Below are positions 1 to 64,000 of a DNA stretch of 64,000 nucleotides, piece by piece. Both the position numbers and the translations under genes were made by a program. Origin of the DNA: Catenulispora acidiphila DSM 44928 (GTDB taxonomy: Bacteria > Actinomycetota > Actinomycetes > Streptomycetales > Catenulisporaceae); the NCBI RefSeq assembly GCF_000024025.1, contig NC_013131.1, positions 8,164,229-8,228,228 of the forward strand, written 5' to 3'. The notes under the pieces are model-generated. The model was not told the DNA's origin, did not search any database, and worked only from the letters and a program-made list of their open reading frames with translations. Every line of letters begins with the position of its first letter. The stretch's first letter is position 1.

Positions 1-376
1 CGAAGCCGCCGCATTCGGCCGCGGCGAGCGCCAGCGCCTCCTCGCCGGTGTGGCCGAACGGAGGGTGACCGAGGTCGTGGGACAGGCAGGCGGTCTCCAT
101 CAAGTCCGGATCGGCGCCCAGCTCCTTGCCCAGTTCCCGGCCGATCTGCGCGCACTCCAGGCTGTGGGTCAGCCGGGTGCGCGGGCTGTCCAGGTAGGCG
201 CCGAACGCCGAATCGCTCGACCCCGGCGCGACCACCTGGGTCTTGGCCGCCAGCCGGCGCAGCGCCGCGCTGTGCAGCACCCGGGCCCGGTCCCGCTCGA
301 AAGCGGTGCGCCGCACGTTGCTGGGGTGGTCCGGGAGGTGGCGTTCCCGGTCGGCGTCGCTGTAGGCATCGGTCAC
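1..376 (-). CDS. dgt: dGTP triphosphohydrolase-like protein (N-terminal part, cut by window edge)
   Basis: HD-domain nucleotide hydrolase that, in this family, splits dNTPs (typically dGTP) into the nucleoside and triphosphate in the cytoplasm. Only about the first 125 residues lie in the window; the gene runs off the left edge. Visible are the family N-terminus with [20 protein letters not shown], then [16 protein letters not shown] carrying the first metal-binding His, and the HD motif in [13 protein letters not shown]. The start is the GTG at 376, which gives [20 protein letters not shown]; the ATG at 369 is out of frame. The placement before dusB/ppdK-type core genes fits the usual actinobacterial location. 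The family assignment is firm; the exact dNTP preference is unknown. Confidence 0.9.
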
Positions 377-508
377 CGCCCCACGGTAACCCGCGCGGGC
401 CAACGGAAACTGAAGACTCGGCGGCGGGGCGGCCGGCGGCGGCGCGGCACCGGGGAGCGGCCGCCCCGGGTCGGGCTCCCGAGACGGCCGCCCTGTGTTC
501 TTACACCG

Positions 509-916
509 TCAACCTCTGAGGCCCTCCAGCAGTTCCTCGAACGGGCCGAGGACGAAGCTGCGGCACTCGGCGTAGCGCTGGAGCTCCTCGACGTCCTTCG
601 CGGTGGCATCGCCCTCCGGCGAGGCGATCCCGACGCGCAGATCGTCCATCGTGTCCCAGCGCAGTTCGGCGACGCGGAAGTAGGGCTCGCCGCGGACCGG
701 GAGCGGGTTGTCGCAGATGGCGTACGAGCGCAGCCCTGGGATCTTGCCGGCCAGTGGGATGTGGACGTCGCGGTAGTGCCGCTCGAACGCCTCGGGGTCG
801 GTCGGCCGCTCCCAGAGGACGATGAAGCGAGCGGGGGCAGCGGCCGGGTCGCTCGGGTCGGTGCGATCAGTGCGGTCAGTGCGGTCGGTCGAGCCGGTCG
901 TATCGGTGGCGATCAT
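509..916 (-). CDS. EthD-domain small protein
   Basis: A 135-residue protein whose residues about 29-130 match the EthD/dimeric alpha-beta barrel fold: RFIVLWERPTDPEAFERHYR, then DVHIPLAGKIPGLRSY. EthD was named from ether degradation, but most members have no known substrate. The N-terminus contains a short Asp-Arg-Thr repeat (DRTDRTDRT), encoded by tandem 9-bp repeats, that looks like a disordered tail. A GAGGAA ribosome site precedes the ATG. It lies 56 bp downstream of the ECF sigma gene on the same strand, so the two are probably co-transcribed and it may be a regulatory or oxidation partner of that sigma factor. The function is inferred from fold only. Confidence 0.75.
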   Translation of the reverse strand: MIATDTTGSTDRTDRTDRTDPSDPAAAPARFIVLWERPTDPEAFERHYRDVHIPLAGKIPGLRSYAICDNPLPVRGEPYFRVAELRWDTMDDLRVGIASPEGDATAKDVEELQRYAECRSFVLGPFEELLEGLRG

Positions 917-972
917 GGCGGGTTCCTCTCGGTCGGTGTCTCACCGGTACATACCGGCGGCACCGCCCGGAC

Positions 973-1890
973 TCATCGCGGCAGACCGAAGGCGTCGAAC
1001 AAGTCCGTGTCGGCGAACACCACGTTGGCCGTGACCAGGCCGCCGACCACGGTGAAGACCTGCAGCGTGTGCCGCCGGTGGCCGCCGTCGGCGTTCGGGG
1101 CGTAGGCGGCCAGCGCGGGCTGGCCGTTGGCCGAGGTGGGGATCATGCGCCAGCCGGTGCCGTTCAGCCGGAAGACGCGCTCCATGAACAAGCCGTAGTG
1201 CTCGCGGCCGCGGTACCACAGCGGGACCGGCGGCATCTCCATGACCACGTCGTCGGCGAGCAGCTTGACCAGCGCCGGGACGTCGGCAGCCTCGAAGGCG
1301 TGGATATAGCGCTCGATGACCGCGTGCCGGTCGGGGTCGGGCGTCTCGCGGACCGCGGCCGCCTCGCCGAGTCCGTCGACGGTCACGCGGGCCCGCTGCA
1401 GCGCGCTGTTCACGGCGGCGACCGTGGTCCCGAGCTGTTCGGCGACCTCGGCGGCGGAGAAGTCGAGCACGTCGCGCAGCACCAGCGCCGCGCGCTGCCG
1501 CGCGGGCAGTTCCTGCACCGCCGCGACCCACGCCAGGCGCAGGTCGGCGCGGGCGTCGGCGTCGAAGCGGGCATCGGGGAAGGGCTCGAGCCAGGGGACG
1601 TCGAGCGCCGGGCGCAACGGCGCCTCGGTGTCCTGGCTCGGGGCGCCGAGGCCGGAGGGCAGCGGTCGGCGCCCGCGCGAGGCGAGCGCGGTGAGGCAGA
1701 CGTTGGTCGCGATGCGGTAGAGCCAGGTGCGGACGGAGGCCTTGGCGGGGTCGTAGCGGTCGCGGGCTTTCCACGCGCGCAGCAGCGTTTCCTGCACTTG
1801 GTCCTCGGCGTCGTGGACGGAGCCGAGCATGCGGTAGCAGTAAGCCGTCAGCTCGGCGCGGTGCGCTTCGAGATCCACGCGGTCGTCCAC
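973..1890 (-). CDS. ECF RNA polymerase sigma factor with C-terminal SnoaL-like domain (SigG/SigJ type)
   Basis: 305 residues. Sigma region 2 spans about 8-75 (YCYRMLGSVHDAEDQVQETL, WLYRIATNVC) and region 4 about 130-185 (LPARQRAALVLRDVLDFSAA, then a helix-turn-helix AVNSALQRAR). A roughly 110-residue SnoaL-like domain follows (AVIERYIHAFEAADVPALVK ... VMEMPPVPLWYRGREHY). Such sigma factors usually lack a dedicated anti-sigma factor, and the C-terminal domain modulates activity. The start is the GTG at 1890. A TAGCCT -10-like hexamer lies 6 nt upstream, so the mRNA may be leaderless. The EthD-like gene follows directly. Target genes cannot be read from the sequence. Confidence 0.9.
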   Translation of the reverse strand: MDDRVDLEAHRAELTAYCYRMLGSVHDAEDQVQETLLRAWKARDRYDPAKASVRTWLYRIATNVCLTALASRGRRPLPSGLGAPSQDTEAPLRPALDVPWLEPFPDARFDADARADLRLAWVAAVQELPARQRAALVLRDVLDFSAAEVAEQLGTTVAAVNSALQRARVTVDGLGEAAAVRETPDPDRHAVIERYIHAFEAADVPALVKLLADDVVMEMPPVPLWYRGREHYGLFMERVFRLNGTGWRMIPTSANGQPALAAYAPNADGGHRRHTLQVFTVVGGLVTANVVFADTDLFDAFGLPR

Positions 1891-1971
1891 GGGGTCAGGC
1901 TACGCGCAGGCACTGACAAGAGCGGATGGGAGGCGCCGCACAGTAGTCGGGGCAACCGCTAGCGTTCCGGC

Positions 1972-2439
1972 ATGAGTGATCAGGGACCGCCCGCTGTCGT
2001 CGCCGGGGAGAAGGACACGCTGCTTACCTTCATGCGTTACCTGCGCGAGGCGATCATCCGCAAGGCCGAGGGACTGCCGGACGACATCGCGCGCCGCTCC
2101 GGCCTGCCCACCGGTGCCAGCCCGCTGGGCCTGCTGAAGCACCTGACCGGCGTGGAGGTGGTGTGGCTGGAGTGGGCCTTCCTGGGCCGCGACCCGTTCC
2201 CCGAGCTGGGCATGGACGTGGTGGAGACGGACACGGTCGCGAGCTGCGTCGCGGCTTACCGCGCGGCGGCGGCGCGCGCCGACGCGATCTGGGCGACGCT
2301 CGACGACCTGGACGCGGTGTCGGCCCGCGAGGACCGGACGCTGCGCTGGATCCTGGTGCACACGGTCGAGGAGCTGGCGCGGCACGCCGGGCACATGGAC
2401 GTCATGCGGGAGATGATCGACGGTTCGGCGGGGCGCTGA
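1972..2439 (+). CDS. DinB-like protein, DUF664 family
   Basis: 155 residues resembling the DinB four-helix bundle of the mycothiol-dependent/DUF664 type: TFMRYLREAIIRKAEGL, then LGLLKHLTGVEVVWLEWAFL, and C-terminal HTVEELARHAGHMDVMREMI. The three conserved histidines that would hold a metal are present (LLKH, VHTVEE, RHAGH). Related proteins are thiol transferases or isomerases using mycothiol or bacillithiol; the substrate here is unknown. A TAGCGT hexamer at 1960-1965 sits 6 nt before the ATG and there is no Shine-Dalgarno sequence, which suggests a leaderless transcript. It is transcribed divergently from the ECF sigma gene. Confidence 0.8.
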   Translation: MSDQGPPAVVAGEKDTLLTFMRYLREAIIRKAEGLPDDIARRSGLPTGASPLGLLKHLTGVEVVWLEWAFLGRDPFPELGMDVVETDTVASCVAAYRAAAARADAIWATLDDLDAVSAREDRTLRWILVHTVEELARHAGHMDVMREMIDGSAGR

Positions 2440-2539
2440 ACCGAGGATGATCCTTCACATCAGCTGATATCAATTCACAGCCACCCCGCCTCCGTTAACC
2501 TCAGTTGACGGACACGGTGGCCGCGGGAGGGGATCGCTG

Positions 2540-3883
2540 ATGGCGCGGGGACGCGAAGGCGACGAATCAGAGTCCGGAACCGGGTCGGTGCTGGGACTGG
2601 CCGGCATCGGCGAGGGCGGTAAGGGCGGCAGGTCTGCGATCTCGCGGCGCGCGCTGCTTCTGGGAGTGCCCGCGGTCAGTGTCACGGCGGCGGTCGTCCT
2701 GGGCGTCGTGGCCGAGCAGTCCGAGAACGCCCGCCATCGCCGGGCCCTGAATCCCCCGGTGAATCCGGGTCCTGCCACGGCCCGGGCGGCCGGGACCCTC
2801 GCCGGTCCGAGTGCGAAGCCCGCCTGGTCGGTCGTGCTGGAGCGCAGCGCGCACGCCGTCGCCGTGGCGTCCGGCACCGTGGTTCTGGTCGACAACTACG
2901 GCGCCGTCCGCGGCTTCGACCCGAAGACCGGCGCGGCGAAGTGGCAGCCGTCGGTCGAGTTCTTCGTCAACGACGACTCGCCGCTGACCGTGGTCGGCAG
3001 CACCGTCTACGGCTCGGACGACGACGGCCACTTCATGGCGGTGGACGCCTCGAACGGCACTCTGAGCTGGCAGACCCAGTTCGCGAGCAGCGGAGCGCAG
3101 ATCGCCACGGTGGCGGGGACCGCCGGTCCGAACGTCTTCAGCACCGGCGAGATCGACGACCAGAGCGGCGGGAACGGCCACGGGGTGCTCTGGTGCGTCG
3201 ACACCACGACGCGCGGCACGGTGTGGAACATCAATAACGTCGATTACAGCCTGGCGGTGGTCGCCTCGGAGCCCGCCGGGGTGGTGGTCACCGCCGATGA
3301 GATCACGTACAAGCTCACCGCGTACTCCTTGAAGGACCAGAGCGTCCAGTGGCGCAAGGAGGCCGGCAACGCCGAGGCGGTCGGGATCCCGGCCTCGCCG
3401 GCGGCTTGTGTCGCGGTCTCCGGGAAGACGTTCTACTGGGCCGCGGACAAGCTCTACGCGCTGGACGCAGCTTCCGGCGACGTCCGCTGGACCGGCAGCG
3501 CGCCGAACCCGGGCAGCGAGTTCCAGAGCGTGATCGTGGTCCCCGGGCAGGGCTCGGGCAGCGCGGATCTGATCGTCGCCACCGCGACCAGCCCGAGCGG
3601 CGGGACGCTGCACGCGTTCGCCGCCGACACCGGCGCCCTGCAGTGGGTCGAGCACGGCGGCCCGAAGTTCGGGTCGAAGACCGCCCTTACCGCCGGCGCC
3701 GGCGTGGTCTTCGCCGCCGAGCGGGACAACGGCTCGGTGTTCGCGGTGGACGCCAAGACCGGTCAGACACGCTGGACGTACCACGACCCCACGATCAGCG
3801 CCGACCTCACCTGGTCGGTCGCGGCGGACGACGCGCGGGTGTACGTCGCCTACGGGGAGCACCTTCTCGCCTTCGAGCCCTGA
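2540..3883 (+). CDS. Exported PQQ-like beta-propeller protein
   Basis: 447 residues. After a charged 35-residue leader comes SRRALLLGVPAVSVTAAVVL, a hydrophobic signal or anchor segment with a Tat-like SRRA start, so the protein is likely secreted or membrane-tethered. The rest consists of repeated PQQ/WD-like blades with the pattern GTLSWQTQ, GDVRWTGS, GALQWVEH and GQTRWTYH (W-x-T/W-x-V at blade ends). No catalytic residues are apparent, and these proteins usually act as binding scaffolds, sometimes in place of BamB-like roles. GGGAGG lies a few bases before the ATG. The gene is monocistronic and ends at a strong hairpin. Confidence 0.8.
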   Translation: MARGREGDESESGTGSVLGLAGIGEGGKGGRSAISRRALLLGVPAVSVTAAVVLGVVAEQSENARHRRALNPPVNPGPATARAAGTLAGPSAKPAWSVVLERSAHAVAVASGTVVLVDNYGAVRGFDPKTGAAKWQPSVEFFVNDDSPLTVVGSTVYGSDDDGHFMAVDASNGTLSWQTQFASSGAQIATVAGTAGPNVFSTGEIDDQSGGNGHGVLWCVDTTTRGTVWNINNVDYSLAVVASEPAGVVVTADEITYKLTAYSLKDQSVQWRKEAGNAEAVGIPASPAACVAVSGKTFYWAADKLYALDAASGDVRWTGSAPNPGSEFQSVIVVPGQGSGSADLIVATATSPSGGTLHAFAADTGALQWVEHGGPKFGSKTALTAGAGVVFAAERDNGSVFAVDAKTGQTRWTYHDPTISADLTWSVAADDARVYVAYGEHLLAFEP

Positions 3884-3900
3884 TGCTCATGCTCAGGGTC

Positions 3901-3948
3901 ACGACGAGGAGGCCGGGTGTCCGCGCGGACGCCCGGCCTCCTCGTCGT
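3901..3948. terminator. Long hairpin between convergent genes (bidirectional terminator)
   Basis: A 23-bp inverted repeat (left arm begins ACGACGAGGAGG, right arm ends CCTCCTCGTCGT) with a single G-U position and a tight CG-rich loop. It lies between the convergent ends of the beta-propeller gene and ppdK and can serve both strands. No long T-run follows, as is usual for GC-rich actinomycetes. Confidence 0.85.
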
Positions 3949-3974
3949 ACTCAACTGCTTACCTGCTTACCTGC

Positions 3975-6692
<2,718 letters not shown>

Positions 6693-6952
6693 GCAGATAC
6701 TCCCTGACTGATCTGTGTGGCACACACCGCGGCGGCGACGGGACGGTTTGAGGGGGTGTCCCGCCGCATTGCCCTGACGCTGCGGAGCGTAGCGCGTCGG
6801 CCCGGCGTGTTCGCCAGGGCTATACCCCGATTGAAGCGTTTCGTCCCTGTGAGCCGCCTCACCCGGGGCGTGGGGGGCGTCACCCGTGCGGACCTCACGA
6901 GGAACCGCCGGGAATGAATGTGCCGCAGGGTGTGCTGTGTCGGACGATAGGT

Positions 6953-6970
6953 TAGTTGAAGCCTCAACCA
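6953..6970. promoter_or_regulatory. Candidate MarR-type operator upstream of YceI gene
   Basis: TAGTTGAAGCCTCAACCA is an imperfect palindrome (GTTGA-N4-TCAAC) in the 327-bp gap between the divergent ppdK and YceI genes, 50 bp before the YceI start. The TTGA/TCAA half-sites resemble MarR-family operators. No MarR gene is in the window, so the regulator is unknown. The rest of this gap shows only the two ribosome sites and no other gene. Confidence 0.45.
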
Positions 6971-7019
6971 AGATCACTCGGCGCGAGCCCGCCCGAGCCC
7001 CACCAGGAGGAAGAGCGAT

Positions 7020-7571
7020 ATGAGCACCGACTACGCGTCCCTGACCGGCGACTACACCTTTGACGTGGCCCACAGCACGATCGGCTTCATCGCCCGGCAC
7101 GCCATGGTCACCAAGGTGCGCGGGGGCTTCAACGAGTTCGAGGGCGAGATCCACGTCGACGGCGCGAACCCGGCGAACAGCAGCGCCACCGCCTCGGTGA
7201 AGGTCGCCAGCGTCGACACCCGCAACGAGCAGCGCAACGGCCACCTGCTCTCCGGCGACTTCTTCGAGCAGGACAAGTTCCCGGACATGACCTTCACCTC
7301 CACCGGCGTCACCGCCAAGGGCGAGGACCAGTTCGTCCTGCAGGGCGACCTGACGGTCAAGGACGTGACCAAGCCGGTCGAGTTCGACGTGGAGTTCCTG
7401 GGCACCACGGTGGACCCTTACGGCAACACCCGCATCGGGTTCGAGGCCAAGACCACCGTCAGCCGCAAGGACTTCGGCATGACCTGGAACGCCGCGCTGG
7501 AGACCGGCGGCGTGCTGGTCAGCGACAAGATCCAGCTCGAGCTGGAGATCTCGGCGATCAAGCAGAGCTGA
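7020..7571 (+). CDS. YceI family protein
   Basis: 183 residues of the YceI lipocalin-like beta-barrel, which binds isoprenoid-type lipids such as polyisoprenoid quinones. Typical segments are the start YTFDVAHSTIGFIARHAMVT, GGFNEFEGEIHVDG, the HLLSGDFFEQDKFPDMTF block and the closing NAALETGGVLVSDKIQLELE. There is no signal peptide, so it is likely cytoplasmic, unlike the periplasmic E. coli protein. A strong AGGAGGAAGAG ribosome site precedes the ATG. A MarR-like palindrome upstream suggests stress-responsive control, inferred from the site only. Confidence 0.92.
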   Translation: MSTDYASLTGDYTFDVAHSTIGFIARHAMVTKVRGGFNEFEGEIHVDGANPANSSATASVKVASVDTRNEQRNGHLLSGDFFEQDKFPDMTFTSTGVTAKGEDQFVLQGDLTVKDVTKPVEFDVEFLGTTVDPYGNTRIGFEAKTTVSRKDFGMTWNAALETGGVLVSDKIQLELEISAIKQS

Positions 7572-7684
7572 GCTGATCGATCGCCGAGGAGCGCCGGGAC
7601 CGCCTGGAGGGTCCCGGCGCTCTTATGTGTGCGGGGGGGGCGGGGGCGTTCGACGGGACCGACCGCTCGCGTCGGGACGCTTGG

Positions 7685-7824
7685 GCGCGCCGAGGCGGCT
7701 GTGCGAGCACTGCGGTCGAGCGCGCCGAGGCAGTAGTGCAAGCAAGACGGTCGTGCGCGCCGAGGCGGTAGTGCAAGCAGGGCGCTTGTGCGCGCCGAGG
7801 CAGTAGCTCGAGTCGAGACGGTTG
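7685..7824. repeat. 35-bp tandem repeat, four copies
   Basis: Four units of exactly 35 bp start at 7685, 7720, 7755 and 7790, each opening with GCGCGCCGAGGC and continuing with variants of GGTAGTGCAAGCA. A half-matching unit precedes them around 7650. The array fills the gap between the convergent YceI and dusB genes. The units are contiguous, without unique spacers, so it is not a CRISPR. No reading frame here is supported. Confidence 0.85.
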
Positions 7825-7842
7825 CGTGAGCGGCGGCGCTGC

Positions 7843-8982
7843 TCAGCCGCCGGAGTCCTCCATCTCGGCGCCGGCCGGCACGGTGTCGTCGTCCCGGTCG
7901 TCGAGCCAGCCGTAGGGGAGCGTGACCTTGCCCGGGGAGTTGGTGCGCCCGCGCGGCTTGCCCAGGGTGTCCGTCGGGAACGGCGTGGCCGGGTCCAGGT
8001 GCGCGAAGAAGCCGTCGAGCTCGGCCAGCGAGGAGGACATCGCCAGGCCGCGGCGGACGTCGCCGCCGACCGGGAAGCCCTTGAGGTACCAGGCGACGTG
8101 CTTGCGGAAGTCCACGACGCCCTCGCGCTCGGTGCCGAGCCAGGAGGCGAGCAGTTCGGCGTGCCGGCGCATGGTCGCCATGACCTCGCCGAGAGCGGGG
8201 AGCTTGCGCTCGTGCCGACCATCGAACGCTGCGGCGAGATCAGCGAATAGCCACGGACGTCCCAGACAACCGCGTCCGACCACCACGCCGTCGGCGCCGG
8301 TCTCGGCGATCATGCGGAGCGCGTCGTCGGCTTCCCAGATGTCTCCGTTGCCCAGGACCGGGACCTCGAGTTCGTCCTTCAGGGCCTTGATCGCGCTCCA
8401 GTCCGCTTCGCCGCTGTAACGCTGGGCCGCGGTTCGGCCGTGCAGTGCGACCCAGGCGGCGCCGGCTTCTTGGGCGATGCGTCCGGCCTCCAGGAAGGTG
8501 TGGTGCTCCTCGTCGATGCCGATGCGCATCTTGACGGTGACCGGGATGCCCGCCGGGGCGGCCGCCTGGACCGCGGCCTCGACGATCTGGCCGAACAGCC
8601 GGCGCTTGTAGGGCAGGGCCGCGCCGCCGCCCTTGCGCGTGACGCGCGGGACCGGACATCCGAAGTTCATATCCACGTGGTCGGCGAGGTCCTCGGCGGC
8701 GATCATCTCCACCGCCTTGCGGACTGTGACGGGATCCACTCCGTACAACTGGAGGCTGCGCGGTTTCTCGTCGCTTGCGAACTTCACCATGCGCAGGGTC
8801 TTCTCGTTCCGCTCCACCAGGGCGCGGGTCATGACCATCTCGCAGACGTAGATGCCGGCTCCGTGCTCGCGGCAGAGCTGGCGAAACGCCACGTTGGTGA
8901 TGCCGGCCATGGGGGCGAGCACCACGGGCGGCGCAACGGGCAGCGAGCCGAGAGTGAGGATCGCTTTGTCTGGGGAAGTCAC
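7843..8982 (-). CDS. dusB: tRNA-dihydrouridine synthase B
   Basis: FMN-dependent enzyme reducing uridines to dihydrouridine in the D-loop of tRNA. 379 residues from the GTG at 8982. Motifs: VVLAPMAGITNVAFRQLCRE (FMN site), MNFGCPVPRVTRKGGGA with the catalytic Cys, VTVKMRIG, LHGRTAAQRYSG, and VLGNGDIW followed by GADGVVVGRGCLGRPW for phosphate binding. A C-terminal helical RNA-binding region follows (FRKHVAWYLKGFP). The frame is open to 9102, but the upstream residues are not conserved and overlap the promoter region of the divergent lipoprotein gene. GGAAGG lies directly against the GTG, so the start is only moderately certain. Confidence 0.95.
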   Translation of the reverse strand: MTSPDKAILTLGSLPVAPPVVLAPMAGITNVAFRQLCREHGAGIYVCEMVMTRALVERNEKTLRMVKFASDEKPRSLQLYGVDPVTVRKAVEMIAAEDLADHVDMNFGCPVPRVTRKGGGAALPYKRRLFGQIVEAAVQAAAPAGIPVTVKMRIGIDEEHHTFLEAGRIAQEAGAAWVALHGRTAAQRYSGEADWSAIKALKDELEVPVLGNGDIWEADDALRMIAETGADGVVVGRGCLGRPWLFADLAAAFDGRHERKLPALGEVMATMRRHAELLASWLGTEREGVVDFRKHVAWYLKGFPVGGDVRRGLAMSSSLAELDGFFAHLDPATPFPTDTLGKPRGRTNSPGKVTLPYGWLDDRDDDTVPAGAEMEDSGG

Positions 8983-9134
8983 CCTTCCAGGATCCCATAG
9001 CACGGCAGGGCACCCGTTCGGATATTCCAGTCGGCCTTGTGACAACCGGCCCGTTAGTCTGAACGTCATAAGGAAAGAGTTAAGAAACCGGCGGGGGGAC
9101 ACCGCTGGAACAGCAGAACAGCGGGTGGGCGAGA

Positions 9135-9926
9135 GTGAGTGGAGAAGTGGCGAGAGGCAACCGCACCGGTGGAAGCGGTGCGGACGCGGACGGCCCGCGG
9201 GGGCGGGTGGAGCGCGGGCGCGACAAACTGGCGACGGGCCTGCTGGTCGGCGCGGTGGGGGTCTTCATGGCGGCCGGAATCTCGGCCTGCAACACGAACC
9301 CGCACGCCGCGGACGTCCCGCCGCCCTCGACGGTGGAGCAGCAGCCGGCGGCCAACGGCAAGACCCCGAACACCGAGTCGAGCGCGCACCACAGCGCGCC
9401 GAAACCGGGGATAGAGCTGCCCAACACCATCCAGGTGTTCTACGCGACCACCCCGGCGTTCCAAGACCTGACGCACCACATCGTGCTGTGGAACGCGACC
9501 CAGGCATACAAGGCGATGTACGCGGCCTCCTACCAGCCGGCCGAGGCGGGCACTCCGGACCTGAAGCGCTACTGGACCGGCACCGGCTATCAGCAGGCGC
9601 ACAGCTGGGCCCAGGCGTGGATCGCCGCCAAGCAGCAGCCGGTGGGCTTCTCAGTACTGTCGAACGTGGTGGTGGAGAACCTCACGCCGGAGCAGGCGAC
9701 CGTCGGGTTCTGCGAGGACCTGTCCGGCGTGGTGCGCGGCAACGTGCAGACCCACACCCCCGGCAAGGCGCTGCAACCCAAGGACTCCCTGGGCGACCGG
9801 ATCGAGTACAGCATGGTGCCGACCGGCGTGAAAGGGCAGTGGCAGGTGAACGGCGAGTCGATCGCGAAGTCCTCGCCGCTGTGCCCGGCGCCTTCTGACA
9901 AGCGCCACCGCAGCAGCACCCACTAA
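9135..9926 (+). CDS. Putative lipoprotein of unknown function
   Basis: 263 residues. An N-terminal charged stretch is followed by LATGLLVGAVGVFMAAG and a lipobox-like ISAC at about residue 52, so it is probably a lipoprotein exposed on the cell surface. A Pro/Ser-rich spacer leads to a compact domain (IQVFYATTPAFQDLTHHIVL, then AYKAMYAASYQPAEAGTPD) and ends with a basic tail. I do not recognise the family; the C-terminal part looks like the small mixed alpha-beta domains seen in actinobacterial secreted proteins. The start is the GTG at 9135. The gene is divergent from dusB and is closed by the hairpin at 9946. Confidence 0.7.
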   Translation: MSGEVARGNRTGGSGADADGPRGRVERGRDKLATGLLVGAVGVFMAAGISACNTNPHAADVPPPSTVEQQPAANGKTPNTESSAHHSAPKPGIELPNTIQVFYATTPAFQDLTHHIVLWNATQAYKAMYAASYQPAEAGTPDLKRYWTGTGYQQAHSWAQAWIAAKQQPVGFSVLSNVVVENLTPEQATVGFCEDLSGVVRGNVQTHTPGKALQPKDSLGDRIEYSMVPTGVKGQWQVNGESIAKSSPLCPAPSDKRHRSSTH

Positions 9927-9945
9927 GGGTTCTGATAACGACAGA

Positions 9946-9981
9946 GAGGTGGGCCGCCGGATCACTCCGGCGGCCCACCTC
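9946..9981. terminator. Strong hairpin terminator after the lipoprotein gene
   Basis: A perfect 16-bp stem (GAGGTGGGCCGCCGGA with its complement) around a TCAC loop, followed on the plus strand by a T-rich tract. It lies between the convergent lipoprotein and glyS genes. Confidence 0.88.
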
Positions 9982-10047
9982 CTTGTTTGCGTGCTTGCTT
10001 TCTTGCTTTCTTGTGCCTTCTTGCTTACTTGTTCTCTTGTTTATCCG
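9982..10047. repeat. T-rich CTTG-repeat tract
   Basis: About 65 bp of low-complexity sequence built from CTTG/CTTT units (for example CTTGCTTTCTTGCTTTCTTG), strikingly AT-richer than its surroundings. It directly follows the terminator hairpin and may act as its U-rich tail. No coding function is supported. Confidence 0.6.
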
Positions 10048-10066
10048 ATGATCAGGCTCTGCTCGG

Positions 10067-11449
10067 TCAGGCGCCGATCAGCCGCGCGGCGAGGTAGCCC
10101 TCGACCTGGTCCAGCGCGACCCGCTGCTGTTCCATCGAGTCCCGCTCGCGGACGGTCACGGCCTGGTCGTCGAGGGTGTCGAAGTCCACCGTGATGCAGA
10201 ACGGCGTGCCGATCTCGTCCTGGCGGCGGTAGCGGCGGCCGATGGCGCCGGCGTCGTCGAACTCGACGTTCCAGTTCTTGCGCAGCAGCTGCGCGAGGTC
10301 GCGGGCCTTGGGCGAGAGGTCGACGTTGCGGGACAGCGGCAGGACCGCGGCCTTCACCGGCGCCAGGCGCTTGTCCAGGCGCAGGACCTTGCGGACCTCC
10401 ATCTGGCCCTTGGCGTTCGGCGCCTCGTCCTCGGCGTAGGCGTCGAGCAGGAAGGCGAGCATGCCGCGGTTCACACCGGCCGCCGGCTCGACCACGAACG
10501 GCGTCCAGCGCTCGCCGGTCTCCTGCTCCAGCTGGGTGAAGTCCTCGCCGGAGTGCTTGGCGTGCGTGCTCAGGTCGAAGTCGGTGCGGTTGGCCACACC
10601 CTCCAGCTCGGAGAACTCCTGGCCGCCGAAGTTGAAGCGGTACTCGATGTCCACGGTGCGCTTGGAGTAGTGCGACAGCTTCTCGGCCGGGTGCTCGAAG
10701 AAGCGCAGGTTCTCAGGCTTCAGACCCAGGTCGGTCCACCAGTTGTAGCGCTCGTTGAGCCAGTACTCGAACCACTGCTCGTCCTCGCCGGGCTTGACGA
10801 AGAACTCCATCTCCATCTGCTCGAACTCGCGGGTGCGGAAGATGAAGTTGCCGGGCGTGATCTCGTTGCGGAAGGACTTGCCGATCTGGCCGATGCCGAA
10901 CGGCGGCTTCTTGCGCGAGGCGTCGCGGACCGTCTTGTAGGACACGAAGATGCCCTGCGCGGTCTCGGGACGCAGGTAGGCCAGGCCCGCGTCGTCCATG
11001 GTGACGCCCAGGTGGGTCTGGAGCATCAGGTTGAAGACCTTGGGCTCGGTGAACGTGCCCTTGTTCCCGCAGTTCGGGCAGTTGATGTCCGCCAGGCCGC
11101 GCTCCGGCACCCGGTTGTGCTTGGCCTCGTAGGCCTCGATGAGGTGGTCCTCGCGGAAGCGCTTGTGGCAGGACTGGCACTCGGTGAGCGGGTCGGTGAA
11201 CTCCTTGACGTGGCCGGAGGCCTCCCACACCTCGCGCGCCAGGATGACCGAGGAGTCCAGGCCGACGACGTCCTCCCGGCCGGTGACCATGGCCTTCCAC
11301 CACTGGCGCTTGATGTTCTCCTTCAGCTCCACGCCGAGCGGGCCGTAGTCGTAGGCGGCACGCGTACCGCCGTAGATCTCGCTGGAGGGGAAGACGAAGC
11401 CTCGGCTCTTCGCGAGCCGGACGATGGTCTCGATCTTGTCGGCGGCCAC
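10067..11449 (-). CDS. glyS: Glycyl-tRNA synthetase (single-chain alpha2 type)
   Basis: Charges tRNA-Gly with glycine using ATP. 460 residues, the usual length for the homodimeric class II enzyme. Seen: N-terminal [20 protein letters not shown], the motif 2 region [20 protein letters not shown], a zinc-binding-like [10 protein letters not shown] ... NCPNCGNKG segment, motif 3 in [16 protein letters not shown], and a C-terminal anticodon-binding domain ([32 protein letters not shown]). The GTG at 11449 follows an AGAAAGAGAG ribosome site; upstream in-frame codons run into the G-rich repeat tract and are rejected. A tRNA-Gly(GCC) substrate gene lies at 26252. Confidence 0.97.
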
Positions 11450-11594
11450 AGTCGCTCTCTTTCTTGTTGCCACCGCATCCACGGTGGCGAAGCCCGGCCG
11501 GATGCCGGGTTTCGGATGATGGCCCAGCTTAGCGGGTTCACGGCGGCGATTCTGAATGGTTTCCGGCGCTGGTCGCGGCGGGGTACGGCCGGCC

Positions 11595-11705
11595 GCGGGG
11601 GCGGGGCGGGAGGGGGCGGGAGGGGGGTCGGGGCGCGGGTTGGAGGGTGGTCGGGGCGCGGGGCGGCGGGCGGTCGGGGCGCGGGGCGGCGGGCGGTCGG
11701 CGGAC
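11595..11705 (+). repeat. G-rich tract: G-quadruplex motif plus 23-bp tandem repeat
   Basis: The plus strand at 11595-11627 has six closely spaced runs of three to six G (for example GGGCGGGAGGGGGG), a classic quadruplex-forming pattern. It runs into three tandem 23-bp units at 11627, 11650 and 11673 (each opening GTCGGGGCGCGGG) and a partial fourth. This occupies the divergent gap between glyS and the zinc-uptake operon, just upstream of the Zur box. Confidence 0.75.
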
Positions 11706-11736
11706 CGTCCCGGATCCGTGTGCTGATCGTGAAAAT

Positions 11737-11751
11737 TGACAATAATTTTCA
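11737..11751. promoter_or_regulatory. Zur-type operator before the zinc-uptake operon
   Basis: TGACAATAATTTTCA is a 7-1-7 palindrome with one mismatch, matching the consensus I remember for actinobacterial Zur boxes (TGAAAATNATTTTCA). It sits within a wider AT-rich block (11730-11757) that also contains a second TGAAAAT and TTTTCA. It lies 20 bp before the start of the substrate-binding protein gene. With a Zur-like gene at the end of the operon, zinc-dependent repression is the likely mode. Confidence 0.82.
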
Positions 11752-11771
11752 TTTTCAGCGACCATGGTTCC

Positions 11772-12719
11772 ATGCTGTTCCGCACCGCCGCGTCCCGTCG
11801 TCGCCGGCGCCGGGCTGTACCGGCGGGTGCGGCCGTGGCGCTGGTCGCGGCGCTGACGCTGACGCTGAGCGGCTGCCTGAAGCAGTCGGACGAGCACGCG
11901 TCCGACGGGCGGCTCGACGTCGTCGCGGGGTTCTACCCCTTCGCCTTCCTCGCTGAGCGGATCGGCGGGGAGCATGTCGCCGTGCGGAACCTGACCAAGC
12001 CCGGCGCCGAGCCGCACGACCTGGAGCTGACGCCGTCGCAGGTCGGCGCGGTGAGCAAGGCGGATCTGGCGATCTATGAGAAGGGGTTGCAGCCGGCCGT
12101 GGACGCCGCCGTGACACAGAACAAGCCCAAGGCGGCGCTGGACACCGCGACCGTCGTGCACCTGGAAGAGCACGGCGACCTCGGCGAGGGCAGCGCGCAC
12201 AGCGCGGACCCGCACGTCTGGCTGGACCCGGTCAACTTCGGCAGGATCGCCGACGCGGTCTCGGCGAAGCTGCAGCAGGTCGATCCCGGGAACGCCGCCG
12301 GCTACCGGGCGAACCAGGCGGCGCTGGACAGCCAGCTCACGGCTCTGGACGCCGACTACCGCGCCGGGCTCGCGCACTGCCAGCGCAAGGACGTCGTCAC
12401 CAGCCACGCCGCGTTCGGCTACCTCGCCGAGCGCTACGGGCTGGTCCAGGTCCCGCTCGCCGGGCTGTCGCCGGACGACGAGCCCAGCGCGGCCCACCTC
12501 GCGAAGATCCAGCACCTGATCAAGACTGAGGGCGTGACCACGGTCTTCTTCGAGACCCTGGCCAGCCCCAAGACCGCGCGGACGCTGGCGTCGGACACCG
12601 GGACGAAGGCCGCGGTGCTCGACCCGGTCGAGGGCGTGAAGAACGCCTCGGCCCAGGACTATCTCTCGATCATGCGCGACAACCTGGCCGCGCTGCGCAC
12701 CGCGCTGGGGTGCTCGTGA
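11772..12719 (+). CDS. znuA: Zinc ABC transporter substrate-binding lipoprotein (ZnuA-like)
   Basis: 315 residues starting at the ATG at 11772. The signal peptide has basic RRRRRR, a hydrophobic stretch and lipobox LSGC. The mature protein is a cluster A-I metal-binding protein: [20 protein letters not shown], then EPHDLELTP with the first metal His, the [11 protein letters not shown] motif with the second, [15 protein letters not shown] with the third, and a fourth acidic ligand near [12 protein letters not shown] short His/Asp stretch ([17 protein letters not shown]) may gather metal. First gene of the cassette; its stop overlaps the ATPase start. Zinc is favoured over manganese because of the Zur box and Zur gene. 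Confidence 0.9.
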
Positions 12720-13579
12720 TGGCGCGCCGGAGCGCGGGAGACGCCGCGATCGCCGCCGGCCCGCCCGAGGACCCGCCGCCCGCCCCGGTCGTGGACGCGC
12801 AGCAGGTCACGGTGTCGCTCGGCGGCCGGCGCATCCTGCACGGCGTGGACCTGGAGGTCCCCGGCGGACAGACCGTCGCCCTCCTCGGCGCCAACGGCTC
12901 GGGCAAGTCCACCCTGGTCAAGACCATCGTCGGGCTCTACCCGCCGGACGGCGGAGGCATCGACCTGTTCGGCACACCGCTGTCGGCGTTCAAGGCCTGG
13001 GAGCGGGTCGGCTACGTGCCGCAGCGCACCACGGCAGCAGCAGGCGTCCCGGCGACGGTCGGCGAGGTCGTCGCCTCCGGCCTGCTCAGCCCGCGCAGCT
13101 GGATGGCACGCCGGAGCCGCGGCGACCGCAGCGCCGTCCGCGAGGCCCTGGCCACCGTCGGCATGCTGGACCGCATCGCCGACCCGGTCGCCTCCCTGTC
13201 CGGCGGCCAACAGCAGCGCGTCCTGATCGCCCGCGCCCTGGCCCGCCGCCCCGACCTGCTGATCATGGACGAACCCATGGCCGGCGTGGACCTGGTGAGC
13301 CAGCAAACCTTCGCCGACACCCTCGCCGACCTCTCCCGCCACGGCACCACCATCCTCCTGGTCCTCCACGAACTAGGCCCACTGGCACCCCTGATCAACC
13401 GCACCGTGGTCCTGCGCGCCGGCACAGTCCGCTACGACGGCGCCCCGATCGAGCACGGCGAACCCGACCACGACCACGTGCACCCCCACGCCGCCCCACC
13501 CAACAGGCCGGGAACGCCGGAGTGCCCGCCAGGACACGCGCCGGTGGAGGCGCTGTCAGGGAAGGAGGGGATGGGATGA
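12719..13579 (+). CDS. znuC: Zinc ABC transporter ATP-binding protein (ZnuC-like)
   Basis: 286 residues. Walker A is LLGANGSGKSTLVKT, the signature LSGGQQQRVLIARAL, Walker B LLIMDEPMAGVD, followed by the switch His in LLVLHELG. It powers metal uptake with the permease encoded downstream. The ATG at 12719 overlaps the znuA stop (TGATG), which implies translational coupling; the GTG at 12710 is possible. The C-terminus has a His-rich tail (HGEPDHDHVHPHAAPP) plausible for zinc binding. Its stop overlaps the start of a small atypical ORF at 13576. Confidence 0.92.
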   Translation: MARRSAGDAAIAAGPPEDPPPAPVVDAQQVTVSLGGRRILHGVDLEVPGGQTVALLGANGSGKSTLVKTIVGLYPPDGGGIDLFGTPLSAFKAWERVGYVPQRTTAAAGVPATVGEVVASGLLSPRSWMARRSRGDRSAVREALATVGMLDRIADPVASLSGGQQQRVLIARALARRPDLLIMDEPMAGVDLVSQQTFADTLADLSRHGTTILLVLHELGPLAPLINRTVVLRAGTVRYDGAPIEHGEPDHDHVHPHAAPPNRPGTPECPPGHAPVEALSGKEGMG

Positions 13580-13902
13580 GCTGGACAAAGATCATGTGGC
13601 CGAGCACCGAGACTGCCGCAGGGGTCGAACCCGAGCAGAAGCTTCGGGCTGCATCAGCAGGCTCGGTATTGGCTGAGCGCCTGACCACCGCAGCCAGCGC
13701 AACACCTGAAGCCTCGGTCTCGACCATGAGCCCTGTCGCCGCAGCCAGCTCGATCTCGACCGCGCGCCAGACCCTCGCCGCCTACTCGCCATCGCCATCG
13801 CCATCGCGGTTGGTCCGCTCGGCGTCAGCAGGCTCGGTCTCGCTCGCGCGCCCGATCACCTCGCACCTCTCCCCCACTCCCAAGGCAGGCAGCGCATGCT
13901 GA
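13576..13902 (+). CDS. Small atypical ORF between zinc ATPase and permease genes
   Basis: 108 codons. Its ATG overlaps the ATPase stop (ATGA), and its stop lies 7 bp inside the permease gene, so it exactly bridges the two. The product is Ala/Ser/Thr-rich with no recognisable domain. It contains an internal duplication (ASAGSVLAERL and ASAGSVSLARP, encoded by a shared TCAGCAGGCTCGGT) and a CCATCG triplet-like run. Third-position GC is lower than in neighbours, which argues against long-standing coding selection. It may be a real coupled peptide, a degraded insertion, or a spacer that just stays open. Low confidence as a gene. Confidence 0.35.
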   Translation: MSWTKIMWPSTETAAGVEPEQKLRAASAGSVLAERLTTAASATPEASVSTMSPVAAASSISTARQTLAAYSPSPSPSRLVRSASAGSVSLARPITSHLSPTPKAGSAC

Positions 13903-14801
13903 GCGACACCATCTTCAGCCTGCCCTTCATGCAGCGGGCCTTTCTCGCCGCGCTGGCGATCGGGTTGGCCGCGCCGGCTATCGGCACGTATCTCGTGCAG
14001 CGGCGGTTGGCGTTGATGGGTGATGGGCTTGGGCATGTCGCGCTCACCGGGGTCGGGTTGGGGTTGCTGACCAAGACCTCGCCGGTGTGGGGGGCGGTGC
14101 TGGTCGCGGTGGTCGGGGCGGCGGCGGTGGAGTTGATTCGGGAGCGGGCGAAGGCCAGTGGGGATGTCGCGTTGGCGATGCTCTTCTATGGCGGTTTGGC
14201 CGGCGGGTCGATGTTGATCTCGCTGTCGGGGGGGAATGCGAATCTGAACTCGTACTTGTTCGGGTCGATCCTGTCCACGTCGGTCGGGGATCTGTGGGCG
14301 ATCGCGGCGCTGGCTGTCGGGGTGTTGGTGGTCACGCTCGGTTTGCGGCGGGCTTTGTTCGCGGTGTGTCAGGACGAGGAGTTCGCGCGGGTGGCGGGGC
14401 TGCCGGTGCGCGCTTTGAATCTGCTGATGGCGGTCACCACCGCGGTGACGGTCACCGTGGGGATGCGCGTGGTCGGGGTGCTCATGGTCAGTGCGCTGAT
14501 GGTGGTGCCGGTGGCGGCGGCGCAGCAGCTGACGCGGGCGTTCGCCGCCACGATGGGTGCTGCCATGGTGGTCGGGGTCGGCGCTGCGTTCTCTGGCGTC
14601 ACCATGTCGTACTACGCCGACACTCCGCCCGGCGCGTCGATCGTGCTCATCGCGATCGCGGTGTTCATGATCGCCAGTATCAGCGCCGGGCTGGTGCGGC
14701 GGGGGCACGGGAGGTCCGGGTCGGGGGCGCGGCCGCGGACGCGCGAACCCGATCCCACGGCTGAACAAGCGGTCGCGACCGGCCGGAGCCTGCCACAATG
14801 A
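13896..14801 (+). CDS. znuB: Zinc ABC transporter permease (ZnuB-like)
   Basis: 301 residues, about eight to nine membrane segments of the ABC-3 family: FLAALAIGLAAPAIGTYLVQ, the conserved RRLALMGDGLGHVALTGVGL cytoplasmic loop, then AMLFYGGLAGGSMLISLSGG, NLNSYLFGSI, and VTVGMRVVGVLMVSALMVVP. It forms the channel through which the metal delivered by the lipoprotein enters the cell. Start ATG at 13896, within the preceding small ORF. Codon use is less GC-biased at third positions than in the surrounding core genes (many TTG, GGG and GAT codons). Zur follows 71 bp later. Confidence 0.92.
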   Translation: MLSDTIFSLPFMQRAFLAALAIGLAAPAIGTYLVQRRLALMGDGLGHVALTGVGLGLLTKTSPVWGAVLVAVVGAAAVELIRERAKASGDVALAMLFYGGLAGGSMLISLSGGNANLNSYLFGSILSTSVGDLWAIAALAVGVLVVTLGLRRALFAVCQDEEFARVAGLPVRALNLLMAVTTAVTVTVGMRVVGVLMVSALMVVPVAAAQQLTRAFAATMGAAMVVGVGAAFSGVTMSYYADTPPGASIVLIAIAVFMIASISAGLVRRGHGRSGSGARPRTREPDPTAEQAVATGRSLPQ

Positions 14802-14872
14802 CTTCGGGTCGCCCCCGCGCGTCCACCGCGCGCCCCGCGCCGATCAGCACGCCAACCGCTAGGAGAAGGACA

Positions 14873-15325
14873 GTGAGCACCGCAGACACCTCCGGCGACC
14901 ACTCCGGCGACCACCACGGCGACACCGGCCGGGGCCTGCCGTCCCAGGGCCGCTCCACCCGCCAGCGGTCGGCGGTCGCGGCCCTGCTGGACGAGGTCGA
15001 CGACTTCCGCAGCGCCCAGGACCTGCACGACCTGCTCAAGCAGCGCGGCGAGTCGGTCGGCCTGACCACCGTCTACCGCGCGCTGCAGTCGCTGGCCGAC
15101 GCCGGCGAGGTGGACGTGCTGCGCACCGGCGACCGCGAGGTGATCTACCGGCGCTGCTCCACCCCCCGGCACCACCACCACCTGGTGTGCCGCGAGTGCG
15201 GCAAGACCGTCGAGGTCGAGGGTCCGGCGGTGGTGGAGAGCTGGGCGGCCCGGGTCGCCGCCGAACACGGGTACTCCGAGGTGTCGCACACCCTGGAGAT
15301 CTTCGGGACCTGCGGCGACCACTGA
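14873..15325 (+). CDS. zur: Fur-family zinc uptake regulator (Zur-like)
   Basis: 150 residues from a GTG with a strong AGGAGAAGGA site just upstream. After a His/Asp-rich N-terminus (SGDHSGDHHGDTG) comes the winged helix (STRQRSAVAALLDEVDDFRS, ESVGLTTVYRALQSLADAGE), then the metal/dimer domain: RHHHHLVCRECGKTVEVEG with the first CxxC, and HTLEIFGTCGDH. In the family the second structural pair is normally CxxC; here the last position is His. It is expected to repress the zinc-uptake genes at the box at 11737 when zinc is plentiful. An upstream ATG at 14798 overlaps the permease stop and would add 25 unconserved residues. Confidence 0.88.
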   Translation: MSTADTSGDHSGDHHGDTGRGLPSQGRSTRQRSAVAALLDEVDDFRSAQDLHDLLKQRGESVGLTTVYRALQSLADAGEVDVLRTGDREVIYRRCSTPRHHHHLVCRECGKTVEVEGPAVVESWAARVAAEHGYSEVSHTLEIFGTCGDH

Positions 15326-15425
15326 GCCGGCGGCCACCTGGAGACGACCACCTGGAGACCACTGAGCGGGACTGCCTGCGAAGGTCACCACGACAGCGGC
15401 CGCGGCGCGCTACCTTGGGAACGGT

Positions 15426-15470
15426 CCGGGGGCGTCCCGCGGTCGTCGCATGATCGCGGAGCGCCCCCGG
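15426..15470. terminator. Hairpin between convergent zur and uppS
   Basis: A perfect 9-bp stem CCGGGGGCG / CGCCCCCGG with a 27-nt, partly self-complementary loop. It lies between the convergent 3' ends, so it can end both transcripts. Confidence 0.7.
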
Positions 15471-15492
15471 GCTCTCTCACGCCGTGCCGAGG

Positions 15493-16392
15493 TCAGACCT
15501 CGTCCGGGTCCGCGTACTCGCTCTCGTTGTACTCGTACTCCGGCTCGGTCTCGGCCACCGCGAACTGCTCCTCGTTCGTGAGCGCGCCGCCGTAGCGGCG
15601 GTCCCGTCCGGCGAAGGACTCGCACGCGCGCCACAGGTTGGTGCGGTCGAAGTCCGGCCAGAGTGTGTTGTCGAACACGAACTCCGCGTAAGCCGACTCC
15701 CACATGAGGAAGTTCGACGTGCGGTGCTCGCCGGAGGAGCGGATGAACAAGTCCACGTCCGGCATGTCCGGCTCGTAGAGATACCGCGTGACCGTCTTCT
15801 CGTTGATCTTCGACGGGTCCAGGCGCCCGGCCTTGATGTCCCGGCCCATGTCCGCCATGGCGTCGGCGATCTCCCAGCGGCCGCCGTAGTTGACGCACAT
15901 GGTGAGGGTCAGGAGCTTGTTGTCCTTGGTGCGCTCCTCGGCCCACTCCAGCTCGTCGATGACCGACTTCCACAGGCGCGGGCGGCGGCCGGCCCAGCGG
16001 ATGCGGACGCCGAGTTCGTCCATCTCGCCGATGCGGCGGCGGATGGTGTCGCGGTTGAAGCCCATGAGGAAGCGGACCTCTTCCGGGGAGCGCTTCCAGT
16101 TCTCGGTGGAGAAGGCGTACGCGGAGATGTGCGTGATGCCGCCGAGCTGCACCGCGCCCTCGACCACGTCGAACAGCGAGGCCTCGCCGACCTTGTGGCC
16201 CTCTATGCGCGACAGGCCGCGCTCCTTGGCCCAGCGGCCGTTGCCGTCCATCACCAGGGCCACGTGCCGGGGCACCAGGTCCAGCGGGATGTCCGGCGGC
16301 AGCGCGCCGCGCTTGTGCGGGAAGGGGTCGCGGTTGACGCCCGGCTGCCGCTTGGCGAGGCGCTCTTCCAGGATCCGTCGGGTCAGTCTCAC
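15493..16392 (-). CDS. uppS: Isoprenyl transferase (undecaprenyl/decaprenyl diphosphate synthase family)
   Basis: 299-residue cis-prenyltransferase that adds isopentenyl units in Z configuration to make the lipid carrier for cell-wall synthesis. Motifs: [20 protein letters not shown] (catalytic Asp, phosphate loop), [50 protein letters not shown], and [20 protein letters not shown], followed by AYAEFVF. The usual R-[T/S]-SGE-x-R pyrophosphate site is intact. It has an acidic C-terminal tail rich in Glu/Tyr. The start is GTG after AGGTGGAGC. recO lies 102 bp upstream on the same strand, a typical pairing. Chain length cannot be told. Confidence 0.93.
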
Positions 16393-16494
16393 CGCTCCAC
16401 CTAATCTCGTCCTACGTCACGTGCTCTGCCGCCCGCAGCCGGCACCGGTCAGCGCTCGACCGGACAGCGCTCGACCAGCTCAGCGCTGGACCGG

Positions 16495-17226
16495 TCAGCG
16501 CTCGACCAGCCGCAGGGACCGCAGTCCGCGCTCCAAGTGCCACTGCAGGTAGGCGGCGACCAGGCCGCTGCCCTCCCGCCGGTGCTTGTCGGCACTGGCG
16601 TCGGCGACTCCCCAGTCCCCCGCGAGCAGCGCCCCCAGCAGGGCGAGTGTCTCACGGGCCGGGGCGACCGACCCCGCCGGCTTGCAGTCCGAGCACACCG
16701 CCCCGCCGGCCGGCAGGTTGAAGAACCGGTGCGCGCCCGGGTCCCCGCAGCGCGCGCAGTCCTCGAAGGACGGCGCGTAGCCCGCGATCGCCAGGGAGCG
16801 CAGCAGGAACGCGTCCAGGACCAGCCCGGCGGAGTGCTCACCTGAGGCCAGCGTACGCAACCCGCCGACGAGCAGGAGGTACTGCTGCACGGCGGGCACA
16901 TCATCTTCACTCAACCGCTCCGCGGTCTCCAGCATCGCCTGCCCCGCGGTGTAGGCGGGATAGTCGGAGACCAGGGTCCCGCCGTAGGCCGCCAGCGTCT
17001 CGGCCTGGGTGACCAGGTGCAGGTCGCGGCCATGTTTCTCGAAGATCTGGACGTCGACGAAGGTGAAGGGCTCCAGCCGCGAACCGAACTTCGAGGAGGT
17101 CCGGCGCACCCCCTTGGCCACCGCCCGGACCCGGCCGCGGTCCCGGGTGAGGAAGGTGATGATGCGGTCGGCCTCCCCGAGGTTCCGGGTGCGCAGGACG
17201 ACGCCTTCATCGCGGTGCAGGGGCAT
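16495..17226 (-). CDS. recO: DNA repair protein RecO
   Basis: 243 residues. Works with RecR/RecF to load RecA onto SSB-coated single-stranded DNA. N-terminal OB fold ([12 protein letters not shown]-like [20 protein letters not shown], then [20 protein letters not shown]), a helical middle, and a zinc finger with CARCGD ... CSDC. Start ATG at 17226; the longer open frame upstream is not conserved. Followed by uppS on the same strand, the usual actinobacterial order. Confidence 0.95.
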
Positions 17227-17341
17227 CGTCCCAGTGTAGGTGCGGCCGGGGACGGCGGAGGGCCCGCGCGGGACGGAAGTCCGCCCCGCACGGGCCCTGC
17301 AACGCACTATCGGATCGCCGGGACGCCGACAGTGACCGAGA

Positions 17342-18550
17342 TCACTGCTGCTGATGAGGCGGCGGCCACCCGGTCGGGCCCTGATCGTCGTTCGGCGTGA
17401 CATGCGTCGGCTCATCGGCCGGGGCGACGGGACGCGGCAGCGGGATCGCCATGGTCTCCATCGAGGAGGACGGGTCGATCATGGTCTGCGGCGGCGCCGG
17501 GATGGTCTGCGGCGGCTGCGGAGCGGCCGTCGGGATGAGCATGGTCTCCATGGACGACGCCGGCTGCGGCGGGACATCCTGCGGCGGCTGGGGAGCCTGG
17601 ATGAGCATGGTTTCCATGCCGGAAGCCGGCGGAGCAGGCTGCGGCGCCTGGATCATCATCGTCTCCATGCCGGAGGCGGCCGGGGTCTGCGGCGGCACCG
17701 CATCGTGAGCGCCGGTCGCAGGAGCAGGCTGCGGAGCCTGGATCAGCATGGTCTCCATCGAGGAGGGCTGAGCCGGCTGCGGCGCCTGGATGAGCATCGT
17801 CTCGCCACCGGCACCGCCCGCAGCGACAGGAGGCTGCGCGCCAGTGCCCCACACCGGAGCCGCGCCCGTGCCGCCGCCAGCGCCAGCGCCAGCAGAAGCC
17901 TGAGCTCCCGTGCCCCAGGCCGGAGCAGCCGGAGCAGCCGGAGCCACAGCACCCGCCGGCACCGCCGCCACGATCCCGGCGACATACGCCTGGCTCATGC
18001 CGAGCGCGGCGCCGACCGCGTCGATCACCGCGCGCTCGGCGGGCTGGAGCGGGCCGTCGGCGGCGGCGACGCGGGTCGCGCCGGCCACCAGGGCCTCGCG
18101 GCCGGCGTCGGGGAGCTGGCCGGCGAGGCTGCCGAGCATCTGCGACAGGTCCTCGGGGACCACCTGCATGTCCTGGGCCAGGTTGGGTTCGGCGTAGCCG
18201 ACCGCGCCGGCGGTGACGATCTCCTGGACCGCGATCGCGCGGGCGCCGGGGTGCTCCCAGCCGCCGCGTCGCAGGATGTTGACCATCACGCCGCGCACCG
18301 TGTTCTGGAGCAGATCGGTGAACTGCGACGCGGTCGGGCGCGCCAGGACCGAGTCGCGGAAGTCGTTCTTGCAGTAGGTGCAGCGGACGAACTCGCCGAC
18401 GACCTTCAACGGGATCAGGGGGATGAAGAACAGTGTGAAGAAACGCTGAGCTTTGCGTCGCTCGTAGTTCCGGTCCGCACCACAGGTCGGGCAGGAGAAC
18501 ACCCCTCTGCCGATGACCCGGAAGACGGTTTTCCAGCCCCAGACGATCAT
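17342..18550 (-). CDS. Zinc-ribbon / TerB-like protein with repeated [11 protein letters not shown]-terminus
   Basis: 402 residues. Residues 1-75: zinc ribbon with [14 protein letters not shown] and a second pair RCTYCKND, with one hydrophobic stretch ([18 protein letters not shown]). Residues 75-205: a helical domain like TerB/DUF533 ([20 protein letters not shown], then [14 protein letters not shown]). Residues 205-402 are Ala/Pro/Gly-rich and contain six copies of a motif close to [12 protein letters not shown]-x-x-I spacing resembles phosphothreonine peptides bound by FHA domains; this is inference. The function is unknown. It lies between leuA and recO and is probably its own unit. Confidence 0.75.
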
Positions 18551-18665
18551 TGGTACTCATCCCCTCCGTTCCGCGCGGCGCGGAACAGAGGGAATCCTTC
18601 CACAAATCGACATTGCGCCGCGGATCGGCTCCTCCGAAGGGCGGTGGCGGGCGACGGGTGGGCGG

Positions 18666-20557
<1,892 letters not shown>

Positions 20558-20726
20558 ACAGGCAGGAGTTGCACATAGCGTTGCGACTGTATCCCGACCG
20601 TCTCAACGGGCGCACTTCGTGTCCGTGATCCGAGACACCTTCCGCATCACTCGTTCAGCGTAATCACAGCTGCCGCTCTGCATCACAATTGTGACCAAGA
20701 TAACGAATCCGGCCATAGTTACCGCT

Positions 20727-21782
20727 ATGACGAGGGCTACCTTCTGCGGCATCGTCCCGCCACACCTGCTGTCCCGCCTGGCCGGCTCCGGCCTGCACGC
20801 CGCGGACGCCGCGCGCCGGACGCTGACCCTCGACGTCCGGCACCGCCTGACCCGCGGCGCGGTCCCCTGGGTCGGCGAGCGGCACCTGGCGCCGCCGACC
20901 GGCGTGGAGCGCCGCGACGACCGCGCGATCTTCGACGACCACGACACCGAGCACCTGCCGGGCTCGCAGGTCCGCGCCGAGGACGGGCCGGCCACCGGCG
21001 ACCCGGGCGCGGACGAGGCCTACGACGGGCTCGGGGCGACCTTCGACTTCTATCTGAAGGTCTACAACCGCTGGTCGGTGGACGGCCAGGGCCTGCCGCT
21101 GAAGGGCACGGTCCATTACGGCGTGCAGTACGACAACGCCTTCTGGAACGGCTCGCAGATGGTGTTCGGCGACGGCGACGGCGCGGTGTTCGGCCGCTTC
21201 ACCGGCGCGGTCGACGTCATCGGCCACGAACTCACCCACGGCGTGACGCAGTACACGGCGAACCTCGTCTACCGCGGCCAGTCCGGCGCGCTGAACGAGT
21301 CGGTGTCCGACTGCTTCGGCTCGATGGTCAAGCAGTACCAGCTCGGCCAGGACGCCGCCGACGCCGACTGGCTGATCGGCGCCGGCCTGTTCCGGCCCTC
21401 GGTCCAGGGCGCCGCCCTGCGCTCGATGAAGGACCCGGGCACCGCCTACGACGACCCCCACCTGGGCAAGGACCCGCAGCCGGCGGCGATGTCAGGCTAC
21501 GTCGACACCACCGACGACGACGGCGGCGTGCACATCAACTCCGGCATCCCCAACCGCGCCTTCTACCTGGCGGCCACCGCCATCGGCGGCAGGTCCTGGG
21601 AGGGCGCCGGCGCGGTCTGGTACGACGTGCTCACCTCCCCCATGCTCCCGGCCGCCTCGACCTTCGCCACCTTCGGCACCGCGACCGTGCACGCCGCCGA
21701 ATCCCGCTTCGGCCGCCGGTCGCAGCAGGCGCACGCGGTCGCGGCGGCGTGGCGGGAGGTCGGGGTGTCGGTGCACTCCTGA
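20727..21782 (+). CDS. M4-family (thermolysin/protealysin-like) metalloprotease
   Basis: 351 residues. Zinc motif HELTH with the third ligand in GALNESVSDCFGSM, and the catalytic His region DDDGGVHINSGIPNRAFYLA. The N-terminus GIVPPHLLSRLA matches the short propeptide of protealysin-like members, which lack a signal peptide and a long FTP/PepSY propeptide. None is seen here, so export is uncertain. The ATG at 20727 is chosen over the GTG at 20691. A TAGTTA hexamer 5 nt upstream suggests a leaderless mRNA. Divergent from leuA. No emfourin-like inhibitor gene follows. Confidence 0.92.
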   Translation: MTRATFCGIVPPHLLSRLAGSGLHAADAARRTLTLDVRHRLTRGAVPWVGERHLAPPTGVERRDDRAIFDDHDTEHLPGSQVRAEDGPATGDPGADEAYDGLGATFDFYLKVYNRWSVDGQGLPLKGTVHYGVQYDNAFWNGSQMVFGDGDGAVFGRFTGAVDVIGHELTHGVTQYTANLVYRGQSGALNESVSDCFGSMVKQYQLGQDAADADWLIGAGLFRPSVQGAALRSMKDPGTAYDDPHLGKDPQPAAMSGYVDTTDDDGGVHINSGIPNRAFYLAATAIGGRSWEGAGAVWYDVLTSPMLPAASTFATFGTATVHAAESRFGRRSQQAHAVAAAWREVGVSVHS

Positions 21783-21834
21783 CCCGGACGAAAATCGATC
21801 GCCGCGAACGCGGGTTCTGCCTAGCATCGCGACG

Positions 21835-22812
21835 GTGAGCATCACGATCCGAAACCTCGACCCCGCGGGTGCGGACACGGTGTCCACGCTGCTTCCGCTC
21901 CTGCGCGCCGCCACGGCCACTGACCTGCCGCGGCATCCCGAGCCCACCGCGTCCTACCTGCGCAGGCTCATGATGCCGCGCGCCAACTGGGACACCACCT
22001 GCCTGGTCGCCTACGACGGGGACCGCGCTGCCGGCTACGGCTGTCTGGCCCACGACGTCGAGATCAACCCGGACCTGGTCTACGGCGACCTGCGGATCGC
22101 CGCCCAGGATCGGGCCGAAGTCACCGGGCCGCTGATCGAGGCGTCCAAGGAGTACGCCCGCAGCCGCGGCGCCGTGCGGCTGGTGCTGGACTCCAGCGAG
22201 TTCTCCGGCTACGAGCCGCTCCACAGCGCCGCGGGCGGCCGCGTGCTCGCCGCCGACTGCCGCCGCCAGGTGGACCTGACCGCGATCGACCGCGCCCAAT
22301 ACGCCGCGTGGGCGGCGCCGTCGGAGAAGAACGCGCACTACCGCTTCGAGATCTGGACGATCCCGACACCGGAGGACCTGCTGCCCGCGCTGATCGAGGC
22401 GTACGAGGCGATGCGCGACGCCCCGCACGGGGACCTGGAGTTCAAACACGCGCCGCCGGACGTCGACCGGCGCCGGCGCACCGAGGCCGCCATTCTGGCG
22501 TCGGGCCCGCAGATGTACATCGCCGCGGCGCTCACCCAGGACGGCGAGATCGGCGGCTTCCACGAGGTGCTCGTCCTGCCGGACTTCCGGATGGCCGACG
22601 TCGGCAACACCGGCGTCCCGGCGAAGTTCCGCGGCCACGGCCTGGGCCTGCGCCTCAAAACAGCGCTCGCGCTCCATCTGCTGACCCACGAGCCGCATCT
22701 GACGACCATCTCGACCTGGAACGACGCGCAGAACGCGCCGATGGTCCGGGTGAACGAGGCGATGGGCTACGAGATGGCCGAGAACTGGTCCTCCTGGCAG
22801 TTTGACCTCTAA
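21835..22812 (+). CDS. GNAT-family N-acetyltransferase, two-domain
   Basis: 325 residues with two tandem GNAT-like halves. The C-terminal half carries a clear acetyl-CoA loop, GNTGVPAKFRGHGLGLRLKT, and MVRVNEAMGYEMAENWSSWQ at the end; the N-terminal half has a weaker version (YGDLRIAAQDRAEVTGPLIE). This architecture is common in actinomycete acetyltransferases related to mycothiol synthase, but the substrate is unknown. The start is a GTG with TAGCAT 7 nt upstream and no ribosome site, so probably leaderless. Confidence 0.85.
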   Translation: MSITIRNLDPAGADTVSTLLPLLRAATATDLPRHPEPTASYLRRLMMPRANWDTTCLVAYDGDRAAGYGCLAHDVEINPDLVYGDLRIAAQDRAEVTGPLIEASKEYARSRGAVRLVLDSSEFSGYEPLHSAAGGRVLAADCRRQVDLTAIDRAQYAAWAAPSEKNAHYRFEIWTIPTPEDLLPALIEAYEAMRDAPHGDLEFKHAPPDVDRRRRTEAAILASGPQMYIAAALTQDGEIGGFHEVLVLPDFRMADVGNTGVPAKFRGHGLGLRLKTALALHLLTHEPHLTTISTWNDAQNAPMVRVNEAMGYEMAENWSSWQFDL

Positions 22813-22882
22813 TATCAGAATTCTGCATCAGTGACTCTGAGGCAGTGCTCGGAGCAGAATTCGCCAGAGGGAGGACCACAGC

Positions 22883-24304
22883 GTGGCCGACCTGCCCGTC
22901 GCCCCGCTGGACGCGACCACCCGCACGCTGTGCGCGCAGACGTACTGGGACATGGCCTTCGCGCGCGAGGCAGAGGAGCTTCTGCTCGGCACCGGCTTCT
23001 CCGCGATCGGGCCGCCGGTCGGGCTGAACCTGCCCTCGATCCTGCAGCACGCCGAGCACTCGCTGCGGATCCGGCGGCGCCGGGACTGGGCGCTGCTAGC
23101 GTGCTGGCTGCTGGCAGTGTTCTGCGTCGCGGGTCCGCTGCTGGTCACCCGGGGCACCAAGGACTTCCTGCCGGCGCTGTTCGGCGTGGCCTGCGGCCTG
23201 GGCTCGGTCGGCGCGCTGGCCTGGACGGTGGCGACCGCCGCGCGCTGGATCCGCGTCCACTCCGCCTTCGCGCTGCTGCGCACCTCGGCCTCCCCGCTGG
23301 CCTCGGCGCCGCCGCTGCCCCCGGACGTGCACGGCGAGATCGTCGCCGACCAGGGCTCGAACGTGGTCTGCTACGCCGCGGCCTCCCCGACGCCGTTCGC
23401 CGGCTTCGGCGAGCTGGTGGACGACAAGGTCATGGTGCACCTCCCGCTGGTCCTGGTCCCGGCCTACGTCGAGGGCGCCGGCACGAAGGACACCCACCAC
23501 GTCGACGCCACCGACCTGCACCTGTACCTGCGCAACGAGATGAGCCGCGACAGCGGGGTGCGGGACCTGACGATCGTCAGCAACCTGTTCGTCCGCGGCG
23601 ACGCGGCCAACGGCGTCGCGGGCCTGTGGCCCGGCGGCAAGGAGGCCCGGCCCTCCCGCCAGGCGCACGCCCTGATCTACTCCGCCGGCATCAACGACCC
23701 CGGCGACCGCGCGCAGACCTACCTGACCCTGCAAGCGATCCGGCACGGCGGCAACCTGGTGGTCTCGATGCACGTCCGCCTCCGCGAGCAGCACGAGCGC
23801 ATATCCCTGGAGATAGCCTCGGCGATCGCCGCGCCGCTGGCGGGCAAGTACACCACCGTCGGCGGCGCGCTGCCCCGCTCACTCGGCGGTCTGCGAGCCC
23901 ACGCGCGCTGGTACGCGCTGATGGAACTGCCCGCCGCGCTGACCGAGGCCTGGAGCGGTCCGGTGATCCGCTTCGTCATCCGCCGCCTGCGCCTGCGCGC
24001 CCGCCTGGACATCCTGCGCGGCATCCGCTCGGGACGCATGCCGGACCGCGGCGCCCGCACCTCGCTGCGCCGCTGGACCATGGACCCGGCGAAGATCCAG
24101 TACCAGGAGGAGGCCGACGCGCGCGACATCCTGCAACGGCTGCGCAAGGCGCTGTTCGACCACCTGGTGAACTACTTCGAGATGCACAAGATCTCCACCG
24201 GCGAGCTGATGCGGATCCGGGAGAACGTGCTGATCGTGGAGATGAAGTTCCGGGGCGAGGTCATCGACGGCGCGCGAGCGTTCGGGGCGAACGAGAAGAA
24301 CTGA
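22883..24304 (+). CDS. Two-TM membrane protein of unknown function
   Basis: 473 residues. GTG start with GGGAGGA at proper spacing. Residues 1-65 soluble, transmembrane segments at about 69-88 (WALLACWLLAVFCVAGPLLV) and 96-118, then a large cytoplasmic-side domain (residues 120-473) with segments such as VMVHLPLVLVPAYVEGAGTK, HHVDATDLHLYLRNEMSRDS and HALIYSAGINDPGDRAQTYL. The C-terminus is charged (FDHLVNYFEMHKISTGELMR). I do not recognise a family. The alternation resembles actinobacterial proteins encoded near stress or conflict genes, but nothing in the neighbourhood supports a role. Confidence 0.7.
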   Translation: MADLPVAPLDATTRTLCAQTYWDMAFAREAEELLLGTGFSAIGPPVGLNLPSILQHAEHSLRIRRRRDWALLACWLLAVFCVAGPLLVTRGTKDFLPALFGVACGLGSVGALAWTVATAARWIRVHSAFALLRTSASPLASAPPLPPDVHGEIVADQGSNVVCYAAASPTPFAGFGELVDDKVMVHLPLVLVPAYVEGAGTKDTHHVDATDLHLYLRNEMSRDSGVRDLTIVSNLFVRGDAANGVAGLWPGGKEARPSRQAHALIYSAGINDPGDRAQTYLTLQAIRHGGNLVVSMHVRLREQHERISLEIASAIAAPLAGKYTTVGGALPRSLGGLRAHARWYALMELPAALTEAWSGPVIRFVIRRLRLRARLDILRGIRSGRMPDRGARTSLRRWTMDPAKIQYQEEADARDILQRLRKALFDHLVNYFEMHKISTGELMRIRENVLIVEMKFRGEVIDGARAFGANEKN

Positions 24305-24399
24305 ACGCAGGGTTCTGATACGCGGCGGTTGCCGGTCCATCAGCGCGCCGTCGGTCGGGGAGTGGAATACGAACCCTGAGAAGAAGTCAGGACACGAAC

Positions 24400-25518
24400 T
24401 CAGAAGCCGAGTTTGGCCAGCTGCTTGGGGTCGCGCTGCCAGTCCTTGGCGACCTTCACGTGCAGGTCCAGGAACACCGGGGTGCCCAGCAGCGCCTCGA
24501 TCTGCCGGCGGGCCTGCGAGCCGACGTCGCGCAGCCGCTCGCCGCGGTGGCCGATGACGATCGCCTTCTGGCTCGGGCGCTCGACGTACAGGGTCGCGTG
24601 CACGTCCAGCAGCGGACGGTCGGCGGGGCGGCCCTCGCGCAGCGTCATCTCCTCGACGGTGACGGCCAGGGAGTGCGGCAGCTCGTCGCGCACGCCTTCC
24701 AGCGCGGCCTCGCGGACCAGCTCGCCGACCATGATCTCTTCCGGCTCGTCGGTCAGCTCCCCGCCCGGGTACAGCGGCGGGGACTGCGGGAGCTGCTTCA
24801 CCAGCAGGTCCTCCAACAGCTGGATCTGCTCGTCGCGGACGGCGGAGACCGGGATCACCTCGGCCCACTCGATGCCGACCTCGCGGCCCAGCTCCATCAG
24901 GGCCAGCAGCTGCTCGGCGATGAACTCCTTGGCGGCCTTGTCGGTCTTGGTCAGGATGGCGATCTTCGGGGTCCGGCGGACCTGCGCGAGCTCGGCGGCG
25001 ATGAAGCGGTCGCCGGGACCGATCTTCTCGTCGGCGGGCACGCAGAACCCGATGACGTCCACCTCGTTCCAGGTGGCGCGCACCTCGTCGTTCAGGCGCG
25101 CGCCGAGCAGGGTGCGCGGCTTGTGCAGCCCGGGGGTGTCGACGAGCACCAGCTGCGCGTCGTCGCGGTGCACGATGCCGCGCACGGTGTGCCGGGTGGT
25201 CTGCGGCCGCCCGGAGGTGATCGCCACCTTCGCGCCCACGACCGAGTTGGTCAGCGTCGACTTGCCCGCGTTGGGACGCCCCACGAAGCACGCGAACCCG
25301 GCGCGGAAGTCCTCGGGGAACTCATCGCGCGGCGGCGAGTCGTCCCGGACCCCGCGGCCGTAGGCGGTCGGCGCCGGCTCGGTGTCACGGACCCGGTCGG
25401 AGGTGACGCGCTTCTCGGCGAGCTGCTGGCTGCGCTTGACGCGCTCGGCCTTCTTCTTCGCCGCCTCGGCGTTCGCCGCCTGGCGGGACCGGGATCGTCC
25501 ACTCGCGCTGCTCGTCAT
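24400..25518 (-). CDS. era: GTPase Era
   Basis: Essential GTPase that binds 16S rRNA 3' end and assists 30S assembly. 372 residues: G1 GRPNAGKSTLTNSVVG, G2 QTTRHT, G3 DTPGLHKP, G4 TKTD, G5 SAV, and a C-terminal KH domain (ERPSQKAIVIGHRGERLRDV, then RQIEALLGTPVFLDLHVKV). An unusual N-terminal extension of about 75 residues, rich in Ala/Lys/Arg (NAEAAKKKAERVKRSQQLAE), precedes the GTPase. ATG at 25518 is preferred over 25527 by spacing from AGGGAGA. It sits with the CDA-like gene, the CBS transporter, ybeY and phoH in the standard order. Confidence 0.95.
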   Translation of the reverse strand: MTSSASGRSRSRQAANAEAAKKKAERVKRSQQLAEKRVTSDRVRDTEPAPTAYGRGVRDDSPPRDEFPEDFRAGFACFVGRPNAGKSTLTNSVVGAKVAITSGRPQTTRHTVRGIVHRDDAQLVLVDTPGLHKPRTLLGARLNDEVRATWNEVDVIGFCVPADEKIGPGDRFIAAELAQVRRTPKIAILTKTDKAAKEFIAEQLLALMELGREVGIEWAEVIPVSAVRDEQIQLLEDLLVKQLPQSPPLYPGGELTDEPEEIMVGELVREAALEGVRDELPHSLAVTVEEMTLREGRPADRPLLDVHATLYVERPSQKAIVIGHRGERLRDVGSQARRQIEALLGTPVFLDLHVKVAKDWQRDPKQLAKLGF

Positions 25519-25602
25519 GGGGACCATTCTCCCTCACTCCGGGCGCGCCGCTGCCCGGACCGCTTCCAGGTCCGGTCCGACCCGCCGATCAGAGCCGCCG
25601 AT

Positions 25603-25638
25603 CAGAGCTCCGGACAGAGCTCCGGGCAGAGCTCCGGG
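25603..25638. repeat. 12-bp tandem repeat, three copies
   Basis: CAGAGCTCCGGA/G repeats three times in a row in the 132-bp gap between era and the CDA-like gene. The units are near-identical. No promoter or gene is recognised in this gap. Confidence 0.75.
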
Positions 25639-25650
25639 CAGACCTTCGCC

Positions 25651-25980
25651 TCAGAGCTTCGGGTCCGCCAGGAACAACCGCGGCGGCGCCCCGGCACCCT
25701 TGAGGTCGGCGACCACGTCCAAATCCTCCTGCCGGAACTTCTTCTCCTCGGTGACCAGCACCGCCGCCTCCAGCGCCCGCGCCCCACTGACGACCGCCAT
25801 CGCGACCGCGGTCTGCAACGCCGAGAGCTTCAACGCCGGCAGCTCGACAGTGGTCGCGACATAGGTACGTCCGGTCTCGTCACGCAGCGCCGCGCCCTCG
25901 GCCGCGCCGTTGCGCGCCCGCTGCGCCTTGGCGAGGGTGTGGAGCTTGGCGTTCTCGGGATCCAGCTGGGAATCGGTCAT
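25651..25980 (-). CDS. Cytidine-deaminase-like protein lacking catalytic residues
   Basis: 109 residues with the cytidine-deaminase strand-helix pattern (LHTLAKAQRARNGAAEGAAL, TYVATTVELPALKLSALQTA, VAMAVVSGARALEAAVLVTE). The family's catalytic CAE and zinc-binding PCxxC are absent: the CAE position reads SAL, and no cysteine occurs in the protein. It is therefore probably not a deaminase. Proteins like this between era and the CBS transporter are common in actinomycetes, often annotated cytidine deaminase. The role is unknown; a structural or nucleotide-binding function is inference. Confidence 0.75.
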   Translation of the reverse strand: MTDSQLDPENAKLHTLAKAQRARNGAAEGAALRDETGRTYVATTVELPALKLSALQTAVAMAVVSGARALEAAVLVTEEKKFRQEDLDVVADLKGAGAPPRLFLADPKL

Positions 25981-25989
25981 GGTCCAACG

Positions 25990-26188
25990 CTACCGAAACA
26001 CCACGGCATCCTCGGGCGCGAGCGTCATCACACTCAGCGTCGCGGAGTTCTCGGCGGCGATGGCACCCTCGACCCGCTCGACGATCAATGCGAGTGAGGA
26101 AGAATATCTTCTCGCGACCGAGCAGCTGCTCGGTCGAGCGGTAGTTCTTCCATTGCTCGCGATAGTGATAGACGCTTTCCAAAGACAC
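25990..26188 (-). pseudogene. Decayed fragment of a DUF4231 (SLATT-like) gene
   Basis: Reading minus from 26188: VSLESVYHYREQWKNYRSTE, followed by QLLGREKIFFLT, matches the C-terminal helix pair of DUF4231 proteins (W-x-x-YR-x-T-x-x-x-L-x-x-E). The next expected segment, ERVEGAIAAENS, is present but in another frame, ending at 25990. A frameshift or small deletion therefore splits it, and the N-terminal membrane hairpin is missing. A stop codon lies just upstream of 26188. It sits against tRNA-Gly and its terminator, a common place for mobile-gene remains. Confidence 0.5.
26115..26136. repeat. 22-bp perfect palindrome
   Basis: CGACCGAGCAG followed by its exact complement. It lies inside the DUF4231 fragment, with flanking GGAAGAA/TTCTTCC arms that could extend a cruciform. 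It may be a by-product of the coding sequence. Confidence 0.5.
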
Positions 26189-26209
26189 CAGGATCTACTG
26201 GAAAACAGC

Positions 26210-26239
26210 AGAGGACCCCGGATTTCTCCGGGGTCCTCT
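26210..26239 (-). terminator. Terminator of tRNA-Gly
   Basis: A perfect 13-bp stem (AGAGGACCCCGGA and complement) with a 4-nt loop, followed on the minus strand by GCTGTTTT. It lies 12 bp after the tRNA 3' end, so it ends the tRNA transcript. Confidence 0.92.
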
Positions 26240-26251
26240 GCCTTCACTCTG

Positions 26252-26324
26252 AGCGGATGACGAGATTCGAACTCGCGACCCTCACCTTGGCAAGGTGATG
26301 CTCTACCAACTGAGCCACATCCGC
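26252..26324 (-). tRNA. tRNA-Gly (anticodon GCC)
   Basis: 73-nt cloverleaf on the minus strand: acceptor stem GCGGATG/CATCCGC, D-loop GGCTCAGTTGGTAGAGC, anticodon loop TTGCCAA with GCC, and T-arm GTTCGAATC. No CCA is encoded. GCC reads GGC/GGT, the dominant Gly codons in this GC-rich genome. A TATAGT -10 lies about 35 bp upstream, and a strong terminator follows. Confidence 0.97.
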
Positions 26325-26358
26325 ATTCGCCTGCCGGGTTTCCCCGGCGACGAAGAAA

Positions 26359-26364
26359 ACTATA
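26359..26364 (-). promoter_or_regulatory. -10 element of the tRNA-Gly promoter
   Basis: TATAGT on the minus strand, 35 nt before the mature tRNA 5' end, is the best -10 match nearby. A short GCCGGG/CCCGGC hairpin lies between it and the tRNA, in the leader to be removed. No clear -35 is seen. Confidence 0.5.
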
Positions 26365-26408
26365 GCCCATGTCCGGGGTGGGTTCGCCGCCTGGTTACCC
26401 GGGACGTG

Positions 26409-27686
26409 TCAGGCGTCGTCCTGCGGAACGCGCTTCACCAACACGGTCCCGATCCGGCGTCGGCGGCCCTCTGGGGACTCGGCGGTGAGGCGTAGTCCCT
26501 CCACTTCGATCTGGGCTCCGGGGATCGGGACGCGGCCGAGCCGTTTGGCCATCAGGCCGCCGACCGTCTCCACGTCGTCGTCCTCCAGGTCCACGCCGAA
26601 CAGGTCGCCGAGCTCGTCCACGCCGAGGCGCGCGGTGACGCGGGCCGCGTCCGGGGACAGGTGCTCGACCGAGGGGCGCTCCACGTCGTACTCGTCGGCG
26701 ATCTCCCCGACGATCTCCTCCAGGATGTCCTCGATGGTGACCAGTCCGGCGGTGCCGCCGTACTCGTCGATCACCACGGCCAGGTGGATGTGGCCGGCCT
26801 GCATGTCGCGCAGGAGCTCGTCGGCGGGCTTGCTGTCCGGGATGCAGACCGGGTCGCGCATCGCGGACTCGACCAGCTCGGTGGTCTCCCCGCTCGGATG
26901 CTCGTGGATCCGCCGGACCAGGTCCTTGAGATACACGATGCCCACCACGTCGTCGGCGTTCTCGCCGACCACCGGGATGCGGGAGAAGCCGCTGCGCAGT
27001 GCCAGCGACAGCGCCTGGCGCAGGGTCTTGTGCCGCTCGATGAACACCATGTCGGTGCGCGGGACCATCACCTCGCGCACCAGCGTGTCGCCGAGCTCGA
27101 AGACCGAGTGCACCATGCGGCGCTCCTGGTCCTCGATGACGCTGTTCGCCTCGGCGAGGTCCACCAGGGCGCGCAGCTCGGCCTCGGAGGCGAACGGGCC
27201 CTCGCGGAAGCCCCGGCCGGGCGTCACCGCGTTGCCGACCGCGATCAGCAGCTGCGCCAGCGGGCCCAGGACCGTGGTCAGCAGCGCCAGCGGGCCGGCG
27301 AAGTGCAGCGCCACCCGCACCGAGTGCTGCCGGCCGATGGTGCGCGGCATCACGCCGATGAAGATGTAGGACACCGCGATCATCACGCCGATCGCGGCGA
27401 ACCCGGCGCCCCAGGCGCCGTCGATCCGGCGCATGAACAGCACGGTGACCAGCACGGTCGCCGCGATCTCGCAGGCCACGCGCAGTAAAAGGACCAGGTT
27501 CAGCACCCGGGCCGGGTCGTCGACCAGCTGCTTGAGCCGGGCCGCGCGCGGCACGCCGTCGGCGACGAGCTCGGCGGCCCGCACCCGGGACACCCGGGAC
27601 AGCGCGGCGTCGGCGCAGGCGGAGAACCCCGCGACCGCGACCAGGACCACGACGGCGACGATCTCCCAGAACAGCAGGACACTCAT
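26409..27686 (-). CDS. CNNM/CorC-type membrane protein with CBS domains
   Basis: 425 residues. Residues about 1-150: DUF21 transmembrane domain with three to four helices (FWEIVAVVVLVAVAGFSACA, LNLVLLLRVACEIAATVLVT, GFAAIGVMIAVSYIFIGVMP). Residues 190-330: two CBS domains (VREVMVPRTDMVFIERHKTL, and IHLAVVIDEYGGTAGLVTIE). Residues 340-425: CorC/HlyC C-terminal domain (ARVTARLGVDELGDLFGVDL). The family exports Mg2+/Co2+, although proteins are often labelled hemolysins. It is the standard neighbour of ybeY, phoH and era. Confidence 0.92.
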   Translation of the reverse strand: MSVLLFWEIVAVVVLVAVAGFSACADAALSRVSRVRAAELVADGVPRAARLKQLVDDPARVLNLVLLLRVACEIAATVLVTVLFMRRIDGAWGAGFAAIGVMIAVSYIFIGVMPRTIGRQHSVRVALHFAGPLALLTTVLGPLAQLLIAVGNAVTPGRGFREGPFASEAELRALVDLAEANSVIEDQERRMVHSVFELGDTLVREVMVPRTDMVFIERHKTLRQALSLALRSGFSRIPVVGENADDVVGIVYLKDLVRRIHEHPSGETTELVESAMRDPVCIPDSKPADELLRDMQAGHIHLAVVIDEYGGTAGLVTIEDILEEIVGEIADEYDVERPSVEHLSPDAARVTARLGVDELGDLFGVDLEDDDVETVGGLMAKRLGRVPIPGAQIEVEGLRLTAESPEGRRRRIGTVLVKRVPQDDA

Positions 27687-27735
27687 GCGGCGCTCCCGCC
27701 GCCGGAAGGAGTGCCCTGCCGATGTCTATGACCGC

Positions 27736-28215
27736 TCATCGAGCGCCGGACCTGGCCTTCCATCCTCGTAGCAACTGCTTCTGCAGGCCGAACATCTCGG
27801 CCTCCTCCTCGGGTTCGGCGTGGTCGTAGCCGAGCAGGTGCAAGATCCCGTGCGTGGTGAGCAGCCGCAGCTCCTCGGCGGTGGAGTGGCCGGCGTCCTT
27901 GCCCTGCCGCTCGGCCACCTCCGGACACAGCACGACGTCCCCGAGCAGGCCCGGGACCGGCTCGTTGTCGTCCTCGGCGCGCGCCGGGCGCAGCTCGTCC
28001 ATCGGGAAGGAGAGCACGTCGGTCGGACCCGGCTCGTCCATCCACTGGATGTGCAGCTGCTCCATCGCGGCGGTGTCCACCAGCAGGATGGACAGCTCGG
28101 CCATCGGATGGATGCCCATCTCGCCCAGCACGTACCGGGCCACCCCGACCAGCTCTTCGGCGTCCACGCCCTGCTCGGTGCCGTAGTCGGTCTCGTTGGC
28201 GATGTCGATCGACAT
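27736..28215 (-). CDS. ybeY: Endoribonuclease YbeY
   Basis: Zinc-dependent RNase acting in 16S rRNA 3'-end maturation and ribosome quality control. 159 residues, with the three-histidine motif [11 protein letters not shown] and the upstream strand [20 protein letters not shown], then [14 protein letters not shown]. The ATG at 28215 is chosen because the conserved [12 protein letters not shown] begins there, 4 bp after the phoH stop; the longer open frame overlaps phoH. Co-transcription and coupling with phoH are likely. Confidence 0.95.
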
Positions 28216-28219
28216 GGGG

Positions 28220-29401
<1,182 letters not shown>

Positions 29402-29538
29402 AGGAACGGCCGTACGGCCTTTGATCACTCTCCTGTCTCCGTGTCGCCTCCATGCTAGCCCGCACCCCCGCGACCAGGGCGGGAGATTTTGCCCGCCACC
29501 CCTTTTCGTCATCCTGACGCTATGCTAGTCTCAGAGCC

Positions 29539-29561
29539 GTTATCGTCAGATGGACGATAAC
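29539..29561. promoter_or_regulatory. Candidate operator before the VWA/PurA-like pair
   Basis: A 9-bp inverted repeat GTTATCGTC-N5-GACGATAAC, 28 bp before the VWA gene start and just downstream of TATGCT/TAGTCT sequences that could be a -10 element. Placement over the likely transcription start fits a repressor site. No regulator gene is next to it. Confidence 0.5.
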
Positions 29562-29589
29562 CGGAGACGACCTTGAGAAGGCGATGGCC

Positions 29590-30690
29590 ATGGGCAGCGG
29601 ACGCTGGGATTACAACGCATACGAGGCGGCGGAGGCCTACCGCAAGGCCAGCGGCCGCAGCGCCTTCGACTACAACGACCGGGTGCTCAGCCGCACCCCG
29701 CGCAACCAGTGGCGCGCCCACCCCGACCTTGAGCCGTACGGCGTCGGCGTCCGCGAGAGCCGGGACAGCGCCGAGCACCCGACCTCCTTGGCCATCTCCG
29801 TGCTGTTCGACGTCACCGGCTCCATGGGCGGGGTCCCCCGGGTGCTCCAGACCAAGCTCGGCGACCTGCACGGCCTGCTGCTGCGCAAGGGTTACGTCGA
29901 CCACCCGCAGATCATGTTCGGCGCGATCGGCGACGCCTACTCCGACCGGGTGCCGCTGCAGGTCGGGCAGTTCGAGTCCGACAACCGCATGGACGATCAG
30001 CTCGGCGACATCGTCCTGGAGGGCGGCGGCGGCGGGCAGATGCGCGAGTCCTACGAGCTGGCGATGTACTTCATGGCCCACCACACCGCGCTGGACTGCC
30101 ACGACAAGCGCGGCAAGCGCGGCTACCTGTTCATCATCGGCGACGAGATGCCCTACCCGAACGTCAACCCCCAGCAGGTCTCGCGCCTGCTCGGACCGAG
30201 CGCCGGCCGGGGCGGCCAGGCCGGCCGCGCCGAGCGCCCCGGGCGTGGCGGCCGCGGCGGCTCGGCGACCGTCCCGATCGAGGACGTGGTCCGCGACCTG
30301 ACCCGCAAGTTCGACGTCTACTACATCCTCCCGGAGGGCTCCTCCTACGTCGGCAACGACGAGGTTCTCGGCGCCTGGCGCGCCCTGCTCGGCCAGAACG
30401 TCATCCAGCTCGACGACCTCGACGCGGTCTGTGAGACCATCGCGCTGACCATCGGCCTGGCCGAGGACCGCATCGACCTCGACGGCGGTCTGGAGGACCT
30501 GCGCGACGTGGGATCGCGTGCGGGCGGCTCGGTGGAGCGCGCGCTGGGCGGCCTGGACACCCGTCGCAGTGGCCGCCGCCCCAGCCGGCACCACACCACC
30601 GCGGACCCGGCGGTGCGGTACCTGCGGTCCCAGGGCGCTGACTATTCGTATGACTCCGGGTACGACAACCGCCCCGAAAGCCGTTGGTAG
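29590..30690 (+). CDS. VWA-domain protein paired with PurA-like enzyme
   Basis: 366 residues. The MIDAS motif is DVTGSMGG at about 75-82 (D-x-T-G-S rather than D-x-S-x-S), inside ISVLFDVTGSMGGVPRVLQT. Further VWA elements are MFGAIGDAYSDRVPLQVGQF and RGYLFIIGDEMPYP. A Gly/Arg-rich insert lies at about 200-222, and the C-terminus is basic and Tyr-rich. No membrane segment, so cytoplasmic. The N-terminus (RWDYNAYEAAEAYRKASGRS) is unlike common VWA proteins. ATG 29590 is 8 nt after AGAAGG; ATG 29584 is possible. The PurA-like gene follows after 32 bp, and the pair is probably one operon. Confidence 0.82.
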   Translation: MGSGRWDYNAYEAAEAYRKASGRSAFDYNDRVLSRTPRNQWRAHPDLEPYGVGVRESRDSAEHPTSLAISVLFDVTGSMGGVPRVLQTKLGDLHGLLLRKGYVDHPQIMFGAIGDAYSDRVPLQVGQFESDNRMDDQLGDIVLEGGGGGQMRESYELAMYFMAHHTALDCHDKRGKRGYLFIIGDEMPYPNVNPQQVSRLLGPSAGRGGQAGRAERPGRGGRGGSATVPIEDVVRDLTRKFDVYYILPEGSSYVGNDEVLGAWRALLGQNVIQLDDLDAVCETIALTIGLAEDRIDLDGGLEDLRDVGSRAGGSVERALGGLDTRRSGRRPSRHHTTADPAVRYLRSQGADYSYDSGYDNRPESRW

Positions 30691-30722
30691 AAGAGCACCT
30701 TCCCTCCAGAGAGCACCCCGCA

Positions 30723-32075
30723 ATGGACCTGATCGGCATGAAGCACGCGATCGTGGTGGACCTCGGATACGGCGACGCCGGCAAGGGCTCGACCGTGGAC
30801 TGGCTCTGCTCCCCCGGACACGCCGAACCCCGCGCCGCCTCCCGGATCCGCGCCGTCATCCGCTTCAACGGCGGCGCGCAGGCGGGGCACAACGTGATCA
30901 CCCCCGACGGCCGCCACCACACCTTCGCGCAGTTCGGCGCCGGCACGTTCCACGGCGTGCCGACGCACCTGTCCCGCTTCATGCTCGTGGAGCCGTTCGC
31001 CCTCGCCGCCGAGGCCGCGCACCTGGCCGAACTCGGCATCGGCAACCCGTTCGCCCTGCTGTCGGCGGACTCCCGCGCGCTGATCACCACCCCCTACCAC
31101 CGTGCCGCGAACCGCGTGCGCGAATCGGCCCGGGACCGCACCCCCGGGTCGGCCCGCCACGGGACCTGCGGCATGGGGATCGGCGAGACGGTCTCCTTCT
31201 CCCTGGCCGTCTCGCCCGATAAGCCACCGCGCGTGGGCGACTGCCGGGACCGCGCGACGCTGGTCAGGAAGCTGACAGCACTGCGCGCCCGCATCGCGGC
31301 GGATCTGGAGCTGTCCGGGCTGCGGCTGCCGGCGGACCTGCCGAGTCCGGAGTTCTGCGCGGACGTCTACCAGGCGTTCGCTCAGCGCGTGCGGATCGTG
31401 GACGAGGAGTGCAGCGGATACCTCGCCGCGCTCCTGGACTCCGGGCCCTGCGTCTTCGAAGGCGCGCAGGGCGTGCTGCTGGACGAGTGGTACGGCTTCC
31501 ACCCGCACACGACCTGGTCGACGACCACCTTCGCCAACGCCGAGGAGTTGCTGAAGGAGTCCGGCCAGGAGACCGGCAACGCGGCGCGCCTCGGCGTGGT
31601 CCGCACCTACAGCACCCGGCACGGCGCCGGGCCGTTCGTCCCCGAGGACGCGGCGCTGGCCCCGCACCTGCCGGAGCCGCACAACGAGACCGGAACGTGG
31701 CAGGGGGCGTTCCGGATCGGGCACTTCGACGCGGTGGCGCATCGCTACGCGCTCGACGTGTGCGGCGGCGCCGACGCGCTGGTGGTCACGCACGCGGACG
31801 CCCGGGCGGACGGCCGGCGCCTGTGCCGGGCCTATCAGGCCTCGGCGGACGTGCCGGCGATGGAGAAGCTGCCGCGCAGCCTGATGCCGGACCTGGACTA
31901 TCAGCGGCTGCTGACGAAGACCGTGTCGTCGTGCACGCCGGTGTACGACGACGGTCCGCGGGACCAGCGCGACTGGCCGGACGTCATCGAGGAGGCGCTG
32001 GGGACGCCGGTCGGGGTGGTCTCCTCGGGCCCGACGTGGCGCGAGAAGGCCGCGCGCCTGCCCTGCGCGAAATAG
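30723..32075 (+). CDS. Divergent adenylosuccinate-synthetase paralogue
   Basis: 450 residues of the PurA fold. Kept: P-loop VDLGYGDAGKGSTVDWL with the catalytic Asp (about D18), FNGGAQAGHN with the catalytic His (about H56), GTCGMGIGET, VFEGAQGVLLDEWYGFHP, and TYSTRHGAGPFVPED. Changed: the L-aspartate-binding loop, normally an arginine-rich GATTGRRR-type segment, reads GTWQGAFRIG at about 324-333, and the guanine-recognition TKxD reads THAD. It may still use GTP, but is probably specific for something other than aspartate and IMP. It cannot be assumed to be the housekeeping purA. Likely co-transcribed with the VWA gene. Confidence 0.85.
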   Translation: MDLIGMKHAIVVDLGYGDAGKGSTVDWLCSPGHAEPRAASRIRAVIRFNGGAQAGHNVITPDGRHHTFAQFGAGTFHGVPTHLSRFMLVEPFALAAEAAHLAELGIGNPFALLSADSRALITTPYHRAANRVRESARDRTPGSARHGTCGMGIGETVSFSLAVSPDKPPRVGDCRDRATLVRKLTALRARIAADLELSGLRLPADLPSPEFCADVYQAFAQRVRIVDEECSGYLAALLDSGPCVFEGAQGVLLDEWYGFHPHTTWSTTTFANAEELLKESGQETGNAARLGVVRTYSTRHGAGPFVPEDAALAPHLPEPHNETGTWQGAFRIGHFDAVAHRYALDVCGGADALVVTHADARADGRRLCRAYQASADVPAMEKLPRSLMPDLDYQRLLTKTVSSCTPVYDDGPRDQRDWPDVIEEALGTPVGVVSSGPTWREKAARLPCAK

Positions 32076-32124
32076 TGCGCGTGCAGGACAGGCGCGGGAG
32101 GCTGTGCGGCAGCCGCCGGGAGCT

Positions 32125-32179
32125 ACTCAGGGAGTTGCTCAGGGAGTTGCTCAGGGAGTTGCTCAGGGAGTTGCTCAGG
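32125..32179. repeat. 12-bp tandem repeat, over four copies
   Basis: GCTCAGGGAGTT repeats four times (first copy ACTCAGGGAGTT) plus a 7-bp remnant, with another stray copy near 32200. It fills the 194-bp gap between the convergent PurA-like and HIT genes. Nothing else is recognised in that gap. Confidence 0.85.
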
Positions 32180-32269
32180 TACCGAGATGCGCCGGGAGTG
32201 ACTCAGGGAGTTGCCCCGGCGCCCCGGTAGTCAGAGGTCGCTCAGGAAGCTGCTCCGGCGCCGCGGTCC

Positions 32270-32632
32270 TCAGGTCCCGAAGTGCGCGAGGAAGTCACCG
32301 CCGAGCACGTGCGCGTGCACATGGAACACCGTCTGCCCGGCATGCGCGTCGGTGTTGAACACCACGCGGTAGCCGCCGTCCGCGATCCCCTCCGTCTTCG
32401 CCACCTCGCGCGCCTCGAGCAGCACGGCGGCGGCCAGCTCGGGCGCGCCGAAGGCGAGCTCGGCGGCGTTGGCGTAGTGCGCGCGCGGGACGATGAGGTC
32501 GTGGACCGGAGCCTGCGGGTTTATGTCTTTGAAGGCGAGCGTGAGGTCCGTCTCGCGGACCACCGTCGCCGGGATCTCGCCGGCCACGATCTTGCAGAAG
32601 AGACAGTCGGGTTGGGGTTGGCCGTCGGCCAT
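32270..32632 (-). CDS. HIT-family nucleotide-binding protein (HinT-like)
   Basis: 120 residues with CLFCKIVAGEIPATVVRETD at the N-terminus and the histidine triad TVFHVHAHVLGG. The family hydrolyses AMP-linked phosphoramidates such as acyl- or lysyl-AMP; it is often the Hint branch. The cytoplasmic protein is a likely homodimer. Two adjacent ATGs (32632 and 32635) follow GAGGAGG; 32632 has the better spacing. Divergent from the DMFase-like gene. Confidence 0.93.
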   Translation of the reverse strand: MADGQPQPDCLFCKIVAGEIPATVVRETDLTLAFKDINPQAPVHDLIVPRAHYANAAELAFGAPELAAAVLLEAREVAKTEGIADGGYRVVFNTDAHAGQTVFHVHAHVLGGDFLAHFGT

Positions 32633-32690
32633 CATGTCCTCCTCGGGCGCCCCGTTGGTGGGGGCTTTTCCGGCGATAGGCTACGGCACC

Positions 32691-34178
32691 ATGCGCCTCC
32701 TCGACGGTTTCGCCCCGTCCGCCGCCGCGATCGGCACCGCCCCCGACGTCCCGGAGCTGAGCGACGACGCCCAGGCGGCGGTCAAGGGCTACGCGTCGGC
32801 CACCGCCGTGTCCCCCGGGGAGTCAGTGGACTTCCACATCTCGGTGGCCGCGCCGCAGGAGATCACCGTCGAGATCTATCGGGTCGGCGCCTATGAGGAC
32901 CACCGCACGGCGCTGCTCGGCAGCAGCGAGCCGGTCGCCGTCGTCCCGCAGCCCGAGCCGGTGACGGACCCTGAGACCGGGATGGTCACCTGCCTGTGGG
33001 AGCCGGCGTGGCGGCTGAACGTGCCGGCGGACTGGAAGTCCGGCGCGTACCTCGCGGTGCTCCGGGCCGCCGACGGCGCCAACTACGTGCCCTTCGCCGT
33101 CCGCGATCTGCGACGCCGCGCGAGCTGGCTCGTGGTCGTGCCCTTCGCCTGCTATCAGGCGTACAACATGTACCCGTTCGACAACGCCCGCGGGAAGAAC
33201 CTGTACTACGGCTTCGACGAGGACGGCGAGCAGAGCAGCAAGCTGCGCGCCTCCTCGGTCTCCTTCCTGCGCCCTTACGAGCTGACCGGCATGCCGCGCG
33301 AAGCCGAGCGCGTCCACGACTTCGTCGTCTGGGCTGAGCGTCAGGGCTATGAGATGGAGTACGCGACGAGCGCCGACCTCGACGAGGGCCGCGTCGACCC
33401 GTTGAACTACAAGGGTCTGATCTTCCCCGGCCACGACGAGTACTGGTCGGCGGGGATGCGCAGAACCCTCGTGAAAGCCCAGGACTCGGGCGTCTCGACG
33501 GTGTTCCTGCAGGCGAACAACGTCTACTGGCACATCCGCTACGAGGGCACGACGATCACCTGCTTCAAGTCGCGCCAGGACCCGGTCAAGACCAAGCGCC
33601 CCGGACAGACCGTGATGTGGCGCGACCTGCGGCTGCCCGAGCAGGAACTGCTGGGCGCGCAGTACGTTAGCCTGGTCAAGGGCGACGCCCCGCTGTTGGT
33701 CGCGAACGCCGACCACTGGTTCTGGCAGGCGGCCGGCGTGAAAGCGGGCGAGGCGTTCCCCGGCCTGGTCGGCGGCGAGGCGGACGCGGTCCACGAGAAG
33801 TATCAGAAGGCTGACGGGACCGAGTTCACCGTCCTGGCCCGCTCCCCCTACACCGACGGCGCCGACCAGACCCGCGAGCAGCAGACGGTCCTGCACCGCA
33901 AGCCCAGCGGCGCGTGGGTCTTCGACGCCGGCACCTTCTTCTGGCCGATGGCGCTGGGCCGCGAGGGCTTCGCCGACCCGCGGATCGAGGCCGCGACCGC
34001 CGCGCTGCTCGCGCGCATCGCCGCCGGGGACGGCCTGGCGTCCCGCTCGGCACGCCGCCGCGCCGCCCTGACCGCCGCCGTGAAGCGCGAGGCCAGCCCG
34101 TCGGCGGTGTCGGCGAAGGCCAAGCCGGTGGTGAAGCGGGTGGGCCGCAAGGTGAAGCACACGCTGAAGCGCTCATAG
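32691..34178 (+). CDS. N,N-dimethylformamidase beta-subunit-like protein
   Basis: 495 residues resembling the large-subunit family of dimethylformamidase. The N-terminal beta sandwich (SPGESVDFHISVAAPQEITV, EIYRVGAYEDHRTALLG) is followed by the core domain with VVPFACYQAYNMYPFDNARG, LYYGFDEDGEQSSKLRASSV, LIFPGHDEYWSAGMRRTLVK, and GAWVFDAGTFFWPMALGREG. It ends in a basic Lys/Arg-rich tail. True substrates of most such proteins are unknown, and no small-subunit gene is nearby, so DMF hydrolysis is not implied. ATG at 32691 with TAGGCT 8 nt upstream suggests a leaderless mRNA. Confidence 0.82.
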   Translation: MRLLDGFAPSAAAIGTAPDVPELSDDAQAAVKGYASATAVSPGESVDFHISVAAPQEITVEIYRVGAYEDHRTALLGSSEPVAVVPQPEPVTDPETGMVTCLWEPAWRLNVPADWKSGAYLAVLRAADGANYVPFAVRDLRRRASWLVVVPFACYQAYNMYPFDNARGKNLYYGFDEDGEQSSKLRASSVSFLRPYELTGMPREAERVHDFVVWAERQGYEMEYATSADLDEGRVDPLNYKGLIFPGHDEYWSAGMRRTLVKAQDSGVSTVFLQANNVYWHIRYEGTTITCFKSRQDPVKTKRPGQTVMWRDLRLPEQELLGAQYVSLVKGDAPLLVANADHWFWQAAGVKAGEAFPGLVGGEADAVHEKYQKADGTEFTVLARSPYTDGADQTREQQTVLHRKPSGAWVFDAGTFFWPMALGREGFADPRIEAATAALLARIAAGDGLASRSARRRAALTAAVKREASPSAVSAKAKPVVKRVGRKVKHTLKRS

Positions 34179-34206
34179 CGCGGCGGCGGATGTATCTTCG
34201 GGCGTC

Positions 34207-34698
34207 ATGACGACGAAGCCCACCAGGCACGTCCGCCTGGACCCGATGACACCTGACGAATACCGGCCGTGGAGCACCAAGGTCGCCTCGGCCTACGCGC
34301 TGGCCCAAGTCGGCGAGGGCCACTGGGCCATCGAGACGGCTCAGCAGCAGGGGTGGGACGTCGTGCAGGACCTGCTTCCCGCGGGTCCGGCGTCCCCCGG
34401 CCAGCACCTGTGGACCGCCCGGGACGCCGACACCGAGCGGCAGGTCGGCGCACTGTGGGTCGCGATACGCGCCGCCGGTTTCAGCACGGAGGCGTTCGTC
34501 TACGACATCCACGTCGAAGACGAGTTCCAGGGGGAGGGATACGGCCGCGCCATCATGGAGGCAGCCGCGGCGGCGTCTCGCGCGCTCGGTGCCGTGCACG
34601 TCGCGCTGAACGTGCACGGCAGCAACGAGACCGCCTACCGGCTCTACAGGAGCCTGGGCTACGAGGTCACCAACCGGCACATGCGGCTGGGGCTGTAG
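34207..34698 (+). CDS. GNAT-family N-acetyltransferase
   Basis: 163 residues. Acetyl-CoA binding motif VEDEFQGEGYGRAIMEAAAA, then VHVALNVHGSNETAYRLYRS and the terminal LGYEVTNRHMRL. Similar to protein or small-amine acetyltransferases; substrate unknown. The ATG follows TATCTT by 8 nt with no ribosome site, so a leaderless start is likely. It follows the DMFase-like gene after 28 bp, but its own promoter-like hexamer suggests independent expression. Confidence 0.88.
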   Translation: MTTKPTRHVRLDPMTPDEYRPWSTKVASAYALAQVGEGHWAIETAQQQGWDVVQDLLPAGPASPGQHLWTARDADTERQVGALWVAIRAAGFSTEAFVYDIHVEDEFQGEGYGRAIMEAAAAASRALGAVHVALNVHGSNETAYRLYRSLGYEVTNRHMRLGL

Positions 34699-34761
34699 CG
34701 CCGACGGCGCCGACTGTGCGGACAGCGCCGATGGCGCTAACAGTGCCGATGGAGCCGAAGG

Positions 34762-35085
34762 TCAGGCGCCCCACCCATAGGCGTCACCGGTGTCAAGCTC
34801 CTGCCAGAACGAGGGCTCCGGCGGTCCCGTCACCCCGGCGGCCTGCATGATCGGCATGATCGCCGCCTGCTGCTCGGAGAAGAACGCCTCGAAGCTCTGC
34901 CGGTCGGGCCACTCGTCGAGCACCAGCATGCCGCCGTCCCCGTCGGAGCCGTAGAAGCGGTGGGCGATGAGGCCGTGGCCCTTCGCCGACTCGACGACGT
35001 TCTTCAATGCGTCCGGGTTGTCCTTCGCGTACTGCTCCAGCGCCTTGGGATCCCCGTTGAACTTCAGCGTCAAGAACACGGACAT
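34762..35085 (-). CDS. Small ABM-like dimeric alpha-beta barrel protein
   Basis: 107 residues: MSVFLTLKFNGDPKALEQYA, KGHGLIAHRFYGSDGDGGML, EWPDRQSFEAFFSEQQAAIM. The layout fits antibiotic-biosynthesis-monooxygenase-like or stress-responsive dimeric barrel proteins. No catalytic residue can be assigned. It is on the same strand as rsmE, 117 bp after it, with its own ATG and AGAGGAG site, so either linked or independent transcription is possible. Confidence 0.75.
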   Translation of the reverse strand: MSVFLTLKFNGDPKALEQYAKDNPDALKNVVESAKGHGLIAHRFYGSDGDGGMLVLDEWPDRQSFEAFFSEQQAAIMPIMQAAGVTGPPEPSFWQELDTGDAYGWGA

Positions 35086-35202
35086 GGCTGCTCCTCTCGG
35101 CGTGCGCGCACAGCGCGCACCAGGGTGGTTGAGCAGTACCAGTCGATCGCCTCGCGGACTGCGCCGCGTCGCTCACTACGCCATCCGGACGAGGATGCGC
35201 CG

Positions 35203-35946
35203 CTACCCCCAGCGGCCCGACTTCGCCAGCACCACTGTCGCCGCAGCAGTCCCGGCCGTGGACGTCCGCAACACCGTCGGGCCCATCTTGTAGGCCCGCG
35301 CGCCGGCCGCCTCGAACGCCGCCAGCTCCTGGGGCGAGATCGACCCCTCCGGACCGATCACCAGCACCACCGAGCCCTGACGCACCACGTCCAGACCCGC
35401 CAGAGGTGTCTCAGCATCCTCATGAAGTACCAGCGCCTGGTCCGCGCCGGCGAGCAGTTCGGCCACCTCGGCGGTCGAATGCAGCGACCTCACGGTCGGC
35501 CACCACGCGCGCCGGGACTGCTTCGCCGCCTCGCGCGCCGTCGCCCGCCACTTGTTCAGCGCCTTCTCGCCGCGCTCGCCCTTCCACTGCACGATCGACC
35601 GGCTCGCCGCCCACGGCACCACCGCGTCGACGCCGATCTCGGTCATCGTCTCCACGGCGGTCTCACCGCGGTCGCCCTTGGGCAGCGCCTGGACGACGGT
35701 GACGCGCGGCTCCGGCGCCGGGGTGCGCACCACGTCGCGGACGTCCAGCTCCAGCCAGTCCTTGTGCGCCACCGCCACCACGCACTCGGCGACGACGCCC
35801 TGGCCGCCGGCGAGGTCCACGCGCTCCCCGGCCGTCAGCCGGCGTACCAGAGCCGCGTGGCGCCCCTCCGCGCCGTCCAGACGCACGCGAGCACCGCGGT
35901 CGGCCGTCTCAGTGTCCTGCCAGAAGAAGACCGGTGCGGTGCTCAC
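35203..35946 (-). CDS. rsmE: 16S rRNA (uracil-1498-N3)-methyltransferase
   Basis: 247 residues of the SPOUT superfamily with a PUA-like N-terminus (RHAALVRRLTAGERVDLAGG) and the knotted SAM site at the C-terminus (GSVVLVIGPEGSISPQELAA, MGPTVLRTSTAGTAAATVVL). Methylates N3 of U1498 in 16S rRNA using SAM. GTG start. Placed directly downstream of dnaJ, the usual order hrcA-dnaJ-rsmE. Confidence 0.96.
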   Translation of the reverse strand: MSTAPVFFWQDTETADRGARVRLDGAEGRHAALVRRLTAGERVDLAGGQGVVAECVVAVAHKDWLELDVRDVVRTPAPEPRVTVVQALPKGDRGETAVETMTEIGVDAVVPWAASRSIVQWKGERGEKALNKWRATAREAAKQSRRAWWPTVRSLHSTAEVAELLAGADQALVLHEDAETPLAGLDVVRQGSVVLVIGPEGSISPQELAAFEAAGARAYKMGPTVLRTSTAGTAAATVVLAKSGRWG

Positions 35947-36028
35947 GTGGTTCCTTTGCGTCCTGACCGTGTTCTGCTGTGGTGCCGCGCTGCTGCCTCG
36001 TTGTGCTGCTATCAGGTTGTGCTGTGCG

Positions 36029-37171
36029 CTAGCGGGCGTTGAAGGCGTCCCGCAGCCGCGAGAACAGCTTCTGCTGCCCCGGCGCGAACTCCCCGGAGGG
36101 ACGCTCCTCGCCGCGCAGCTTCGCCAACCGGCGCAGCAGCTCCTCCTGCTCGGGGTCCAGCTTCGACGGCGTCTTGACCTCGACGTGCACGACGAGGTCG
36201 CCGCGGCCGGTCCCGCCGGTGCCGTCGCGCCGCAGGTGCTGGATGCCGCGTCCGCGCAGCGTGATCGCGTGCCCGGACTGGGTTCCGGGGCGCACGTCGA
36301 TCTCGGCGGGCCCGTCCAGCGTCTCCAGCGGCAGCTTGGTCCCCAGGGAGGCGGCGGTCATCGGCAGCGTCATCGTGCAGTGCAGGTCGTCCCCGCGCCG
36401 CTGGAATATCGGGTGCGGCAGCTCGACGATCTCGATGAACAGGTCGCCGGCCGGACCGCCGCCGGGACCGACCTCGCCCTCGCCGGCGAGCTGGATCCGG
36501 GTGCCGTTGTCCACGCCCGGCGGGATCTTCACGGTCAGCTTGCGCCGGGTGCGCACCCGGCCCTCGCCGCTGCACTCCGGGCACGGCGAGGGGACAACCG
36601 TGCCGAAGCCCTGGCACTGCGGGCACGGCCGGGAGGTCATGACCTGGCCCAGGAACGAGCGGGTGACCTGGGAGACCTCGCCGCGGCCGTTGCACATGTC
36701 GCAGGTGACCGGGTGGGTGCCCGGCGCCGAGCCCTCGCCGGAGCAGGCCACGCAGATCACCGCGGTGTCCACGGTGATCTCGCGCGCCGACCCGAAGGCG
36801 GCGTCGGACAGCTCGATCTCGATCCGGATCAGCGCGTCGTTGCCCTTGCGGACCCGCGAGCGCGGCCCGCGCGAGGTCTGCCCGCCGAAGAACGCGTCCA
36901 TGATGTCGGTGAAGCCGAAGCCGGCGAAGCCGCCCGCGGCGCCGCCGGCGCCCCGCGGGTCGCCGCCGAGGTCGTACATCTGCCGCTTCTGCGGGTCCGA
37001 CAGGACCTCGTAGGCCATGCCTATCTCTTTGAACCGCTCCTGGGTCCCCGGATCCGGGTTGACGTCCGGATGCAGTTCACGGGCCAGGCGCCGGTATGCC
37101 TTCTTGATCTCGTCCTGAGTGGCGTCTCGCCGTACGCCCAAGACCGTGTAGTAATCCGTCGACACCGACAT
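36029..37171 (-). CDS. dnaJ: Chaperone DnaJ (type with zinc fingers)
   Basis: 380 residues. J-domain with HPD ([20 protein letters not shown]), G/F-rich linker ([20 protein letters not shown]), four CxxCxGxG zinc motifs ([32 protein letters not shown]), and C-terminal substrate-binding domains (IKGRGIQHL-like [20 protein letters not shown]). Co-chaperone that stimulates DnaK and delivers unfolded proteins. This is the hrcA-linked DnaJ, probably DnaJ2. Expressed from the CIRCE-controlled hrcA operon. Confidence 0.96.
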
Positions 37172-37277
37172 GCCCTCGCTTGATTCCGCCCGGAAAAACT
37201 GCCTAAGTACACGCTACGCCCGCCCGTCGCCCGGCCACCGCCCCTGATGGAGGCGCAAGCGCCACGGATTAATTGAA

Positions 37278-38309
37278 CTAAGTCTCAGCCAGTATGCGCC
37301 CCACATAAGCGGCTACGGCGGTGACCGCGCCCATCATGCCGGGGTAATCCATCCGGGTGGGCCCGAGGACGCCCAGGTGGGCGACCACGTCCTTCTCCCC
37401 CCGACCATATCCGGTGCTCACGACCGACGTGGTGATCAGACCCTCGTGCGCGTTCTCGTGCCCGATCCGTACGGTGAGACCAGACTGCGCCTCACCCAAC
37501 AACCGCAGCAGCACCACTTGTTCCTCCAGCGCTTCCAGGACCGGGTACACCGTGTCCGGGAAGTCGTGGCGGAAGCGCGCCAGGTTGGCGGTGCCGGCCA
37601 TCACGATCCGCTCCTCGCGCTGCTCGACCACCGCGTCCAGCAGGGTCGCGATCAGCACCCCGACCCAGTTGCGGTCCTCGGCGCCGAAGCGCTCGGCGAA
37701 GTCGGCCAGCAGGGTCGGGACGTCGTTCAGCCCGCGCGAGCCCACCTCGGCGTTCAGCCGAGCCCGCACGTCGGCCAGCGTGGCCTCCGGGACGGTGGTG
37801 CCGCAGTCCACGATCCGCTGCTCGACCCGGCCGGTGTCGGTGATCAGCACCAGCATGATCCGGGAGGGGGTCAGCGGCACCAGCTCCACGTGCCGGACCG
37901 CCGAGCGGCTCAGCGAGGGGTACTGGACCACCGCGACCTGCTGCGTTATCTGGGCCAGCAGCCGCACGGTGCGGGCCACCACGTCGTCGAGGTCGACCGC
38001 GCCGTCCAGGAAGGTGTGGATGGCCCGCTTCTCCGCCCCGGACAACGGCTTGACCTGCGAGAGCCGGTCCACGAAGAGCCGGTAGCCCTTGTCGGTGGGG
38101 ACCCGGCCGGCGCTGGTGTGCGGCTGGTGGATGTACCCCTCGTCCTCCAGCGCCGCCATCTCGTTGCGTATCGTCGCCGGCGACACGCCGATGTTGTGCC
38201 GCTCGACCAGGGCCTTGGACCCGACCGGCTCCCTGGTGGCGACGTAGTCCTGCACGATGGCGCGGAGCACGTCGAGCTTGCGCTCGTCGAGCTTGTTTTC
38301 GGCCGTCAC
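37278..38309 (-). CDS. hrcA: Heat-inducible transcription repressor HrcA
   Basis: 343 residues. Winged helix at the N-terminus ([40 protein letters not shown]), a central GAF-like dimer domain, and C-terminal [20 protein letters not shown] with [20 protein letters not shown]. Binds CIRCE elements as a repressor and needs GroEL for activity. GTG start. It heads the hrcA-dnaJ-rsmE run, and a CIRCE-like site at 38360 upstream implies self-control. Confidence 0.97.
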
Positions 38310-38359
38310 ACCCGCCTCCGCATCTGGCCGGCCCTGCCGGACCCCTCATCGCCGCTCGC

Positions 38360-38386
38360 CTGGCACTCACCGAGGTGGAGTGCCAG
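38360..38386. promoter_or_regulatory. CIRCE operator before hrcA
   Basis: CTGGCACTC-N9-GAGTGCCAG, a perfect 9-bp inverted repeat with the 9-nt spacer typical of CIRCE. The core GCACTC/GAGTGC is kept; only the outer TTA/TAA of the classical consensus differs (CTG/CAG). It lies 51 bp before the hrcA start. Confidence 0.92.
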
Positions 38387-38556
38387 GGCATTCCTTTCAG
38401 TGTAACGGCGTGTAGCCGCTCTTGGTCCTTCCCCCCGTGCGCAATCCGATGCGGCCCAGGTCGAAGCCGCCGGTCAGGGGGCACGGCGCTCACCTGTCCC
38501 GACGTCGGCCCCGCGTTGACCCGCGGTGATCCGCCGACGGCTGGCAGGATCGGGCC

Positions 38557-39444
38557 ATGAGTGCCTGGACCGAGACCGCCGACCGCGTCTTCACCCGCCG
38601 CTTCGACCCCGTCAACGTCACCGTGACCGCCGTGCTCGGCGGTGACGGCGTCCTGGTCGCCGACACCCGCTGCAGCGTGCAGGAGGGCCGGGAACTGCGC
38701 GAGGAGTTGACGAAGCTCACACCGCTGCCGGTGCGCTGGGTCGTCAACACGCACACCCACTTCGATCACATGTGGGGCAACGCAGCCTTCGACATCCCGC
38801 ACCAGGAACCGCCTGCGGCCTTCTGGGGACACGAGAACATGCCCGACTTCGACCCCGAGGACCCGGAGTTCGCCACGTTCAGCGAATACCTGCTGCGCGA
38901 GGGCGGTCCGGAGTGGCAGGCGAAGCTGGACGAGCTGGTGGTCCGCAAACCCGATCACCTCGTCGCCGGGCAGCACCGGCTCGACCTCGGCGGCCGGATC
39001 GCCGAACTGCGCCACGTCGGCCGCGGCCACACCGACAACGATCTCGTCGTCTGGCTGCCGGACGCGGCGGTGGCGATCAGCGGCGACCTGGTCGAGCAGT
39101 CCGGTCCGGTGGCGTTCGGCACGGACTCCTTCCCGCTGGACTGGCCCGCGACGCTGACCGCGCTCGCCGACCTCACCGGCCCTGCCGACCTAGCTGACCG
39201 CACCGGACTCGCCCCGGCGGACCCGATCTTCATCCCCGGCCACGGCGACCCCGCCGGGCGCGCATTCCTTCAGGAGCAACAGGATTTCGTCACCCGGGTC
39301 GCCGCGGAGATCCGGCGCCTGCACGGCGACGGCGTCCCGGTCGAGCGCGCGGTCGACGCCGGCGCCTGGCCGATCGAGGACGGCGCGCACTTCGCCCAAG
39401 CGGTCAAGCGCGGCTACGCCCAACTGACCGGCGCGCTCCCGTAA
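38557..39444 (+). CDS. Metallo-beta-lactamase fold hydrolase
   Basis: 295 residues. Zinc motif HTHFDHMWGN (HxHxDH), then LRHVGRGHTDNDLVVWLPDA and IFIPGHGDPAGRAF for the remaining ligands. An extra ~60-residue insertion includes AFWGHENMPDFDPEDPEF. Resembles cyclase/MBL hydrolases; substrate unknown. CAGGAT lies 6 nt before the ATG, so probably leaderless. Divergent from hrcA, and immediately followed by the DUF3097 gene. Confidence 0.9.
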   Translation: MSAWTETADRVFTRRFDPVNVTVTAVLGGDGVLVADTRCSVQEGRELREELTKLTPLPVRWVVNTHTHFDHMWGNAAFDIPHQEPPAAFWGHENMPDFDPEDPEFATFSEYLLREGGPEWQAKLDELVVRKPDHLVAGQHRLDLGGRIAELRHVGRGHTDNDLVVWLPDAAVAISGDLVEQSGPVAFGTDSFPLDWPATLTALADLTGPADLADRTGLAPADPIFIPGHGDPAGRAFLQEQQDFVTRVAAEIRRLHGDGVPVERAVDAGAWPIEDGAHFAQAVKRGYAQLTGALP

Positions 39445-39454
39445 TCTGGCGGGC

Positions 39455-40300
39455 GTGCCAGAGCCCGACATCCGCAGCAAGCAGTACACCGCCGACCTCG
39501 CCTCCGCCCGGCGCCGGCCGGTCTCCACGGAGGTGGAAGCGGTCCGCGACCTCGTGGTCGAGGACGTCGAGACCGGCTTCTGCGGCGCGGTGATCCGGGT
39601 CGAGAAGACCCCCGGCGGCCCGACGGTCACCCTGGAGGACCGCCTCGGCAAGCACCGCGTCTTCCCGCTGGGACCCGGGTTCTGGATCGACGGACGCCCG
39701 GTCGCGCTTGTCTTTCCGCGCACGTCCCAGGGTCCTGCGACACCGCAGCGGACCGCCTCCGGCTCCATCGCCGTCCCGGCCGCGCGAGCCCGGGTGGCGC
39801 GCGCCGGCCGCATCTACGTCGAGGGCCGGCACGACGCGGAGCTGGTCGAGAAGGTGTGGGGCGACGACCTCCGGATCGAGGGCGTCGTGGTGGAGTACCT
39901 GGAAGGCGTCGACGACCTGGCGGCGATCGTCGACGGATTCCGTCCCGGTCCGGACGCCCGGCTGGGCGTACTGGTGGACCACCTGGTGCCCGGCACGAAG
40001 GAGGCACGCATCGTCGAGGCGGCCATGCGCTCGCCGTACGCCGAGCACCTGCTGGTCGTCGGCCACCCCTACATCGACGTCTGGGAGGCGGTGAAACCGT
40101 CGGCGCTGGACATCCAGGCCTGGCCGCGGATTCCGCGCGGCCAGCCGTGGAAAGAAGGGGTCTGCGAAGCCCTCGGCTGGCCGGTGGACACGCCGGCGGC
40201 GTGGAAGCGGATCCTGCGCTCGGTGCACGATTTCCGGGACCTGGAGCCGGAGTTGCTGGGCCGGGTCGAGGAGCTGATCGACTTCGTGACGGGGGTCTGA
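39455..40300 (+). CDS. DUF3097 family protein
   Basis: 281 residues. Conserved N-terminus PDIRSKQYTADLASARRRPV, the internal DRLGKHRVFPLGPGFWIDGR, and the TOPRIM-like C-terminal part with RIYVEGRHDAELVEKVWGDD and LGVLVDHLVPGTKEARIVEA. TOPRIM residues (E in VEGRHD, D in VDHLV) can be seen, so nucleic-acid or nucleotide handling is plausible. DUF3097 is actinobacterial and usually near hrcA/dnaJ. A TAATCT hexamer 7 nt upstream of GTG 39455 overlaps the previous stop, suggesting a leaderless internal promoter. Confidence 0.88.
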   Translation: MPEPDIRSKQYTADLASARRRPVSTEVEAVRDLVVEDVETGFCGAVIRVEKTPGGPTVTLEDRLGKHRVFPLGPGFWIDGRPVALVFPRTSQGPATPQRTASGSIAVPAARARVARAGRIYVEGRHDAELVEKVWGDDLRIEGVVVEYLEGVDDLAAIVDGFRPGPDARLGVLVDHLVPGTKEARIVEAAMRSPYAEHLLVVGHPYIDVWEAVKPSALDIQAWPRIPRGQPWKEGVCEALGWPVDTPAAWKRILRSVHDFRDLEPELLGRVEELIDFVTGV

Positions 40301-40329
40301 GGGCTGAGGTCTGACCGACGGCCGGGACC

Positions 40330-40908
40330 TCAGTGCGGCGCGGAGTAGGTCCCGGCGACCCAGCCCTCTTCGTAGGTCGTGTCGTGGACGCAGTTCGTCC
40401 TGCCGCTGAACGGCAGGTCGCCGGCGAGCGATGCGACGCGTACAAAGGCGATCGCGCCATCGCAGGGCGGATCGGCGGCGCTACCGTAGCCGACGACCAT
40501 CGCGGCCGAGGCGCCCGGAGCAAGGTTGTACGGCTTCAGGTCCGGGTTGGCACTGAATTCGACCGGCAACGCCTTGTGGGTGGCGCTGAAGTACGCGAGC
40601 GCGGGTTGCGCGGGCAGCGTGCAGGCGGTCGTGCTGTGGTTGGTGACGACGAGGTCTGCGAAGGTGGTTCCGGACGCGGCGCCATGGAGCGGCACCATCT
40701 TGGCGTCCAGCCCGGCGCACGACGAGCTGGCGGATGTGCTCGTTGAGGCGGAGGTGCTGGGAGTACTGGAAGCGCTGGGCGTGCTGGACGTGCTGAAAGC
40801 GCTGGGCGTGCTCGAGGCGTTGGAGGCCGTGGTCGGCGTCCCGGATCCGCAGCCCTGCACTGTCAGAACACCGACAGCCGCGACCGCGATCAGAAATCCC
40901 CGATGCAT
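40330..40908 (-). CDS. DUF4232 secreted lipoprotein
   Basis: 192 residues. Signal peptide MHRGFLIAVAAVGVLTVQGC with a VQGC lipobox (Cys20), then a long Ser/Thr/Ala-rich linker, then DUF4232 (TFADLVVTNHSTTACTLPAQ, ending VHDTTYEEGWVAGTYSAPH-like). Function unknown. Exported and probably membrane-anchored. AGGAAG precedes the ATG. The convergent DUF3097 gene ends 29 bp away. Confidence 0.85.
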   Translation of the reverse strand: MHRGFLIAVAAVGVLTVQGCGSGTPTTASNASSTPSAFSTSSTPSASSTPSTSASTSTSASSSCAGLDAKMVPLHGAASGTTFADLVVTNHSTTACTLPAQPALAYFSATHKALPVEFSANPDLKPYNLAPGASAAMVVGYGSAADPPCDGAIAFVRVASLAGDLPFSGRTNCVHDTTYEEGWVAGTYSAPH

Positions 40909-40926
40909 TGGCTTCCTTCCTCTATA

Positions 40927-41613
40927 TCAGGCCTCGGATTCTCCCGCGTCATCCAGCGGCAGCCCGAGCCGCTTGCGCGCCCACTTCTTCAACGGCGGCG
41001 CCAGTTCGGCGACCTCCAGCAGCCGCGGCGCCTCGGCGCGGTCGCGGTGGAAGATCCGCGAGGCGTCGGCGACGGTGAACCCGTGCGCCGGCCGCGAGGC
41101 CACCGCGACCTGGTCGCCGGCGCCGACGTCGCCCTCGGTGAGGACGCGCAGATACGCGCCGGGGCGCAGCGCCCGCTCGAAGCGGCGGGGCATGCTCTGG
41201 TCCGCGGCGCGCACCCCGAGCTTCCAGCACGGGATCCGCGGCTGCGCCACCTCGAACTCGGCGCCGCCGACCCGCCAGCGCTCGCCGACCACCGCGTGGC
41301 TGACGTCGTAGCCGCTGATGGTCAGGTTCTCGCCGACGAATCCGTCCTCGATCTCGCGGCCGAGTTCGACGGCCCAGAAGTCGAGGTCCTCGCGGGAGTA
41401 GGCGTAGACCGCCTTGTGCACGCCGGCGTGGTTCACCTGGTCGGCCTGCCGGTCGCCGTCCATGTGGTGGTCGGCGACCTTCACCCGGCCGGGGACCGGG
41501 CGCTTGAAGATCGCGGTCTGCTGGACCTCGCCGTTCAGCTCGACATCGCGGGGCATCCCGACGTTGACACTGATCAGCAGGCCGCTGCCGGCCTCCGGGC
41601 GCGCGATGCTCAT
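40927..41613 (-). CDS. MOSC-domain protein (YiiM-like)
   Basis: 228 residues. VNVGMPRDVELNGEVQQTAI, then DHHMDGDRQADQVNHAGVHK, and GFVGENLTISGYDVSHAVVG for the MOSC core. The Cys in PRIPCWKLGVRAADQSMPRR matches the invariant cofactor Cys of MOSC proteins. Such proteins bind molybdenum cofactor and reduce N-hydroxylated compounds. ATG at 41613 chosen by homology; earlier codons up to 41649 overlap hemW. Sits 13 bp after hemW. Confidence 0.93.
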   Translation of the reverse strand: MSIARPEAGSGLLISVNVGMPRDVELNGEVQQTAIFKRPVPGRVKVADHHMDGDRQADQVNHAGVHKAVYAYSREDLDFWAVELGREIEDGFVGENLTISGYDVSHAVVGERWRVGGAEFEVAQPRIPCWKLGVRAADQSMPRRFERALRPGAYLRVLTEGDVGAGDQVAVASRPAHGFTVADASRIFHRDRAEAPRLLEVAELAPPLKKWARKRLGLPLDDAGESEA

Positions 41614-41626
41614 GGCAAGCATCTTC

Positions 41627-42853
41627 TCAGTCGACGAGGTCCCGGACAACCGCGTCTGCCAGCAGTCTTCCCCGCAGGGTAAGGACCGCGGACCCCTCGG
41701 CCAGTGACCGCGGATCGAGCAGTCCGGCGGCCGCGGCGCCGATCGCCGCCTTGCGTCCGGCGGGATTCAGGATGCCGATGTCGCAGCCGGAATCCAGGCG
41801 CAGCTCCAGCAGGATCCGCTCGACGCGCCGGTCCTCGGCGTCCAGGACCTCGCGCGCGTGCGCCGGGGACTGCCCGGCGGCGACGCGCTGGGAGTAGGCG
41901 CTCGGGTGCTTCACGTTCCACCAGCGCGTGCCGCCGACGTGGCTGTGCGCGCCGGGACCGACGCCCCACCAGTTGGCGCCGGTCCAGTAGAGCAGGTTGT
42001 GCCGCGAACGGCCCTGCGGCGCGGCGGCCCAGTTCGAGACCTCGTACCAGGAGTACCCGGCGGCGGCGAGCTTCTCGTCGGCGATCAGGTAGCGGTCGGC
42101 GTGCACGTCGTCGTCGATCATCGGCAGCTCGCCGCGCTTGACGCGCGCTGCCAGGCGCGTGCCGTCCTCGACGATGAGCGAGTACGCGGAAACGTGGTCG
42201 GGAGCCGCGCCGATCGCGGCGTCGAGCGAGGCGCGCCAGTCGTCGTCGCTCTCGCCGGGCGTGCCGTAGATCAGGTCGAGGTTGACGTGCTCGAAGCCGG
42301 CTTCGCGCGCCTCGCGGACACACGCCTCGGGCCGCCCCGGCGTGTGCCGCCGGTCCAGGATCTGCAACACGTGCTCACGCGCGCTCTGCATCCCGAACGA
42401 GATCCGGGTGAACCCGCCGGCCCGCAGCTCGGCCAGGTACGCCGGATTCACCGACTCGGGGTTGGCCTCGGTCGTGACCTCGGCGTCCGGCGCCAGCCCG
42501 AACTCGTCACGGACCGCGCCGAGCAGCGCGACGAGGTCCTTCGCCGGAAGCATGGTCGGTGTGCCGCCGCCGAAGAAGACGGTCTGCACTGGCAGATCCG
42601 CGCCGCCGAGCACCGTGCGCGCCAACCGGATCTCCTCGATCGCGGTCGCGCCGTAGGTGGCCTGGGAGGCGCCGCCGCCGAGCTCGGAGGCGGTGTAGGT
42701 GTTGAAGTCGCAGTAACCGCAGCGCGAGGCACAGTACGGGACGTGGATGTAGAAGGCGAGCGGCGTGCGGGACAACTCGGGCTCAGCGAGGGCCTGCGGC
42801 GGCAGCGATCCGTCGGTCGGGACGGGTTCACCGTCGGGAAGAACACCTGGCAT
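41627..42853 (-). CDS. hemW: Radical SAM heme chaperone HemW
   Basis: 408 residues. Radical SAM cluster motif YCASRCGYCDFNTY (CxxxCxxC), then VFFGGGTPTMLPAKDLVALL, TEANPESVN, RISFGMQSAREHVLQILDR, and the C-terminal domain. Formerly called coproporphyrinogen III oxidase-like, now regarded as a heme-transfer protein. Starts at ATG 42853. It commonly lies beside lepA and hrcA in actinomycetes, as here. Confidence 0.93.
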   Translation of the reverse strand: MPGVLPDGEPVPTDGSLPPQALAEPELSRTPLAFYIHVPYCASRCGYCDFNTYTASELGGGASQATYGATAIEEIRLARTVLGGADLPVQTVFFGGGTPTMLPAKDLVALLGAVRDEFGLAPDAEVTTEANPESVNPAYLAELRAGGFTRISFGMQSAREHVLQILDRRHTPGRPEACVREAREAGFEHVNLDLIYGTPGESDDDWRASLDAAIGAAPDHVSAYSLIVEDGTRLAARVKRGELPMIDDDVHADRYLIADEKLAAAGYSWYEVSNWAAAPQGRSRHNLLYWTGANWWGVGPGAHSHVGGTRWWNVKHPSAYSQRVAAGQSPAHAREVLDAEDRRVERILLELRLDSGCDIGILNPAGRKAAIGAAAAGLLDPRSLAEGSAVLTLRGRLLADAVVRDLVD

Positions 42854-42898
42854 GCCTTCATTGTCCCCGACAGATCCGGAGCCTCATGACAATGCAGG

Positions 42899-43750
42899 TC
42901 AGCGCGTCTCGAGCCATTGCGCCATCATCGCCTGCACCGCCGACCCGTCGACGTCGGCCAGCTTGCTCGCGGTGAACCCGCGGGCCCACTCCGAGGTCTG
43001 GACGCGGAACGGCGGGTCCTCGGCCTCCAGCACCTCCACGACCGTCGCGGCGGCCTCCTCGGCGCTCTGCGCGTTGCCGAAGGACTGGAGCGCGCGGTCG
43101 ATGTAGCTCTGCAACGCCGGGCCGTACGGACCGGCCTCGGCGACCAGCGCCGGGATGTCGATCCGCTGGCTGGCGACGAACTCGCTGGCCACCGCGCCGG
43201 GCTCGACCACGCTCACCCGCACGCCGACCGCCGCCGCGACCGAGGCCAGCGCTTCCATGAAGCCCTCGACGGCGAACTTCGCCGCGCAGTACGCCTCGTT
43301 GAACGGCTGCCCGACCACCCCGCCGACGCTGGTGACCGTGACCAGCCGGCCCTTCGACGCGCGCAGGTGCGGCATCGTCGCGCGGGTCACCTCGACCACG
43401 CCGAAATAGTTGACCTCCATGGCCGCGCGCACCGGCTCCATGCCGCCGACCTCGATGGTCCCGACCACACCCGCTCCGGCGTTGTTGACGACCGCGTCCA
43501 ACCCGTCGTGCGCAGCCGTCGCACGCGCCACAGCCGACGCGATGCTGGCGGCGTCGGTGACGTCCAGCCGCTCGACGTGGATCCGTCCGGCCGCACCGAC
43601 CGCGCCGGCCTCGGCCAACAGCCGGCCGGCCTTGCCCGGATCGCGCATCGTCGCCACGACGTCCCAGCCGGCGCGGGCGGCGCCGACCGCCGCGGCCAGG
43701 CCGATGCCGGTGGACGTGCCGGTGATCAGGACGGTCTTGGACGCAGCCAT
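42899..43750 (-). CDS. Short-chain dehydrogenase/reductase
   Basis: 283 residues. NAD(P)-binding TGTSTGIGLAAAVGAARAGW at the N-terminus, VVNNAGAGVVGTIEVGG, the catalytic TSVGGVVGQP ... YCAAKFAVEG (Ser, then Y-x-x-x-K), and C-terminal EPGAVASEFVASQ. Classical SDR; substrate unknown. AT gap of 45 bp after hemW start on the same strand; expression may be separate. Confidence 0.93.
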   Translation of the reverse strand: MAASKTVLITGTSTGIGLAAAVGAARAGWDVVATMRDPGKAGRLLAEAGAVGAAGRIHVERLDVTDAASIASAVARATAAHDGLDAVVNNAGAGVVGTIEVGGMEPVRAAMEVNYFGVVEVTRATMPHLRASKGRLVTVTSVGGVVGQPFNEAYCAAKFAVEGFMEALASVAAAVGVRVSVVEPGAVASEFVASQRIDIPALVAEAGPYGPALQSYIDRALQSFGNAQSAEEAAATVVEVLEAEDPPFRVQTSEWARGFTASKLADVDGSAVQAMMAQWLETR

Positions 43751-43867
43751 GCGGACTCCCCATCTGAGGCGTTCTGGGCATCATCGCACCGGATGCCGAG
43801 GGTGTCCGCAAGCAGACGGCGCCCGGCCGATGGACGTGCCGAGCCGAGCCCGACCGGCGCGCCCGGC

Positions 43868-45226
43868 TCAGACCGCCGGTACCTCCGCGACGGCTATCGG
43901 CGCCGCTGGTGCCGCCGTCGGTAGTGTCGCCGCCGCCACTGTCGCCGCCACCGCCGCTGCCGCTGCCGCCTCGGTCGCCGCCAAGAACGCCGGCGGTCGG
44001 ATCCGTACGGCCAACGGCATCGCACACCCGGCGACCGCGAAGACCGCCCCGACCACGAACCATCCGGCGGGTGCCCAGTCGACGCACGCCAGCGCATAGA
44101 AGCCCGGCGCCAGCGACATGGCAGCGCCGGTCACCATGCTGAGCAGCCCTTGGTACTGCCCCTGCGCGTGCTCGGCGGCGAGCTCGTACCCGAGCTCGAA
44201 CACCCCGGCCTGCTGCACGATCTCGCCGATGGAGTGCACCGCGGCCGCGACCAGAAGGAGCACCACCGCCGCCCACGCCGGTACCCAGCCGATCGAGCCG
44301 AACAACACCGCCGCCCCGGCGAAGATCCATCCGGACCGCACCGTCGCCCGCACGCCCTTGGCGACCGTGTCCACGCCGCGGCTCATGCGCACCTGCAGCG
44401 TCGCCACCAGAACCGTGTTGATCACCAACACCGCGCCGACGGTCCAGCGCGGAGCGTGCCCCAGCTTGGCGATCCACAGCGGCGCGGCGAACAGCAACAC
44501 CTCGAACTGCATGCTCATCACGCCGATCAGCGCCGCGGAGGTGAGGAACCGCCGGTCCCCCAACGCGATCCACTTGTTAGCTCCATGCGGGACCGGCAGC
44601 GGCTCCATCCGCGGCACGCGCAAGGCGATGACCGAGGACACCACGAACGTCAGGGCATTGAATCCGATCAGCCCGACGTACCAGGCGCGCGTGTCGAAGA
44701 CCAGGCCGAGCCCCCCGGCCACGCCGCCCAAAGCGATCCCGACGTTGGTGACCGAGCGCAGATACGCGCGGAACACCGCCTTCTCCTCGCCCCCGAAGCG
44801 CGCGATCATCGCCCCGCGCGCGGCCCGGTTGCTGGAGGCGACCAGGTTCTCAACGACTGCCACGGCGAGAAACTGCCAGAAGGTGTGGACCATGGTGAAG
44901 GCCACCATCACCGCACCGGCCAGCATCCCGAGCACCACGCTCACCTCGCGCGGTCCGCGCCGGTCCGCCAAGTGCCCGACGGGAACCCCCGCGGCCAGCC
45001 CGAACAGCCCGGCGATGGTGAGGCCGAGCCCCACCTGCGAGGCCGGCAGACCGACCGATCGCGTGAAGTACATGACCATGACGGTCATGTACATGCCGTT
45101 GCCGATCGTGTTCACGAACGTGGCGACGGCCATGGTCCTTTGGACCCGGTCATGCGGCAGCAAACTCAAGACACCCTCCCCAGCGGCGATCTCCCCAACG
45201 CCTTGACAGGCCGAGCCTATCGTCAT
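43868..45226 (-). CDS. MFS transporter
   Basis: 452 residues with twelve predicted membrane segments. N-half: ATFVNTIGNGMYMTVMVMYF, AGLFGLAAGVPVGHLADRRG (MFS motif A-like DRRGPREV), and AVVLLLVAAAVHSIGEIVQQ. C-terminus is a hydrophobic Ala/Val stretch (EAAAAAAVAATVAAATLPTA) that looks like an unusual tail. Likely drug or small-molecule exporter, specificity unknown. The ATG at 45226 lies in a TATCG...CGATA palindrome; the GTG-like VLSLLPHDRV at residue 19 is an alternative start. Confidence 0.85.
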   Translation of the reverse strand: MTIGSACQGVGEIAAGEGVLSLLPHDRVQRTMAVATFVNTIGNGMYMTVMVMYFTRSVGLPASQVGLGLTIAGLFGLAAGVPVGHLADRRGPREVSVVLGMLAGAVMVAFTMVHTFWQFLAVAVVENLVASSNRAARGAMIARFGGEEKAVFRAYLRSVTNVGIALGGVAGGLGLVFDTRAWYVGLIGFNALTFVVSSVIALRVPRMEPLPVPHGANKWIALGDRRFLTSAALIGVMSMQFEVLLFAAPLWIAKLGHAPRWTVGAVLVINTVLVATLQVRMSRGVDTVAKGVRATVRSGWIFAGAAVLFGSIGWVPAWAAVVLLLVAAAVHSIGEIVQQAGVFELGYELAAEHAQGQYQGLLSMVTGAAMSLAPGFYALACVDWAPAGWFVVGAVFAVAGCAMPLAVRIRPPAFLAATEAAAAAAVAATVAAATLPTAAPAAPIAVAEVPAV

Positions 45227-45285
45227 GACCGATACCCCGGAAAGACTATTACCGGCGCGAGGCGGTAGACTGCTGATGCGTCTTC

Positions 45286-45311
45286 AAGCCTTCCGGTGTG
45301 CCGGAAGGCTT
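45286..45311 (+). terminator. Perfect hairpin upstream of the acetyltransferase gene
   Basis: An 11-bp perfect stem AAGCCTTCCGG with a TGTG loop, then TTTTCTGTTTC, a good intrinsic terminator on the plus strand. It stands in the divergent gap between the MFS and acetyltransferase genes. As no plus-strand gene ends just before it, it may end a short leader RNA or act as an attenuator. Confidence 0.75.
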
Positions 45312-45377
45312 TTCTGTTTCTCCGGACGCCTTGTCGGCGTTCCGAGTGTCTGTTCTGGCCCATTCTGGGAGGTTTGC

Positions 45378-45872
45378 GTGACTGAGTTGTTGGTGCGGCG
45401 TGCGGACTCCGCCGATCCCGTCGACCGCGGGGCGTTGGAGCGCATGTGGCTGATGTTCCGCCACGACATGTCGGAGTTCGCCGAGCAGCTGCCGAATCCG
45501 GACGGCTCGTTCCGGAGCGAGTGGCTGCAGTCGGCTTTGGAGGATGAGAACTGGGCTGCGTACTTGGCGCTTGTCGGGGACCGTCCCGCCGGGTTCGCTT
45601 TCGTGCGTGCGCTGGAGCAGCCGACACGGGTGCTGAACAGCTTCTTCATCGTGCGGGGTGCCCGGCGCAGCGGGTATGGGTTGCAGTTCGTGAAGCAGGT
45701 GTTGGCCGCGCATCCCGGACCGTGGGAGATCGCGTTTCAGGAGCGGAACGTCAAGGGCGCGCAGTTCTGGCGGCGCGCGGCGAGGGAGGTCGCCGGGGAG
45801 GCGTGGCATGAGGAGGTGCGGCCGCCGTTGACCGGTGGGACGCTGCCGAACGTGTGGGTCGTTATTCCGTAG
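45378..45872 (+). CDS. GNAT-like acetyltransferase
   Basis: 164 residues. GTG start 10 bp after GGGAGG. The core FFIVRGARRSGYGLQFVKQV carries the acetyl-CoA-binding R/Q-x-x-G-x-G/A pattern, and WEIAFQERNVKGAQFWRRAA marks the following helix. Substrate unknown. Codon use has more T/A third positions than its neighbours (TTG, CTT, GCT), like the RNA ligase gene that follows 32 bp later, so they may share an origin. Association with RNA repair is not shown. Confidence 0.82.
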   Translation: MTELLVRRADSADPVDRGALERMWLMFRHDMSEFAEQLPNPDGSFRSEWLQSALEDENWAAYLALVGDRPAGFAFVRALEQPTRVLNSFFIVRGARRSGYGLQFVKQVLAAHPGPWEIAFQERNVKGAQFWRRAAREVAGEAWHEEVRPPLTGGTLPNVWVVIP

Positions 45873-45904
45873 AGCCGTACGGAATCCGTCCCTACAGTGG
45901 CGGA

Positions 45905-47638
45905 ATGCGAGTCCACTATCCCCGCACTCCTCATCTGCCCTGGTCGCCCGGCGCCACCGCAGACGATGTGCACGCTCGGGACCTGTCAGGGCTCGCAGGA
46001 CGCCATGTCGTCGTCACCGAGAAGATGGACGGGGAGAACACGACCCTGTACCGGGACGGGTTGCATGCGCGGTCTTTGGATTCCGGGCATCATCCGTCGC
46101 GCGCTTGGGTGAAGGCACTGCACAGCCGGATCGCTGCGCGGATACCGGAGTGGTGGCGGGTCTCTGGGGAGAACCTGTTCGCGCGGCATTCGATCCCTTA
46201 TGAGGACTTGGACGGGTACTTCTATGGGTTCTCTATATGGGATGGCGAGCAGTGCCTCGACTGGACGTCCACTGTGGAGTTCTTTCGGGGCGTGGGGATT
46301 CCGACGCCTCGTGTGCTGTGGTCCGGGGTCTTTGACGCGAAGCTGATTCAGCAGCAGGTGAAGCTGGATCTGAGCCGCCAGGAGGGGTACGTAGTACGTC
46401 CCTCCGAGGGATTCGCCTATACGGAGTTCGCGGAGCGGGTAGCCAAGTGGGTCCGTCCGTCGCATGTGCAGACGGATACGCACTGGATGCATGCCGAGGT
46501 GGTGCCGAACAAGCTTGGGGCGAGGGCTCCGTTCTGGGCTGTGCGGAGCGGGGTGGATGTCGGCGCTGGGGAACTGACTGGTGCGCTGTCACTGGAAACC
46601 CCTAATGACGTCGACGACGACGCCTTAACTGATGCTTATGCGCGTCTCGATGCCGCCGGCTGTCATGGCAACGCGCGGCTGGTCGGTGCTGCCGCCTCGC
46701 TCCTGCATCGTCGGCCGCGCGCCGCGCTGATGGCGGACCTCGCGACGTCGCTGGAGATGCCGACGGTGCGGCGGATCGCCGATGTCGTCGGTCTGGCGCC
46801 TCGTCTGCACGCGTCCTTCGATGACGAGCATCGGCGGGCGGGACTCGCGCGGATGGCGTTCGGGACGGACTTGGGTGTGCTGCACGCGGTCGCCGCTTCG
46901 ACTGCGGCCGACACTGCCGCTGCGGAAAACGTCACTTGGTCGCTGTTGTTCGCGGAGGACAGCGGTTTGCTTCCGGGCTCGCCGGTCCAGGTGCTGCGCT
47001 CGGCGTGTCGTGAAGCGTTCGCGGAACTTCCGCCGCGTGCTGCCGATCGGTGTTGGGGCGAAGCTCGTCAGCTGTTCGCTGAGGGGCGGATCGCCTCGCC
47101 CGAGGAAGCGGTGGCAGCGACGTGGCGCTGGCGGGACGGGGCGTTTCCGAAGCTGCACCACATGGTCGGCGTTTCCGCCAGCGGCAAGAGTTCGACCGCC
47201 ACGTCCCTCGCGGGTCGCGCGAACACCGTCCTCCTCAGCCTCGATGACCTGCGCACGGCGCGGGGATCGCGGGCGGACCAGTCGGCGAACCGCGAGGTGC
47301 TGGACGAAGCGCTGCGGCTGCTCGACGAGGCGCTGGCGCAGGGGGCTGACGTGGTGTGGGACGCAACCTCCCTGACGCGCCAGCAGCGCGGGTTGGTCGA
47401 CGGCGTCGCGCGGCGCCGCAACGCGCTGGTCGAGCATCTGGTGCACTTGGCGCCGGCATCGGTGGTGCGGGAGCGGAACGCGCAGCGTGCGCATCCTGTC
47501 CCCGCGAAAGTGCTGGACGCGCAGCTGCGCCGCTTCGACCCGCCGTATCCGGGCGAGGCGCATCGTGCGGTGTATGCCGACACGGTTGGCGAGGACGCGG
47601 CGTATGACGTTCTCGCCTACTCCATCTGGGAGGGCTGA
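45905..47638 (+). CDS. RNA ligase fused to P-loop kinase (RNA repair)
   Basis: 577 residues. Residues 1-210: nucleotidyltransferase ligase with the active-site Lys40 in VTEKMDGENTTLY (motif I), SGENLFARHSIPY, motif IV EGYVVR at about 160, and motif V KWVR at 181. Residues 210-415: helical middle. Residues 420-577: P-loop kinase, Walker A GVSASGKSS, then LSLDDLRTARGSRAD, VWDATSLTRQQRGLVDGVAR and ARRRNALVEHL. The kinase likely phosphorylates 5'-OH ends, and the ligase seals. ATG 45905 has TACAGT 6 nt upstream, suggesting leaderless expression. Third-position GC is lower than in core genes. Confidence 0.88.
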   Translation: MRVHYPRTPHLPWSPGATADDVHARDLSGLAGRHVVVTEKMDGENTTLYRDGLHARSLDSGHHPSRAWVKALHSRIAARIPEWWRVSGENLFARHSIPYEDLDGYFYGFSIWDGEQCLDWTSTVEFFRGVGIPTPRVLWSGVFDAKLIQQQVKLDLSRQEGYVVRPSEGFAYTEFAERVAKWVRPSHVQTDTHWMHAEVVPNKLGARAPFWAVRSGVDVGAGELTGALSLETPNDVDDDALTDAYARLDAAGCHGNARLVGAAASLLHRRPRAALMADLATSLEMPTVRRIADVVGLAPRLHASFDDEHRRAGLARMAFGTDLGVLHAVAASTAADTAAAENVTWSLLFAEDSGLLPGSPVQVLRSACREAFAELPPRAADRCWGEARQLFAEGRIASPEEAVAATWRWRDGAFPKLHHMVGVSASGKSSTATSLAGRANTVLLSLDDLRTARGSRADQSANREVLDEALRLLDEALAQGADVVWDATSLTRQQRGLVDGVARRRNALVEHLVHLAPASVVRERNAQRAHPVPAKVLDAQLRRFDPPYPGEAHRAVYADTVGEDAAYDVLAYSIWEG

Positions 47639-47644
47639 TCGGCG

Positions 47645-50600
47645 ATGCGTACGAGCCAGGAGATCTACCACCGCGTGCGGTGGGACGCGCGCTTCGACGC
47701 GTCGCGGTTCGTGCTCGGCGTGGAAATGCGCGGGCGGGAGCCGAAGCGGGTGCCGCTGCCCTCGTTCGATCCGCACGGCGACATTCCTTGGCACCGGGTG
47801 CTGTTCTTCGAGGCCGACGGTCGGCTGGTGTGGGACCGGGCTTCCGGGCTGGACGCCCTGGACGCCCTGGACGCCTCGGGGGCGGGTCTGGCGCAGCGCG
47901 TCCGGTTGCTGGCCGCCCCGTTCTTCGAGCCGCGTACGCCGCACGCTTTCATCGACGGGCGCTGGCAGCCAGGGACCAACGCCTCCTCTCCTGCCATCGG
48001 GTTGGACCTGCGAATACTCACGTGGAACACCCTGTGGGACCGCTACGACAAGGACCTGATTCGCACCGCCGAACGCCGCCCGATGCTGCTCGCGGCACTG
48101 CGCGCTGCGGACGTTGATGTGATCGCACTGCAGGAGGCTGAGCCCGCGCTGGTGAAGATGCTGCTGGCCGAGGATTGGGTGCGGCGCGAGTGGACGCTCG
48201 GGGGCGATCCGCGCTCGTCGGACGTCGCGGACAGCGGGGTGCTGGTGCTCAGCCGGCTGCCGGTGGTCGAGGCCGGGTGGCATGCGCTGGGTCGGTACAA
48301 GGCGGTCGCGGCGGTGGTCGTGGAGGGCGGCGCCGGTCCGGTCGTCGTCGCGAACACCCACCTGAGCAGCGACCACTCAGCCGACGGCGCCAGCCTGCGC
48401 ACCGAGCAGCTCGGGCAACTAGCCGACGGCCTGCGAGCCATCGACGCGGTCCCCGTGGTTCTGGTCGGCGACTTCAACGACGACACCGACGCCCCCGCCT
48501 CCCGCCTCGGCATGACGGACGCGTGGACGCAGGTCCACGGCGTAGCGGACGACACCGCGACCTTCGATCCGTCGGCGAACCCCCTGGCAGCGGTGTCTTC
48601 GCTGACAGGCGACGCCAAGCGTCTGGACCGCGTGCTGCTGCTAGGCGCCACCGCTTCGGACGTACGCCTGATCGGCGAGGTTCCGAACGCCGACGGCCTG
48701 TTCGTGTCGGACCACTACGGAATCACCGCACTGGTAACGGCGACCGCCTCAGCCACGCCAACCTCCCCTATCGCAAGCGCCACCGCCTCCCCCGCACTCG
48801 ACGCGACACCAACCGCCCGAACCGCCCTCGCCTGGATCCCGCCAACCCCGGCATGGGAGCCGATCCAGGAGATCCGCCGCCGCCTCGACCCGCAGGTCCA
48901 CCGCTGGCCGCCGCACGTCAACCTCCTGTTCGGCTTCATCCCCGAGTCAGAGTTCGACGCCGCGATCCCCCTGCTGAGCAAGGCCGCCGCCACCGTCGCA
49001 CCCTTCGAGACAGAACTCACCGAAGTCCGCCACTTCACCCACCGCACCGACAGCACCCTCTGGCTCCACCCCACCGGCACCGCATGGCAAACCCTGCACA
49101 CAGCCCTCCTCGAAGCCTTCCCCACCTGCCGCAACCGCGAGACCTACACCCCGCACCTGACCATCGCCAAGGTCCCCAACCCACCCCGCACCCCACCCAA
49201 GATCGCCCCCACCACCACGCCAGTCACCGAACTGGCCCTCCTCTCCCGCCGCGCCGACGGCCCGATGGAAGTCCGCGCAGTCATCGAGCTGGGAACCGGC
49301 GCAGTCCGGCTGCTGGATGTTGACCCCGGCGCCACTTCCGCCACCCCGCAGCCCGCCGCGCCCGGATCATCTGGCGCTGGCACTGGCACTGGCGCCGCCA
49401 TCTCGCCGAACGCCCCTGCCGCCTCGGATCCCCCGCACCTCGACCACCCAGCCGCCACCAGCCACCGCGCGCTGAGCACCGGCGCAGTCCGGTCGATGGC
49501 TGCTGATGCCGGTGCGGCCTCCGACTCCGCGCACCTCGACCGCCCCGCTGCCACCGGCCACCGCGCGCTGAGCACCGGCGCAGCCCGGTCGATGGCTGCT
49601 GATGCCGATGCGGCCTCCGACTCCGCGCACCTCGACCGCCCCGCTGCCACCCTCACCGCGCGCATCACCGAAGCCCTCCCCGAGGCCACCATCCACCTCG
49701 TCGGCTCCCGCCGTACCGCCACACACCTCCCGGCCGCCGACATCGATCTCGTCGCGGCCGTCCCGGGCGCCCCCGACATCGGCGCGCTCGAGCGCCGCGT
49801 CGCCAAGGCGCTCGGCGCGGGTCATCGCGTGCGCCAGCTCGTCGCCGCGCGCGTGCCGGGTCTGCGCATCGTCACCCCTCGCCTCAGTGCCGACCTCGTA
49901 CTCGCCCCTACCGGCGACATTCCGCCCGCCGATGCCGTCGCGCGGCGTGCCGAACTCGGCGAGACCATCGCCAGCTCGCTGTCTGCGGTGTCCGACGCCG
50001 AGGCGCTCATTGCCCTGCGGCCGGGACCGCATGTCCGCGTCGCCAAAGCCTGGGCGCGTGCGCGCGGCCTCGACGCCGCCCCGCTCGGCGGGCTCCCCGG
50101 GCTCGCGTGGGCGCTGATGGCGGCGCGCTGCCGCGACCTGACCGACTTCTTCGAGACCTGGGCCGCCCACAGTTGGCAGGACCCGATTCCCACCCCCACC
50201 GCGCCGATCCGCGACCTGACGCTGCATCTCACCGCATCGATGCGCGACCTGATCACCGAAGAGCTCTACAACGGCTGGGAGACGGTCACCTCGACACCCG
50301 ACCCGCTCCCGACGCTCCTCGCGCCGCCCCCGATGCACCGCCGCCACCGCCGCTGGGCCGTGATCACCCTCAGGGCAGACGGCATCGAAGCACGCGACGT
50401 CCTCGAAGGCCGCGTCCGAGGCCGCACCCGCAGCCTCCTGTCAGCCCTCGACGAAGCCGGCGTCACCGACACCCACGCGTGGCCTCGCGCCTTCCACACC
50501 GCCGACGCCAACGCCAACGCCAACACCGAGCTCCGCACCGCCATCGGCCTCGGCCGCACCCCGCCGACCCGCGACGCGCTCGCCGAGATCACCAAGCCAT

Positions 50601-50668
50601 GGCTCCGCGGCCTGAGCGGCGTCACGGTCGAGCTGGCTGGGAACGGCGACGTGCCGACGCTGATCTAG
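47645..50668 (+). CDS. Four-domain RNA repair protein: MJ1316-like, EEP phosphatase, 2H phosphoesterase, poly(A) polymerase
   Basis: 1007 residues. About 1-75: MJ1316/DUF504-like domain (SQEIYHRVRWDARFDASRFV, PLPSFDPHGDIPWHRVLFFE). 120-360: EEP phosphatase/nuclease (ILTWNTLWDRYD, IALQEAEP, VVLVGDFNDD, FVSDHYGIT). 390-560: 2H phosphoesterase, WPPHVNLLFGF (Asn where Thr/Ser is usual) and TPHLTIAKV. 560-675: Ala-rich linker with a 32-residue repeat. 680-890: polymerase, HLVGSRRTATHLPAADIDLV (Asp pair) and the eukaryote-like PAP segment VRVAKAWARARGLDAAPLGG. 895-1007: RRM-like PAP C-terminus (RWAVITLRADGIEARDVLEG). Starts 6 bp after the ligase-kinase stop. Confidence 0.85.
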   Translation: MRTSQEIYHRVRWDARFDASRFVLGVEMRGREPKRVPLPSFDPHGDIPWHRVLFFEADGRLVWDRASGLDALDALDASGAGLAQRVRLLAAPFFEPRTPHAFIDGRWQPGTNASSPAIGLDLRILTWNTLWDRYDKDLIRTAERRPMLLAALRAADVDVIALQEAEPALVKMLLAEDWVRREWTLGGDPRSSDVADSGVLVLSRLPVVEAGWHALGRYKAVAAVVVEGGAGPVVVANTHLSSDHSADGASLRTEQLGQLADGLRAIDAVPVVLVGDFNDDTDAPASRLGMTDAWTQVHGVADDTATFDPSANPLAAVSSLTGDAKRLDRVLLLGATASDVRLIGEVPNADGLFVSDHYGITALVTATASATPTSPIASATASPALDATPTARTALAWIPPTPAWEPIQEIRRRLDPQVHRWPPHVNLLFGFIPESEFDAAIPLLSKAAATVAPFETELTEVRHFTHRTDSTLWLHPTGTAWQTLHTALLEAFPTCRNRETYTPHLTIAKVPNPPRTPPKIAPTTTPVTELALLSRRADGPMEVRAVIELGTGAVRLLDVDPGATSATPQPAAPGSSGAGTGTGAAISPNAPAASDPPHLDHPAATSHRALSTGAVRSMAADAGAASDSAHLDRPAATGHRALSTGAARSMAADADAASDSAHLDRPAATLTARITEALPEATIHLVGSRRTATHLPAADIDLVAAVPGAPDIGALERRVAKALGAGHRVRQLVAARVPGLRIVTPRLSADLVLAPTGDIPPADAVARRAELGETIASSLSAVSDAEALIALRPGPHVRVAKAWARARGLDAAPLGGLPGLAWALMAARCRDLTDFFETWAAHSWQDPIPTPTAPIRDLTLHLTASMRDLITEELYNGWETVTSTPDPLPTLLAPPPMHRRHRRWAVITLRADGIEARDVLEGRVRGRTRSLLSALDEAGVTDTHAWPRAFHTADANANANTELRTAIGLGRTPPTRDALAEITKPWLRGLSGVTVELAGNGDVPTLI
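49424..49651 (+). repeat. 96-bp in-frame repeat in the RNA-repair protein linker
   Basis: Two full 96-bp units begin at 49424 and 49520 and a 36-bp partial one at 49616; each encodes a 32-residue block opening SD-(P/S)-(P/A)-HLD and containing HRALSTGA and MAADA. It sits in the flexible linker between the 2H and polymerase domains, so unit number may vary between strains. Confidence 0.85.
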
Positions 50669-50697
50669 CGGCCGCAAATCGATCGCCGAGAAGGCGC

Positions 50698-51405
50698 CTA
50701 AGCCGTCCCCCCGACCGTCACCGTCCGCATCCCATCCCCCGCGACCCGCCCGCCGATCTCGGCCCACCCGTCAACCGCCGCCGGCCGGGCGAGGATCTCC
50801 GATCCCCACCCCTGCCGGATCACCAGCGCCCGCCCCAGCGCCCCGACCTGGCGCATCGCCGCCGAGCCGGTCGCCTCGTCCTCCTCGATGCCGCTGTCGG
50901 CGGCGAACACCCGCGCGCGCATGACGCCGCCGGGCTCGTCCGTCCACGCCCAGAACTGGTGGCGGCGGTACTCCGGCGCGGGCGGGACCGCCAGGGTCTC
51001 CACCGCGGCCTCGTCGGCGACCTCGACCAGACCCCAGTCCGGGGCGTCGGAGATGCGGCCGCGGATCCACACGCGGCCGCCCTCGGACCAGGTCGGGACC
51101 TCTGCGGCCTTCTGGGGGCGCAGCGCCTTCACCTCGCGGCCGGTGAGGCGGGACAGCAGCCATGACGTGCCGACCAGGGGGTGGCCGGCCAGCGGGAGTT
51201 CGGCGGCCGGGGTGAAGATCCGCAGGCGGGCCTGCTCGACGTCGTCGACGAAGACGACCTCGCTGAAGCGCAGGTCGGAGGCCAGTTTGCGGCCCGCGGC
51301 GGCGTCCAGGTGCGCGGCGTCGAGCACCACGCCCAGATTGTTGCCGAACAAACCGTGCGCGTCCGTGAAGACCCGGACTATATGGACGTCGGCCATCATG
51401 CTCAT
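50698..51405 (-). CDS. PhzF-family protein
   Basis: 235 residues of the diaminopimelate-epimerase-like fold, with VRVFTDAHGLFGNNLGVVLD, catalytic Glu in LRFSEVVFVDD, and GIEEDEATGSAAMRQVGALG (the D-x-x-T-G-S-A block). PhzF converts trans-2,3-dihydro-3-hydroxyanthranilate, but most homologues have unknown isomerase roles. No phenazine genes are in the window. Start ATG at 51405 or 51399. Convergent with the RNA-repair gene. Confidence 0.88.
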   Translation of the reverse strand: MSMMADVHIVRVFTDAHGLFGNNLGVVLDAAHLDAAAGRKLASDLRFSEVVFVDDVEQARLRIFTPAAELPLAGHPLVGTSWLLSRLTGREVKALRPQKAAEVPTWSEGGRVWIRGRISDAPDWGLVEVADEAAVETLAVPPAPEYRRHQFWAWTDEPGGVMRARVFAADSGIEEDEATGSAAMRQVGALGRALVIRQGWGSEILARPAAVDGWAEIGGRVAGDGMRTVTVGGTA

Positions 51406-51442
51406 GGGCCCAGGCTACTGCCCGGGCCCGGCCGCACGGCCC

Positions 51443-53353
51443 TTACTTCTTGGCCTTGTCACCCGTCTCATTGGTCAGCGCGGCGATGAAGGCGTCCTGG
51501 GGCACCTCGACCCGGCCGACCATCTTCATGCGCTTCTTGCCTTCCTTCTGCTTCTCCAGCAGTTTGCGCTTCCGGGAGATGTCACCGCCGTAGCACTTGG
51601 CGAGGACGTCCTTGCGCATGGCGCGGACCGATTCGCGGGCGATCACCCGGGAGCCGATCGCGGCCTGGATCGGGACCTCGAACTGCTGGCGTGGGATCAG
51701 CTCGCGCAGGCGCTCGGTCATCCGCACGCCGTAGGCGTACGCCTTGTCCTTGTGCACGATCGCCGAGAAGGCGTCCACGGTCTCGCCGTGCAGCAGGATG
51801 TCGACCTTCACCAGGTCTGCCTGCTGCTCGCTGGTGGGCTCGTAGTCCAGCGAGGCGTAGCCGCGGGTCTTGGACTTCAGCGAGTCGAAGAAGTCGAAGA
51901 CGATCTCGGCCAGCGGCAGCGTGTAGCGGATCTCGACGCGGTCCTCGGACAGGTAGTCCATGCCCAGCAGCGCGCCGCGGCGGCTCTGGCACAGCTCCAT
52001 CACCGCGCCGACGAAGTCGTTCGGGGTCAGGATGGTCGCGCGCACCACCGGCTCGTGGATCGACATCACCTTGCCGCCGGGCATCTCCGAGGGGTTGGTG
52101 ACGATGTGCTCGGTGCCGTCTTCCATCCCGACCCGGTAGACCACCGACGGCGCGGTGGCGATCAGGTCCAGGTTGAACTCCCGGTCCAGGCGCTCGCGGA
52201 TGATCTCCAGGTGCAGCAGGCCCAGGAAGCCGCAGCGGAAGCCGAAGCCCAGCGCCGCGGAGGTCTCCGGCTCGTAGACCAGGGCCGCGTCGTTGAGCTG
52301 CAGCTTGTCCAGGGCCTCGCGCAGCTCCGGGTAGTCCGAGCCGTCGATCGGGTAGATGCCGGAGAACACCATCGGCTTGGGTTCCTTGTACCCGCCGAGA
52401 GCCTCCAGGGCGCCCTTGTTCTGAGTGGTGACGGTGTCGCCGACCTTGGACTGGCGCACGTCCTTCACGCCGGTGATCAGGTAGCCCACCTCGCCGGCGG
52501 CCAGGCCCTGGGAGGAGGTCGGCTCCGGGGAGATGACGCCGATCTCCAGCAGCTCGTGGGTGGCGCCGGTGGACATCATCGCGATGCGCTCGCGCTTGGT
52601 CAGGTGGCCGTCGACGACCCGGACGTAGGTGACCACGCCGCGGTAGGAGTCGTAGACCGAGTCGAAGATCACGGCCCGCGCCGGACCGTTCGGGTCGCCG
52701 GCCGGCGCCGGGACGCGGCGCACGACCTCGTTGAGCACGTCCGCGACGCCGACTCCGGTCTTGGCGCTGACCCGCAGCACGTCGTCGGGCTCGCAGCCGA
52801 TCAGCCGGGCGATCTCCTCGGCGTACTTCTCCGGCTGCGCGGCCGGCAGGTCGATCTTGTTCAGGATCGGGATGATCTGCAGGTCGTTCTCCATGGCCAG
52901 GTACAGGTTGGCCAGGGTCTGCGCCTCGATGCCTTGAGCGGCGTCGACCAGCAGGAGCGTGCCCTCGCACGCCGCCAGCGAGCGCGAGACCTCGTAGGTG
53001 AAGTCCACGTGCCCGGGGGTGTCGATCATGTTCAGGATGTAGGTCTTGCCGTCGTCGGCCTGCCAGGGCAGCCGGACCGCCTGCGACTTGATGGTGATCC
53101 CGCGCTCGCGCTCGATGTCCATCCGGTCCAGGTACTGCGCACGCATGGCGCGTTCGTCGACCACGCCGGTGAGCTGGAGCATCCGGTCGGCCAGGGTCGA
53201 CTTGCCGTGGTCGATGTGGGCGATGATGCAGAAGTTGCGGATCAGCGCCTGGTCGGTCTTCGACGGCTGGGGGATGTTCGGCGGAAGCGGGGGCACTCGG
53301 CGGGTCCAGTCTGTCCGGGATACGGCGTGGTGGGGATCGGGCTCGGCGTTCAT
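51443..53353 (-). CDS. lepA: Elongation factor 4 (LepA)
   Basis: 636 residues. GTPase [20 protein letters not shown], switch [40 protein letters not shown], then the EF-G-like domains and the LepA-specific C-terminus ([20 protein letters not shown]-like [20 protein letters not shown]). Ribosome-bound GTPase acting on stalled or misassembled ribosomes. An N-terminal extension (about 35 residues before QALIRNF) is usual in actinomycetes. ATG 53353; the frame is open further upstream without homology. Next to rpsT in the standard order. Confidence 0.97.
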
Positions 53354-53534
53354 TACACTGCCCTCTATCGTCCCACGACCCACGGGGTTACCGAGAACCG
53401 TATATCGGGACGTCACCGGCCACGTGCCCGGTTTGGGTCCGCGCACGGGCGCCTGCTAGCCTGGTCCCTTGCGTGGCGCGTGCGTTGCCTCGCGCCCACC
53501 ACCAACTATCTCACCAAAGCAGAGGCATCTTTCA

Positions 53535-53801
53535 GTGGCGAACATCAAGTCCCAGATCAAGCGGATCAAGACGAACGAGAAGGCGCGCCAGCGCAACAAG
53601 GCCGTCAAGTCCTCGCTGAAGACCGCGATCCGCAAGACCCGCGAGGCCGTCGAGTCCGGCGACACCGCGAAGGCGCAGGAGCTGGCCCAGGCCGCCTCCC
53701 GCGAGCTGGACAAGGCCGCCTCCAAGGGCGTCATCCACGCCAACCAGGCCGCCAACAAGAAGTCGGCGCTGGCCAAGAGCGTGAACGGCCTGCAGGGCTG
53801 A
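53535..53801 (+). CDS. rpsT: 30S ribosomal protein S20
   Basis: 88 residues. [20 protein letters not shown] at the start, basic helical bundle, ending [10 protein letters not shown]. Binds 16S rRNA in 30S assembly. The GTG at 53535 is chosen because the protein begins there; the longer open frame is not conserved. Transcribed divergently from lepA, with a terminator 52 bp after the stop. Confidence 0.97.
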
Positions 53802-53853
53802 CCCTTCCCTGCCATGCGGTCCCTCTCGCCGCGGTAGAGAACCCGAGAACTCC

Positions 53854-53890
53854 GATCGGCGCGACCCCTTCCCCAGGGGTCGCGCCGATC
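53854..53890 (+). terminator. rpsT terminator
   Basis: A perfect 16-bp stem (GATCGGCGCGACCCCT and complement) with a small TCCCC loop, then GTCTTTGCG. Positioned 52 bp after the rpsT stop. Confidence 0.93.
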
Positions 53891-54000
53891 GTCTTTGCGT
53901 GTTGCGCCAACGCATACCCCGACGTGAGCGGTGGGAGCATCGCGCTACGCTGAGCGCGGCGCCGCAAGACAAGGAATTCACTGGGGGTGGGGACGACTTC

Positions 54001-55935
54001 ATGGAGCCGCTGCGATCGGGCGATCCGAGAAGGATCAGCAGCTACGAGATCCTGAACCGGCTCGGCGCCGGCGGGATGGGGCAGGTCTACCTCGGACGCT
54101 CGCCGTCCGGTCGCCGCGTGGCGGTGAAGGTGATCCGCCCCGAACTCACCAACGACCCCACCTTCCGCCAGCGCTTCCGCCGCGAGGTCACGGCGATGCG
54201 CCAGGTGTCGGGCTTCTTCACCGCCCCGGTGGTGGACGCCGACCCCGACGGCGACCCGGCCTGGCTGGCCACCGCCTTCGTCCCCGGCCCGTCGCTGGAG
54301 AGCGCGGTCACCGAGGCCGGCGCGATGCCGCACCAGGACGTCCTGCTGCTGGCCGCGGGCCTGGCCGAAGCCCTGAACGCGATCCACCGCGAGGGCCTGA
54401 CCCACCGCGACCTGAAGCCCGGCAACGTCCTGATGGCCGACGACGGCCCGCGCGTCATCGACTTCGGCCTGGCCGTCACCACGGGCGCCACGAACCTGAC
54501 CCAGGCCGGCACCGTGGTCGGCACGCCCGCCTTCATGTCCCCCGAGCAGGTCTCCGGCCAGCCCGTGGGCCCGGCCTCCGACGTCTGGTCCCTCGGCGCG
54601 GTCCTGGCCTACGCCGCCAAGGGCGAATCCCCCTTCGGCGACGGCACCACCATGGAGACCATGCTGCGCGTGATGAACGGCGAGCCGGACCTGTCCGGCC
54701 TGACCGGCACACTGGCGCAGCTGGTCAGCGCGTGCATGATGAAGGACCCGAACATCCGCCCGACGCCGGCGCGGATCCTGCAGGTGCTGTCCGAGGGCGC
54801 CGGGGTGCAGCCGACGATGGCGATGGAGGTGCAGCCTCCGGTGGTGGGTGCGGGGGCTGGGGGTGGTGCTGGGGCCGGTGCCGGGTCCGCTGCGAGTTCA
54901 GGCCAGAACCCCGGTCCGGTATCGGGATCTGCCGTATCGCCGCAGCCGCAGTCCCAGGCTCAGGACCAGGCTCAGGCTCAGTCCCAGCCGCCAGCACCGA
55001 CGTGGGGCTCAGGACCTGTCACGCCCCCGGCCGCCGACGCCCCGACCGCCCCAACACCCGTGTGGGGCTCGGGATCCACGTCGACTCCGGCTTCGGGTTC
55101 GAATACCACCGCATCGACCTGGGGTTCCGCTCCAGCGCAGCAGTCGGCACCGGCGTGGGGCACCACAGACCAGTGGTCGCAGGTCTCGAGCCAGCAGACC
55201 TCGCCGACGTACCAGGGCGGACCGCCGACGCAGGCCGCGCAGTCCGTCAGCCCGTGGATGCAGCCCTCGCCGCCTTATGGCGTCCCGATCCCCTCCCCCG
55301 CGCCGGCCAAGAAGAACCGCAACGGCCTGATAGCCGCCGTCGGCATCGCCGCCGTGGTGGTCATCGGCGGCGGCATCGCGATCGCCGCCTCCAGCGGCGG
55401 CTCCGGAGGTTCGTCGGGCGGTACCACCGGCGGCACGCTCGGCGGCAACGGCGGAATCGGCAAGCTGACGCCCATCGCTGGCGGCTTCCAGCTGTCCAGC
55501 CTGCTCACCGACTCCGACGCCGCACAGTTCCTCAAGACCACGCCGACCCCCGGCGCCGCGACCGACGACGCCACGGACGACCCCTCCACCTTCAACAAGG
55601 ACTGGACGGTCTCCTCCGGCTCCCAGGAGCTGCGGATCCAGGCGTCGAACTACAAGAGCAGCACCACGCAGGCGACCAGCGACTTCCTCGGCCACACCGA
55701 GACCCTCGCGACCGAGACCCCGTTCCAGGACCAGGGCTCGCTCGGCAACTCGGACAAGACCGAGGTCCAGGTCGCCACCGACGCCAGCAGCGGTCTGCAG
55801 CACTGCCAGATCGAGGTGCTGCGCGGCGGTCTCGACGTGAACATCATCTTCGTCGAGTCCGGCTCGGCCGACGCCGCCCACACCGACGTGGTGAACCTGG
55901 CCAAGCTGATCACGAGCCGCCTGCCCGCGAAGTAA
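54001..55935 (+). CDS. Membrane Ser/Thr protein kinase (Hanks type)
   Basis: 644 residues. Kinase about 15-270: glycine loop LGAGGMGQVYLG, VAVKVI (ATP Lys), HRDLKPGNVL (catalytic loop), IDFGLAV, and MSPEQVSG. Residues 280-430 are Pro/Gln/Ser-rich. One transmembrane helix near residue 440-462 (LIAAVGIAAVVVIGGGIAIA), then an extracellular domain of about 180 residues without PASTA repeats (FQLSSLLTDSDAAQFLKTTP). Likely a sensor kinase; ligand and substrates unknown. ATG 54001; a longer frame is open upstream. Monocistronic and closed by a hairpin. Confidence 0.92.
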   Translation: MEPLRSGDPRRISSYEILNRLGAGGMGQVYLGRSPSGRRVAVKVIRPELTNDPTFRQRFRREVTAMRQVSGFFTAPVVDADPDGDPAWLATAFVPGPSLESAVTEAGAMPHQDVLLLAAGLAEALNAIHREGLTHRDLKPGNVLMADDGPRVIDFGLAVTTGATNLTQAGTVVGTPAFMSPEQVSGQPVGPASDVWSLGAVLAYAAKGESPFGDGTTMETMLRVMNGEPDLSGLTGTLAQLVSACMMKDPNIRPTPARILQVLSEGAGVQPTMAMEVQPPVVGAGAGGGAGAGAGSAASSGQNPGPVSGSAVSPQPQSQAQDQAQAQSQPPAPTWGSGPVTPPAADAPTAPTPVWGSGSTSTPASGSNTTASTWGSAPAQQSAPAWGTTDQWSQVSSQQTSPTYQGGPPTQAAQSVSPWMQPSPPYGVPIPSPAPAKKNRNGLIAAVGIAAVVVIGGGIAIAASSGGSGGSSGGTTGGTLGGNGGIGKLTPIAGGFQLSSLLTDSDAAQFLKTTPTPGAATDDATDDPSTFNKDWTVSSGSQELRIQASNYKSSTTQATSDFLGHTETLATETPFQDQGSLGNSDKTEVQVATDASSGLQHCQIEVLRGGLDVNIIFVESGSADAAHTDVVNLAKLITSRLPAK

Positions 55936-55950
55936 GCACGGCGACGTCCC

Positions 55951-55992
55951 GGTCGCAGCCACGCCGATCCACTTCGGCGCACGGCTGCGACC
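55951..55992. terminator. Hairpin after the Ser/Thr kinase gene
   Basis: A perfect 10-bp stem GGTCGCAGCC / GGCTGCGACC with an inner GCCGA/TCGGC pair. It lies between the convergent kinase and holA genes; the remainder of the gap is a short CCTATCGG repeat. Confidence 0.75.
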
Positions 55993-56066
55993 GTCCGCGC
56001 CGCGCGCCTATCGCCCTTATCGGCGGCCTATCGGCCTATCGGCCTGTCCGCCTACTTACCTCAGCC

Positions 56067-57062
56067 TCAGCCGCGAGCGCCCTGCCCCCGGGCCTGACAC
56101 ACCGTCACGACACACCGCTCCAACGCGTACGCCGGATCGTCGCCGCCACCCTTCACCGCGGCATCGGCCTCAGCCACCGCCAGCAACGCGGTCCCGATCC
56201 CGTCAGGCGTCCACCCGCGCACCTGCTGCCGCACCTTGTCGATCTTCCACGGCGGCATCCCCAAATCGCGCGCCAGATCCGCCGGACGCGCGCCACGCGG
56301 CGCCGACGCCACCCGCGCCACAGACCGCACCCCGGCCGCCAACGCACTGGTGATCAGCACCGGAGCAGTCCCGGTCGCAAGCGCCCAACGCAGCTGCTCC
56401 AGCGCCTGCGCGGTCCGCCCGTCCACAGCCAGATCCGCCACGGTGAACCCGGACACCTCCGCACGCCCGCTGTAGTACTTGGCGACCACCGTCTCGTCGA
56501 TCGGCGCCTTGCCGTCCTCAGCCGTGTCGGCGATCAGCTGCGCCGCAGCCGCTGCCAACTCCCGCAACTCATTGCCCACCGCATCGAGCAGCGCACGCGC
56601 CGCCTCCTCGGTGATCTGCCGCTTGGCCGCCTTGAACTCATCACGCAGAAAGGCGATCCGCTCCGTCGGCTTGGTCACCTTCGCGACATCCACCCGCGCC
56701 GCCCCGGCCTTCTCCACCGCGGTCAGCAACGCCTTGCCCTTCACCCCACCGTTGTGCACGACCACCAACGTGATCTCATCCGCCAGCTCACCCAGAGCAC
56801 TGGTCAGCATGGTGACATCCTCAGCCGCCAAATCCTGCGCCGACCGCACCACCACAACCCGACTCTCGCCAAACAACGACGGACTCACCAACTCGGCAAA
56901 AGTCCCCGCACTGAAGCTCCCCGGCATCAGATCCCGCGCCTCAGTCTCCGGATCAGCCGCACGCCTCGCAGCAACAACCCGCGCCACAGCACGATCAACA
57001 AGCAGTTCCTCGGCCCCGACAACGAGGACGAGCTGAGGCGGAGAAGCAACGTGAGCAGGCAT
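56067..57062 (-). CDS. holA: DNA polymerase III subunit delta
   Basis: 331 residues. Clamp-loader subunit that opens the beta clamp. AAA+ like N-terminus QLVLVVGAEELLVDRAVARV, VVVVRSAQDLAAEDVTMLTS, TLVVVHNGGVKGKALLTAVE, then RGARPADLARDLGMPPWKID and a helical C-terminus. No complete Walker A, as expected for delta. The ATG at 57062 (MPAHVASPPQ) is used; the ATG at 57074 is an alternative with a weak GCGGGG site. The gene is in the comEA-comEC-holA-rpsT-lepA order. Confidence 0.95.
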   Translation of the reverse strand: MPAHVASPPQLVLVVGAEELLVDRAVARVVAARRAADPETEARDLMPGSFSAGTFAELVSPSLFGESRVVVVRSAQDLAAEDVTMLTSALGELADEITLVVVHNGGVKGKALLTAVEKAGAARVDVAKVTKPTERIAFLRDEFKAAKRQITEEAARALLDAVGNELRELAAAAAQLIADTAEDGKAPIDETVVAKYYSGRAEVSGFTVADLAVDGRTAQALEQLRWALATGTAPVLITSALAAGVRSVARVASAPRGARPADLARDLGMPPWKIDKVRQQVRGWTPDGIGTALLAVAEADAAVKGGGDDPAYALERCVVTVCQARGQGARG

Positions 57063-57074
57063 CAGGCCAAGCAT

Positions 57075-57418
57075 GGCACGCCCCGCTGACAAGTCCCTAT
57101 TGCCCACCCTTGCCAGACCTCCAGTGACCGGAGGACCCAGCGCCTCCGCGCACCTGGGCGACTCTCCCGACGCGGCCAAGCTCGCGCTTCCCTACCCTGC
57201 GCACCTTTGGCAGCCCAGTCGGCGCGGCCAAGCTGGCGCTGCCTTAACTTGCGTGCAGTTCAGCCGGCGCGGCTAGGCTCGTGCTTCCCACTTCTGCAGC
57301 CGGCCTGGTCCGTGCCTATTGCACTGGCGTTTCCCGGTCACCGCAGCCCGCCAGGCGCCTGTGCCCATTGCCCAGCGTTTGCCTTACCTGCCTGCCTGTC
57401 CGCCTACCTGCCTGCCTA
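57075..57418. other. 344-bp intergenic region with degenerate repeats
   Basis: No gene recognised. Contains three degenerate units near 57169, 57221 and 57266 around GGCGCGGCCAAGCTGGCGCT, followed by a stretch of CCTGCCTG/CCTACC units near 57380-57418. Possibly remnant repeat; no promoter or RNA is supported. Confidence 0.6.
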
Positions 57419-58000
57419 CTACTCAGCCTTGGCCTTCGCGGCAGCCTTCATCTCCTTCTTGAAGGCCCGCACCTTCACCAAGCTAGCCGCGTCCGTCACG
57501 TCCGCCACCGAGCGCGTCGACCCCTTCGTGCCGTAGTCGCCGGCGGCCTCGCGCCAACCCTTCGGCGTCACGCCGAGCTGCTTGCCCAGCAGCGCGACCA
57601 GGATCTGCGCCTTCTGCTTCCCGTAGCCGGGGAGGGCGCCGACGCGCTTCAGCAGGTCCGCGCCGTCCTTGGCGCCGGTCCATACCGCTGCGGCGTCGCC
57701 GGCGTAGTCCTCGGCGATGGCGCGTGCCAGCTTCTGGGTGCGCTCGGCCATCGCTTTCGGGAAGCGGTGGATCGCCGGGACCTCGGAGAACACGGCCACG
57801 AACTTCTCCGGGTCATAGCCGGCGATCTGCTCGGCGTCCAGGCGGTCCACGCCGAGGCGTGTCGCGAGCACGTACGGGCCGGAGAACGCCTTCTCCATCG
57901 GGATCTGCTGGTCCAGGAGCATGGCGGTGAGGACGCCGAGCGGGTCCTTCGCGAGGAAGGCGTCGGCGTCGGGGTCTTGGGCCAGATGCAGCGTCACCAT
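57419..58000 (-). CDS. HhH-GPD family DNA-repair-type protein
   Basis: 193 residues. VTLHLAQDPDADAFLAKDPL start, the conserved LLDQQIPMEKAFSGPYVLAT, and a helix-hairpin-helix VGALPGYGKQKAQILVALLG. Resembles HhH-GPD base-excision glycosylases; the usual catalytic Asp and the C-terminal iron-sulfur cysteines are not obvious, so substrate and activity are open. ATG 58000 chosen; codons to 58033 overlap the TPR gene 3' end region. Often annotated only as HhH-GPD-type base excision repair protein. Confidence 0.85.
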   Translation of the reverse strand: MVTLHLAQDPDADAFLAKDPLGVLTAMLLDQQIPMEKAFSGPYVLATRLGVDRLDAEQIAGYDPEKFVAVFSEVPAIHRFPKAMAERTQKLARAIAEDYAGDAAAVWTGAKDGADLLKRVGALPGYGKQKAQILVALLGKQLGVTPKGWREAAGDYGTKGSTRSVADVTDAASLVKVRAFKKEMKAAAKAKAE

Positions 58001-58073
58001 GACCCCAGCCTGACAGACCCGGCGCCGCGCCACGGTCGGTTCTGGTCCGTTCGAGGCACCGGATCGCGCCGGG

Positions 58074-59903
58074 TCAGTCCTCGGACTCCAGCCGCGCGGC
58101 GACGTCGGCGACGAAGGCCCGGCCCTTCGGCTCCAGCCACGGACAGGCCAGGACCAGGTGGCACATCGAGCCGAGCACCGTCACGGCGCGCTTCTCGGCC
58201 GCCTGCATGAACTGGCTCACCCGGTTCAGCAGCCATTCCAGGACGTCGGCCCGGGTCTCGGGGAACGCCCATCCCACCGCGACCAGCGCCATCCCGGCCG
58301 CCTCGCAGACCCAGTCCTCCGGGCCGTTCAGCAGCTCCACCACCACCCGGCGCCGCTCCGAGCCGACCCACGGCTGGTCGGCGCGGTGGTGCGCGATCCC
58401 GACACACGCGATCGTCTGCACCGAGCGCACCCAGTAGTCCGGCGCCTCCATCGCGAACCCGTCCGGCCACGGTGCGTCCTGCGGCGCCGGCAGGTGCACC
58501 AGCACGCCGAGCAGGTCCGCGACCGGCACGCCGGCCAGCGCGACCGCGTGGTCGTACAGCGACGTCGGACCCGGCCAGTTCGGCGTCGCCAGGTCCCGCA
58601 CCAGCGCGAGCGCCTGCGCGGACGGCGGCACGACCGCCGGGACCGCGTCGCAGCCCTCGTACCGCCACACCGTCACGCCGACCTGGGCGGCCGGCAGGCG
58701 CGGGTCCGGGTCACCGACCTCCTGGAACGCGACGTGCAGACCCGGGATCACCAGCCGCAGAGCGCTGATCGCACTCGGCGGCTCGATGATCGACAGCGAC
58801 ATCTCCCCGGACATGGTGAGGTTGTCCTGCTCGACCAGCTGCCGCAGCACGTTGATACACGCCTCCGTGCCGCCGGTCACCCGGCCCAGCCACGGCAGCC
58901 GCTGGACGTGATGCCCGAACAGGTATCCGGCGTAGTCGTGGTCCGGGTGCGCCCGGTGGTAGTCGGTGAGCTCCAGCAGGTGCACGCTGTCGCCGTCGGC
59001 CTCGAACCGCATGCCGAGCAGCGCCGGCGCGGCCTTCTCGTGCTCCGGCTCGACCGCCACCAGCCTCTCCAGCAGCGCCAGACCCTCCGCACGCCGCCCG
59101 ACGAAAGCCAGCAGCTCCGCCAGGTCGACGATCAAGTACGTCTGCGATGGATCCTGCGCGACGGTCTGCGTCCACAGCGCGATGGTCTCGTCCACCCGGC
59201 CCGCCCGTCGCAGGGCGTTGCCGAGCATGATCGCACCCATCGCTCCGGCACCGGACCGGACCGCCACCTCGCCCCAGTACACGGCCAGCTCGGTGTCACC
59301 GAGCCGCCGGGCCAGGCCCGAGGCGACGGCGGCCAGGTGCGGGTCCTCGCCGCGCGCCAGCACCGCCCGCACCACCGCGGCGAAGTGCCCCAGCGGCTCG
59401 CGCTCCTCCTCCGCCACCGGGTCGCCGAGACCCTGACACAGCCGCAGCACGGCCTGGGTCAGCGACTCCGCGCTCAGCCTCGACGGCAGCTCCGGGTCCG
59501 CCATCCACGCCACGTCCGCCCACGGCCGCACCGGTGCCGCACCCATGACACCGGCCAGCAGCAGGACCGCTTCGTCGAAGCGGCCGATCGCGGCCAGCAG
59601 GCTGGCCCGGCAGGCCAGCTCACCGGTGTAGCGGGAGGCGGCCGGGAACAGCTCCAGCGCCGCCGCCGGACCGCCGACCCGCGCCACCAGCGCGGCCAGC
59701 GCCTCGTGCGCCTCCGGCAGCGACGGGTCGGTCCCGATCGCGCCGGCCACGTGATCGGCCGTGTGCTCCAGGTCGCCGCTGTCGAGGATCAGCCGCGCGA
59801 CCGCGACCTCTCCCTCGGCTTCCAGGCGCTCGCAACAACCGGTGTCACAGGCGTCGGTGTGCGTGTGAGTGTGCTCCTCGGCGTGCTCGTCGTGCGTGTC
59901 CAA
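58074..59903 (-). CDS. TPR-repeat protein with metal-binding-like N-terminus
   Basis: 609 residues. N-terminus is His/Asp/Cys-rich (HDEHAEEHTHTHTDACDTGC), typical of metal binding. Then about 12 TPR-like helical pairs (LPEAHEALAALVARVGGPAA, VYWGEVAVRSGAGAMGAIML, YLIVDLAELLAFVGRRAEGL) up to about residue 330, followed by a larger helical region (ALRLVIPGLHVAFQEVGDPD). A TTG start at 59903 follows GGAGGGG. No membrane segment. Function unknown; similar large cytoplasmic TPR proteins occur in actinomycetes. Separate unit. Confidence 0.75.
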   Translation of the reverse strand: MDTHDEHAEEHTHTHTDACDTGCCERLEAEGEVAVARLILDSGDLEHTADHVAGAIGTDPSLPEAHEALAALVARVGGPAAALELFPAASRYTGELACRASLLAAIGRFDEAVLLLAGVMGAAPVRPWADVAWMADPELPSRLSAESLTQAVLRLCQGLGDPVAEEEREPLGHFAAVVRAVLARGEDPHLAAVASGLARRLGDTELAVYWGEVAVRSGAGAMGAIMLGNALRRAGRVDETIALWTQTVAQDPSQTYLIVDLAELLAFVGRRAEGLALLERLVAVEPEHEKAAPALLGMRFEADGDSVHLLELTDYHRAHPDHDYAGYLFGHHVQRLPWLGRVTGGTEACINVLRQLVEQDNLTMSGEMSLSIIEPPSAISALRLVIPGLHVAFQEVGDPDPRLPAAQVGVTVWRYEGCDAVPAVVPPSAQALALVRDLATPNWPGPTSLYDHAVALAGVPVADLLGVLVHLPAPQDAPWPDGFAMEAPDYWVRSVQTIACVGIAHHRADQPWVGSERRRVVVELLNGPEDWVCEAAGMALVAVGWAFPETRADVLEWLLNRVSQFMQAAEKRAVTVLGSMCHLVLACPWLEPKGRAFVADVAARLESED

Positions 59904-60054
59904 GAGCCGGCTCCCCTCCAGACTCGGCGTCGGATAGGGACACGAGACTATCCATAACCTGCGACGGGCGCGGACGGAGCTTTACCTCTCCTTTCCCTTT
60001 TTCCTAGTGGGCGTCGGGCTTTCTCGGTGGTCATCAGTCATTAGCCATCAGTCA

Positions 60055-61146
60055 TCAGCGGCGCATGGCGACCTGCAATCTCCCGGCGGTCCCGAACACC
60101 ACCACCTGCCCGTCCTCATCAGTACGGAAGACCCGCGCCTCGGCACCGGAAGCCAGCGCGATGGTGCGCGGCGCCGGATGGCCGTAGGTGTTGCCCTTAC
60201 CGACCGAGATGACGGCGACCCTCGGGTGGACGGCGGCGAACAGGTCGGGGTCCTGATGCGCGGAGCCATGGTGCGGCACCTTCAGGACGTCGGCGGCGAG
60301 ATCCGGGTGTGCGGCCAGGATCGCCGCCTGCGACGGCGGCTCGATGTCGCCGGTGAGCAGGAGCCGGACCGGGCCGTCCCGCGTCGCGACCGTCACCTGG
60401 AGCACGACGCTGGAGTTGTTCGGGCCGGAGCCCTCCTCGCCACGGCCCTTCGGCGAGGCCCGGGCTTGGCGACGGCCGCGGCGGCGGCTCTTGCCACCGG
60501 GCTCGGGTGGTATCGGCGGGCTCACGCTCGGGTCGGGCCACAGGACGTCCCAGGACACCGGACCGAACTGCCGGTGTTCACCGGCCGCTGCCATCGAGGT
60601 GGCGACGTGAGCCGCGTCCGCCCAGGCCGTGACTTCGGAGACACCTCGGGGCGGATCGGGATCGTCAGTGGTCTCGATCTCGGTAACGACGCGCCCCTTC
60701 AGCACACCGGGGACGCCGTCGACATGGTCGGCATGGAAGTGGGTCAAGATCAGCAGCGGAACCTTGCGGACCCCGAGCAGGGTCAAGCAGTGGTCGGCCT
60801 TCGCCGGATCAGGACCGGTGTCGACGACAACGGCTTCGCCCGGACCCACGGCAAGCGCCAGGGCGTCGCCCTGCCCGACGTCGCAGACTGCGAAGATCCA
60901 GTTCTGCGGCGGCCAGATGGCTGGACGGCTGCGGATGAAGAACAGCACAGCGGCGATGGATATCAGGGCCGCGAGGAGGATGATGGTGACCGCGCCCACG
61001 CCGCCGCGACCACCGGGGCGGTTCGGACCGCCCCGAAAGCCATCCCCTCCACGGCTTCCGGGACCTGGCCGGCCGGGGTCATTCCCACGGCGGCGCATCG
61101 GATCGGGCTCGGGGCCCGGCGATATCCAGGGTCCTATCTCGGTCAT
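60055..61146 (-). CDS. ComEC C-terminal MBL-fold protein (split ComEC)
   Basis: 363 residues. After a 55-residue Pro/Gly/Arg-rich leader comes a membrane helix VGAVTIILLAALISIAAVLF, then the metallo-beta-lactamase domain: FAVCDVGQGDALALAVGPGE, LILTHFHADHVDGVPGVLKG (HxHxDH), LLLTGDIEP, and VLKVPHHGSAHQDPDLFAAV. In most actinomycetes this is the last domain of one long ComEC. Here it is its own gene whose ATG overlaps the stop of the preceding comEC gene (ATGA). Probably hydrolyses DNA or acts in uptake; unproven. Confidence 0.85.
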   Translation of the reverse strand: MTEIGPWISPGPEPDPMRRRGNDPGRPGPGSRGGDGFRGGPNRPGGRGGVGAVTIILLAALISIAAVLFFIRSRPAIWPPQNWIFAVCDVGQGDALALAVGPGEAVVVDTGPDPAKADHCLTLLGVRKVPLLILTHFHADHVDGVPGVLKGRVVTEIETTDDPDPPRGVSEVTAWADAAHVATSMAAAGEHRQFGPVSWDVLWPDPSVSPPIPPEPGGKSRRRGRRQARASPKGRGEEGSGPNNSSVVLQVTVATRDGPVRLLLTGDIEPPSQAAILAAHPDLAADVLKVPHHGSAHQDPDLFAAVHPRVAVISVGKGNTYGHPAPRTIALASGAEARVFRTDEDGQVVVFGTAGRLQVAMRR

Positions 61147-62693
61147 GAGATCTCCTCCTTGCGTTTCGCCGTCGCAGCCGTGATCAGGAACACCAGCGCG
61201 TAGACCGCCATCAGCCCGAGGGCTCCGGGCAGGCCGTCGGGCCAGCCGACGGTGGCGCCGGGCAGCCGCGATCCGTAGCGGGCAACCGCCACGATCCCGT
61301 CGGTCGGCCATTGGGCCAGCCACGCCACCGCGGTCCCCAGCGGGAGCCAGACGGATGCGCTGAGCAGCGCCACGGCTCCGAGGACGGTCGCCGGCCCGAC
61401 GCAGAACTCGGCGAGCAGGTTCGCCGGGAGCGACAGCGGCGTGACCGCGGCGGTGAAGGACACCAGGATCGGCAGGCAGAACGTTTCGGCGGCAGCGGTG
61501 CAGGCCAGCGACTCGGCGATGCGGTGCGGCACGCCGCGGTCGGTCAGCGCCTGCTGCCAACCCGGCGCCAGGATGAAGAGCCCGGCGGTCGCGCACAACG
61601 AGAGGGCGAAGCCGTAGGACCGCGCGAGCCAGGGATCGAACAGGAGCAGCAGAGTCCCGCCCGCGCACAGCAGCGGAAGCCCTCGCGCCTGCCGTCCGAC
61701 CGCCGCGAGCAGCAGGCCGAGCACCGCCATCACGCTCGCACGCACCATCGACGGCTCGGGCCGGGCCAGCACGGTGAAGCCGATGACGACGGCCAGGCCG
61801 GTGAGCGTCAGGAACCTGCCGCGCACCCCGGCAAAGCGCGCGACCGGCATCGCCGCGGTCAGGACGAACACCAGGTTCTCGCCGCTCACGGCGGTGAGGT
61901 GGGTCAGTCCGGTGTCGCGGAAGGCGATCGCCAGGCTGGGCGGTTCCTGCGACACGTCGCCGATCACCAGGCCGGGGACCAGTCCGCGCGGGTCGGCGGG
62001 CAGGTGAGCGCAGGCGTCGCGCAGAGCTTGGCGCAGCTTGCCGGCCAGCCGCTGGAGCGCGTTCGGACCGGCGAGGACCTCGGGCGGGCGGTGGACGGAG
62101 AGCGTCGCGGCATCGGGGGTGTCGTCGGGGGCGGGGCGGAGGCGGCCGGTGATGCGCAGGCGGGTGGACGGCAGGAACTGCCAGGCGCCGGGGTCGGAGG
62201 CCAGAGCTGTGGCGGGAAGCCGGGTGCCGAACTCGTTGACGCGCTCGATGCGCAGGGGCACGACGGCGAAGGGTCCGTGCAGGGAGGTCGCGATGTGCGG
62301 GTCGTCGGTGACGACGGCTTCGACGGTCGCCTGGGCGTGCGCGGCGGCGAGGCGCGGGAGCGGGCCGGTGTGGGTGGCGATGGTGCGGGTGGTGGCGGCG
62401 GTTCCGGCGCCGGCCGCGACGAAGCAGGCGGCGGCGAGGGTGCGGCGGCGGGTTCTGGTGCGGGTCGGGGTGGGGTCGGTGCGGGTGGCGGGTCGGGCAG
62501 GGCCGCTGCTGCGGAGAAGAAGGCTCGCGCCGACCGCCGCGCAGGCTACCCAGAGCAGGAGTGCCACCTGCGAGGTGAACCCGTTGCCGACGAAGGCTGC
62601 GACGTACGCGGCCAGCAGGATCGGCACGAGGCGCAGGTCGCGACGTGGACGCTGGTCGTGATCGACGGAGCGGTAGGTGGCGGTCAGACTCAT
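61143..62693 (-). CDS. comEC: ComEC/Rec2 competence channel, membrane part
   Basis: 516 residues. DUF4131-like N-terminus (VDHDQRPRRDLRLVPILLAA), an OB-like region (FAVVPLRIERVNEFGTRLPA), and the competence domain with LVPGLVIGDVSQEPPSLAIA, HLTAVSGENLVFVLTAAMPV and RASVMAVLGLLLAAVGRQAR; eight or more membrane helices. Forms the channel for single-stranded DNA in transformation in other bacteria. It stops before the MBL domain and is translationally coupled to the next gene. Starts 4 bp after the comEA stop. Confidence 0.92.
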   Translation of the reverse strand: MSLTATYRSVDHDQRPRRDLRLVPILLAAYVAAFVGNGFTSQVALLLWVACAAVGASLLLRSSGPARPATRTDPTPTRTRTRRRTLAAACFVAAGAGTAATTRTIATHTGPLPRLAAAHAQATVEAVVTDDPHIATSLHGPFAVVPLRIERVNEFGTRLPATALASDPGAWQFLPSTRLRITGRLRPAPDDTPDAATLSVHRPPEVLAGPNALQRLAGKLRQALRDACAHLPADPRGLVPGLVIGDVSQEPPSLAIAFRDTGLTHLTAVSGENLVFVLTAAMPVARFAGVRGRFLTLTGLAVVIGFTVLARPEPSMVRASVMAVLGLLLAAVGRQARGLPLLCAGGTLLLLFDPWLARSYGFALSLCATAGLFILAPGWQQALTDRGVPHRIAESLACTAAAETFCLPILVSFTAAVTPLSLPANLLAEFCVGPATVLGAVALLSASVWLPLGTAVAWLAQWPTDGIVAVARYGSRLPGATVGWPDGLPGALGLMAVYALVFLITAATAKRKEEIS

Positions 62694-62697
62694 GGCG

Positions 62698-63990
62698 TCA
62701 CACCGTCACCGAATCGCGCATGTCCGCGAACTTCCGGTCGCCGATCCCGCGTACCTGCCGCAACTGCGCGACGGACTCGAAGCGGCCGTGCTCGGTCCGC
62801 CAGTCCAGGATCCGCTGGGCCAGCGCGGGACCCACGGCGGGCACGGTTTCCAGCTGCTCCAGGGTCGCGGTGTTGAGATTCACCGGCTGCGTGGTCTTGC
62901 CGCGCTTGCCATGCGCCGCCCCGCTGCTCGACGGCTGCGGCAGGCCGACGACCGGACTCGGCGCGCCCGCGATGCCGACGCGCAACTGCTCGCCGTCGGT
63001 GACCGGACGCGCGAGGTCGAGCGCGGTGACGTCCACGCCGGGCAGCGCGCCGCCGGCTGCGGCCAGCGCTTCGTAGACGCGCGATCCGGCGGGGAGCGTG
63101 GCGATGCCGGGGCGCGCGACCTTGCCCTCGACGTCGACGACCACTTCGCTGCCCGCTGCCGGGCCGGCCACGGCCGGGGTGGTGGACATGGCGGTGTGCG
63201 GCGGGCAGCTCGGGCGCTTCGCAGCCATGGCTTTGGCGTAGCGGCGAGTGAGCGGCGCATGGGACCAGTTCCTGGCCAGCGCCGGATCTGCGACGACCGG
63301 CACGATGGTCACGGTGCGCGCACGCTGCCCGCTTGGGCTGGCTGCGGGATGTGCCGCGATCGGCACGACCGTCAGGATGCTCTCATGCCAGCCGGTGGCC
63401 GATGCAGGTCGTGCATCGGCTGCCATGACCGACAGGGCGCGCATATGCCAACCCGTCGGTGCTGTGACCGGAGGAAGTGCCTGCGGTGAGCCGGACGGTC
63501 GCGCGTGCGTTCGGCAGGCGCCGTCGTGCTCGGCTGCGACTCCACCGGCTTTGACGGAGTCGCCGCCCTCGGCGCTCGGCATGGGATGGTCGTCGTCCGG
63601 CGCTGGTGTGGCGGACGCCGCGTCTCCTGCCTTCCCCGCCACGTCGACCACCGTGCTCTGCGAACGGGTCAGGTACCACCCGCCGGCCGCCGCCCCGCCG
63701 ATGGCCACCACCGCCACCGCCGTGGCAGCCGGCAGGCTCAGGGCCCAGCGACCGTGAAGGGTCGCCGGAACACGATGCTCGATCGACTGGGCCGCCCGGC
63801 GCCACCAGGGGCGATGTGCGTGGTGCCGGGCGGCCAGCGCCTCGGAGAGAGGCATGGGACCCTCAGCGGCAGGCGACCAATACCGCCCCGGATCCCCATG
63901 AAGCGAAGCCAGCCGGTCGCGAGCCGTCGGCTGCGGGCTGCGGGGTTGGGCGCTGCCATGCGGCGCGTTTCCCGAACTGGTTCGTTCCAT
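62698..63990 (-). CDS. comEA: ComEA-like DNA-binding protein
   Basis: 430 residues, long for ComEA. N-terminal cytoplasmic region, one membrane helix at about 82-104 (ALSLPAATAVAVVAIGGAAA), a long linker (130-280) that holds three ~20-residue repeats, a SLBB domain (VVVDVEGKVARPGIATLPAG, then DGEQLRVGI), and two helix-hairpin-helix motifs at the end (QPVNLNTATLEQLETVPAVG, RFESVAQLRQVRGIGDRKFA). Binds double-stranded DNA outside the membrane and feeds ComEC. Heads the comEA-comEC operon. Confidence 0.93.
   Translation of the reverse strand: MERTSSGNAPHGSAQPRSPQPTARDRLASLHGDPGRYWSPAAEGPMPLSEALAARHHAHRPWWRRAAQSIEHRVPATLHGRWALSLPAATAVAVVAIGGAAAGGWYLTRSQSTVVDVAGKAGDAASATPAPDDDHPMPSAEGGDSVKAGGVAAEHDGACRTHARPSGSPQALPPVTAPTGWHMRALSVMAADARPASATGWHESILTVVPIAAHPAASPSGQRARTVTIVPVVADPALARNWSHAPLTRRYAKAMAAKRPSCPPHTAMSTTPAVAGPAAGSEVVVDVEGKVARPGIATLPAGSRVYEALAAAGGALPGVDVTALDLARPVTDGEQLRVGIAGAPSPVVGLPQPSSSGAAHGKRGKTTQPVNLNTATLEQLETVPAVGPALAQRILDWRTEHGRFESVAQLRQVRGIGDRKFADMRDSVTV
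63271..63456 (-). repeat. Three ~20-residue repeats in the ComEA linker
   Basis: Residues 179-240 consist of three degenerate units beginning TGWHMRALSVMAAD, TGWHESILTVVPIAA and SGQRARTVTIVPVVA. The DNA copies are about 60-63 bp. They lie between the membrane helix and the SLBB domain and probably set the reach of the DNA-binding end. Confidence 0.7.
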
Positions 63991-64000
63991 GCCACCGAAG

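Follow-up and report, generated by a model that had tools for sequence, protein, structure and literature searches.

The locus lies in a window, the whole 64,000-nucleotide stretch of Catenulispora acidiphila DNA that was analysed, and consists of two open reading frames on the + strand, a gene for a VWA protein (29590-30690) and a gene for a PurA-fold protein (30723-32075). The VWA frame spans 29584-30690, and the N-terminus common to the family, M-G-S-G-x-W, starts at its third codon; the likely true start is therefore 29590. The PurA-like frame runs from an ATG at 30723 to a stop at 32075; a TTG at 30684 would open a longer frame, which overlaps the stop codon of the VWA gene. Both genes are found where the original prediction had placed them, and the motifs it had named in the PurA-like protein (GDAGKG, QAGH, FEGAQG, GTWQGAFRIG and THAD) are all present. 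The features are as follows.

29590..30690, + strand: VWA protein with beta-I type MIDAS, PHROG 2971 family (phrog_2971, E 3.6e-63; integrin beta-I, Z 14.9; M3 of the longer ORF as probable start)
29590..29607, + strand: N-terminus M-G-S-G-R-W, family-wide (nearly invariant; low model confidence)
29809..29823, + strand: MIDAS motif DVTGS, D76-S80 (D76 181/181, T78 180/181, S80 180/181)
30022..30048, + strand: Gly-rich loop with Glu155 at its end (E155 181/181)
30142..30147, + strand: Asp187-Glu188, the Asp being a MIDAS residue (D187 181/181)
30574..30690, + strand: variable linker and C-terminal R-W tail of the VWA protein (R-L instead in 93/181 rows)
30723..32075, + strand: PurA-fold protein of a non-canonical family (Pfam, NCBIfam, alignment, fold comparison with AdSS 1iwe, tree)
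30771..30788, + strand: GDAGKG phosphate loop, catalytic Asp13 equivalent retained (D13 98/98, K16 98/98)
30867..30890, + strand: NGGAQAGH, Gln at IMP-contact Asn38 (97/98), catalytic His41 retained (98/98)
31161..31187, + strand: GTCGMGIGE, Cys at IMP-contact Thr129 (97/98; viral rows C 48, V 27, T 4 of 79)
31455..31472, + strand: FEGAQG, Gln224 retained (98/98)
31602..31634, + strand: RTYSTRHGAGP, His at IMP-contact Val273 (98/98; viral rows 76/79, 3 gaps)
31680..31715, + strand: HNETGTWQGAFR, remodelled aspartate loop without Arg303, Phe at Arg305, W-Q at T300-T301 (alignment of bacterial, named-phage and viral rows)
31788..31799, + strand: THAD replacing TKxD, His at Lys331 (93/98), Asp333 retained (97/98)

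The window VWA protein matches no family in Pfam or NCBIfam. Its AlphaFold model, a monomer built from 42 sequences, aligns over 185 residues with the beta-I domains of integrins (Z 14.9, 2.9 A), and a VWA / beta-I fold is thus confirmed at the level of the predicted model; sequence searches of solved structures with VWA proteins gave nothing apart from one weak match (E 0.19) for the R. opacus VWA. The original prediction had suggested that the VWA protein could bind metal or act as a scaffold, and the metal-binding half gains support from an alignment of 181 family rows, in which the putative metal site is complete, D76, E155 and D187 being found in all rows and T78 and S80 in 180 each. That Glu155 belongs to the MIDAS is suggested by analogy to the integrin beta-I site. 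The N-terminal consensus, M-G-[SGY]-[GS]-x-[WFY], is nearly invariant: M3 is found in 174/181 rows, an aromatic residue at W8 in 178/181 and G4 in 179/181, the other two being gaps, so that Gly occupies the position in all 179 covering rows. Residues 1-10 are nevertheless disordered in the model (pLDDT 34). The Gly count was taken from the alignment column, for which stop-to-stop viral frames were used; separate start-picking favoured starts before the Gly, which biased its own count. L002, L023 and L035 were omitted from this alignment, and its 175 distinct rows give the same picture.

The PurA-like protein has the AdSS fold over its whole chain, as judged by Pfam PF00709 (190.2 bits, positions 1-411/416) and by comparison of the predicted model with AdSS 1iwe (Z 36.4, 395 residues, 2.5 A). 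It does not reach the NCBIfam AdSS equivalog cut-offs (142.7 versus 402 and 115.8 versus 395.55 bits), and in our tree 60 rows of the family are split from canonical PurA, PurZ and a kinase-PurA row with branch support of 100/99. A search for a second, canonical purA had been proposed with the original prediction; a full-length copy (615.7 bits) lies elsewhere in the Catenulispora genome, which rules out the objection that the window gene is the only purA of the genome.

In an alignment of 98 rows from bacteria and named phages, the catalytic and GTP side of the protein is retained, with D13, K16, H41, Q224, T239 and R272 found in 98/98 rows each and D333 in 97/98; the catalytic Asp and His and the GAQG loop are thus kept, as had been claimed, across the family. 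The roles that we give these seven residues are presumed in part from general AdSS knowledge, and we take D13, H41, Q224 and T239 to serve acceptor chemistry, beyond GTP binding alone. Because position 331 is His in 93/98 rows, GTP as the nucleotide is not certain. The Arg303 equivalent is missing in every row, and position 305, an Arg in PurA, is always hydrophobic (F 86, W 4, L 3, V 2, I 2, M 1). T301 is replaced by Gln and V273 by His in 98/98, N38 by Gln and T129 by Cys in 97/98 each, and R143 is still Arg in a single row. Loop 298-303 reads [W/F/Y]QG in most rows, and an Arg at column 306 is kept in 97/98. Five of the seven IMP contacts named for H. pylori AdSS, in an excerpt of PMC11276676 that gives the residue roles, differ in the family (N38, T129, V273, R303 and R143), the mapping by numbering offset being our own. 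As read from the alignment, then, both the IMP pocket and the aspartate loop are remodelled. The 79 viral rows match this pattern closely yet vary at 129 and 300, and the acceptor side is therefore not uniform across the family. Fixation or near-fixation across 98 + 79 rows, 171 of the 177 being distinct, shows that the substitutions reflect more than chance; duplicates were retained in both counts, and the distinct rows give the same picture. The 98-row alignment omits L002, L023 and L033, which are duplicates or truncated; L032, L042 and L098 gave no PurA-like row that passed the score filter, owing to a contig end or a split frame. Of 40 PurA-like places, 30 were read.

The original prediction had held the aspartate loop to be lost. 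Its remodelling stands for the whole family, but the absence of Arg303 alone does not show that aspartate is unused, because the phiVC8 PurZ row also lacks this residue and the phiVC8 enzyme uses aspartate (PMC8342488, in excerpt). The PurA-like protein could likewise be a succino-ligase that still uses aspartate, acting on a modified nucleotide by a PurZ-like logic and binding Asp through its remaining Arg and Gln301. We consider this unlikely, although D13 and H41 are retained and large phages often carry the module. Modified nucleotides are made by some of these phages, which also speaks for an enzyme of this kind. However, Arg305, N38 and T129, all lost in the PurA-like family, are present in the phiVC8 PurZ row, which has at the Asp13 position a Ser that is missing from the family; the NCBIfam PurZ model gives the window protein 26.1 bits against a cut-off of 300; and no DNA-modification gene was recognised by eye among the 22 largest neighbour clusters of 80 viral loci, which was not a systematic test. 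The Arg at column 306 could shift and bind a carboxylate, counting against a donor other than aspartate. In the model the aspartate loop is poor (residues 319-331, pLDDT < 50). Among structure titles, those of 1cg1 (K16Q) and 1cg3 (R143L) mention hadacidin, an aspartate analogue, and that of 1cg4 (R303L) does not.

Phage PurZ and the PurA-like family are both phage-borne PurA paralogues, and the phiVC8 row shares the missing Arg303 equivalent, whereas the loss of Arg305 and the change at T300/T301 separate the family from that row, which groups on the canonical side of the tree on a long branch (S-2L PurZ is known to us from the same excerpt of PMC8342488). A plain PurZ, or Z-genome enzyme, is ruled out by the PurZ score, by Asp rather than Ser at position 13 (98/98) and by the tree position. 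The label '2-aminooxy adenylosuccinate synthetase' is carried alike by phiVC8 PurZ and by mycobacteriophage PurA-like genes. With PurA itself (PF00709) the family shares the whole fold and the catalytic Asp13, Lys16, His41, Gln224 and Asp333; it differs in its aspartate loop and five of seven named IMP contacts, its sub-equivalog score, its own branch and its VWA neighbour gene.

The VWA and PurA-like pair occurs in soil actinobacteria and in large phages. In a class sample of 394 genomes, all 41 that are VWA-positive also have the PurA-like gene, 40 of them on one contig and the remaining one cut at contig ends, and 265 related stretches were found in viral contigs. The pair is present in 79/80 genome loci and 79/80 viral loci, both misses lying at contig ends, and these counts, which show the pair to be conserved, rule out a chance neighbourhood. 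Distances within the two families are correlated (r = 0.94, n = 176; at most 0.19 in 999 permutations), partly reflecting shared ancestry. Neighbour clustering of the 80 viral loci revealed no constant extra gene, the largest cluster covering 9/80. PADLOC anti-phage families matched neither protein (0 for each), ruling out a known family of that collection as the identity of the pair.

The pair, common in large phages, forms the core of a more extensive module that includes a J-domain pseudokinase and an NrtR-like NUDIX protein. The pseudokinase is added in many loci, with the J-domain HPD in 120/132 partner proteins and the kinase HRD/HGD pattern in 3/132, and bacterial loci also carry the NUDIX protein, found within the flanks taken in 50 of the 80 genome loci by clustering and in 75 by profile. 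Four NUDIX proteins tested have the domain order PF00293 + PF21906 of NrtR-like regulators; the module's member, a putative regulator, differs in sitting with the pair. The novelty would lie in the module, its folds being already known. The original prediction knew of no described system with this pairing, and our literature search likewise found no description of the pairing or the module; PurA-like and serine/threonine kinase genes are merely named in an excerpt of PMC9476963. TerY-P triads are VWA modules with a kinase partner. MoxR-VWA pairs join a MIDAS protein to an ATPase partner (PMC7824862, in excerpt). Such modules share with ours a MIDAS protein adjoining a kinase-fold or NTPase partner, but here the NTPase partner has the PurA fold and the kinase is a J-domain pseudokinase.

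By analogy with MoxR ATPases acting for VWA co-chaperones, the PurA-like protein might have lost its ligase activity and serve the VWA protein, with or without the pseudokinase, as a regulatory or chaperone subunit switched by GTP. The VWA protein is its regular partner, the HPD and HRD/HGD counts indicate that the module already has chaperone and pseudoenzyme parts, and the substrate pockets are remodelled; nonetheless, D13, H41, Q224 and T239 are all kept in 98/98 rows, and we give this possibility little credence.

We tentatively favour, as a reading somewhat short of probable, a GTP-dependent ligase that joins a purine-like lactam to an amine other than aspartate, with the VWA protein as partner or substrate carrier; the reaction, its ligands and the partner roles are what we infer here. 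As in AdSS, the PurA-like protein would still use phosphoryl transfer from GTP to activate its acceptor, a purine-like compound with a 6-oxo (lactam) group, and the activated acceptor, something other than plain IMP, would then be joined to a non-aspartate amine. A metal together with an acidic ligand probably sits in the MIDAS of the VWA protein, a regular partner whose probable task is to recruit or present either the amine substrate or the acceptor. Where loci are fuller, the pseudokinase may supply Hsp70 recruitment and a regulatory surface, and the NUDIX winged-helix protein may sense a nucleotide signal and so control the operon; in Catenulispora, the two-gene core occupies a fixed chromosomal place. 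The family suggests a branch of the AdSS fold with its activation chemistry kept and both reaction partners changed, which, if true, would amount to a purine ligase, signal nucleotide or protein modification of a new kind. The module occurs in 41/394 class genomes and 265 related viral stretches, yet no described function was found.

The amine donor might instead be the VWA protein itself, its N-terminal Gly, exposed by removal of Met, attacking the activated purine so that the partner receives a nucleotide label. The near-invariance of an N-terminus that is disordered in the model, the loss of the aspartate pocket and the tight pairing would all fit, but the conserved N-terminus may serve burial or partner binding instead, the model, derived from 42 sequences, shows a monomer, and proteins are not known to us as substrates of any PurA-fold enzyme; we regard such labelling as improbable. 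Equally improbable, in our judgement, is its broader form, in which a purine nucleotide is placed on that Gly or on a protein brought by the VWA protein and the pseudokinase, by a module spread by large phages and kept in bacterial chromosomes.

Neither the pseudokinase nor the NUDIX gene adjoins the window pair, so they cannot be required in place for the core. Two weak pseudokinase-profile matches (17.6 and 16.5 bits) do occur in the window, well away from the pair. Across the Catenulispora genome a Rhodococcus pseudokinase query gave nine weak matches (best E 1.4e-6), eight of which score 27-46 bits or nothing against the family profile, compared with at least 147 for counted genome loci (cut-off 140 bits; viral members reach down to 73 bits with a wider profile). 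An Embleya query gave no match in that genome, where it had no positive control. A diverged pseudokinase copy may thus lie elsewhere in the genome. The genome does encode a close NUDIX relative with 61% identity (8578195-8578965), some 382 kb away from the pair. The 15 kb read around that gene contain no gene of the module, and it scores 316 bits where operon members score 363-433; it may have been relocated, or it may be a separate copy.

A VWA and an adenylosuccinate synthase are listed for Vi01-like phages in an excerpt of PMC10892097. The 49 kb of the 157 kb Vi01 genome that were searched gave no match to our family profiles, and no Vi01-like phage appears in the full organism count of VWA relatives. 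Two organism names are absent from the PurA counts, and the two Salmonella records among the PurA-like relatives are bacterial contigs.

The original prediction called the PurA-like protein of the window a PurA paralogue and proposed a search of the genome for a second, canonical purA; there is one. A canonical purA lies at 305048-306298 (615.7 bits), the window copy scores 190.1 bits in the same genome-wide comparison, and a third PurA-like copy belongs to a protein that begins with a P-loop kinase; the window copy is therefore not the only purA of its genome. The PurA-like protein is not the housekeeping enzyme, and its gene is the second of a pair:

28220-29512, minus strand: phoH, flanking the pair on one side (named by eye)
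29590-30690, plus strand: VWA protein, first gene of the pair
30723-32075, plus strand: PurA-fold protein, second gene of the pair
32270-32635, minus strand: HIT gene, flanking the pair on the other side

The GC content of this stretch (0.684 and 0.724) is not distinct from that of the window, which ranges from 0.677 to 0.738 in 2 kb steps. The closest named VWA relatives are 84% (Catenulispora rubra) and 83% (C. pinistramenti) identical over the best segment and share the window neighbours, with PhoH and YbeY on one side and HIT and a DMFA2-like gene on the other. VWA matches were found in 12 of 60 genomes searched: our own, all nine others of the genus, another genome of the same order, and one weak match (E 3.4e-4). 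Since all nine same-genus genomes carry VWA, the pair is a standing chromosomal feature of Catenulispora. A short tandem repeat (unit of about 12 bases, by eye) lies immediately 3' of the PurA-like gene, at 32120-32180.

The two genes travel together. Among the best 80 of at least 538 VWA relatives, scored with profiles from our own alignments, the fetched flanks held VWA in 80, PurA-like in 79, a J-domain kinase-like protein in 69 and a NUDIX protein in 75; at the sole locus without PurA-like the sequence stops 146 bases past VWA. Of 394 genomes sampled from the class, 40 matched the profile for PurA-like (E 1e-80) and 41 that for VWA (E 1e-20), and the odd genome has the NUDIX, kinase-like, VWA and PurA-like genes all present on direct reading. 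Pairing is thus 41/41, of which 40 are on one contig; in genome G637 contig ends separate the two. Thirty of the 40 PurA-like places were read directly, and VWA adjoins in every one. Across 296 genomes of the phylum VWA occurs in two, and a PurA match above 213 bits in the same two alone.

Public phage records with VWA number 208 (189 Mycobacterium, 10 Rhizobium, 6 Vibrio and 3 others), and those with PurA matches 227, some being low-identity bacterial-type PurA. In the best 80 of 265 viral relatives, on contigs of up to 416 kb, PurA-like is present at 79 loci, the kinase-like protein at 54 and NUDIX at one. The viral PurA-like gene is always on the VWA strand (79/79), at most 300 bases away in 58 and never beyond 2.7 kb. 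Distance tables of the two proteins correlate over 176 loci with r = 0.94 (permutation maximum 0.19), to which shared ancestry contributes. In some Mycobacterium phages (among them Grungle, LolaVinca, CharlieB and Quasimodo) the VWA match is split in two over about 1.6 kb, and two records annotate the stretch matched by VWA as an HNH endonuclease, as if a homing element lay within the gene. One neighbour cluster recurs at 9 of the 80 viral loci, a median of 24 bases 3' of the module (for example 3910-4662 of locus L212); the one member tested is an R2K-clade ATP-grasp protein (Pfam). In Rhizobium phage RHph_TM40 (locus L008, 2578-4253), phosphoribosyltransferase-like and NMN adenylyltransferase/NUDIX genes precede the pair by a few kb.

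In a 76-row tree, with 60 of the 177 family rows, a branch of support 100/99 sets the PurA-like family apart; canonical PurA, PurZ and the kinase-PurA row lie on its other side. Viral rows take several deep positions within the family, and bacterial rows form two sets, one alphaproteobacterial and one mainly actinobacterial, the latter including a Variovorax row and the mycobacteriophages. The pattern is consistent with bacterial capture of phage modules, but long branches and low supports preclude a firm statement.

The active site was numbered as in E. coli PurA, through a Salmonella PurA row in the alignment. In the 98 family rows from bacteria and named phages, D13, K16, H41, Q224, T239 and R272 are invariant and D333 is kept in 97. 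The replacements are N38 to Q and T129 to C (97 each), V273 to H (98), T300 to W (94), T301 to Q (98) and K331 to H (93). R303 is absent from all 98, position 305 is always hydrophobic (Phe in 86) and R306 is kept in 97. At the R143 column, where the alignment is loose, one row has Arg and most have D, E or a gap. The 79 viral rows are concordant, with a wider spread at two positions: 129 holds C in 48, V in 27 and T in 4, whereas 300 holds W in 32, F in 27 and Y in 10. None of the 76 with a letter at 305 has Arg. For H. pylori AdSS, one report gives an aspartate loop at 289-294, IMP contacts at Arg135', Asn37, Gly119, Thr121, Thr230, Val264 and Arg294, and GDP contacts at Asp12-Gly16, Thr41, Lys322, Asp324 and Ser400-402 (PMC11276676). 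By our own mapping with constant offsets, the loop corresponds to E. coli 298-303 and the IMP contacts to R143, N38, G127, T129, T239, V273 and R303; thus five of the seven contacts named there are changed in the family.

Residues that serve GTP and the transfer of a phosphoryl group to a lactam oxygen are kept, and the losses fall on those for aspartate, for the ribose side and for the phosphate of IMP (PMC11276676 and PMC8342488 for part of these roles). The simplest interpretation is a ligase that retains the AdSS activation step, with both substrates new, tied to a MIDAS protein; this general ligase reading is tentative and falls a little short of an even chance. A non-ligating, GTP-controlled subunit is improbable. 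The AlphaFold model (mean pLDDT 83.3, pTM 0.88) has the AdSS fold throughout (Z 36.4), with pLDDT below 50 at residues 319-331, the aspartate-loop region.

An enzyme that is modified and still uses aspartate is unlikely, and PurZ bears on it. According to PMC8342488, R303 of E. coli PurA has two roles, balancing the 2'-oxygen of IMP and interacting with free aspartate, and phiVC8 PurZ has K267 at that position; by that account PurZ therefore shows that Arg303 can be lost without losing aspartate. The phiVC8 PurZ row, however, retains Arg305, N38 and T129, whereas the PurA-like family lacks all three; the active site of the family is unlike that of the phiVC8 row, and the window protein falls below the PurZ cut-off. 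The mycobacteriophage gene goes under two names, PurA-like and '2-aminooxy adenylosuccinate synthetase', the second of which it shares with phiVC8 PurZ; on Bixzunavirus records such as NC_021348 and NC_031080 this second label has probably been carried over and is likely to mislead.

For the ligase, the amine donor could be a small molecule or the N-terminus of the VWA partner itself; that PurA-like labels this partner is quite improbable. The VWA N-terminus, M-G-[SGY]-[GS]-x-[WFY], is near-invariant (Gly in 179 of 181 rows, gap in two), yet disordered in the model (pLDDT 76.4, pTM 0.80), which is beta-I-like. A variable linker closes with R-L in 93 of 181 rows; both features were unexpected and look like binding tails. 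The MIDAS is conserved (rows of 181: D76 181, T78 180, S80 180, E155 181, D187 181). Just one of four libraries queried knows VWA: PHROGs, as phrog_2971 of unknown function. Searches of open-access papers turned up individual parts of the module and no description of the pairing.

At many loci a gene for a J-domain and kinase-like protein lies upstream of the pair. The J-domain is N-terminal (120 of 132 proteins have HPD among residues 1-160; Pfam DnaJ only below cut-off), and in ArcherS7 the kinase-like domain matches Pkinase at E 1.4e-8. Pattern matching at the HRD site gave H-G-A in 81 of 132 proteins and HRD or HGD in three, while 26 fitted no pattern, so the protein is best called a pseudokinase. 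The fourth component joins NUDIX to an NrtR winged helix, and 30 of the 55 members clustered carry a textbook Nudix box. Neither component has a convincing profile match within the 64 kb window, and searches of limited sensitivity to diverged copies found no pseudokinase elsewhere in the genome. About 382 kb away from the pair, at 8578195-8578965 of the chromosome (locus L265, 7193-7975, minus strand), there is a stand-alone NUDIX-winged-helix relative of the fourth component, with 61% identity.

Elsewhere in the same chromosome, at 574000-583000 (locus L262), a row of genes looks by eye like MazG-like, ImmA/IrrE plus macro-like, then a fusion of a P-loop kinase with a PurZ-like PurA, and a DUF7002 protein. 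At the Asp13 position this kinase-PurA carries Ser, a trait shared with phiVC8 PurZ; the row is a possible bacterial PurZ/MazZ-type nucleotide module.
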